This document shows, piece by piece, positions 1 to 32,260 of a stretch of DNA of 32,260 bases. The stretch's first letter is position 1. Each line of letters starts with the position of its first letter. Made by a program: the position numbers and the translations under genes. The stretch comes from an uncultured Burkholderiales bacterium (GTDB lineage: Bacteria; Pseudomonadota; Gammaproteobacteria; Burkholderiales; Burkholderiaceae_C), in the NCBI GenBank assembly GCA_937871935.1, contig CALMQI010000391.1, forward strand, positions 1 to 32,260, read 5' to 3'. The notes beneath the pieces were generated by a model. The model searched no databases. It was given only the letters and a program-made list of their open reading frames with translations, and had not been told where the DNA came from.

Positions 1-555
1 GTCGCCGACCTTCGTTTCGACGCCGCACCGGCCGTGCTGCTGGCCGCGGCGGCCGACCCCTGGGCGCTGGCGCGTCGGGTGCGCGATGCCGGCCGCATCG
101 TGCTGGCGGCCGACGCCATCGGCGCCGCGCAGCACATGCTCGACTCGGCCGTGGCCTGGGCCGGCGAGCGGGTGCAGTTCGGCCGCCTGATCGGCAGCTT
201 CCAGGGCCTCAAGCACACGCTGGCCGAAGCGGTGACGCTGCTCGAACCGTGCCGCGCGCTGTTGTGGCAGGCCGCGCACGCGCACGACCAGCAGGCCGAT
301 GACGCAGCGCTGCTGGCCTGCCACCTGAAGGCGCACGTCGGCGACGTGAGCCGCGAGGTCGCGCGCATGACGACCGAGGCGCACGGCGGCATGGGCTTCA
401 CCGATCTGCTCGGCCTGCACCACTGGTTCAGGCGCTGCGCCTTCGACCGCCAGTTTCTCGGCACGCCGGCGCAGTGCCGCGACGAGGCCGCTTCGCTGCA
501 GGGCTGGGACCAGCCCCTGCCCACCACCACTCTACCGACAGGAGTCACCGCTTGA
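1..555 (+). CDS. Acyl-CoA dehydrogenase, C-terminal part (5' end outside window)
   Basis: The open frame runs in from base 1 (VADLRFDAAP...), so the GTG at 34 in the ORF track is not a real start. The segment holds the C-terminal helical domain of an acyl-CoA dehydrogenase: AVAWAGERVQFGRLIGSFQGLKH is the usual family signature, followed by TEAHGGMGFTD. The enzyme would use FAD to form a 2-enoyl-CoA. Two places normally hold the catalytic glutamate. The helix-G position reads DAGRIVLAADAIG, with no Glu before the Arg. The C-terminal position reads FLGTPAQ instead of YEGT. Both therefore appear to lack the base. That pattern is known for the non-catalytic subunit of heteromeric ACADs such as the mycobacterial ChsE pairs, so a partner may lie just upstream. 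The stop overlaps the next gene's TTG start (TTGA), which indicates translational coupling. Family call firm; subunit role inferred. Confidence 0.88.
   Translation, partial: VADLRFDAAPAVLLAAAADPWALARRVRDAGRIVLAADAIGAAQHMLDSAVAWAGERVQFGRLIGSFQGLKHTLAEAVTLLEPCRALLWQAAHAHDQQADDAALLACHLKAHVGDVSREVARMTTEAHGGMGFTDLLGLHHWFRRCAFDRQFLGTPAQCRDEAASLQGWDQPLPTTTLPTGVTA
540..554 (+). promoter_or_regulatory. Ribosome binding site that decides a TTG start
   Basis: AGGAG at 540-544 sits 7 bases before TTG at 552-554. The ORF track starts this gene at 474, but the upstream 26 codons lie inside the preceding ACAD and encode no recognisable domain. The first family-like residues (GRVAAIIGMGDS) follow shortly after the TTG. 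The TTG/TGA overlap is a typical coupled junction. Confidence 0.75.
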
Positions 556-1781
556 AGACACCCGACCGCTCCCTCGGCCGCGTCGCCGCCATCATCGGCA
601 TGGGCGACTCGTACGCCGACAAGCAGGACGTCAAGGACCCGCTGCAGCTCGCCACCGAGGCGAGCTGGGCCGCGTTCAAGGACGCCGGCATCCGCAAGGA
701 CGACATCGACATCCTGCTCACCGGCCGTTCGCCCTGGGCCGACCGGCGGCCGCAGTGGAACAACATCTTCGCCTCGCACATGCAGATGCCGGTGCGCATG
801 ACGACCGAGATCACCTTCCACGGTGCCGGCGTCAACGCCATGATCGGCCAGGCCGCGCTGGCCATCGCCGCGGGCGTGGCCGACTACGTGCTGTGCGTGC
901 AGTCGGATGCGGTCGAGCTGTTCATCGACGCCACCGCGGTGGGCGCGGCCACCGACGCCTGCCCGCAGTTCGAGTTTCCCTACGGCCCGACGATTCCGAC
1001 CATCTACGCGCAGCTCGCCTGCCGCTACATGCACGAGTTCGGGGTCACCGAGGAAGACTTCGCCGAGGTCGCGGTGCAGCGCCAGGAATGGGCGATCCAT
1101 CACCCGAAAGCGGCCAAGCGCAGGCACGGCCTGATCACCGTCGACGACGTGATGCGCTCGCCCTACATCTCGTCGCCGCTGCGGCGCTGGATGTGCGCCA
1201 CCTGGGGGCCGGGCGGCACCGCGGGCGCCTTCGTCGTCACCAGCGTCGAACGCGCGAAGCAGGCCAAGCGCCCGATCTACATCCACGGCTTCGGCACCTG
1301 CACCACGCACGAGTACCTGTGTGAGCGCATCAACCTGCGCAAGAGCCGCATCCCGCTCGGGCCGCTGCCGGCCATCACCACCACCGGCGCCGCCCACGCC
1401 GCGCGCGAGGCCTACGCGATGGCCGACATGACACCCGCCGACATGCAGCTCGGTGCGCTGGCCGGCAACTTCTCGCACACCGTGCTCGTGCAGCTCGAAG
1501 ACCTGGGCTTCGCGCCCAAGGGCCGCGCCATGGACTTGGTGCGCAGCGGGCGCATGCGCCCGGGCGGCGACTTCCCGGTCGACACCAACGGCGGCTGGAT
1601 GGGCTTCGGCCAGCCCGGTATCTCGGTGGCCGCCGACTCGCTGGTCGAGACCGTGCGCCAGTTGCGCGGCGACCCGCTCGGTCTGCTCGCCGGCAACTCG
1701 CCCAAGCGCGCGATGGCGTATTCGGCCGGCGGCATGCTGGCCTGCCACAGCGCCGTCATCCTCGGCACCGAAGCCCAGTAG
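552..1781 (+). CDS. Thiolase-like protein without nucleophilic cysteine (SCP2/Ltp2-type, probable retro-aldolase)
   Basis: A 409-residue protein of the thiolase/lipid-transfer (SCPx, Ltp) superfamily. The start AAIIGMGDS, the middle AALAIAAGVADYVLCVQSDA and the C-terminal DTNGGWMGFGQPG all follow the thiolase plan. Where true thiolases have the acyl-accepting cysteine (xCASGxxA), this protein has TFHGAGVNAM, so a normal Claisen mechanism is unlikely. Proteins of this kind partnered with DUF35 act as retro-aldolases on beta-hydroxyacyl-CoA in steroid side-chain degradation, and the next gene is a DUF35 protein. It differs from its two relatives in this window: the segment that reads IYDSF or IYDCF there reads LAGNFSHT here. 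It may therefore use another substrate or chemistry. The exact reaction is not determinable from sequence. Confidence 0.85.
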   Translation: MKTPDRSLGRVAAIIGMGDSYADKQDVKDPLQLATEASWAAFKDAGIRKDDIDILLTGRSPWADRRPQWNNIFASHMQMPVRMTTEITFHGAGVNAMIGQAALAIAAGVADYVLCVQSDAVELFIDATAVGAATDACPQFEFPYGPTIPTIYAQLACRYMHEFGVTEEDFAEVAVQRQEWAIHHPKAAKRRHGLITVDDVMRSPYISSPLRRWMCATWGPGGTAGAFVVTSVERAKQAKRPIYIHGFGTCTTHEYLCERINLRKSRIPLGPLPAITTTGAAHAAREAYAMADMTPADMQLGALAGNFSHTVLVQLEDLGFAPKGRAMDLVRSGRMRPGGDFPVDTNGGWMGFGQPGISVAADSLVETVRQLRGDPLGLLAGNSPKRAMAYSAGGMLACHSAVILGTEAQ

Positions 1782-1792
1782 GAGCACACACC

Positions 1793-2236
1793 ATGTTGGA
1801 ACAAGGCGAATTCGCCGACTACACCGAATCATTCCCGACCCCGCGCGTCACGCAGGACGCGCTGCCCTACTGGGCCGCCGTCAAGGAAGGCCGGCTGCTG
1901 TTCCAGCGCTGCCCGGCCTGCCGCGGCGCGATCTTTCCACCGCGCTCGATATGCCCGATGTGCGAGGCCGGTGCCGTGCCGGTGTGGGAAGAGTCCAAGG
2001 GCGCGGGCAGCATCTACAGCTTCTCGGTCGTGCACCGGCCGCCCTCGGCGGTGTGGCGCGCGCGTTCGCCCTACACGATCGGCCTGGTGCGGCTCGACGA
2101 AGACTGGTTCCTGTTCACCGAGATCGAAGGCCGGCCCGAGGACATGGCGGTCGACAAGCGGGTGCAGGTGGCATTTCCCGAACGCGAGGTGCCGCTGCCG
2201 GTGTTCCGCCTTGCCGGCGGGGACGCACCGCGATGA
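1793..2236 (+). CDS. DUF35 zinc-ribbon/OB-fold protein, partner of the preceding thiolase-like protein
   Basis: This 147-residue protein has a rubredoxin-like zinc ribbon with four cysteines (QRCPACRG and ICPMCEAG, about residues 39-60). An OB-fold begins at GAGSIYSFSVVHRPP, the usual DUF35 linker signature. DUF35 proteins bind thiolase-like partners and are required for Ltp2-type aldolase activity, positioning the CoA substrate. It lies 11 bp after the thiolase-like gene, with AGGAG 8 bases before its ATG, and its stop overlaps the next start (ATGA). An extra N-terminal stretch of about 20 residues precedes the conserved PYWAAVKEGRL motif. The family is secure; the partner is inferred from adjacency. 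Confidence 0.9.
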   Translation: MLEQGEFADYTESFPTPRVTQDALPYWAAVKEGRLLFQRCPACRGAIFPPRSICPMCEAGAVPVWEESKGAGSIYSFSVVHRPPSAVWRARSPYTIGLVRLDEDWFLFTEIEGRPEDMAVDKRVQVAFPEREVPLPVFRLAGGDAPR

Positions 2237-3543
2237 ACGACGTGCGTGCCCTGTGGGACGCCGCGGCCGAAGGCATGGTGCCGGAAGTCCGGCAGGCGCT
2301 GCAGCTCAAAGGCGTGCAGGCGCTGCTGGCCTGGGTCAAGGAACGCTCGCCGATGCAGCGCGAGCGATTGGCGCAGGTCGACCCGGCCGCGGTGCGCAGC
2401 CTGGCCGACTTTGCCGCACTCGTGCCGCTGAGCACCAAGGACGATCTGCGCGCCGCGATGGACCGCGTCGGCAGCGCCCTGCCCCACCTGTGCGTGCCGC
2501 GCGAGGACATCGTGCTGTCGGGCCCGTCGGCCGGCACCAGCGGGCGCCAGACCTACCAGGCCTTCGACGCCCACGACCTGGACCGCAACGTCGAGCTGGC
2601 GGCGCGCCTGTTCTGGTGCAGCGGGCTGCGGCCGGGCGATGTGCTGCAGATGCTGGTCACGCCGTTCACGCCGGCGGCCGACATCTTCCGCCTCGGCGCG
2701 CAGCGCGCCGGCGCGCAGTGGATCATCCGCGACAACCACGAGCCAGCGCAGGTGCCGCGTTATGTCGAGGTCGCGCGCTCGCTCAAGCCCACCTTCCTGC
2801 AGGCCGGCGTGGCCACGCTGCGCGCCATGGCCCAGCACGCCGCGGCCACGCCCGAAGGCGGGGCGCTGCCCTACCGGCGCGCGATCCTGATGGGCGCGGC
2901 GCTCGGCGCGGAGGCGCGCGAGCAGTTCCGCCAGACGCTGGGCATCGAGGTCACGACGCTGTCGGGCCAGGGCTCGGACTTCAACCTCTTCAGCACCGAG
3001 TGCCCGGCCCACGACGGCGAGCACTGGCACGGCGAGGACATGACGCTGGTCGAGGTCGTCGACCCGGCCACCGGCGCGCCGGCGCGCGAGGGCGACGTGG
3101 GCGAGATGGTCATCACCGACTTCTACCGCCGCGCCACGCCGCATGTTCGCTGGCGCACCGAGGACATGGTGCGTGTGCACCCGGGCGTGTGCAGCTGCGG
3201 CCGCACGTCGCGCCGCTTCACGCTGCTCGACCGGCTGGCCAACCGCGTGCCGGTGCGCGGCAGCGCCGTCTATCCGTTCCAGGTCGAGACCGCGCTGTCG
3301 CGCAGCGATGCCGGCCGCAATCTCGAATTCGCGCTGGTGCGCCGGGCGGTCGAGCCGCAGACGCTGGAAGTGCGCCTGCTGCGCCCCGCCACGCTGGCCG
3401 ACGACGCCGCGGCCGGCGTGGCGCAGCGCCTGCAAGCCCACCTCGACGCCGAGTTGAAGCTGCCCACGCAGGTGTCGTTCCACGACGACCTGCCGCGCGT
3501 CGGCTACAAGACGCTGCGCGTGCTCGACGACAAGACGGCGTGA
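2233..3543 (+). CDS. PaaK-like AMP-forming acyl-CoA ligase
   Basis: A 436-residue ANL-superfamily adenylate-forming enzyme, the size of phenylacetate-CoA ligases (about 430). The ATP-binding loop reads SGPSAGTSGRQT. The A5-type region is degenerate (LSGQGSDFNLFSTEC) but aligns with PaaK. The PaaK-like segment VVDPATGAPAREGDVGEMVITDFYR follows, and VRWRTEDMVRV matches the hinge region. The C-terminal lysine segment GYKTLRVLD is present, so the enzyme should be active. It would convert a carboxylate, ATP and CoA to acyl-CoA, AMP and PPi. The ORF track extends the frame back to 1453, but ATG 2233 overlaps the DUF35 stop as ATGA and is the natural start. The substrate is not predictable; the context suggests an intermediate acid released or imported during side-chain or ring degradation. 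Confidence 0.87.
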   Translation: MNDVRALWDAAAEGMVPEVRQALQLKGVQALLAWVKERSPMQRERLAQVDPAAVRSLADFAALVPLSTKDDLRAAMDRVGSALPHLCVPREDIVLSGPSAGTSGRQTYQAFDAHDLDRNVELAARLFWCSGLRPGDVLQMLVTPFTPAADIFRLGAQRAGAQWIIRDNHEPAQVPRYVEVARSLKPTFLQAGVATLRAMAQHAAATPEGGALPYRRAILMGAALGAEAREQFRQTLGIEVTTLSGQGSDFNLFSTECPAHDGEHWHGEDMTLVEVVDPATGAPAREGDVGEMVITDFYRRATPHVRWRTEDMVRVHPGVCSCGRTSRRFTLLDRLANRVPVRGSAVYPFQVETALSRSDAGRNLEFALVRRAVEPQTLEVRLLRPATLADDAAAGVAQRLQAHLDAELKLPTQVSFHDDLPRVGYKTLRVLDDKTA

Positions 3544-3547
3544 TGCC

Positions 3548-5311
3548 ATGAGCCTTGCCACCGAGACCGCCGCCGGACGCGGCTCCGCCGCGATTCCCAC
3601 CGACTGCCACGGCCAGAACTTCTGGCGCATCGACCCCGCGGTGCAGGACCTGCTCGCGCTGAGCCTGGGCCGCGCCGAGCTCGCGCACTTTCGCCCGCAC
3701 TTCGACCGCCTGGGCGAACTCGCCGGCGGGCGCCTGGACGAACTCGCGGCCAGCGCCGAACGCCATCCGCCGGTGCTGCGCCCGCGCGACCGCTTCGGCC
3801 GCGACGAGGACTCGATCGACTACCACCCGGCCTACCGCGAGATGGAGCGCATCGCCTGGAGCGATTTCGGCCTGGTCGCGATGAGCCACCGCGCTGGCGT
3901 GTTCGGCTGGCCGGAGCCGGTGCCGCCGCTGGTCAAGTACACCTTCAAGTACTTGTTCGTGCAGGCCGAGTTCGGCCTGATGTGCCCCGTCAACGGCTGC
4001 GACACCGCCGCGCACGTGGTCTTCAAGCACGGCGACGACGCGCTCAAGGCGCGCCTGGCACGCGTGCTCAGCCAGGACATGAACGAGGTGCTGAAGATCA
4101 CCCAGTTCATGACCGAGAAGAACGGCGGCTCGGATCTCGGCAGCAACGAGTTGCGCGCCGAACGCGACGGCGAGCACTGGCGCCTGCACGGCGAGAAGTG
4201 GTTCTGCAGCCACACCGATGCCGACTACGCCCTGGTGCTGGCGCGACCCGCCGGCGCACCCGCGGGCACGCGTGGGCTGGGCATGTTCGCGGTGCCGCGC
4301 CGGCTCGACGACGGCAGCTTCAACCGCAGCCGCATCGTGCGTCTGAAGGAGAAGATGGGCACGCGCTCGATGGCCACCGGCGAGGTGATCTTCGACGGAT
4401 CGCTCGCCTACGCGGTGGGTGACGTGGCCGACGGCATCAGGACGGCGATGGCGCCCGTCAACCTGTCGCGTCTGTCGCACGGCGTGCGCGCCGCCGCGAT
4501 GATGCGGCGCTGCCTGAACGAGGCGCTGCAGGTGGCGCGCCAACGTGTCGCCTTCAAGAAGACGCTGATCGACCACCCGTTGATGCGCCGCTCGCTGCTC
4601 AAGCTGATGCTGCCGACCGAGCAGGCGCTGTCGGTGTTCGTCTTCACCGCGGCGGCGATGCGTGAGGCCAACGCCGGCCAGCCGCGCGCGCGCGCATTGC
4701 TGCGCATCGCCACCGCGCTGCTGAAGTTCCGCGCCTGCCGCGACAACGTGCGCGTGGCCACCGCGGCGATGGAAGTGCGCGGCGGCCTCGGCTACATCGA
4801 GGAGTGGGTGCATTCGCGGCTGGTGCGCGACGCCCACATCGGCCTGCTGTGGGAAGGCACGAGCAACATCAACGGGCTGGACATCATCACGCGCGCGGTG
4901 CGCAAGGACCGCGCCGAGGAGGCCTTGCACGCGGCCCTGCTCGAACGGCTGCAGCAGCCGGCCATCCCGACCGTGCTGCGCAGCGCGTTGACCGCGGCGC
5001 TCGATCGCAGCACGGCCTTCGCGCGCCGCATCGCCGACGACGCCGCACTGGAGGGCCATGCGCGTGCCGCGTCGTCCGCGCTGTACCACGCGCTCAGCGC
5101 CTGCCTGCTGGCCTGGGAGGGTGCCGCCATCGGCAGCGGCGGCGGCGATGCGCGCCGCCTGCTGCTGGCCTGGCTGGTGCTGCGCCACCGCGCCGGCCGG
5201 CACGACCCCTTCGACCTTGCGGGCGATGCACGCGAGCACGAGGTCGTCGACCTCTTGCTCGACACCGCGCCCGTGCCCCTGGCGCGCGCCCAGGCGCTGC
5301 TGGACACCTGA
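3548..5311 (+). CDS. AidB/DcaA-type acyl-CoA dehydrogenase (long form)
   Basis: At 587 residues this is longer than the usual 380-residue ACAD and matches the AidB/DcaA branch, which carries an extra C-terminal helical region. Typical motifs are QFMTEKNGGSDLGSNE (substrate/FAD loop), HGEKWFCSHTDAD, RLKEKMGTRSMATGEVIFDG and RGGLGYIEEW. LLWEGTSNINGLDI follows, with the glutamate near residue 436 at the MCAD-type catalytic position. It therefore differs from the other ACADs here, which have the helix-G glutamate. Some family members oxidise acyl-CoA and AidB itself binds DNA; the catabolic neighbours favour an enzyme role. It follows the ligase by 4 bp and is part of the same operon. Confidence 0.88.
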   Translation: MSLATETAAGRGSAAIPTDCHGQNFWRIDPAVQDLLALSLGRAELAHFRPHFDRLGELAGGRLDELAASAERHPPVLRPRDRFGRDEDSIDYHPAYREMERIAWSDFGLVAMSHRAGVFGWPEPVPPLVKYTFKYLFVQAEFGLMCPVNGCDTAAHVVFKHGDDALKARLARVLSQDMNEVLKITQFMTEKNGGSDLGSNELRAERDGEHWRLHGEKWFCSHTDADYALVLARPAGAPAGTRGLGMFAVPRRLDDGSFNRSRIVRLKEKMGTRSMATGEVIFDGSLAYAVGDVADGIRTAMAPVNLSRLSHGVRAAAMMRRCLNEALQVARQRVAFKKTLIDHPLMRRSLLKLMLPTEQALSVFVFTAAAMREANAGQPRARALLRIATALLKFRACRDNVRVATAAMEVRGGLGYIEEWVHSRLVRDAHIGLLWEGTSNINGLDIITRAVRKDRAEEALHAALLERLQQPAIPTVLRSALTAALDRSTAFARRIADDAALEGHARAASSALYHALSACLLAWEGAAIGSGGGDARRLLLAWLVLRHRAGRHDPFDLAGDAREHEVVDLLLDTAPVPLARAQALLDT

Positions 5312-5338
5312 ACCACGAACCGACCGGAGCATGACCCC

Positions 5339-6496
5339 ATGGATTTCGAACTGAGTGAAGAACAACGCGCGATCGCCGAGACGACGCGCCGTTTCGTCGA
5401 GAAAGAGATGCCGCGCCAGCAGGTGCTGCAGTGGTCGCGCGACAAGGTCGAGCCGCCGCAGGAGCTGTTCAGGAAGCTCGGCAAGATGGGCTACTACGGC
5501 TTCCTTCTGCCCGAGGCCTACAGCGGGCTGGAGAAGCCCGACCCGATGGGCATGCTGGCTTTCGTCGAGCAGTTCGCGCGCGCCTCGTCGGCCATCACCA
5601 CCGCCTGGGGCCGCGTCGCGGTGATCCTGGCGCCGCTGGTGGCCAAGTTCGGCACCCAGGCGCAGAAGGACATGGTGCTGCCCAAGGTCATGGCCGGCGA
5701 CATCTTCATGGCGCTGGGCCTCACCGAGCCCGGCTCCGGCAGCGACGCGGCGTCGCTGCGCACCACCGCCGTCAGGCGCAGCGACGGTCACTGGGTCATC
5801 AGCGGCGAGAAGCTGTATTGCTCGCAGGCCAAGTCGGCCGGCTTCCTGATCCTGGCTGCACGCACCGACCCGCACGCCGTCAAGCAGGAGGGCATCTCGA
5901 CCTTCCTGATCCCCAACCCGGGCAGCAACCCGGCGATCGAGCTGACGCGCATCGAGACCATGGGCCTGGGGCCGGTGCCGACCTTCTCGGCCCACTTCCG
6001 CGACCTGGTGCTGCCGCCGGACGCGCTGATCGGGGCCGAGAACAAGGGCTGGCAATGTGTGCTCGGCGGGCTGGACAACGAGCGCCTGTACCACGGCGCC
6101 ATCGGCGTCGGTGCCTCGCAGGCCATCATCGACGAGGTGGTGGCCTATCTGAAGCAGCGCGTGCAGTTCGGCAAGCCGCTGTCGAAGCTGCAATCGGTGC
6201 GCCACAAGATCGTCGACATGCAGTTGCGCACCGACGCCGCGCGGCTGCTGGTCTACCGCGGCGCCAGCGTGCTGGAGAAAACCGGCGCCTGCCACAACGA
6301 GGCCTCGTTCGCCAAGGTGGCCGGTGCCGAGTGCTACATGCACTGCGCCTACACCGGGCTGCACCTGCTGGGCGGCTACGGCTACACCGTCGACTCGGGC
6401 CTGCCGATGCACTTTCAGGACGCCAAGCTGTTCGAGATCGGCGGCGGCGCGATGGAGGTGCAGCGCGACATCATCGCGCGCGGCATGGGGCTGTAG
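5339..6496 (+). CDS. Acyl-CoA dehydrogenase, helix-G (isovaleryl/long-chain) catalytic type
   Basis: A complete 385-residue ACAD. It begins with MDFELSEEQRAIAETTRRFV, has the LGLTEPGSGSDAASL flavin/substrate loop (about residues 127-140), and ends with LLGGYGYTVDSGLP and IGGGAMEVQRDIIARGMGL. The C-terminal position of the medium-chain base is Gly (IGGGA, not YEGT). A glutamate is present at residue 248 in LDNERL, the place used by isovaleryl- and long-chain ACADs. It should therefore be catalytically competent, with a geometry often linked to branched or bulky acyl chains. It follows the AidB-type gene by 27 bp with GGAGC upstream of the ATG. The following CoA-transferase-like gene starts on the base after its stop. 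Confidence 0.92.
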   Translation: MDFELSEEQRAIAETTRRFVEKEMPRQQVLQWSRDKVEPPQELFRKLGKMGYYGFLLPEAYSGLEKPDPMGMLAFVEQFARASSAITTAWGRVAVILAPLVAKFGTQAQKDMVLPKVMAGDIFMALGLTEPGSGSDAASLRTTAVRRSDGHWVISGEKLYCSQAKSAGFLILAARTDPHAVKQEGISTFLIPNPGSNPAIELTRIETMGLGPVPTFSAHFRDLVLPPDALIGAENKGWQCVLGGLDNERLYHGAIGVGASQAIIDEVVAYLKQRVQFGKPLSKLQSVRHKIVDMQLRTDAARLLVYRGASVLEKTGACHNEASFAKVAGAECYMHCAYTGLHLLGGYGYTVDSGLPMHFQDAKLFEIGGGAMEVQRDIIARGMGL

Positions 6497-7291
6497 GTGG
6501 CAGCGTCGAACGGAAAGCTGGCGAGCCTGGCCGACGCCGCCGAACTCGCGCGCGGCGCGGCGCGCGTCGCGCTCGGTGGCTGGAGCTTCAGCCGCCGGCC
6601 GCTGGCCGTGGCGATGCACTGGGCCGCGCACGGTCTGCGCTTCGACGAACTGCTGGTGCTGACCGGCGGCATCGAGACCGATCTGCTGGCCGCTGCCGGC
6701 GTGACGCAACGCGTGCGCGGCTTCTACCTCGGCATGGAGGCGCTGGGCATGGGGCCGGGGCTGAAGGCCGGCTGCGACGTGATCGAGGAGACCGAGACCT
6801 CGCTGATGCTGGGCCTGAACGCTGCGGTAGAGGGCGCGTCCTTCCTGCCGCTGGCGGCGCGCCACGGAGTGGCGCTGGCGCAGGTGCGGCCCGACTTGCG
6901 CCGCGTGCGCTGTCCCTACACCGATGAAGAGCAACTCGCGATCCCGCCCTTGCCCATCACCGTCGCCTACGTGCATGCCTGGCGCGCCGACCGCCGAGGC
7001 AATGCGGTGTTCGGTGGCCACCGGGCAGCCGACCGGCTGCTGGCGCTGGCGGCGCAGCGCACTGTCGTGAGCTGCGAAGAGCTGGTCGACGACATCACGG
7101 CCGGTGGCGTCGAAGCCGACCTCACCGAACCCCTGGTGAGCATGGTCGTGCACGCGCCCGGCGGCGCCCGGCCCGGCGGCTGCCTGCCCGGCTACGAGGC
7201 CGACTGGCCGGCACTGCTGGACTACACGGCACTCGACCGCGACAGCGTCGCCGGCTGGGCCCGTGCACGGCTCGAAGGAGGGGCACGATGA
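6497..7291 (+). CDS. CoA-transferase family I alpha-like subunit, resembling IpdA
   Basis: A 264-residue protein starting at GTG immediately after the ACAD stop. It begins KLASLADAAELARG and RVALGGWSFSRRPLAVA, the family-I CoA-transferase alpha-subunit pattern (GctA/CatI/IpdA). A glutamate-rich stretch, VIEETETSLMLGLNAAVEGASFLPL (Glu97, Glu98, Glu100), lies where the family has its conserved E.s....lrAaa.G.pFlP motif. In IpdA a functional glutamate is, as I recall, in this region. IpdAB hydrolyses the last alicyclic ring of steroids rather than moving CoA. The beta-like gene follows with an ATGA overlap. Ring hydrolase versus true CoA transferase is left open; the beta subunit's missing glutamate favours the former. 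Confidence 0.82.
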   Translation: MAASNGKLASLADAAELARGAARVALGGWSFSRRPLAVAMHWAAHGLRFDELLVLTGGIETDLLAAAGVTQRVRGFYLGMEALGMGPGLKAGCDVIEETETSLMLGLNAAVEGASFLPLAARHGVALAQVRPDLRRVRCPYTDEEQLAIPPLPITVAYVHAWRADRRGNAVFGGHRAADRLLALAAQRTVVSCEELVDDITAGGVEADLTEPLVSMVVHAPGGARPGGCLPGYEADWPALLDYTALDRDSVAGWARARLEGGAR

Positions 7292-8136
7292 ACGACGACA
7301 CCACCCACAGCGACGCGCCGGCCGACGTGGCCGAGATGATGGTCTGCACCATGAGCGACTGGCTGCTGCGCGCCGAGGTCATCCAGCTCGGCCTGGCTTC
7401 GGCGCTGAACCAGGTCGCCGCGCTGCTGGCGCAGGCGCGCACCAACGGCCAGGGCCCCGCGCTCGAAGACCCGGCGGCGCTGACGCTGACGCGTGCCCAG
7501 CGCCCGGCCTTCCTGAGCCGCAGCGAGCGCGCCGCCCAGATCGGCGCGCTGCGGCGCTACGAGGCGCCCGAATGGATCGGCCAGATGATGCCGCGCCTGG
7601 CCGGCCGCGTGCGCCAGTTCGTGCGCCCGCTGCAGATCGACGCCCAAGGGCGCATCAACAGCCTGCGCGTCGCCGACAAGCAGGGGCGCCTGCGCCGCTT
7701 CGCCGGCCTGGCGGGGCTGGCCGAACTGGCCGAGATCGCGCAGCCCTTCCTCGTCTACCTGCCGCAGCAGGACAGCCGCTGCTTTGTCGATGCGGTCGAC
7801 TTCGTCGTCGCCGACCCGCTGGCCGCGCACGCGCCGGGTGTCGGCCATGTGGTGATGGTCACCGACCTCGCGGTGTTCGAGTTCACGTCGGCCGGTGCGC
7901 GCGCCCTCAGCCGCCACCCCGGCGTGACGCACGAGCAGCTGCGCGAGCGCACGCCGGCTGGGGTGGCGGTGGGCAGCGTGCCGTACACGGCCAAACCGGA
8001 CGCCGCACTGCTGCAGCGGCTGCGCACGCAGATCGACCCGCATCACGTGCGCGACATCGAGTTCGCCAGCGGCCCGGCGCGGCGCGACGCGCTGCTGCGG
8101 CTGTACGAGCGGGAGGCGGCAGCGCCGCTGCGCTGA
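7288..8136 (+). CDS. CoA-transferase family I beta-like subunit, resembling IpdB, catalytic Glu not seen
   Basis: A 282-residue partner of the preceding gene (4-bp ATGA overlap). Family-like segments are EVIQLGLASALNQVAALLAQ, QFVRPLQIDAQGRINSL (equivalent to the aqiDrfGNiN motif) and CFVDAVDFVVADP followed by VVMVTDLAVFEF. True CoA transferases have an ExG glutamate that carries the acyl-glutamyl intermediate. The corresponding stretch here (ARTNGQGPALEDPAALTLTRAQ) has no ExG, and the glycine-rich GAGG loop is replaced by GLAGLAELAEIA. This fits a non-transferase function such as the ring hydrolysis of IpdAB. It is the last gene of block A; its stop lies 6 bp from the convergent MmgE/PrpD stop. 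Confidence 0.78.
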   Translation: MNDDTTHSDAPADVAEMMVCTMSDWLLRAEVIQLGLASALNQVAALLAQARTNGQGPALEDPAALTLTRAQRPAFLSRSERAAQIGALRRYEAPEWIGQMMPRLAGRVRQFVRPLQIDAQGRINSLRVADKQGRLRRFAGLAGLAELAEIAQPFLVYLPQQDSRCFVDAVDFVVADPLAAHAPGVGHVVMVTDLAVFEFTSAGARALSRHPGVTHEQLRERTPAGVAVGSVPYTAKPDAALLQRLRTQIDPHHVRDIEFASGPARRDALLRLYEREAAAPLR

Positions 8137-8142
8137 GCTGCT

Positions 8143-9498
8143 TCAGTCGGCCGGCGGCCTCGGCAGCATTGCGAAGGCCGCGAGCACCGCGGCGATGCCG
8201 GCCCGCTCGGGCTCGCGGCAGAACGCCTCCACGCGGTCGTAGGCCGCTGCCGGCACGCCGGTCTCGGCGCCGATGCGCCGCACCAGCTTCGAGTCGGTGT
8301 CCCAGTCGTAGGCGAAATCGGCCACGGTCATGCGCTGGTCCTGCACCAGCCGCGCGCCGTCGACGGTCTCGGCCTCGATCACGCAGGACAGCACCGGCAC
8401 CGTGTCGTCGGTGACCAGCTCGATGCGGTCGGTGAGCGCGTTCACCCCGGCATCGTCGTAGGTCGTCATCGCCGCCATGCTCGGCGTGCCGCGCAGCAGC
8501 GTCAGCGCGATGCAAAACGGAATGCTCATCAGCGTGCCCGAGATCGAGTCGAACGGCCCCTTGGCGTCCATCCCGGCGTAGCCGGTCTCGAAGGGATTCA
8601 TGCGCACGCGCACCTGCTTCAAGGCCCGCCCTTCGAGCTTGTCGCGCAAGATCAGCGCGCCGGTCACCGGCGTCTGGTTGAAGGCGCACACCGGGAAGGG
8701 CTTGAAGGTGACGCGCTGCACCGACCATTCCTTGCCCAGCCGGGCCAACAGCGCGGGCACATCGCAGTCGCTGCGCGCGAACGCCTTGACGAAGCCAGAG
8801 CGGCCCTCGAACGCGCCCGGCGCCGAGCGCGAACCGGCGCGCGCGAGTTCGGTGGCGACCAGCCCGTTGCGCGCGGCCACACCGACCTGATAGCGCCATT
8901 CGTCGGTGCCGTCGGCGAAGGACTGCAGCATGCCGCCGGTGAACGAGGCCGCGTTCGCCAGCGCCGCGGCGCTGCGCGCGGCATCAAGGCCGAGCAGGTG
9001 CGCGCTGGCCGCAGCCGCCGCCAGCGTGCCGTAAAGAGGCGACGCGCGCAGCCCGGCGGGCGTCGTCTTCGGCCCGTATGCCGATTCGAGCAGACCGCCC
9101 ACCTCGTAGCCGGCAATCAGCGCCGGCAGCAAACGCGCCACCGGCAGGCCGCGTGCTTCGACCAGCGCCGTCAGCAGCGGGATCATGATGGTGCCGAAGT
9201 GCCCGGCACCGCAGGTGTCTTCCTGGGCACGGCCGTGGAACAGCGCCGAGTTGGCCAGTGCGGCGCCGTCGACCGAGGTCTTGCGCCCGTCGCCGAGCAA
9301 GGTGGCGCCGCCGCTGCGCTCGCCGTCCAGCGCCAGCGCCGCCCGCCGCGCCACCGGGGCGAACGGCGTGGCGTGCCCGCCGAGCGCGATGCCGTAGCCA
9401 TTGAGCAGGCAGGTGCGGGCCTTCTCGACCACGGGCGGTGGAACCTGCACCAGATCGAGGTCGGCGACGAAACGGCCGAGGCCTTGTGCAAGCGTCAT
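8143..9498 (-). CDS. MmgE/PrpD family protein
   Basis: A 451-residue protein of the MmgE/PrpD superfamily (2-methylcitrate dehydratase, cis-aconitate decarboxylase and many uncharacterised relatives). Visible signatures are an N-terminal helical domain with VDGAALANSALFHGRAQEDTC, the central FTGGMLQSFADGTDEWR (usual pattern agG...f.adG...k..h.g.aa..G) and VQRVTFKPFPVCAFNQTPV. GAGGAG 8 bases before the ATG supports the start. The reaction is probably dehydration, decarboxylation or isomerisation of a hydroxy acid, and the substrate is unknown. It is the last gene of block B, 45 bp after the Bug receptor. Catabolic operons with Bug receptors often carry such a gene, but this does not identify the substrate. 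Confidence 0.88.
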   Translation of the reverse strand: MTLAQGLGRFVADLDLVQVPPPVVEKARTCLLNGYGIALGGHATPFAPVARRAALALDGERSGGATLLGDGRKTSVDGAALANSALFHGRAQEDTCGAGHFGTIMIPLLTALVEARGLPVARLLPALIAGYEVGGLLESAYGPKTTPAGLRASPLYGTLAAAAASAHLLGLDAARSAAALANAASFTGGMLQSFADGTDEWRYQVGVAARNGLVATELARAGSRSAPGAFEGRSGFVKAFARSDCDVPALLARLGKEWSVQRVTFKPFPVCAFNQTPVTGALILRDKLEGRALKQVRVRMNPFETGYAGMDAKGPFDSISGTLMSIPFCIALTLLRGTPSMAAMTTYDDAGVNALTDRIELVTDDTVPVLSCVIEAETVDGARLVQDQRMTVADFAYDWDTDSKLVRRIGAETGVPAAAYDRVEAFCREPERAGIAAVLAAFAMLPRPPAD

Positions 9499-9543
9499 GA
9501 CTATCTCCTCAATCTGCTGGCCCGGCGCGGACCCGGCCGCCGC

Positions 9544-10521
9544 TCAGTCGAGCTTGATCCCGGCGCCGACGATCACCGCGCCCCAGCGCACGGTTTCGGC
9601 CTTCGAGAAAGCCGCCAGTTGCTCGGGCGTGCTGCCGCCGACGATCGCACCCTGCGCGACCAGCTTGTCGCGCGTGGCCGGGTCGTTGACGAACTTCTGG
9701 ACCTCGGCATTCAGCCGCGCAATGATCGGCGTCGGTGTGCCTGCCGGTGCCAGCAACTGATACCAGGTCGAGGACACAAACCCCGGGAATGTCTCGCTGA
9801 TCGCCGGAACGTCGGGCAGCCCGGGCATCCGCGTGAGCGACGCCACCGCCAGCAGCTTGAGCCGCCCGGTGTCGATGAACTGGCGGGGCTGCTGAAGCCC
9901 GTCGAACAGCAAGTTGATCTGGCCGCCGAGCAGGTCGTTCAGCGCCGGGCCATTGCCCTTGTAGTGCACGGCCAGCATCGAGATGCCCGCCGCTTGTTCG
10001 AGCAGCTTCATCGCCAGATGAGGCGAGGTGCCGTTGCCGGGCGTGCCGACGTTCACCTTGCCGGGGTTGGCCTTTGCGTAGGCGAGCAAGTCCTTGAAGC
10101 TGGCGGCCGGCAGCGCCGGGTGGGCCACCAGCACGTAGGGCAGTTCGGCCACCCGGCTGATGGGCGCGAAGTCGCGTTCGGCGCTGTACGGCAACTTGCT
10201 GAACAGGTGCGGGTTGATGCTCAGCGCGCCGGTGGTCAGCAGCAGCGTGTAGCCGTCGGCTGCCGATTTGGCGACCGTGTCGGTGCCCAGGGTCGTCGCC
10301 GCGCCGGCCTTGTTCTCGACCACGACCGGCTGGCCCAGGCTCTGCGTCAGCCACTGCGCGAGCGAGCGCCCCAGCACGTCGGAGAAGCCGCCCGGCGCGT
10401 AGGGAACGATCAGCTTCACCGGCTTGTCGGGATAGGACTGTGCCGATGCCGCGGCGACACCGACCGCGAGCGCCAGCAGGCCCGCCAGGCGCGCAAGCGC
10501 ACGAAAACCCAATGTGCGCAT
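9544..10521 (-). CDS. Bug/TctC-family periplasmic solute-binding protein
   Basis: A 325-residue receptor with a Sec signal peptide (MRTLGFRALARLAGLLALAVGVAAASAQ). The classical Bug motif YPDKPVKLIVPYAPGGFSDVLGR follows, then VVVENKAGAATTLG and ADGYTLLLTTG. Bug proteins bind small carboxylates in the periplasm for tripartite tricarboxylate transporters or sense them for regulation. No TctA/TctB membrane partner is in the window, so this is an orphan receptor. The track begins at 10527, but that ATG lies inside the AAGGA ribosome site. The ATG at 10521, five bases after AAGGA, is the better start. A second Bug receptor lies two genes upstream in the same operon. The ligand is not predictable. 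Confidence 0.93.
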   Translation of the reverse strand: MRTLGFRALARLAGLLALAVGVAAASAQSYPDKPVKLIVPYAPGGFSDVLGRSLAQWLTQSLGQPVVVENKAGAATTLGTDTVAKSAADGYTLLLTTGALSINPHLFSKLPYSAERDFAPISRVAELPYVLVAHPALPAASFKDLLAYAKANPGKVNVGTPGNGTSPHLAMKLLEQAAGISMLAVHYKGNGPALNDLLGGQINLLFDGLQQPRQFIDTGRLKLLAVASLTRMPGLPDVPAISETFPGFVSSTWYQLLAPAGTPTPIIARLNAEVQKFVNDPATRDKLVAQGAIVGGSTPEQLAAFSKAETVRWGAVIVGAGIKLD

Positions 10522-10540
10522 GGTCATCCTTTCGAGGCGG

Positions 10541-11416
10541 TCATGCCGTCCCCTGGTAGAGCGCGCCGGACGGCTCGCCGACCACGGTGGTGCGATGCAT
10601 GTGGCGATACGTGCCCGGCATGCGGTCGCGCAGCGCCTTGTGCATCGCGCAGCGGTTGTCCCACAGGATCATGTCGTGCAGCTGCCAGTGGTGCCGGTAG
10701 GTGAACTCGGGCCGCACCGAAGCCTCGAACAGCGTCTGCAGGATCGGCCGGCTCTCGGCCGGCGTCAGGCCGGCGATGTGGGTCGTGATGCCTTCACTCA
10801 CGTACAGCACCTTGCGGCCGGTTTCGGGGTGCACCCGCACGACCGGCTGCACCACCGGCGGGTTGACCTTCTTGTGGGCGTCGGCCGTCGCGCTGTTGCG
10901 GCCCTTCTCGGTGTCGTGGATCGCCCAGGCGTAGTCGTGCACCGCCTGCAGCGGCTCGATCAGCGTCTTCAAGCCGTCGGACAGCGAGTCGTAGGCGCGG
11001 TACATGTTGGTGAACATCGTGTCGCCGCCGATCTCCGGGATCTCCAGGCAGTGCAGCAGCGAGCCCATCGCCGGGCGCGTGGTGTACGAGAGATCGGAGT
11101 GCCAGTTGACGCCGGTCTCGCGCGTGTCCGAGGGGCTGCCGTCGGCGTTGGGCCGCGTCGTGACGATGAAGATCTCGGCATGCTGCGGATGCCGGTACTT
11201 GTACAGCGCAGCGTGGTCGTCGAGCTGCCCGAAGCGCGCACTGAAGGCGATGTGCTGCTCGGGCGTGATGTTCTGGCCGCGGATCAGCAGGATGCAGTTC
11301 TCGATCCATGCCTGGCGAATCTGTGCGATGTCGGCGTCGCTCAGCGCGCGCCTCAGGTCCGCACCGACGATCTCGGCGCCGATGCCGTACGAGAGTTTCT
11401 TGACCGTGATGCCCAT
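10541..11416 (-). CDS. TauD/TfdA-family 2-oxoglutarate Fe(II) dioxygenase
   Basis: A 291-residue enzyme of the TauD/TfdA family. The iron-binding HxD is in GVNWHSDLSY and the distal histidine in WDNRCAMHKALRD. The 2-oxoglutarate-binding arginine is likely in RHMHRTTVVGE. Such enzymes hydroxylate a carboxylate, sulfonate or ether substrate and often split off a leaving group, with succinate and CO2 as co-products. It lies between the two Bug receptor genes (gaps 19 and 31 bp), so it may act on the ligand these receptors bind; that is inference. The start ATG at 11416 is preceded by AAGGAGCC. Lengths and motifs are normal, with no sign of decay. Confidence 0.93.
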   Translation of the reverse strand: MGITVKKLSYGIGAEIVGADLRRALSDADIAQIRQAWIENCILLIRGQNITPEQHIAFSARFGQLDDHAALYKYRHPQHAEIFIVTTRPNADGSPSDTRETGVNWHSDLSYTTRPAMGSLLHCLEIPEIGGDTMFTNMYRAYDSLSDGLKTLIEPLQAVHDYAWAIHDTEKGRNSATADAHKKVNPPVVQPVVRVHPETGRKVLYVSEGITTHIAGLTPAESRPILQTLFEASVRPEFTYRHHWQLHDMILWDNRCAMHKALRDRMPGTYRHMHRTTVVGEPSGALYQGTA

Positions 11417-11447
11417 GGGGATGGCTCCTTGTTGCTTCGGTGAGGCC

Positions 11448-12419
11448 CTATTCGGCCTTGGCGCCCGAATCGCGCACCACCTTGGCCCATTTCACCGCCT
11501 CAGAACGCATGAAGGTGCCGAGCTGCTCGGCAGAGCTGGTCATCGGCTCCATGCCCATCGTGCCGAAGGTCTGCTTCAGTTCGGGCTGCGCGGTGACCTT
11601 CGCCGTCTCGGCGCTGAGGCGCGCGATCACGTCGGCCGGGGTGCCAGCGGGCGCCAGCAGGGCATACCAGACGCCGAGGTCGAAGCCGGGATAGCCCGAC
11701 TCGGCCACCGTCGGCACCTTCGGCTCGAACGACGAGCGCGCCGCCGAACTGACGGCGAGGAAGCGCAGCTTGCCCGCTTGCACGTGCGGGCCGGTCGTCG
11801 CCCAGGCGTCGAACATCACCTGCAGGCTGCCGCCGAGCATGTCGTTGACGGCCGCAGCCGTGCCCTTGTACGGCACGTGCGTGATGCTCATGCCGGTGTG
11901 CGCCTTGAGCATCTCCATCGCCAGGTGGGTCGTGCCGCCGATGCCCGACGAACCGTAGTTGAACCTGTCCGGCTTGGCCCGCACGTCGGCAACCAGTTCG
12001 GCCACCGATTTCACCGGGCTCGTTGCCGGCACCGTCAGGAATAGCGGCAGCTGGCCCACCAGCCCGATCGGCGCGAAATCCTTCATCGGGTCGAAATTCA
12101 GTTTCGCGTACAGCGCCGGATTGATGACAAGCTGGCCGGTGGCGCCGAAGAACAGCGTGTAGCCGTCAGGCGGCGCCTTGGCCGCCATCTCGGCGGCGAT
12201 GTTGCCGCCGGCGCCGCCGCGGTTGTCGGCGATCACCTGCACCCCCAGCCCGGCGCCGAGTTTCTGCGCGATCGCGCGCGCCATCAGGTCGCTGGCGCCG
12301 CCCACAGCGTACGGCACGATCAGTCGGATCGGCTTGTTGGGATAGGCTTGTGCGGCCGCATCCGTCGCCACCGCGGCCAGCGCCAGCAGCGCCGTGATCA
12401 CTGTATTCAACGGGGTCAT
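11448..12419 (-). CDS. Bug/TctC-family periplasmic solute-binding protein (second copy)
   Basis: A 323-residue Bug receptor with signal peptide MTPLNTVITALLALAAVATDAAAQ and the motif YPNKPIRLIVPYAVGGASDLMAR. VIADNRGGAGGNIAAEM and PPDGYTLFFGATG follow. The ORF track runs to 12647, but the first 76 residues are arginine/alanine-rich shadow sequence over the aldolase gene. The ATG at 12419, with AAGGA seven bases upstream, is the real start. It is clearly a paralogue of the other Bug protein but not a recent copy, since much of the sequence differs. No membrane TctAB genes are nearby. Ligand unknown. Confidence 0.93.
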   Translation of the reverse strand: MTPLNTVITALLALAAVATDAAAQAYPNKPIRLIVPYAVGGASDLMARAIAQKLGAGLGVQVIADNRGGAGGNIAAEMAAKAPPDGYTLFFGATGQLVINPALYAKLNFDPMKDFAPIGLVGQLPLFLTVPATSPVKSVAELVADVRAKPDRFNYGSSGIGGTTHLAMEMLKAHTGMSITHVPYKGTAAAVNDMLGGSLQVMFDAWATTGPHVQAGKLRFLAVSSAARSSFEPKVPTVAESGYPGFDLGVWYALLAPAGTPADVIARLSAETAKVTAQPELKQTFGTMGMEPMTSSAEQLGTFMRSEAVKWAKVVRDSGAKAE

Positions 12420-12453
12420 GGTCTGTTCCTTGTGGGGTTCGTGCGGAGCGGGT

Positions 12454-13242
12454 TCAGTCGCGGTAGCCAGGGTCGTCGCGGTCCAGCTTGCGCAGCAGCG
12501 CCGCCCACTCCTTCTGCCCCAGCGGCACGAAGCCGCCCTTGCCGAAAATCTCCGTGCCCTGCGCGGCGCTCTTGGCGATGACCGCCGGCGCGATCGGGTA
12601 CAGCTTGCCGCTGCCCCCGAGTGCCGCCACCTGCATGCGGCAGGCACGTTCGAGCTGGTACATCAGCATGAAGGTCTCGCCCATCGTCGCGCCGCAGCTG
12701 ATGGTGCCGTGGTTGCGCAGCAGCATCAGCTTCTTGTCGGCGAGGTCGCGCACCAGGCTGTGCTTCTCGTCGTCGTCGAGCGCGATGCCCTCGAACTCGT
12801 GGTAGCACAGCTTGTCCCAGACCACCAGCGCGTGCTGCGACGCCGCCAGCAGGCCGTGCTCCTGCATCGACACCGCCGTGCCGTCGCGGGTGTGGAGGTG
12901 CATCACGCAGTTCAGGTCGGGGCGCGCGTCGAGGATGGCCGCGTGGATGACCAGCACCGCCGGGTTCAGCGGATAGTCGGACGCGCTCAGGATCGTGCCC
13001 TGGGCGTCGGTCTTGATCAGCGACGAGGCGGTGATCTCGTCGAACAGCATGCCGTAGGGATTGATCAGGTAGTGCCCGGGCTCGCCCGGCACGCGGTGCG
13101 AGATGTGGGCCGAGATGATGTCGGACCAGCCCATGCGGTCGGCCAGGCGGTAGCAGGCGGCGAGATCGCGGCGGGCGTGGCGCTCGGCTTCGGAGATTGG
13201 GGCCGCCTGCGATCGGGCAGCGCGCAGGGTGTCGATGGGCAT
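12454..13242 (-). CDS. Class II aldolase/adducin-family protein
   Basis: A 262-residue protein of the AraD/FucA class II aldolase and adducin family. The zinc ligands are visible as CVMHLHTRDG (HxH, around residues 114-116) and LLRNHG further on. GWSDIISAHISHRVP and HYLINPYGMLFDEITASSLIK match the phosphate/substrate loops of the family. Members split hydroxy-ketoacids or sugar phosphates, and some act as decarboxylases or have no known activity. Here it sits in an operon with two ACADs and Bug receptors, suggesting retro-aldol cleavage or decarboxylation of an acid intermediate; this is only inference. The gap to the downstream Bug gene is 34 bp. Confidence 0.9.
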   Translation of the reverse strand: MPIDTLRAARSQAAPISEAERHARRDLAACYRLADRMGWSDIISAHISHRVPGEPGHYLINPYGMLFDEITASSLIKTDAQGTILSASDYPLNPAVLVIHAAILDARPDLNCVMHLHTRDGTAVSMQEHGLLAASQHALVVWDKLCYHEFEGIALDDDEKHSLVRDLADKKLMLLRNHGTISCGATMGETFMLMYQLERACRMQVAALGGSGKLYPIAPAVIAKSAAQGTEIFGKGGFVPLGQKEWAALLRKLDRDDPGYRD

Positions 13243-13252
13243 GCGGTGTCTC

Positions 13253-14407
13253 CTACAGTCCCAGGTCCTTGGCGATCGAATTGCGCATCACTTCGCTGGC
13301 GCCGCCACCGATGCGCATGAGGCGCGAGTCGCGGTAGTGGCGCTCCATCGGAAAGTCAGGCGTCAGCGAATAGCCGCCGAGGATCTGCATGCCCTCGTCG
13401 GCGACCCGGAAGTACGCCTCGGTGGTGTGCACCTTCGCGATCGATGCCTCCTTGCGGCACTCGACGCCGGCGTCGAGCCGGCGCGCCAGGTCGTAGGTCA
13501 GCAGGCGCGAGGTGTGGACCGCGATCTGCATGTCGGCCAGCTTGTGCTGGATGACCTGGAACTTGGCGATCGGCTGGCCGAACTGGACCCGGTCCTTCGC
13601 ATACTGCAGCGCGCAGTCGAGCGCGGCCTGCGCCGCGCCGGTGACCTGCGCCGCGAGCGAGAAGCGCTCCTTATTGAGGTTGGTCATCAGCTGCTTCCAG
13701 CCGCCGTTGAGCTCGCCCAGCAGGTCGTCCTGGTGCACGCGCACGTTCTCGTAGGTCACGCGGTTGGTGCCGACGGCGCGGAACGACAGGGTCTCCAGGC
13801 GCTCGATCGTCACGCCCGGGCTCTTCGGGTCGACGAAGAACAGGCTGATGCCCTTGTGCTGCGGCGCGTCGGGGTCGGTGCGCGTGACCAGCACCGTGCG
13901 GTCGGCCAGATCGACCTGCGAGTTGAAGACCTTGGCGCCGTTGATGACGAAGTGGTCGCCGTCGCGCACCGCTCGCGTGCGCACGGCTGCGGCGTCGGAA
14001 CCCGCGTTCGGCTCGGTCAGGCTCATCGACGACTTGAACTTGCCGGCCGCGATCAGCGGCAGGTACTTCTTGCGCTGCGCCTCGCTGCCGTAGGTCAGCA
14101 ACGAATGCGCACCGTGCACGGTGGCGCGGTAGAACAGCACCGCCAGTTCCAGCAGGCCGTACGAGAGCTCTTCCTGGATGATGCCGAGTTCGACGAAGCC
14201 CAGGCCCGAGCCGCCGTACTCCTCGGGGATCGCCACGCCCAGCCAGCCCAGTGCGGCCATCTTGTCGAACACCGCCAGCGGCGCGATCTTCTCGCGGTCG
14301 CACTTGCGCGCGTAGGAATCGGGCATTTCCTTGCGCACGAACTGGCGCACGGCGTCGCGCAGCATCAGCTGCTCGTCGGTGAATCCGAAGTCACGGTCAG
14401 CACGCAC
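13253..14407 (-). CDS. Acyl-CoA dehydrogenase, helix-G catalytic type
   Basis: A 384-residue ACAD starting at GTG 14407 (AAGGA eight bases upstream). The longer track start overlaps the neighbouring ACAD and adds unrelated residues. Motifs: MSLTEPNAGSDAAAVRTRA (flavin loop, about 128-145), YAKDRVQFGQPIAKFQVIQHKLADM and LGGYSLTPDFPMERHYRDSRLMRIGGGASEVMRNSIAKDLGL. The C-terminal base position is Gly, and Glu247 in LNKERF fills the helix-G position as in isovaleryl- and long-chain enzymes. It lies 17 bp downstream of a second ACAD and 10 bp before the aldolase gene. The two ACADs could form a heteromer or act in sequence; both look catalytic, which favours the latter. Confidence 0.92.
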   Translation of the reverse strand: MRADRDFGFTDEQLMLRDAVRQFVRKEMPDSYARKCDREKIAPLAVFDKMAALGWLGVAIPEEYGGSGLGFVELGIIQEELSYGLLELAVLFYRATVHGAHSLLTYGSEAQRKKYLPLIAAGKFKSSMSLTEPNAGSDAAAVRTRAVRDGDHFVINGAKVFNSQVDLADRTVLVTRTDPDAPQHKGISLFFVDPKSPGVTIERLETLSFRAVGTNRVTYENVRVHQDDLLGELNGGWKQLMTNLNKERFSLAAQVTGAAQAALDCALQYAKDRVQFGQPIAKFQVIQHKLADMQIAVHTSRLLTYDLARRLDAGVECRKEASIAKVHTTEAYFRVADEGMQILGGYSLTPDFPMERHYRDSRLMRIGGGASEVMRNSIAKDLGL

Positions 14408-14424
14408 GGCGCTCGTCCTTCTTC

Positions 14425-15582
14425 TCAACGTTGGGAAAAGCGCCGGCCCACCAGCTCGCCGGTGATGTTGACCTTCTGCAGGTCGATGTGGCCGCCGCCG
14501 ATGCCCCAGACCCAGGCATCGCGCATCTTCTGCTCCATCGGGTAGTCCTTCGAGTAGCCGACGGCCCCCATCACCTGCGCGCCGTTGGCGACGACGCGGC
14601 GCACCGCCTCGTTGGCGAAACACTTGGCGACACTGGTGTCCAGCAGCGACGGCAAGCCGTCCTCAGCGCCTTGCGCGGCGCGATGGATCAACAAGCGCGC
14701 CGCTTCGATGTCGATCTTCATCTCTGCCAGGCGCAATTGCACGGCCTGGAAGTCGACCAGCGGCTTGCCGAACTGCTGGCGTTCCTGGGTGTAGGCCAGC
14801 GCCACGTCGAGCGCGCTGGCCGCGATGCCCAGCGCGCAGGTCGAATTGCCCAGGCGCTCCATGTTGAACGAGCGCATCAGGTCCTTCACGCCGCCGGCGG
14901 GCACGATGATGTTCTCGACCGGTACCTCGACGTCGTCGAGGTAGATCTCGGCGTTGTGGAAGCCGCGCGCGCCCATGAAGTTCTCGGGCTTGCCGAAGGA
15001 CATGCCCGGCGCGTCCTTCTCGAGGTAGACCGCGCCGACACCGGCCGCGCCCGGCTTGTCGGCAAGCCGGCAGTACAGCACGTAACCCTGCGCATGGCCG
15101 GCGCCGCTGCACCAGCGTTTGACGCCATTGATGACGATGCGGTCACCCTTGATCACGGCGCGCGTCTTCAGCTCGGTCATCGCGGTGCCGACATCGGGCT
15201 CCGACATCGACACCGAGACCATCATCTCGCCCGAACACACCTTCGGCAACACGCGCTGCTTCAGCCATTCGGGGGCGAAGTACAGCAGCGTCTGTGCCGG
15301 GCCGCAGTTGGCCTCGAAGACCGGGAAGGCGACCGCGGCCGAGACCTTGGCCAGTTCCTCGAGCACGATCAGCGCATCGACCTTGCCCGCCCCCAGGCCG
15401 CCGTAGGCCTGCGGGATGTTGATGCCGAGGAAACCGAGTTCGCCCATGCGCCGGCGCACGTCGTCCGGAACCGGGTCGCTGGTGCGCTCGCAGTCCTTGG
15501 CGACGGCCACCAGTTCCTGCTGCGCGAAGCGCCGCGCGGCGTGCTGGAACTCGCGCTGCTGGTCACTGAGCTTGAAGTCCAT
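14425..15582 (-). CDS. Acyl-CoA dehydrogenase, helix-G catalytic type
   Basis: A 385-residue ACAD with MDFKLSDQQREFQHAARRFAQ, VSMSEPDVGTAMTELKTRA (a slightly unusual flavin loop, DVG instead of GSG), YTQERQQFGKPLVDFQAVQLRLAEM and MGAVGYSKDYPMEQKMRDAWVWGIGGGH. The helix-G glutamate is Glu242 in FNMERLG. The end IGGGHIDLQKVNITGELVGRRF departs from the usual EiqR..IAr, so it is the more divergent of the block B pair. The ATG at 15582 comes 9 bp after the stop of the broken SDR remnant and has only a weak ribosome site. It may depend on translation entering from the upstream remnant. Confidence 0.92.
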   Translation of the reverse strand: MDFKLSDQQREFQHAARRFAQQELVAVAKDCERTSDPVPDDVRRRMGELGFLGINIPQAYGGLGAGKVDALIVLEELAKVSAAVAFPVFEANCGPAQTLLYFAPEWLKQRVLPKVCSGEMMVSVSMSEPDVGTAMTELKTRAVIKGDRIVINGVKRWCSGAGHAQGYVLYCRLADKPGAAGVGAVYLEKDAPGMSFGKPENFMGARGFHNAEIYLDDVEVPVENIIVPAGGVKDLMRSFNMERLGNSTCALGIAASALDVALAYTQERQQFGKPLVDFQAVQLRLAEMKIDIEAARLLIHRAAQGAEDGLPSLLDTSVAKCFANEAVRRVVANGAQVMGAVGYSKDYPMEQKMRDAWVWGIGGGHIDLQKVNITGELVGRRFSQR

Positions 15583-15591
15583 ATCGGCCGT

Positions 15592-15840
15592 TCAGCTCAC
15601 GAGGTAGCCGCCGTCCACCGGCATGACCACGCCGGTGATGACCGGAGCCTCGTCGGAACACAGGAACAGCGCCGCGCGGGCGATCTCCTCGGGCTGGATC
15701 ATGCGGCCCATCGGCACCCGGTTCAGGAACGCCTTCTCCAGGTCGGCGGGCGAGATGACGTCGGGATTGCGGCCGACGAAGGACGGCCACAGCGGCGTCT
15801 GCACCGGCCCCGGGCACAGCGCGTTGGCGCGGATGTTGTG
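15592..15840 (-). pseudogene. C-terminal fragment of a short-chain dehydrogenase/reductase
   Basis: The frame reads HNIRANALCPGPVQTPL, then PEEIARAALFLCSDEAPVITG and VVMPVDGGYLVS. This is the ordinary C-terminal third of a classical SDR (IRvNaicPG...E(I)A.a..fLaSd.a..iTG....vDGG). About 170 residues are missing upstream, including the NAD-binding TGxxxGxG and the catalytic YxxxK. Immediately before it, in a different frame, is an aldehyde dehydrogenase N-terminus. The only available start is an internal GTG (15804), so no functional dehydrogenase can be made. It looks like the product of a deletion that removed the 5' part of this gene and the 3' part of its neighbour. Confidence 0.85.
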
Positions 15841-16175
15841 GCCTCTGCGACCAGGTTGAGCTTGGTCTCGCGCAACGGCCGCCCGTTGTCCCGTGTCTCC
15901 AACTCGGCCATGCGCTCGGCATTTGCTTCCAGCAGCCCGGTCAGCTTGCGCATCAGTGCCGCGCGCTCGGCCGGCGGCATGCGGCCCCAGGGCCCTCGCA
16001 TCGCCTCGCGGGCGGCGTCGACGGCGCGATCGATGTCACGCTTGCCCCCGAATGCGGTCAGGGCCCATGCCGAGCCGGTCGCCGGATTGATCGACGGCAC
16101 CTGTTCGCCATCAATCGGTGCGACCCACTCGCCGCCGATGAAGAGCTTGTCCTGCGTGTACGCGTACGGTTGCAT
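15841..16175 (-). pseudogene. N-terminal fragment of an aldehyde dehydrogenase
   Basis: From ATG 16175 (AAGGA five bases upstream) the frame reads KLFIGGEWVAPIDGEQVPSINPATG, then RDIDRAVDAAREAM and ELETRDNGRPLRETKLNLVAEA. These are the first roughly 112 residues of an NAD(P)-dependent aldehyde dehydrogenase. At about 15841 similarity ends abruptly, and the frame carries on through SDR sequence in the wrong phase until a stop at 15723. The cofactor-binding, glutamate and cysteine active-site regions (about 380 residues) are absent, so no active enzyme is possible. The intact ribosome site and start suggest the operon promoter still drives it, making it a leader for the downstream ACADs. An assembly join is the alternative explanation. 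Confidence 0.87.
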
Positions 16176-16272
16176 CTGCGTCCTTGTCGAAGTGAAGTGA
16201 TCGATCAGGGAATGCGTGGATCCCAGCGCACTCTAGGTGGCCTAGGCTGGCGCACCAGAGGGCAAGCGTCCA

Positions 16273-16301
16273 TTGACACTCTGCCGAACGCTTGTTAGAA
16301 C
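16273..16301 (+). promoter_or_regulatory. Candidate sigma70-type promoter for the ABC operon
   Basis: A perfect -35 hexamer TTGACA (16273-16278) is followed after 17 bp by TAGAAC (16296-16301), a 4/6 match to the -10 consensus. Transcription would start near 16308 and leave an untranslated leader of about 190 bases before the GTG of the first ABC gene. It is the best promoter-like sequence in the intergenic region, but this is a by-eye match. Confidence 0.5.
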
Positions 16302-16322
16302 CACAGCCTGAAAACAAGTCGT
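16288..16322. promoter_or_regulatory. Imperfect inverted repeat over the -10, possible operator
   Basis: ACGCTTGTT (16288-16296) and AACAAGTCGT (16313-16322) are inverted copies with one extra base in the right arm, separated by 16 bp. The left arm ends in the first base of the proposed -10 and the right arm lies just past the predicted start of transcription. A repressor bound here would block the promoter. The regulator family is unknown. Confidence 0.4.
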
Positions 16323-16453
16323 TAGTCGGTGCTTGGCGGGAGGTGGCCACACTTCCCGTGGGTCATTTCGACAAATCGCAGACAGCTTTCTAGAAGAACG
16401 GCCCCAACTCGCGGGCCTCGGAGACATTCAGTGCCGACCAAGTGCCAAATCTC

Positions 16454-16467
16454 GCCTAACATTAGGC
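16454..16467. promoter_or_regulatory. Perfect 14-bp dyad GCCTAA-CA-TTAGGC
   Basis: GCCTAA and TTAGGC form a perfect 6-bp inverted repeat around a 2-bp centre, 28 bp before the GTG start of the ABC operon. The tight spacing suits a dimeric DNA-binding protein better than an RNA hairpin. It is in the transcribed leader if the promoter at 16273 is right, so it could alternatively mark a second, nearer promoter. Confidence 0.35.
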
Positions 16468-16495
16468 AGGTTGCAAATCTTCAGGGGACAGCGAC

Positions 16496-17293
16496 GTGAA
16501 GTCTGCCAACGAGGCCGTACCGGTCCTTGAATGCCAGGGCATTGAGCGCCGCTTCGGTGGCTTGGTGGCCGTGACCGGCGTGGACTTGCGCATCGACCGC
16601 GGCGAGATCTTCGGCTTGGTCGGCCCCAACGGCAGCGGCAAGACAACGCTGGTCAATGCCGTCACCGGGTTCTACCCGCCACAGAAGGGCCGCATCCTGC
16701 TGAACGGCACCGAGATCACCGGCATGAAGCCGCACAAGGTGGCGCGCCAGCATGTCGCGCGCACCTTCCAGAACCTGGCGCTGTTCAACGGCATGTCGGC
16801 GCTCGAGAACATCCTGCTCGGCCGCCACGTGCACCTGAACCCCGGTGTCGTCAAGACGGCGCTGTACTGGTGGCTGAGCCAGCCCGAGGAGATCTCGCAC
16901 CGCCGGCTGTGCGAGGAGACGATCGAGTTCCTGCAACTGCAGGGCGTGCGCGACGAGCCCGTGGAAACACTGCCCATCGGCCTAAAGAAGCGGGTCGAAC
17001 TGGCCCGCGCTCTGGTCGCCGAGCCGACCTTCCTGATCCTGGACGAGCCGATGGCAGGCATGAACCAGGAGGAGAAGGAGTACATGGCGCGCTTCATCCT
17101 CGACGCGCGCGACGAGCGCGGCATCACGGTGCTGCTGATCGAACACCACATGGATGTCGTGATCGGCATCTGCGACCGCATCATGGCCCTGAATTACGGC
17201 GAAGTCATCGGCACCGGTGTGCCGCGCGACGTGGTCGCCAACCCGCGCGTCATCGAAGCCTACCTCGGAAAGGCGCAGCAGCATGCAGCGTGA
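16496..17293 (+). CDS. LivG-like ABC transporter ATP-binding protein
   Basis: A 265-residue ATPase of a Liv-type importer. The Walker A is GPNGSGKTTLVNAVTGFY. The LivG-specific QHVARTFQNLALFNGMSALENILLG follows. The signature is the variant LPIGLKKRVELARAL, where most ABC proteins have LSGGQ. The Walker B with LivG tail is LILDEPMAGMNQEEKEY, and the H-loop is LLIEHHMDVV. It hydrolyses ATP at the inner membrane together with the LivF-like ATPase at the other end of the operon. The GTG start has AGGGGA seven bases upstream. It overlaps the CoA synthetase start by 11 bp. It is the first gene of block C. Confidence 0.94.
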   Translation: MKSANEAVPVLECQGIERRFGGLVAVTGVDLRIDRGEIFGLVGPNGSGKTTLVNAVTGFYPPQKGRILLNGTEITGMKPHKVARQHVARTFQNLALFNGMSALENILLGRHVHLNPGVVKTALYWWLSQPEEISHRRLCEETIEFLQLQGVRDEPVETLPIGLKKRVELARALVAEPTFLILDEPMAGMNQEEKEYMARFILDARDERGITVLLIEHHMDVVIGICDRIMALNYGEVIGTGVPRDVVANPRVIEAYLGKAQQHAA

Positions 17294-19226
17294 CGATCTC
17301 GCCCACGCTGCGGCCCCGGCGCGACAGTGGGACCTGAACCCGCAGACCACCCTGACCCGGCTGCTGGCCGTCAACGCTGGCAGCCATGGGCGCCAGGTCG
17401 CCATGCGCGAGAAGGCGCTCGGCATCTGGCAGGAATTCACCTGGCAACAAGTGCTCGACGAGGTCCTGTCCATCGCGGCCGGTCTTGAGCAATTGGGTTT
17501 CGCTGCCGGAGACTCGATGCTGGTGCTCGGCGACAACCGCGTTCGTCTGTACCTCGGCATGCTGGCTGCCGGCACGCTCAAGGGCTACGCGATGCCGGTG
17601 TACCCCGACGCTACGCCCGACGAGGTACTCCATTTCGCCAGCGAAGCGCAGGCGCGCTTCGCGCTGGCCGAGGACCAGGAGCAGGTCGACAAGCTGTTGG
17701 AATTGCGCGAGAACGCGCCATCTCTGCGGCACATCGTCTACGACGACCCACGCGGCCTCAACCATTACAAGGTCGATGGCCTGGCCTCGTGGGAGCAGTT
17801 GCGCGACGCCGGCGCCGCCCGCCTGCGTAACGAACCGACTCTTCGCGACGATCTGATCAACCGGGCGGTACCCGAAGGCCCGGCGGTGTTCGTGCACTCG
17901 TCGGGCACCACGGGCAAGCCCAAGGGTGTGGTGCTGCAGCAGCGCAACGTGCTCGCTGGCGTGCGCAACGCCTACCAAGGCAAGGTCTTCGGCTGGGGCG
18001 AGCACATCCTGGCCTACCTGCCGATGGCCTGGATTGGTGACTTCGCCGTCACCATGGCCGCGGGCATCGCGCTGCGCTTCACCGTGAACATTCCGGAACG
18101 TTCGGAAACCGTGCTGCGCAACCTGCGCGAGATCGCGCCCACGCTCTACCTTGCCGCGCCGCGCAGCTGGGACAACATGCTGACTTCGATTCGGGTCCGC
18201 ATGGAAGACTCCACGCCGCTGAAGAAGCGCATCTTCGACCACTTCATCGACGTCGGAGTCGCCGTCGAACGGCTGAAGCTCGATGGCAAGACCCCCACAG
18301 CGATGCAGCGCTTGCAATGCCGGCTGGGCGAGATCCTGGTGTTCGGGCCCCTGAAGGACCAGTTCGGGCTGAACCGCATGCGCGTGGCGCTGACCGGTGG
18401 TGAGGCGATGGGGGAGGACACCTTCCTCTTCTATCGAGCGCTGGGCATCAACCTGCGCCAGCTCTACGGGCAGACCGAGAGCAGTGCGTTCAACGCCGTG
18501 CAGGCCGCCGACGAAGTGCGCCTGCACACGGTGGGCCGGCCGCTGCCGGGCGTGGAGGCGAAAATCGCAGACGACGGCGAGATCCTGCTGCGATCGGAGA
18601 GCGTCTTCAGCGGCTACTTCCAGAACGAGGAAGCGACGCGCAAGACCCTCATCGACGGCTGGCTGCAAAGCGGCGACGCGGGCTACGTCGAACCCAATGG
18701 CCACCTGGTCGTGCTGGGCCGGGTGTCCGAAGTCGTGCACACCGCCAAGGGCGAGCGCTACATCCCGAACTACATCGAGAACCGGCTCAAGTTCAGCCCG
18801 TACATCAAGGACGTGGCCGTGCTCGGGACCGGGCGCGACTTCCTCTGCGCGATGGTGTGCATCGATGGTGACGCCGTCGGTCACTGGGCCGAGGTACGCG
18901 GCATTCCCTACATCTCGTACGCCGACCTGTCCCAGAAGGCCGAGGTGTGCGAGCTGGTCGCCATCGCGATCCGACGGCTGAACGAGGCTCTGCCTGAGGG
19001 GCTGCGCATTCGGCGCTTCGTCGACCTGCACAAGGAGTTCGACCCCGACGACGGCGAGATCACGCGCACGCGCAAGCTGCGTCGAAACGTCATCGAAGAG
19101 CGCTACGCGTCCGTCATCCAGGCGCTTTATGCCGGTGACGACTCGACCGTCATGAAGGCGCAGATCACCTACGACACCGGTGATACCGGCGTGATTGAAC
19201 GCAACCTGGTGTTGAGGAATCTTTGA
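17283..19226 (+). CDS. Long-chain-type acyl-CoA synthetase (AMP-forming) inside the ABC operon
   Basis: A 647-residue ANL-family ligase of the long-chain fatty acyl-CoA synthetase branch. The ATP-binding loop is VFVHSSGTTGKPKGVVLQQRN. The adenylation motif is LRQLYGQTESSAFN, and WLQSGDAGYVEPNGHLVVLGRVSEVV is the hinge region. The segment GERYIPNYIENRLKFSPYIKDVAVLG is typical of long-chain FACS. The track start at 17217 is upstream of the real ATG at 17283, which overlaps the LivG-like stop. It lies between the ATPase and the LivH-like permease, so its job is probably to activate the imported carboxylate at the membrane and trap it as a CoA ester. Chain length and substrate are not determined. 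Confidence 0.93.
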   Translation: MQRDDLAHAAAPARQWDLNPQTTLTRLLAVNAGSHGRQVAMREKALGIWQEFTWQQVLDEVLSIAAGLEQLGFAAGDSMLVLGDNRVRLYLGMLAAGTLKGYAMPVYPDATPDEVLHFASEAQARFALAEDQEQVDKLLELRENAPSLRHIVYDDPRGLNHYKVDGLASWEQLRDAGAARLRNEPTLRDDLINRAVPEGPAVFVHSSGTTGKPKGVVLQQRNVLAGVRNAYQGKVFGWGEHILAYLPMAWIGDFAVTMAAGIALRFTVNIPERSETVLRNLREIAPTLYLAAPRSWDNMLTSIRVRMEDSTPLKKRIFDHFIDVGVAVERLKLDGKTPTAMQRLQCRLGEILVFGPLKDQFGLNRMRVALTGGEAMGEDTFLFYRALGINLRQLYGQTESSAFNAVQAADEVRLHTVGRPLPGVEAKIADDGEILLRSESVFSGYFQNEEATRKTLIDGWLQSGDAGYVEPNGHLVVLGRVSEVVHTAKGERYIPNYIENRLKFSPYIKDVAVLGTGRDFLCAMVCIDGDAVGHWAEVRGIPYISYADLSQKAEVCELVAIAIRRLNEALPEGLRIRRFVDLHKEFDPDDGEITRTRKLRRNVIEERYASVIQALYAGDDSTVMKAQITYDTGDTGVIERNLVLRNL

Positions 19227-19228
19227 CC

Positions 19229-20116
19229 ATGGACTTGTCACTCTTCCTCGAACTGGCCATCAACGGCGCCCTGTCGGGCCTGATGTATTCGCTGGTCGCA
19301 CTGGGCATCGTGCTCATCTACAAGTCGTCTTCGGTGCCCAACCTGGCGCAGGGGGCGCTGGCCATGCTCGGCGCCTTTGTGACGCTGGCCGTCTTCGAGG
19401 CCTTGAAGGCGCCGATGTGGGTGGCCTTGCCGGTCGCGATGGTGCTGATGTTCCTGATCGGCATGGGCATCGAACGCGTGGCGCTGCGCCGGCTTGCAGG
19501 CCGGCCGCTGGTGATGATCCTGATGATGACGCTGGCGCTCGACATTTTCGTGCGCGCAGCAGCACTCGTCGTCTGGGGCGGCACCAACCGCGTGCTGCCC
19601 TTACCGATCTCCTCAGACCCGCTCTTCCTGGGCGACGTGCTGATCAACCGCAGCTACGTGGCCGGCGGCGTCACGGCCCTGCTGCTGTTCGGCTTCTTCG
19701 TGTTGTTCTTCCGCACCCGCATGGGCATCGTGCTGCGGGCGATCTCCGACGACTACACGGCGTCATGGTCGGTTGGCATCTCGGTCGAACGCGGTGTCGC
19801 GCTGTCCTGGGCCATGTCTGCGGCCGTGGCCACCTTGGCCGGTGCCTTGTGGGGGTCGATCCAGGGCGTGGACCAGTCGCTGTCACAACTGCTGCTGATG
19901 GGTGTCGCCGTGGCCGTGCTGGGTGGCCTGGACAGCATCGGCGGCGCCATCGTCGCCGGCCTGCTGCTGGGCATGTTCCAGGGCGTGGCCTCGGGCTACC
20001 TCGACCGCCTGGTCGGCGGCGGCAGCCGCGAACTCGTGGTCGCCGCGACGCTGGTGCTGACCATCCTGATCCGCCCGCATGGCCTGTTCGGCCGCGAAGA
20101 CATCCAGAGGATCTGA
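19229..20116 (+). CDS. LivH-like ABC transporter permease
   Basis: A 295-residue integral membrane permease with about eight hydrophobic segments. It has the LivH signature ALGIVLIYKSSSVPNLAQGALAMLGAF near the N-terminus, the cytoplasmic coupling region RTRMGIVLRAISDDYTASWSVGI and GVAVAVLGGLDSIGGAIVAGLLLG. It pairs with the LivM-like permease to form the channel. Two starts are possible: TTG 19223 overlapping the synthetase stop, or ATG 19229. The ATG is preferred because GAGGA sits ten bases before it and MDLSLFLELAINGALSGLMYSL is a normal family N-terminus. Confidence 0.93.
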   Translation: MDLSLFLELAINGALSGLMYSLVALGIVLIYKSSSVPNLAQGALAMLGAFVTLAVFEALKAPMWVALPVAMVLMFLIGMGIERVALRRLAGRPLVMILMMTLALDIFVRAAALVVWGGTNRVLPLPISSDPLFLGDVLINRSYVAGGVTALLLFGFFVLFFRTRMGIVLRAISDDYTASWSVGISVERGVALSWAMSAAVATLAGALWGSIQGVDQSLSQLLLMGVAVAVLGGLDSIGGAIVAGLLLGMFQGVASGYLDRLVGGGSRELVVAATLVLTILIRPHGLFGREDIQRI

Positions 20117-20120
20117 TTCC

Positions 20121-21194
20121 ATGTTCTACCGTCAGGCAGGCATCCACCACACCACCTACCGTGGTGACCGGCAGCTGTTCCCCATCCCCTTCGATCGCTG
20201 GCAACTCGCCGTCCTTCTGGCACTGGCCCTCGCGGCGCCGCTGCTGCTGAGTTCGCTGTACATGAAGAGCTACGTCTTGCCGTGGCTCATCTGGACGGCT
20301 GCGGCGCTGGGGCTCAACCTCATCCTCGGCTGGGCCGGGCAGTTCCACTTCGGCTACGCCGCCATCATGGGCATCGGCGCGTACACCGCTGTCCATGCCA
20401 CGCGCAACGGCATTCCCTTCGAGATCGCCATCGTGCTCGCGGGCGCGGTCGCAACGCTCATCGGTTGTGCCTTTGCGATCACGGCGCTGCGTGTTCGCGG
20501 CCTGTACCTGGCGCTCAGCACGCTGGCCCTGCAGTTTGTGATGGACTGGGTGATCAACAAGGTGCCGGCCGTCAGCGGCGGCACGCAGGCCACGATCCAG
20601 GCACCGCCGCTGCGACTGTTGGGCATGGAGGTCACGTCCGACGCCGGGCTGTACTACGTCGTGCTGGTCTGGTGCGTGCTCGTCACCATCTTCATGCTCA
20701 ACCTGCGCCGCACCGGTCTCGGCCGGGCGCTGGTGGCGGTGCGCGAAAAGGACTTTGCCGCCGCGGTCATCGGCGTCAACAGCTTCTATTACAAGCTGGT
20801 GGCGTTTGCGATGTCGTCCTTCATCGGCGGCATCAGCGGCGCCATTCTCATCTTTACTTTCTATCACGCCGTCACGCCGGAACAGTTCGCCGTGAACGTG
20901 TCGATCCAGGTGCTGGCCATGGTGATCGTGGGCGGCCTGGGCAGCGTGATCGGCTGCTACTTCGGCGTCGCGTTCATCTTGCTGCTGCCCGGCATCGTGG
21001 CCAACCTGATCTTCGCTGGCGCCCAGGCAATGGACTTGAAGATCGGCATCGAGTTGCTGGCCCACATCCCGAGCTTCCTCTACGGGATTCTGATCATCGG
21101 GTTTCTGCTGTTCGAACCTTTGGGTCTGGCAAAGATCTACACGAACCTGCGCAACTACCTCATTTTCTGGCCGTTCGGCTACGCCCGCAAGTAG
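20121..21194 (+). CDS. LivM-like ABC transporter permease
   Basis: A 357-residue permease with hydrophobic segments throughout. Its signature is LNLILGWAGQFHFGYAAIMGIGAYTAV, which in LivM is usually LG..GQ.SlGha.fmgiGAY. LNLRRTGLGRALVAVREKDFAAAVIGVN is the EAA-like ATPase contact loop. The C-terminus LIFWPFGYARK is short and basic. It starts at ATG 20121, four bases after the LivH-like stop; the longer track start lies inside the LivH-like gene. A 46-bp gap with AGGAG then leads to the first binding-protein gene. Confidence 0.93.
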   Translation: MFYRQAGIHHTTYRGDRQLFPIPFDRWQLAVLLALALAAPLLLSSLYMKSYVLPWLIWTAAALGLNLILGWAGQFHFGYAAIMGIGAYTAVHATRNGIPFEIAIVLAGAVATLIGCAFAITALRVRGLYLALSTLALQFVMDWVINKVPAVSGGTQATIQAPPLRLLGMEVTSDAGLYYVVLVWCVLVTIFMLNLRRTGLGRALVAVREKDFAAAVIGVNSFYYKLVAFAMSSFIGGISGAILIFTFYHAVTPEQFAVNVSIQVLAMVIVGGLGSVIGCYFGVAFILLLPGIVANLIFAGAQAMDLKIGIELLAHIPSFLYGILIIGFLLFEPLGLAKIYTNLRNYLIFWPFGYARK

Positions 21195-21240
21195 CGGCTC
21201 TTAACCATCCAGCCCCACCACCCCACAGGAGCAGACGACC

Positions 21241-22482
21241 ATGTACCTAAAACTCAAGCTGATGCTCGGAGCGGCCGCCGTGCTGCTCGGAGCCGTGCCC
21301 GCGCACGCCGAAACCCTTCGCTTCGCGCTGTGCTACGACCTGACCAAGGCCTACACCTTCATCACGCCGCAGGTCGTGCAGGCGGTGCGCGACTATGCCG
21401 CGGTGCTCAACCTGAAGGGGGGCATCGAAGGCAATCCAATAGAGATCATCGTCCAGGACCATGGCAACGAGCCGCAGCGCGGGATCGAGTGCTACGAAAA
21501 GGTGAAGGACCAGGCGCTGACCGTCGATTTGCTGTCCACGCCGGTGTCGCGAGCCGTGCTGCCACGCGCGATGAAGGACGGCAAGGTGATGGTCCAGGCA
21601 CTCGTCGGCCGTGGCGATGCGGTGGATGGCGAGGTGTTCAAGTGGATCTTCCCGCTCGGCCCGACCTATTGGGGCCAGGCCGCCAACATTGTCAGCCACT
21701 TCAAGAAGCAGTCCGGCGGCAACCTGAAGGGCAAGAAGATCGCATTCCTGTACATCGACTACCCGTTCGGGCAAGAACCGATCCCGGTGATGCAGGAACT
21801 GCAGAAGCGTGAGGGCTTTGAGCTCCAGTTGTTCCCTTACCCGCTGCCGGGCAGCGACCAGTCGTCTGCCTGGTCGCAGATGCGCCGTTTCCAGCCCGAC
21901 CTGATCGTGCACTGGGCGTTCTCGGCCATGCACGTGGTCGCGTCGAAGGAGGCCAAGCGCAACGGCATATCGCTGGACAAGATGGTCACCGTGAACTGGT
22001 TCAACGAAACAGACCTGAACAATATCGGTAACGATGTCGCCAAGGGCATCCGCCGGTCAACCACGGTAGCCAGCGGCGTCGACAACCCCATCATGAAAGA
22101 CATCATTCGCGAGCTGTACGACAAGGGCAAGGGCAACGGCGATCGCAAGTTCCTCTCCGACATCTACTACTCCACGGGGCTGGCCATCTACGCGCCCATC
22201 TTCGAGGCCGCCCGACTGGCGGTGAAGAGCGACAAGACCCCGATGACTGCGGAGAAGATGCGCAAGGGTCTGGAGAGCGTGCGCGGCTTTGACGCCGGCG
22301 GCCTGTTGCCAGCGCTCACGGTCAGCGCCAAGGACCACGGCGGGGGCGGCAAGTCGCGGATCGAACTGTGGGATGGCTCGAAGTGGATCCCGCAGGGGGA
22401 CTGGATCGCCGACTACAACGACCTGATCTGGAGCACGGTGAAGCAGCACTCGGCGGAATTCGCCAAATCCACCGGGCAGTGA
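21241..22482 (+). CDS. Liv-type periplasmic substrate-binding protein, copy 1 of 3
   Basis: A 413-residue type I periplasmic binding protein with Sec signal peptide MYLKLKLMLGAAAVLLGAVPAHA, probably cut after A23. The mature part begins ETLRFALCYDLTKAYTFITPQ. Conserved features shared with the next two genes are VQDHGNEPQRGIECYEKVK, VSRAVLPRAMKDG, GDAVDGEVFKWIFPLGPTYWGQAAN, and the C-terminal KDHGGGGKSRIELWDGSKW. It should deliver substrate to the LivHM-like channel. This copy has the 5' leader with AGGAG nine bases before ATG. Ligand unknown; aromatic or fatty-acid-like carboxylates fit the adjacent synthetase. Confidence 0.93.
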   Translation: MYLKLKLMLGAAAVLLGAVPAHAETLRFALCYDLTKAYTFITPQVVQAVRDYAAVLNLKGGIEGNPIEIIVQDHGNEPQRGIECYEKVKDQALTVDLLSTPVSRAVLPRAMKDGKVMVQALVGRGDAVDGEVFKWIFPLGPTYWGQAANIVSHFKKQSGGNLKGKKIAFLYIDYPFGQEPIPVMQELQKREGFELQLFPYPLPGSDQSSAWSQMRRFQPDLIVHWAFSAMHVVASKEAKRNGISLDKMVTVNWFNETDLNNIGNDVAKGIRRSTTVASGVDNPIMKDIIRELYDKGKGNGDRKFLSDIYYSTGLAIYAPIFEAARLAVKSDKTPMTAEKMRKGLESVRGFDAGGLLPALTVSAKDHGGGGKSRIELWDGSKWIPQGDWIADYNDLIWSTVKQHSAEFAKSTGQ

Positions 22483-22490
22483 TCCATTTC

Positions 22491-22521
22491 GCCCCACACC
22501 GGCCTGCGGCCGGTGTGGGGC
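22491..22521 (+). terminator. Perfect 14-bp stem-loop between binding-protein genes 1 and 2
   Basis: GCCCCACACCGGCC (22491-22504) and GGCCGGTGTGGGGC (22508-22521) form a perfect stem with a TGC loop, starting 8 bases after the stop of copy 1. No run of T follows (ACAAACCG), so it is not a classical intrinsic terminator. It more likely acts as a 3' barrier to RNA decay or as a partial terminator that sets the ratio between copy 1 and the genes behind it. Confidence 0.75.
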
Positions 22522-22544
22522 ACAAACCGAACAGGAGAATTCAT

Positions 22545-23789
22545 ATGCGATCCACTCTGAAGAGAGTGCTGGTGGCAGCCACCTTGCTGGTCTCGGCCCA
22601 GGTTACGCTGGCCGCGGATCCGGTCAAGTTCGGTTTGTGCTACGACCTGACGAAGATCTATGTTGCTGCCGTCCCGCAATTGGCACAGGCCGTCAAGGAC
22701 TACGCCGACCTGCTCAACGCGCGCGGTGGCCTCGAAGGACACCCGATCGAAGTCACGGTCCAGGATCATGGTAACGAACCCCAACGTGGAATCGACTGCT
22801 ACGAGCGTCTGAAGCGTGAAGGCACGATGGTCTTCGACTTCTTCTCGACGCCGGTCTCCCGCGCCGTGCTGCCGCGCATCATGCAGGACGGGAACATCCT
22901 GGTGCAGCCCCTGGTGGGCCGGGGTGACGCCGTCGACGGCGAAGTCTTCAAGCAGGTGTTTCCGTTGGCTCCGACCTATTGGGGCCAAGCGGCAAACATC
23001 ATCAGCTACTTCAAGAAGCAAGGCGGGGGAAGCCTCAAAGGCAAGAAGGTGGCTTTCCTGTACCTCGACACGCCCTTTGGCCGCGAGCCAACGCCGGTGT
23101 TCGAGGCTCTGAAACGGCTCGAGAGCTTCGAGTACCAGGCATTTCCATTCCCCGTGCCGGGCAATGACCAGAGCGCGGCGTTCACGCAGATTCGGCGCTT
23201 CCAGCCCGACTGGCTGATCCTGTGGTCCTTCTCACCGCTGAATCCGATCACCTTCCGCGAGATGCAGCGCAACGGCATTCCGATCGACAGGATGGTGACC
23301 GTGAACTGGATCAACGAGGTCGACATCAACAACTTTGGTGCCGCCGCTGCAAAGGGACTCAAACGCTCGACTGTTGTCGTCGGCGGAGCTGAGCATCCTT
23401 TGGTGAAGGACATCCTGCGCGAGGTATACGACAAGGGCAAAGGCAATGGCGACCGGAAACTCGTCGCCGATTCCTACTACAACACGGGTCTGGCCGTGTA
23501 CTCGTCTGTCTTCGAAGGCGTGCGAATCGCCATCAAGACGCAGGGTTGGCCCCTGACACCGGAGAAGATCCGACAGGGCATGTATGGCATCAAGAACTTC
23601 GATGCCAAGGGCTTCATGGCGCCGATCACCGTCACGCCCAAGGACCACGGCGGTGGCGGCAAAACCCGCATCGACATGTGGGACGGCAGCAAGTGGGTCG
23701 CCCAGACCGACTGGTTCGCCGACTACACGGGCCTGGTCAACACGCTCGTCAAGGCCAATTCTGCAGACTTTGCCAAGGCCAACAAGTAG
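22545..23789 (+). CDS. Liv-type periplasmic substrate-binding protein, copy 2 of 3
   Basis: A 414-residue paralogue of its two neighbours. The signal peptide MRSTLKRVLVAATLLVSAQVTLAA is followed by DPVKFGLCYDLTKIYVAAVPQ. It keeps QDHGNEPQRGIDCYERLK, FFSTPVSRAVLPRIMQDG, FPLAPTYWGQAAN and KDHGGGGKTRIDMWDGSKW. It differs in the ligand-side segment LILWSFSPLNPITFREMQRNG, where copies 1 and 3 have IVHWAFSAMHVVASKE and IVHWGVGPMNVVALKE. This suggests a changed ligand preference. The true start is ATG 22545, seven bases after AGGAG; the track start at 22368 is inside copy 1. Confidence 0.93.
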   Translation: MRSTLKRVLVAATLLVSAQVTLAADPVKFGLCYDLTKIYVAAVPQLAQAVKDYADLLNARGGLEGHPIEVTVQDHGNEPQRGIDCYERLKREGTMVFDFFSTPVSRAVLPRIMQDGNILVQPLVGRGDAVDGEVFKQVFPLAPTYWGQAANIISYFKKQGGGSLKGKKVAFLYLDTPFGREPTPVFEALKRLESFEYQAFPFPVPGNDQSAAFTQIRRFQPDWLILWSFSPLNPITFREMQRNGIPIDRMVTVNWINEVDINNFGAAAAKGLKRSTVVVGGAEHPLVKDILREVYDKGKGNGDRKLVADSYYNTGLAVYSSVFEGVRIAIKTQGWPLTPEKIRQGMYGIKNFDAKGFMAPITVTPKDHGGGGKTRIDMWDGSKWVAQTDWFADYTGLVNTLVKANSADFAKANK

Positions 23790-23803
23790 GGCGCCTCTGC
23801 GCC
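23790..23803 (+). other. Small hairpin between binding-protein genes 2 and 3
   Basis: GGCGC and GCGCC form a perfect 5-bp stem with a CTCT loop, beginning on the base after the stop of copy 2 and ending just before the GAGGAGA ribosome site of copy 3. It is much weaker than the hairpin between copies 1 and 2, and may simply reflect GC-rich sequence. Confidence 0.35.
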
Positions 23804-23818
23804 GCGAGGAGACAAGAC

Positions 23819-25069
23819 ATGTACAAATGGTGGAAAGCGGCGCTTGCCGCCATGACGCTCTCGACCGCGGGGCAAGCCGCCTGGGCGGCCGAACCTATCA
23901 AGTTCGGGCAGTGTTACGACCTGACCAAGGTCTACGGCTTCATCTCGCCACAGATCGCGCAGGCATCACGCGACCTGGCCGCCCTGATCAACGCGAAAGG
24001 CGGCATCAGCGGCCGGCCGATCGAATTGCTGCTCAACGATCACGGCAACGAGCCGCAGCGCGGCGTGGAATGCTACGAGCGCCTGAAGCGAGACGGCGTG
24101 GTCGTGTTCGACTTCTTCTCGACCCCTGTCGCGCGCGCGCTGTTGCCCCGGGTGATGCAGGACGGCAATATCCAGCTCCAGGCCTTGCATGGCCGTGCCG
24201 ACGCGGTCGACGGTGAGGTCTTCAAGACGATCTTCCCGCTTGGCCCGACCTATTGGGGTCAAGCCGCGAACATGATCAGCTACATCAAGCGGCAAGCCGG
24301 CGCGAACATCAAGACCACGAAGGTCGCATTCCTCTACGCCGACTACCCGTTTGGACAGGAGCCGATCCCGATCCTGCAGGAGTTGCAGAAGCGCGAGGGC
24401 TTCGAGCTGCAGATGTTCCCCTACCCGTTGCCAGGCAATGACGTGAGCTCTGCCATGAGCCAGATCCGGCGCTATCAGCCGGACTGGATCGTCCACTGGG
24501 GTGTGGGGCCGATGAATGTCGTCGCCCTGAAAGAGATGAAACGCAGCGGCATCCCGAACGAGAAGTTCATCACCGTCAACTGGCTAAACGAAACCGACAT
24601 CGCCAACCTCGGTGCCGAAGCGGCCAAGGGCGCGAAACGATCCTCCGTCGTGGTCGGCGGCGGCACCGACACCGCGCTGCTGAGGGAAATCACCAAGGAA
24701 CTGTACGACAAGGGCAAGGGTGGCGGCGACCGCAAGTTCTTGTCCGACACCTACTACAACGTGTCTCTGGCCATCTGGTCGACCGTCTTCCAGGGCGTAG
24801 AGCTCGCGCTGAAGAATGACCCCGGCCCGTTGACTGCGGACAAGGTTCGCAAGGGCATGGAAAGCCTGCGCAGCTACGACGCCAACGGCCTGATGCCCCC
24901 GCTGACGATCACCGCGAAGGACCACGGCGGCGGCGGCAAGACCCGCATCGACATGTGGGACGGCACAAAGTGGGTGCCGCAGACCGACTGGTTCGCCGAC
25001 TACACCGACCTGGTCTGGGCCACGGTCAAGCAGCACTCCGCGACCTTCGCCAAACCGAGCACCAAGTAA
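23819..25069 (+). CDS. Liv-type periplasmic substrate-binding protein, copy 3 of 3
   Basis: A 416-residue third paralogue. The signal peptide MYKWWKAALAAMTLSTAGQAAWAA is followed by EPIKFGQCYDLTKVYGFISPQ. It keeps NDHGNEPQRGVECYERLK, FFSTPVARALLPRVMQDG, FPLGPTYWGQAANMISY and KDHGGGGKTRIDMWDGTKW. It shares features with both other copies: the FFSTPV segment with copy 2, and the EPIP...LQKREGFELQ segment with copy 1. This is consistent with stepwise duplication or with gene conversion. Start ATG 23819 has GAGGAGA upstream; the longer track ORF begins inside copy 2. The LivF-like ATPase follows 4 bp after its stop. Confidence 0.93.
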   Translation: MYKWWKAALAAMTLSTAGQAAWAAEPIKFGQCYDLTKVYGFISPQIAQASRDLAALINAKGGISGRPIELLLNDHGNEPQRGVECYERLKRDGVVVFDFFSTPVARALLPRVMQDGNIQLQALHGRADAVDGEVFKTIFPLGPTYWGQAANMISYIKRQAGANIKTTKVAFLYADYPFGQEPIPILQELQKREGFELQMFPYPLPGNDVSSAMSQIRRYQPDWIVHWGVGPMNVVALKEMKRSGIPNEKFITVNWLNETDIANLGAEAAKGAKRSSVVVGGGTDTALLREITKELYDKGKGGGDRKFLSDTYYNVSLAIWSTVFQGVELALKNDPGPLTADKVRKGMESLRSYDANGLMPPLTITAKDHGGGGKTRIDMWDGTKWVPQTDWFADYTDLVWATVKQHSATFAKPSTK

Positions 25070-25073
25070 GAAC

Positions 25074-25865
25074 GTGAACGCCCTCATCCTGAACAACATC
25101 GAGGTCATCTACGACCACGTCTTCCTTGCCATCAAGGGCGTTTCCATCGAGGTGCCGCAGGGCGGCATGGTCGCCCTGTTGGGCGCCAACGGCGCCGGCA
25201 AGAGCACCACGCTGAAGGCGGTGAGCGGGCTGCTCAAGTCGGAGCGTGGGCAAATCACGCGAGGCGACGTGAAGTTCTTGGGCCAGGACATCTCCAAACT
25301 GCCGCCGCAGGACCGGGTCAAGATGGGCATCGCCCAGGTGCTCGAAGGCCGTCGTGTCTTCGAGCACCTGACGCCCGACGAGAATCTCATCGCGGCTTCT
25401 GCCGTGCATGGCGGCAAGGCTGACATGGAACGCAACCGCGACCGGGTGTACTCGTACTTCCCTCGCCTGCACCAGCGCCGCACCGCCAAGTCGGGCTACC
25501 TGTCCGGGGGCGAGCAACAGATGCTCGCCATCGCCAGGGCCCTAATGACGCAGCCCAAGCTGCTCATGCTCGACGAGCCCAGCCTGGGCCTGGCGCCGGT
25601 GATCGTGGCAGAGATCTTCGAGATCATCCGGCGCATCAACCGCGATGAAGGCATGTCGATCCTGCTGGTCGAGCAGAACGCCATCGCCGCGCTGGACGTC
25701 GTGTCGCACGGCTACCTGATCGAGAACGGTCGCGTCGTCATGCACGAGAAGGCCGAGGTCATGAAGAACAACCCGGACATTCGCGAGGCCTACCTCGGTG
25801 GCGCCGAGGGGCGCGATTTCAAGGAGATCAAGCACTACCGGCGCCGCAAGCGCTGGCTGGCCTGA
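25074..25865 (+). CDS. LivF-like ABC transporter ATP-binding protein
   Basis: A 263-residue ATPase, the second of the importer. Walker A is GANGAGKSTTLKAVSGLL, the signature YLSGGEQQMLAIARALM, and Walker B plus D-loop LLMLDEPSLGLAP. ILLVEQNAIAALDV carries the H-loop region, here Gln rather than His, as is usual for LivF. The end FKEIKHYRRRKRWLA extends beyond a typical LivF by roughly 20 basic residues. GTG 25074 follows the copy-3 stop by 4 bp without a strong ribosome site, so it is probably translated by coupling. Confidence 0.94.
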   Translation: MNALILNNIEVIYDHVFLAIKGVSIEVPQGGMVALLGANGAGKSTTLKAVSGLLKSERGQITRGDVKFLGQDISKLPPQDRVKMGIAQVLEGRRVFEHLTPDENLIAASAVHGGKADMERNRDRVYSYFPRLHQRRTAKSGYLSGGEQQMLAIARALMTQPKLLMLDEPSLGLAPVIVAEIFEIIRRINRDEGMSILLVEQNAIAALDVVSHGYLIENGRVVMHEKAEVMKNNPDIREAYLGGAEGRDFKEIKHYRRRKRWLA

Positions 25866-25885
25866 TCCTGCCGGCGGCAGTTGCC

Positions 25886-26803
25886 GTGTCCGAACGCACG
25901 ATCGAGAAGCTGCTCGAGCGGCTGCGGCGGCTGCCGCCGCAGACCTCGCTCACCCTGACCCAGTTGCGCGCGCAGTATGAGCGCGCCCAGGTCGCCTTCC
26001 CTTTGAGTGGCGAGGTCTCGCTGCAAGCGTTGGACACCGGCCCCGTGCGCGGTGAATGGCTGCTGCCGGCAGGCGCCGGCGATGCCGTCGTGCTGTACCT
26101 GCATGGCGGCGGTTACGTGATCGGCTCGCCGCGCTCGCACCGCCACCTGGCGGCAGACATCGCCGTGGCCGCCGGCACCCGGGCGTTCACGCTCGACTAC
26201 CGGCTGGCACCCGATCACCCCTTCCCTGCCGCGCTGGACGACGCCGTCGCCGCCTACCGCTGGCTGGTCGAGTCGCAGGGCGCGCAGCCGGGCCGCATCG
26301 TGCTGGCCGGCGACTCGGCCGGCGGCGGGCTGGTGCTGACCACGCTGGTAGCGCTGCGCGACGCCGGCCTGCCGCTGCCAGCCGCCGGCGTGTGCATCTC
26401 GCCCTGGACCGACCTCAGCTGCAGCTTGCCCTCATGCGACCCACAGTTGCCCAGCTACGACCCGCTGATCGACCACGCGGTGCTGCGTGCGATGGCCCAT
26501 GCATACATGGGCCGGCGCAGCCTGCGCAACCCGCGTGTGTCGCCGCTGTTTGCCGACCTGCGCGGCCTGCCGCCGCTGCTGGTGCAGGTGGCCGGCGGCG
26601 AGGCCCTGGTCGACGACGCGCGGCAACTGGCCATCGCTGCCAGCGAGGCCGGCGTGCACACCACGCTGGAAGTCTGGCCGCGCATGGTTCACGTCTGGCA
26701 CTGGTATGCGCGCATGCTCGACGAAGGCCAGCAGGCCATCGAACGCATCGCGGAGTTCATGCAAGGCGCACTGCGGCAGCGTGCGGCGGTTGATCGGGCC
26801 TGA
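25886..26803 (+). CDS. Alpha/beta hydrolase of the hormone-sensitive-lipase family
   Basis: A 305-residue esterase-like protein. The oxyanion-hole motif is YLHGGGYVIGSP (HGGG at 73-76), the nucleophile elbow is AGDSAGGG (Ser144), the acidic residue lies in GGEALVDDA (around 240-244) and the histidine in MVHVWH (His269). This is the HSL/GDSAG group. It lacks a signal peptide, so it should act in the cytoplasm on an ester or lactone. It is the last gene of the ABC operon (GTG start 20 bp after the LivF-like stop) and could release a carboxylic acid from an imported ester or hydrolyse a lactone intermediate; that role is inferred. Confidence 0.9.
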   Translation: MSERTIEKLLERLRRLPPQTSLTLTQLRAQYERAQVAFPLSGEVSLQALDTGPVRGEWLLPAGAGDAVVLYLHGGGYVIGSPRSHRHLAADIAVAAGTRAFTLDYRLAPDHPFPAALDDAVAAYRWLVESQGAQPGRIVLAGDSAGGGLVLTTLVALRDAGLPLPAAGVCISPWTDLSCSLPSCDPQLPSYDPLIDHAVLRAMAHAYMGRRSLRNPRVSPLFADLRGLPPLLVQVAGGEALVDDARQLAIAASEAGVHTTLEVWPRMVHVWHWYARMLDEGQQAIERIAEFMQGALRQRAAVDRA

Positions 26804-26817
26804 TCGCGGGTCTGCGC

Positions 26818-26835
26818 CGCCGGCTCAGGCCGGCG
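26818..26835. terminator. Short GC-rich hairpin at the convergent end of blocks C and D
   Basis: CGCCGGC (26818-26824) and GCCGGCG (26829-26835) form a 7-bp stem with a TCAG loop. The loop contains the stop codon of the leftward DUF35 gene. No T-run is present on either strand. It could slow both converging transcripts but is not a classical terminator. Confidence 0.35.
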
Positions 26836-27217
26836 TGAACACCGGCATGGGCGGCCCGCCCTCGCTGGCATTGAACTTCAACGTCACCGCCTGCCCGATG
26901 CGCACTGCGTCGGCATCGGCGTCGACGATGTTGCTCATCATCGTCGGGCCTTCGGCGAGTGTCACGTAGGCGATGATGTAGGGCACCTCGGCGCGCCGCA
27001 TGACGCTGAAGCTGTAGATGGTGCCCTTGCCGCTGGCCTGCCGCCACTGCAGGCGTTCGCTGCCGCAGAACGGGCAGGCGGCGCGCGGGTAGTGGTGGTG
27101 CTCGCCGCAGTCGTCGCACTGCTTGACCAGCAGGCGGCCTTCGCCGGCGGCGTCCCAGAAGGCCTTCGTCTCCGGGTAGACGGTGGGGGCGACGAGCTTG
27201 CGTTCCTTGATCAGCAT
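26825..27217 (-). CDS. DUF35 zinc-ribbon/OB-fold protein (end of block D)
   Basis: This 130-residue protein has four zinc-ribbon cysteines in KQCDDCGE and ACPFCGSE (about residues 34-53), then GKGTIYSFSVMRR leading into the OB-fold. The start at 27217 (GGGAG five bases upstream) replaces the longer track ORF, whose extension overlaps the thiolase-like gene. It begins 2 bp after the thiolase-like stop. By family knowledge it should form a complex with that protein and complete the CoA-substrate site. Of the three DUF35 proteins here it is the shortest and the most standard. Confidence 0.9.
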   Translation of the reverse strand: MLIKERKLVAPTVYPETKAFWDAAGEGRLLVKQCDDCGEHHHYPRAACPFCGSERLQWRQASGKGTIYSFSVMRRAEVPYIIAYVTLAEGPTMMSNIVDADADAVRIGQAVTLKFNASEGGPPMPVFTPA

Positions 27218-27219
27218 GT

Positions 27220-28386
27220 TCACTCCCGTTCCATGATCAATGTGCCGCTGCCGTGGCGCGTGCCCAGCGAGCCGCCGGTGCCGTGCGCCAGCGCCAGCCT
27301 GCAGTTCGGAACCTGCACCTTCGGGTGCGCCTCGGCGCGCAGCTGGCGCACCGCTTCGATCACCTTGGTCATGCCGCCGCGGTTGCCGGGGTGGTTGTTG
27401 CACAGGCCGCCGCCGTCGGTGTTGAAGGGCAGCTTGCCGGTGCCGGAGATCAGGTTGCCGTCGGACACGAAGCGGCCGCCCTCGCCCTTCTTGCAGAAGC
27501 CCAGGTCTTCCAGCGTCAGCAGCACGGTGATCGTGAAGCTGTCGTAGATCGACGCGTACTGGATGTCGGCAGGCTTCACGCCGGCTTCGGCGAAGGCTGC
27601 CGGTCCGGTCCAGGCCGCGCCGGTGGTCAGCAGGTCGACCTTGCCGCCGATCTGCGCGCGCATGAACTCGCCGGTGCCGATGACCTTGACCAGCGGACGC
27701 TTGAGCTGGCGCGCGATCTCCGGCCGCACCACGACGAGCGCGCCGCCACCGTCGCTGATGACGCAGCAGTCCAACCGGTGCAGCGGGTCCGAAATCATCG
27801 GCGAGCCGACCACGTCCTGCACCGTCACCACGTCGCGCACCATCGCGTGCGGGTTGTGCTGGGCGTGGTGCGACGCGGCCACGCGGATCCAGGCCAGCTG
27901 CTCGCTGGTGGTGCCGTGCTCGTGCATGTGGCGCATGGCGGCCATGGCATACATGTTGACGGTGGTCGGCGCGTAGGGCAGCTCGAACGGCACGTCGGGC
28001 GCGGCGCCGTAGTTGCGCGGCGCGGTGCCGGTGGCCATGCCCTCGGCCTTGGGCCGCCCGGCCAGCGTGATCAGCGCCACGTTGCAGCGGCCGGCGGCGA
28101 TGGCCGCTGCGGCATGCGCGACGTGCACCACGTACGACGAGCCACCGGTCTCGGTGGTGTCGACGTGCCTGAGTGTCATGCCCATGTAGTCGACCATGCT
28201 CAACGCACCCAGGCCCGGCGCGTCGCCGGCGCAGAAGTAGCCGTCGACGTCACGAATCGTCAGCCCGGCGTCGGCGAGCGCGCCGCGCGCGACCTCGGCA
28301 TGCAGTTGCGCCACCGACTTGTCGTCGGCGCGCCGGATCGGGTGCTCGTAGGCTCCCGCGATGTAGGCCTTGCCCTTCAGGCTCAT
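27220..28386 (-). CDS. Thiolase-like protein without nucleophilic cysteine (Ltp2-type, probable retro-aldolase)
   Basis: A 388-residue SCP2/Ltp-type thiolase-superfamily protein. It begins GKAYIAGAYEHPIRRADDKS and has HAAAAIAAGRCNVALITLAG in the middle. The position of the thiolase cysteine reads VDTTETGGSSYVVHV, so the nucleophile is absent. It keeps CNNHPGNRGGM (related to the thiolase GHPxGxxG) and has ASIYDSFTITVLLTLEDLGF where thiolases have NEAFA. A tyrosine here fits the repurposed active site of Ltp2 aldolases. It overlaps the MaoC gene upstream by ATGA and precedes a DUF35 gene by 2 bp. Probable reaction: splitting a beta-hydroxyacyl-CoA into a ketone or aldehyde and a short acyl-CoA. 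Confidence 0.88.
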   Translation of the reverse strand: MSLKGKAYIAGAYEHPIRRADDKSVAQLHAEVARGALADAGLTIRDVDGYFCAGDAPGLGALSMVDYMGMTLRHVDTTETGGSSYVVHVAHAAAAIAAGRCNVALITLAGRPKAEGMATGTAPRNYGAAPDVPFELPYAPTTVNMYAMAAMRHMHEHGTTSEQLAWIRVAASHHAQHNPHAMVRDVVTVQDVVGSPMISDPLHRLDCCVISDGGGALVVVRPEIARQLKRPLVKVIGTGEFMRAQIGGKVDLLTTGAAWTGPAAFAEAGVKPADIQYASIYDSFTITVLLTLEDLGFCKKGEGGRFVSDGNLISGTGKLPFNTDGGGLCNNHPGNRGGMTKVIEAVRQLRAEAHPKVQVPNCRLALAHGTGGSLGTRHGSGTLIMERE

Positions 28387-28772
28387 TGGTTTCCCTTTGC
28401 CGGCTTGACGGTGGCTGTGCCCTTGATTACGTCCTGCCCCTTGCCGTTGCGCACCCACACGTCGTAAACCGGCGGCCGGATTCCCTCGCGCAGCTCGCCG
28501 CCGCCGGTAACGTCGTCGTCGATGCGCACCGGCTGCACGAAGCGGATCTCCAGGTGCACGCGGTTCAGCGCGTCGGCGCCCAGCGTGTTCCTCAGCGCTT
28601 GCCAGATCAGCGCCACCGACATCGTGCCGTGCGCGATGATCCCGCCCATCGGGCTCTTGGCGGCAAACGCCTTGTCGACGTGAATCGGGTTGTAGTCGTT
28701 CGTCACCGCCGCGTAGGCCATGATGGTGTCGAAGTCGACGTGCCTGGTCGATGCCTTCAGCTGCTTGTCCAT
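28383..28772 (-). CDS. MaoC-like enoyl-CoA hydratase subunit with intact hydratase motif
   Basis: A 129-residue hot-dog-fold protein carrying the complete hydratase-2 motif, VTNDYNPIHVDKAFA followed by GGIIAHGTMSVAL; Asp, Asn and His are all in place. It would add water to a 2-enoyl-CoA. The gene immediately upstream (9-bp gap) encodes another hot-dog protein without this motif, so the two likely form a heteromer like ChsH1-ChsH2, where one subunit is catalytic. AAAGGG lies five bases before the ATG. Its product, a beta-hydroxyacyl-CoA, is the expected substrate of the adjacent thiolase-like proteins. Confidence 0.9.
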   Translation of the reverse strand: MDKQLKASTRHVDFDTIMAYAAVTNDYNPIHVDKAFAAKSPMGGIIAHGTMSVALIWQALRNTLGADALNRVHLEIRFVQPVRIDDDVTGGGELREGIRPPVYDVWVRNGKGQDVIKGTATVKPAKGNQ

Positions 28773-28781
28773 GGCGACCCT

Positions 28782-29183
28782 TTATTGCGCGACCAGCGTG
28801 GTCATGATGCCGCTGAACAGCAACTCGCCCGAGCCCACAGCCCGCGTCTCGCTGCGCACGCGCACCCACTTGCGGTCCTTCTTGACTTCCTTGTCCAGGC
28901 ACCACACTTCGGTGCGCAAGGTCTCGCCGATGCGCGGCATGCGCAAGATGTCGAAAGTCTGCCCGCCATGTACGCCGCCGGGCGGACGCGGCGCGTTCAG
29001 CGTCAGCACGGCGTCGATGACGATCATCGCCAGCATGCCGCCGGGCATGACGCCGGGGTCGTCGTCGTTCGGGTACACGCTGCGCCACTTGGCGATGGTC
29101 GCCTCGTCGACGCTGAAGTCGCGCGTGCCGTAGTTCTTGCCCGGCTCGTAATGGTCGTAGTTGAAGATGGCGGGCTCACTCAT
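28782..29183 (-). CDS. MaoC-like hot-dog protein lacking the catalytic motif
   Basis: A 133-residue protein of the FAS1-like/MaoC dehydratase N-terminal type, with VMPGGMLAMIVIDAVLTL and the later GGQTFDILRMPRIGETLRTE. The hydratase-2 DxxxxNPxHxD motif is absent: the equivalent stretch is WRSVYPNDDDPGVMPGG. In ChsH2 a comparable non-catalytic hot-dog half is fused to a DUF35 domain. Here the DUF35 protein is a separate gene directly upstream, overlapping by ATGA. It should support substrate binding in a complex with the catalytic MaoC gene that follows. Role inferred from this arrangement. Confidence 0.82.
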   Translation of the reverse strand: MSEPAIFNYDHYEPGKNYGTRDFSVDEATIAKWRSVYPNDDDPGVMPGGMLAMIVIDAVLTLNAPRPPGGVHGGQTFDILRMPRIGETLRTEVWCLDKEVKKDRKWVRVRSETRAVGSGELLFSGIMTTLVAQ

Positions 29184-29599
29184 GATGTTTCGGGCTCCAC
29201 TTGCGGAACCTTCTGTTCGGTGCCGGGGCGGGTCTCGTAGCACACGCGCACGCGCATGCCGATCTTCACCGTCGCCGGGTCGCAGTTCAGCACGTTGCAC
29301 ATGAAGCGGAAGCCCTCGTCCAGGTCCACCAGCGCCAGCACGTAGGGCGTGTCGGCCATGAACGCCGCGATCGGCGCGCGATGGATCACCGAGAAGCTGG
29401 CCACGCGCCCGAGACCTTCGGCCACCTGCCATTGCAGCTCGGTGCTCTGGCAGTGCACGCAGGCGTAACGCGAATAGAACTGCGCCTTGCCGCAGGTGCG
29501 GCAGCGCTGGAAGCGGAACTCGCCCTGGTTCGCACCCTCCCAATAAGGCCGGCTGATGCTGTCCGGCACCGGCATTGGTTTGGCTTGCACTTCGGCCAT
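29180..29599 (-). CDS. DUF35 zinc-ribbon/OB-fold protein (middle of block D)
   Basis: A 139-residue DUF35 protein with RCRTCGK and ACVHCQST zinc cysteines and GRVASFSVIHRAPI leading into the OB-fold. Its start at 29599 is 2 bp after the stop of the thiolase-like gene, and its stop overlaps the non-catalytic MaoC start. It can therefore associate either with the thiolase-like protein (aldolase function) or, as in ChsH2, with the hot-dog protein (hydratase function), and perhaps bridges both so that the hydrated intermediate is passed on. The bridging is inference from known ChsH1-ChsH2-Ltp2 organisation. Confidence 0.9.
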   Translation of the reverse strand: MAEVQAKPMPVPDSISRPYWEGANQGEFRFQRCRTCGKAQFYSRYACVHCQSTELQWQVAEGLGRVASFSVIHRAPIAAFMADTPYVLALVDLDEGFRFMCNVLNCDPATVKIGMRVRVCYETRPGTEQKVPQVEPETS

Positions 29600-29601
29600 G
29601 G

Positions 29602-30753
29602 TCAGGCCCTCCCCATGATGATCGAGCAATGGCCGGAGAAGATGCCGCCCAGCGTGTGGGCCAGCGCCACTTCCGCGTCCTTGACCTGGCGCGGGCCGCA
29701 CTCGCCGCGCAACTGGCGCACCGCCTCGACGACGTGGAACATGCCGCCGGCCGCGCCCGACGAGCCGTACGACAGCAGGCCGCCGTTGGTGTTGACGGGA
29801 AAGCGCCCGCCGATCGCAAACTCGCCGGCCAGCGCCGCCGGGCCGGCCTCACCGCGGCCGTAGAAGCCCATCGACTCCAGCGTGATGAGCAAGGTGCTGG
29901 TGAAACAGTCGTAGATGTGCGCGCAGTCGACGTCCTTGTGCTTCAGGCCGGCCTGGGCCAGCGCGTCGGCGGCCGACTCCTTGCAGCCGAAATCGACTAG
30001 CGAGGGCGCCGCGAAGATGTGCTCGTGCGTGTGGCCTTCGCCGATGCCCAGCAGTTCGACGGCGCGCTTGGGTCGGTCTCGCCCGGTCTCTGCCGCGCTG
30101 ACCACCACCGCGGCACCGCCGTCGGACACCAGGCAGCAGTCGAGCATGCGCAGCGGCGAGGCAATCACCTTTGACTTGCGCACATCGTCCATCGTGATCG
30201 GCTTCTTCATGTGCGACTGCGGGTGCAGCGCGGCGTTGGTGCGCTGGTTCACCGCCACCGCTGCGAGGTGCTCGCCGTTGAGCCAGCCTTCGTGGAAGTA
30301 GACCTGGGCGGCCATCGCGAACGCGGCGGGCACGCTCATGCCGTAGGGCTGCTCGTACTGCGGGTGGCCGACGTCGGCCAGCGCAGCCTGAACCCTGTCG
30401 CCCAGGCCGGTCAGGCGGTTGTCACCGGTGACGCACAGCACATGGCGGCAGCGCCCCGAACGCACCAGCGACTCGGCATGACGCACCAGCAGACCACCGG
30501 TCATGCCGCCCATGGCGATCGAGGCGTTGACTTTGGGGCGCAGGCCGATGTATTCGCCCAGCACCCCGCCCAGCATCAGCTGCGGCGACGCGAACGAGTA
30601 CGCCGTCAGCAGCCCGTCGATGTCCGACACCTTCAGCCCTGCGTCGGCCAGCGCGCCCAGCGCGGCTTCGACATGCAATGACATACAGGTGCTGTCGGGC
30701 AGCGCGCCGACCCGCGTGTCGTGCACGCCGCTGATGATGGCTTTGGTTCCCAT
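29602..30753 (-). CDS. Thiolase-like protein without nucleophilic cysteine (second in block D)
   Basis: A 383-residue SCP2/Ltp-type protein. The cysteine position reads ASIAMGGMTGGLLV, so the thiolase nucleophile is missing. AHIYDCFTSTLLITLESMGF keeps the tyrosine-aspartate at the place of the thiolase NEAFA motif, and the end reads NTNGGLLSYGSSGAAGG. It is more like the other block D protein than the block A protein in the YD segment. Start ATG 30753 replaces the longer track ORF, whose first 26 residues overlie the NMO-like gene. The DUF35 gene follows after 2 bp. Probable retro-aldolase for a beta-hydroxyacyl-CoA, substrate unknown. Confidence 0.87.
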   Translation of the reverse strand: MGTKAIISGVHDTRVGALPDSTCMSLHVEAALGALADAGLKVSDIDGLLTAYSFASPQLMLGGVLGEYIGLRPKVNASIAMGGMTGGLLVRHAESLVRSGRCRHVLCVTGDNRLTGLGDRVQAALADVGHPQYEQPYGMSVPAAFAMAAQVYFHEGWLNGEHLAAVAVNQRTNAALHPQSHMKKPITMDDVRKSKVIASPLRMLDCCLVSDGGAAVVVSAAETGRDRPKRAVELLGIGEGHTHEHIFAAPSLVDFGCKESAADALAQAGLKHKDVDCAHIYDCFTSTLLITLESMGFYGRGEAGPAALAGEFAIGGRFPVNTNGGLLSYGSSGAAGGMFHVVEAVRQLRGECGPRQVKDAEVALAHTLGGIFSGHCSIIMGRA

Positions 30754-30775
30754 GCTTGTTCCCGTACTTCCGGTG

Positions 30776-31903
30776 TTAGGCCAGACTGATGCGCACATCG
30801 CGCTGCAGCCGCCGGATCTCGTGGACGGCACCGTCGACCAGGTCGGTCATGATGTCGCGCGCCGGGCGCCGCGACTTGAGCAGGCCGCCCACCTGACCGG
30901 CGATGTTGTAGAAAAGGTCGTGACGGCCGGCAGCAAGCGCCGCGGACAGGAAGTCTTCCATGAGGATGCGCTGGTACGGCGTTTCCAAGGTCGGCAGTCC
31001 GGACTCTGCCCAGGCCTGAGAGATCTCACCGTGGAAGGCACGCACCGTCTTGCCGGTCCAGACCTTGCTAATGCGGAAGGCCTCGGAGTCCGCCGCCACG
31101 ATCTGGTCCTTGCAGCTGTCGAACAGCTCGCATTCGTCGGCCACCAGGAAGGCGGTGCCCAGCCAGGCGGCCTGCGCGCCCAGCACCAGTGCGGCGACTA
31201 TCCCGCGGCCATCGGCGATGCCGCCGGCAGCGATCACCGGCGTCGGGTTCACGGCATCGACGACCTGCGGGATCAAGGGCAGCGAAGCCACGGTTCCGGT
31301 ATGGCCGCCGGCCTCGGTGCCCTGCGCGACGATCGCGTCGACGCCCGACTTGCGCTGGCGCACCGCGTTGCGCACCGAGCCCGACAGGCCGATCAGCTTC
31401 ATGCCCTGGGCCCGCGCGCGCGGCAGCAGGAAATCGGGGTCGCCCAATCCCGCGGCGAAGATCGGCACGCCTTCCTCGAACACCACGGCGAGCACCGACT
31501 TGGCGTACTCGATGTTGACCACCGTTTCGTCGGCCGGTTGCACCGCAGGCAGCTGGTAGCGCTGGATCAGCGTCTGCACGAAGGCGGCATGCTCGGGGTA
31601 GCGGCGCTTGATCTCGTCGCGCACGCCCGAACGGGTGTCGGGTGCGTCGGCGATGCGCGCCGGCAGCAGCAGGTCGACGCCGAAGGGACGGTCAGTGAGC
31701 GAACGCACCTCGCGGATGCGACGCCGTGTTTCCTCCGGCGACAGCCCCGAGCAGCCCAGCACGCCACAGCCCCCCGCCTGCGACACCGCCGCCACCAGCT
31801 TCGGCGGTGTGGCCCGCCCGCCGACGCCCATGCCGGCGAGAAAGATCGGGTACTCGATGCCGAGCGACTCGCAGAAAGCGTTTTGCAGAACCGGACGGAC
31901 CAT
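30776..31903 (-). CDS. Nitronate-monooxygenase-like flavoprotein, possibly IpdC-type
   Basis: A 375-residue TIM-barrel FMN protein of the nitronate monooxygenase family. It starts IEYPIFLAGMGVGG. The conserved AQGTEAGGHTGTVASLPLIPQV and PVIAAGGIADGRGIVAALVLGA, which bind the flavin phosphate, are intact. In steroid degraders a protein annotated this way (IpdC) oxidises a hydroxylated ring intermediate next to echA20 and ipdAB. Here it sits directly behind an enoyl-CoA hydratase (TGATG overlap) and in front of a thiolase-like gene, so a catabolic oxidoreductase is more likely than nitronate detoxification. The ATG at 31903 is preferred over the GTG just before it. The IpdC call is context-based. 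Confidence 0.85.
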   Translation of the reverse strand: MVRPVLQNAFCESLGIEYPIFLAGMGVGGRATPPKLVAAVSQAGGCGVLGCSGLSPEETRRRIREVRSLTDRPFGVDLLLPARIADAPDTRSGVRDEIKRRYPEHAAFVQTLIQRYQLPAVQPADETVVNIEYAKSVLAVVFEEGVPIFAAGLGDPDFLLPRARAQGMKLIGLSGSVRNAVRQRKSGVDAIVAQGTEAGGHTGTVASLPLIPQVVDAVNPTPVIAAGGIADGRGIVAALVLGAQAAWLGTAFLVADECELFDSCKDQIVAADSEAFRISKVWTGKTVRAFHGEISQAWAESGLPTLETPYQRILMEDFLSAALAAGRHDLFYNIAGQVGGLLKSRRPARDIMTDLVDGAVHEIRRLQRDVRISLA

Positions 31904-32260
31904 CACTTGAATTCGGGCTTGCGCTTGGCGCGAAAGGCGGCCACGCCCTCCTTCACGTCGTCGGTCTGGAACAGGAAGGGGAACGCATCGACCGCGTAGC
32001 GCATGTCGTCGCCGCCCAGTCCGCGGTTGTAGAAGGACTTCGCCATCTGCACCGCCATATGCGGTTTGCCAGCGAGCTTCTCGGCAAGGGCCATCGCCTC
32101 GTCGAGCAGCTTGTCGTGGACGACGGTGCGCAAGGCAATGCCCAGTCGCACCGCCTCGGCGGCGTCGATCGGCTCGCCCAGCATGCTCAGCTCCTTGGCC
32201 TTGGGGCGGCCGACGATGCCGTGCAGCCGCAGCAGCGCAAAGCCCGGCAGTAAGCCGAGT
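31903..32260 (-). CDS. Enoyl-CoA hydratase/isomerase family protein, C-terminal part (5' end outside window)
   Basis: The frame continues to the window edge, upstream of the M at 32184: LGLLPGFALLRLHGIVGRPK, then AKELSMLGEPIDAAEAVRLGI. This is the crotonase-family pattern LGLlPgfGgtqrLprlvGrakA...G.pidA.eA..lGLv. About 118 residues are visible; the oxyanion-hole region and the glutamates lie outside. It ends VAAFRAKRKPEFK, the usual family C-terminus. It could be a hydratase, an isomerase or, like EchA20, a ring hydrolase. The adjacent NMO-like gene makes the EchA20-type comparison worth testing. Confidence 0.87.
   Translation of the reverse strand, partial: LGLLPGFALLRLHGIVGRPKAKELSMLGEPIDAAEAVRLGIALRTVVHDKLLDEAMALAEKLAGKPHMAVQMAKSFYNRGLGGDDMRYAVDAFPFLFQTDDVKEGVAAFRAKRKPEFK

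Follow-up and report, generated by a model that had tools for sequence, protein, structure and literature searches.

Among the hydratase-aldolase systems described to date, Ltp2-ChsH2-ChsH1 (igr operon; ORF40-44 of TA441) combines a thiolase-fold aldolase, a DUF35 domain and an inert and a catalytic MaoC half in one operon. The steroid is held by the inert MaoC half of ChsH1-ChsH2 and the chemistry is done by the other half (PMC11321319), and the MaoC and DUF35 domains of TA441 ORF40 are functional in vivo when expressed separately (PMC12502768). In the CtSal aldolase of the Sal-Shy type, which acts on the C5 side chain of bile acids, the nucleophilic Cys is replaced by Gly, the YDxF Tyr is retained, the catalytic pair is Tyr302 and Cys304 (Tyr294 and Tyr344 in TcLtp2), and the C304S variant is inactive (PMC12329534). 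Its partner Shy is a single fused DUF35-MaoC protein with a C3H1 zinc finger that forms a homodimeric hydratase; in previously described hydratase-aldolase complexes for steroids, DUF35 sits on the hydratase polypeptide. The accessory protein of the aldolase is encoded by its own gene in Atf1-ChsH4 of the Mycolicibacterium HBC operon and in IpfD-IpfE, of which IpfE is DUF35-like. ChsH4 is described as a stand-alone DUF35 protein (PMC10398937) and IpfDE as performing the retro-aldolase/thiolase step of ibuprofen degradation (PMC9195938); the substrates of both systems are known, and the sections of these two reports considered here mention no neighboring MaoC pair. HadA-HadB and HadB-HadC are heteromeric MaoC pairs of fatty acid synthesis that operate without an aldolase or DUF35.

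A block of six separate genes related to these systems is encoded in the window, i.e., the whole stretch of 32,260 nucleotides of an uncultured Burkholderiales bacterium that was analyzed here (Table 1). The six open reading frames occupy positions 26825-30753 of the minus strand, in agreement with the coordinates and junctions of the original prediction: gaps of 2 bp separate T1 from D1 and T2 from D2, a gap of 9 bp separates M1 from M2, and ATGA overlaps join D1 to M1 and M2 to T2. The operon begins upstream of T1 with the genes for a crotonase and a flavoenzyme whose best relatives in the PDB are FabK proteins (30776-32260). The C4 zinc finger is kept in both D1 (C-x2-C-x10-C-x2-C) and D2. 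A literature search for this gene arrangement found no paper.

Table 1. Genes of the block, its operon and other features of the window.
Feature	Position	Strand	Family match	Assignment
T1	29602-30753	-	Thiolase_C_1, 190 bits (Pfam)	Predicted retro-aldolase, DUF35-partnered thiolase fold
D1	29180-29599	-	zf-ChsH2 + OB_ChsH2_C (Pfam)	Stand-alone DUF35, predicted T1 partner
M1	28782-29183	-	None (Pfam); MaoC-type hot-dog fold without Asp/His	Predicted inert, substrate-holding hydratase half
M2	28383-28772	-	MaoC_dehydratas, 71.7 bits (Pfam)	Predicted catalytic (R)-enoyl-CoA hydratase half
T2	27220-28386	-	Thiolase_C_1 (Pfam); PRK08142 subfamily	Predicted second aldolase-like enzyme
D2	26825-27217	-	zf-ChsH2 + OB_ChsH2_C (Pfam)	Stand-alone DUF35, T2 partner
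FabK/nitronate-monooxygenase-type flavoenzyme	30776-31903	-	NMO, 201 bits	Same operon as T1
Enoyl-CoA hydratase/isomerase (crotonase) fragment	31906-32260	-	ECH_1, 64.9 bits	Contig end, same operon
T3, third thiolase-fold protein	555-1778	+	Thiolase_C_1, 113 bits	Outside the block
CoA-transferase family I alpha subunit and probable beta subunit after it	6497-8133	+	CoA_trans, alpha only	

M1 and M2 had been described as MaoC proteins without and with the catalytic motif, and motif alignments uphold their division into an inert and an active partner: M1 lacks the D..NP.H motif throughout 19 relatives, and residues D26, N28, P29, H31 and G49 of M2 are invariant among 19 relatives. M1 has no match in Pfam, and its profile gave only marginal matches in the PDB; its AlphaFold model (pLDDT 88.6), which Foldseek relates to PhaJ (PhaJ1), MaoC and HadA at E ~1e-6, indicates that it is a MaoC-type hot-dog protein and places it near the Had pairs. 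By sequence and fold, a predicted inert M1 next to an Asp/His-bearing M2 has the subunit make-up of a heteromeric MaoC hydratase, and by analogy the two would fit the division of labor of ChsH1-ChsH2. M1 is distinct from ChsH2, a dyad-less MaoC fused to DUF35, because M1 and D1 are separate genes. Moreover, it shows no significant similarity (hmmsearch, E ~0.03-0.05; hhalign, E 0.11) to the ChsH2 MaoC domain of G093. The G093 genome is of Comamonas type, belongs to the family from which the window comes, carries KshA and supplied the reference Sal, Ltp2 and fused DUF35-MaoC proteins. The steroid cluster of G093 has the fused layout and served as a control for the proposal, which holds, that the ChsH2 fusion is split here.

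For the thiolase-like proteins, three aligned positions were compared: the nucleophile column, the YDxF motif and the acid column. These read Cys, HDAF, HDCF or NEAF, and His in true thiolases; Gly, YDCY and Gln in Sal; Gly, YDHF and Tyr in Ltp2; Gly, YDCF and Ser in T1 (Tyr281, Cys283 and Ser331, the last where Ltp2 has Tyr344); and Gly, YDSF and His in T2 (Tyr281, Ser283 and His332). Thus, as had been proposed, neither protein has the catalytic cysteine, and a thiolase function is ruled out for both by the Gly in its place; the Tyr of YDxF is retained in both. In the tree, T1, T2, Sal and Ltp2 (references CtSal, TcLtp2 and the G093 proteins) fall in one Cys-less superclade (38 rows, 100/100), apart from the Cys-bearing thiolases, and each forms its own clade within it. 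The Gly, the YDxF Tyr and the neighboring DUF35 gene place T1 and T2 in the Sal/Ltp2-like superclade of DUF35-partnered aldolases. Since CtSal uses Tyr302 and Cys304, Tyr281 and Cys283 of T1 are read as a Sal-like dyad; however, T1 lacks equivalents of Gln347 and Gln352 of Sal, has Ser331, is accompanied by a C4 finger and lies in a different clade, and thus does not belong to the Sal family. It is also outside the Ltp2 family, which is defined by YDHF with Tyr344 and a clade of its own (32.8% identity to G093 Ltp2). Deeper relatives of T1 (locus L026, Roseovarius and Azospirillum) have YDSF together with His331; hence, as far as aligned residues can indicate, the acid function in the T1 lineage appears to have shifted from His331 to Cys283. 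T2 scores 733.8 bits against NF006010 (PRK08142), for which the curated cut-off is 462, and its His332 is the retained histidine of the thiolase HPG motif. The predicted acid pair of T2 is Tyr281 and His332, the latter at the acid position of Ltp2. The AlphaFold model of T1, built from a shallow alignment, has a pLDDT of 42 and was not used as evidence.

A search of 85,462 genomes with the M1 profile yielded 14 loci. The complete T-D-M-M-T-D order, with almost unchanged gaps and with the crotonase and FabK-like genes upstream, is present in four other Burkholderiales genomes (L014-L017: a Rubrivivax MAG, a Burkholderiales MAG, the isolate Caenimonas sedimenti and an Aquabacterium MAG), and a Panacagrimonas MAG (L018) has T-D-M-M-T up to the point where its contig stops. 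All six genes are under purifying selection (dN/dS ~0.05-0.28, window vs L014-L018; D2 is absent from L018). This recurrence rules out a chance order, and the expectation that relatives would share it is borne out. The original prediction named two findings that would count against it, a catalytic cysteine in either thiolase-like protein and an order seen in no relative; given the Gly at the Cys column and the recurring order, neither was made. T-D-M-M without an adjoining T2-D2 occurs at L019-L021 and L023-L025; hosts of this four-gene core include Polaromonas, other Comamonadaceae, Betaproteobacteria and two gammaproteobacterial MAGs, and it is also carried, with a crotonase gene alongside, by alphaproteobacterial plasmids of Roseovarius and Azospirillum. 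The M1-M2 pair of Sulfitobacter adjoins a gene annotated as "CoA ester lyase" where T-D would be. The FabK-type gene lies upstream of T1 in L014-L018, L020, L024 and L025.

Strong relatives of M1 are rare in the order (3/300 genomes at E <= 1e-20, including that of the window; 7/300 at E <= 1e-6). T2 is commoner (29/300), D2 lies beside it in all 19 of the loci examined within the order, and a strong M1 match (E <= 1e-20) is missing from 26 of the 29 T2-bearing genomes; therefore, the block is a core cassette with an added bicistron. T1-D1-M1-M2 is an ancient cassette in its own right. T2-D2, an independent bicistron that can stand alone, is found behind the cassette in just one closely related group; its stand-alone neighborhoods contain no recurring partner gene other than D2. 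The block had been presented as two pairs around a split hydratase; a symmetrical unit of this kind is not supported, because each part also occurs alone. T1 and T2 are old paralogues, and their ~37% identity and different clades rule out that one T-D pair arose from the other by recent tandem duplication. All 14 M1-bearing genomes carry T2, adjacent or not, which may point to a shared pathway; lifestyle can account for part of this co-occurrence, because a control T family is likewise enriched in M1-bearing genomes (9/14 vs 26/300, E <= 1e-110).

The reading that we favor, with moderate confidence, is that T1-D1-M1-M2 is a split hydratase-aldolase cassette of the ChsH1-ChsH2-Ltp2 type and T2-D2 a separate pair acting elsewhere in the same pathway, on a different CoA ester. 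Judging from families and motifs, the cassette is likely to perform hydration and retro-aldol cleavage, and we infer complex formation, chemistry, direction and substrate as follows. M1-M2 would be a heteromeric hydratase in which M1 holds the bulky acyl group and Asp26 and His31 of M2 hydrate the enoyl-CoA. T1-D1 would then cleave the 3-hydroxyacyl-CoA by a retro-aldol reaction, in which the hydroxyl proton would pass to Tyr281 of T1 and Cys283 would supply a proton to the acyl-CoA enolate; the products would be a ketone or aldehyde and acetyl- or propionyl-CoA, and no 3-keto intermediate would be required. T2-D2, which would have been attached once to the operon end, is probably a second, independent enzyme of the same kind with a different acid residue, and probably cleaves a different CoA ester through Tyr281 and His332. 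The activity of T2 is uncertain because it has Ser at the position of CtSal Cys304, where the C304S change inactivates CtSal. T2-D2 could instead be a Claisen-type lyase, acyltransferase or decarboxylase of the unstudied PRK08142 family next to a hydratase-aldolase T1-D1-M1-M2. This tentative possibility draws on the same Ser, on the retained HPG histidine and on the closest solved structure, 4u4e, which is named simply "Thiolase"; however, T2 lacks the nucleophilic Cys, has the YD motif and a DUF35 partner as known aldolases do, and falls within the Sal/Ltp2 superclade.

It is unlikely that the single M1-M2 hydratase serves the two aldolase pairs, whether within one complex or one after the other, in two successive hydrations and retro-aldol cuts. 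The translationally coupled order in the window, L014-L017 and, up to its contig end, L018 would suit such sharing, as would the T2 gene of every M1 genome, but the T2 genomes without strong M1, the T-D-M-M loci without adjoining T2-D2 and the divergence of T1 from T2 speak against it. The analysis gave no evidence of a hydratase or complex common to both aldolases. A six-protein assembly in which one split hydratase feeds two aldolases, T1 with Cys283 and T2 with His332, that make two consecutive cuts in the same alicyclic or branched acyl-CoA, appears improbable. We regard as similarly improbable that the genes are divergent Sal/Shy or Ltp2/ChsH orthologues of classical bile acid or sterol side-chain degradation. 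The families and logic are identical, and the FabK-type and IpdA-like genes close by are reminiscent of steroid ring degradation, in which IpdC is also FabK-like (PMC5380842); the CoA-transferase alpha subunit distantly resembles the ring-opening hydrolase IpdA (6con/6co6, ~57 bits). However, KshA was not found in the genome of the window (~92% complete), in those of L016, L023 and L024, or in the Caenimonas isolate, whereas the identical search gave strong matches in G093, G245 and G285; furthermore, G093 Sal and Ltp2 are ~32% identical to T1 and lie in other clades, and the zinc finger is C4, not C3H1. The parallel with steroid degradation therefore stands for the mechanism but not for the pathway.

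In the Caenimonas operon, genes for a branched-chain-type 2-oxoacid dehydrogenase (E1 alpha, E1 beta and E2), acyl-CoA dehydrogenases, a ligase and crotonases lie upstream, with an IclR regulator gene beyond; together with the gene content around the block in the window, this suggests the breakdown of branched or alicyclic acids. The substrate class is thus probably a branched or alicyclic acid and not a classical aerobic steroid. The fully split version makes the domain roles testable gene by gene and suggests that hydratase-aldolase chemistry extends past the known steroid enzymes. Among the T1 relatives, the acid residue of the aldolase has switched naturally, with Ser283/His331 in L026, Roseovarius and Azospirillum vs Cys283/Ser331 in the lineage of the T1 of the window. 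In addition, the PRK08142 family, common yet uncharacterized, gains a genomic partner. Elsewhere, the window also encodes acyl-CoA ligases, acyl-CoA dehydrogenases and a Liv-type ABC transporter. The putative beta-subunit gene after the CoA-transferase alpha subunit has no family match, and in T3 the YDxF motif has been lost, with AGNF in its place.

A T family resembling 4u4e, the nearest solved relative of T2, with membership set at a minimum of 65% identity, was found in 7 of the 14 genomes bearing M1, the inert MaoC subunit, but in only 2 of the 300 genomes of the order sample, both of which also carry M1; this family may be part of the same pathway. T-type matches numbered 14 in each of the two genomes compared, one of them that of the isolate Caenimonas sedimenti, in which an IclR regulator gene separates a further T gene and its DUF35 partner from the operon.

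Features in the window and at related loci
Feature	Location	Strand	Remarks
Third T-D pair (T3 + DUF35)	555-2231	+	OB domain at 1985-2176
Liv-type ABC transporter cluster	21241-25069	+	LivG, ligase, LivH, LivM, three LivK, LivF
4u4e-like T family members	L085 (G000:C208); G300:C45:34778
Further T gene, DUF35 adjoining	L042 2412-3638		YDCF with His; upstream of Caenimonas operon
Distant M1-M2 pair, then 'CoA ester lyase'	L143 7980-9560		Sulfitobacter plasmid

T3 sits on a long branch and no longer has the tyrosine of the YDxF motif, which here reads AGNF; this thiolase-fold protein may lack activity or serve a structural role. Caenimonas holds a near-identical copy (99%). On the Sulfitobacter plasmid, a gene annotated 'CoA ester lyase' follows M1-M2 in place of T-D, which suggests that the split hydratase can function with another C-C lyase.

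L018, a 12 kb contig carrying T-D-M-M-T, is binned as Panacagrimonas (Gammaproteobacteria), and its T1 and T2 are 91–93% identical to those of Burkholderiales, a likeness that probably reflects recent transfer or mis-binning.

The three LivK-type binding proteins of the window are paralogous and consecutive within a single transporter cluster; three full copies are visible in L015, a locus with the block order, versus only two in Caenimonas.
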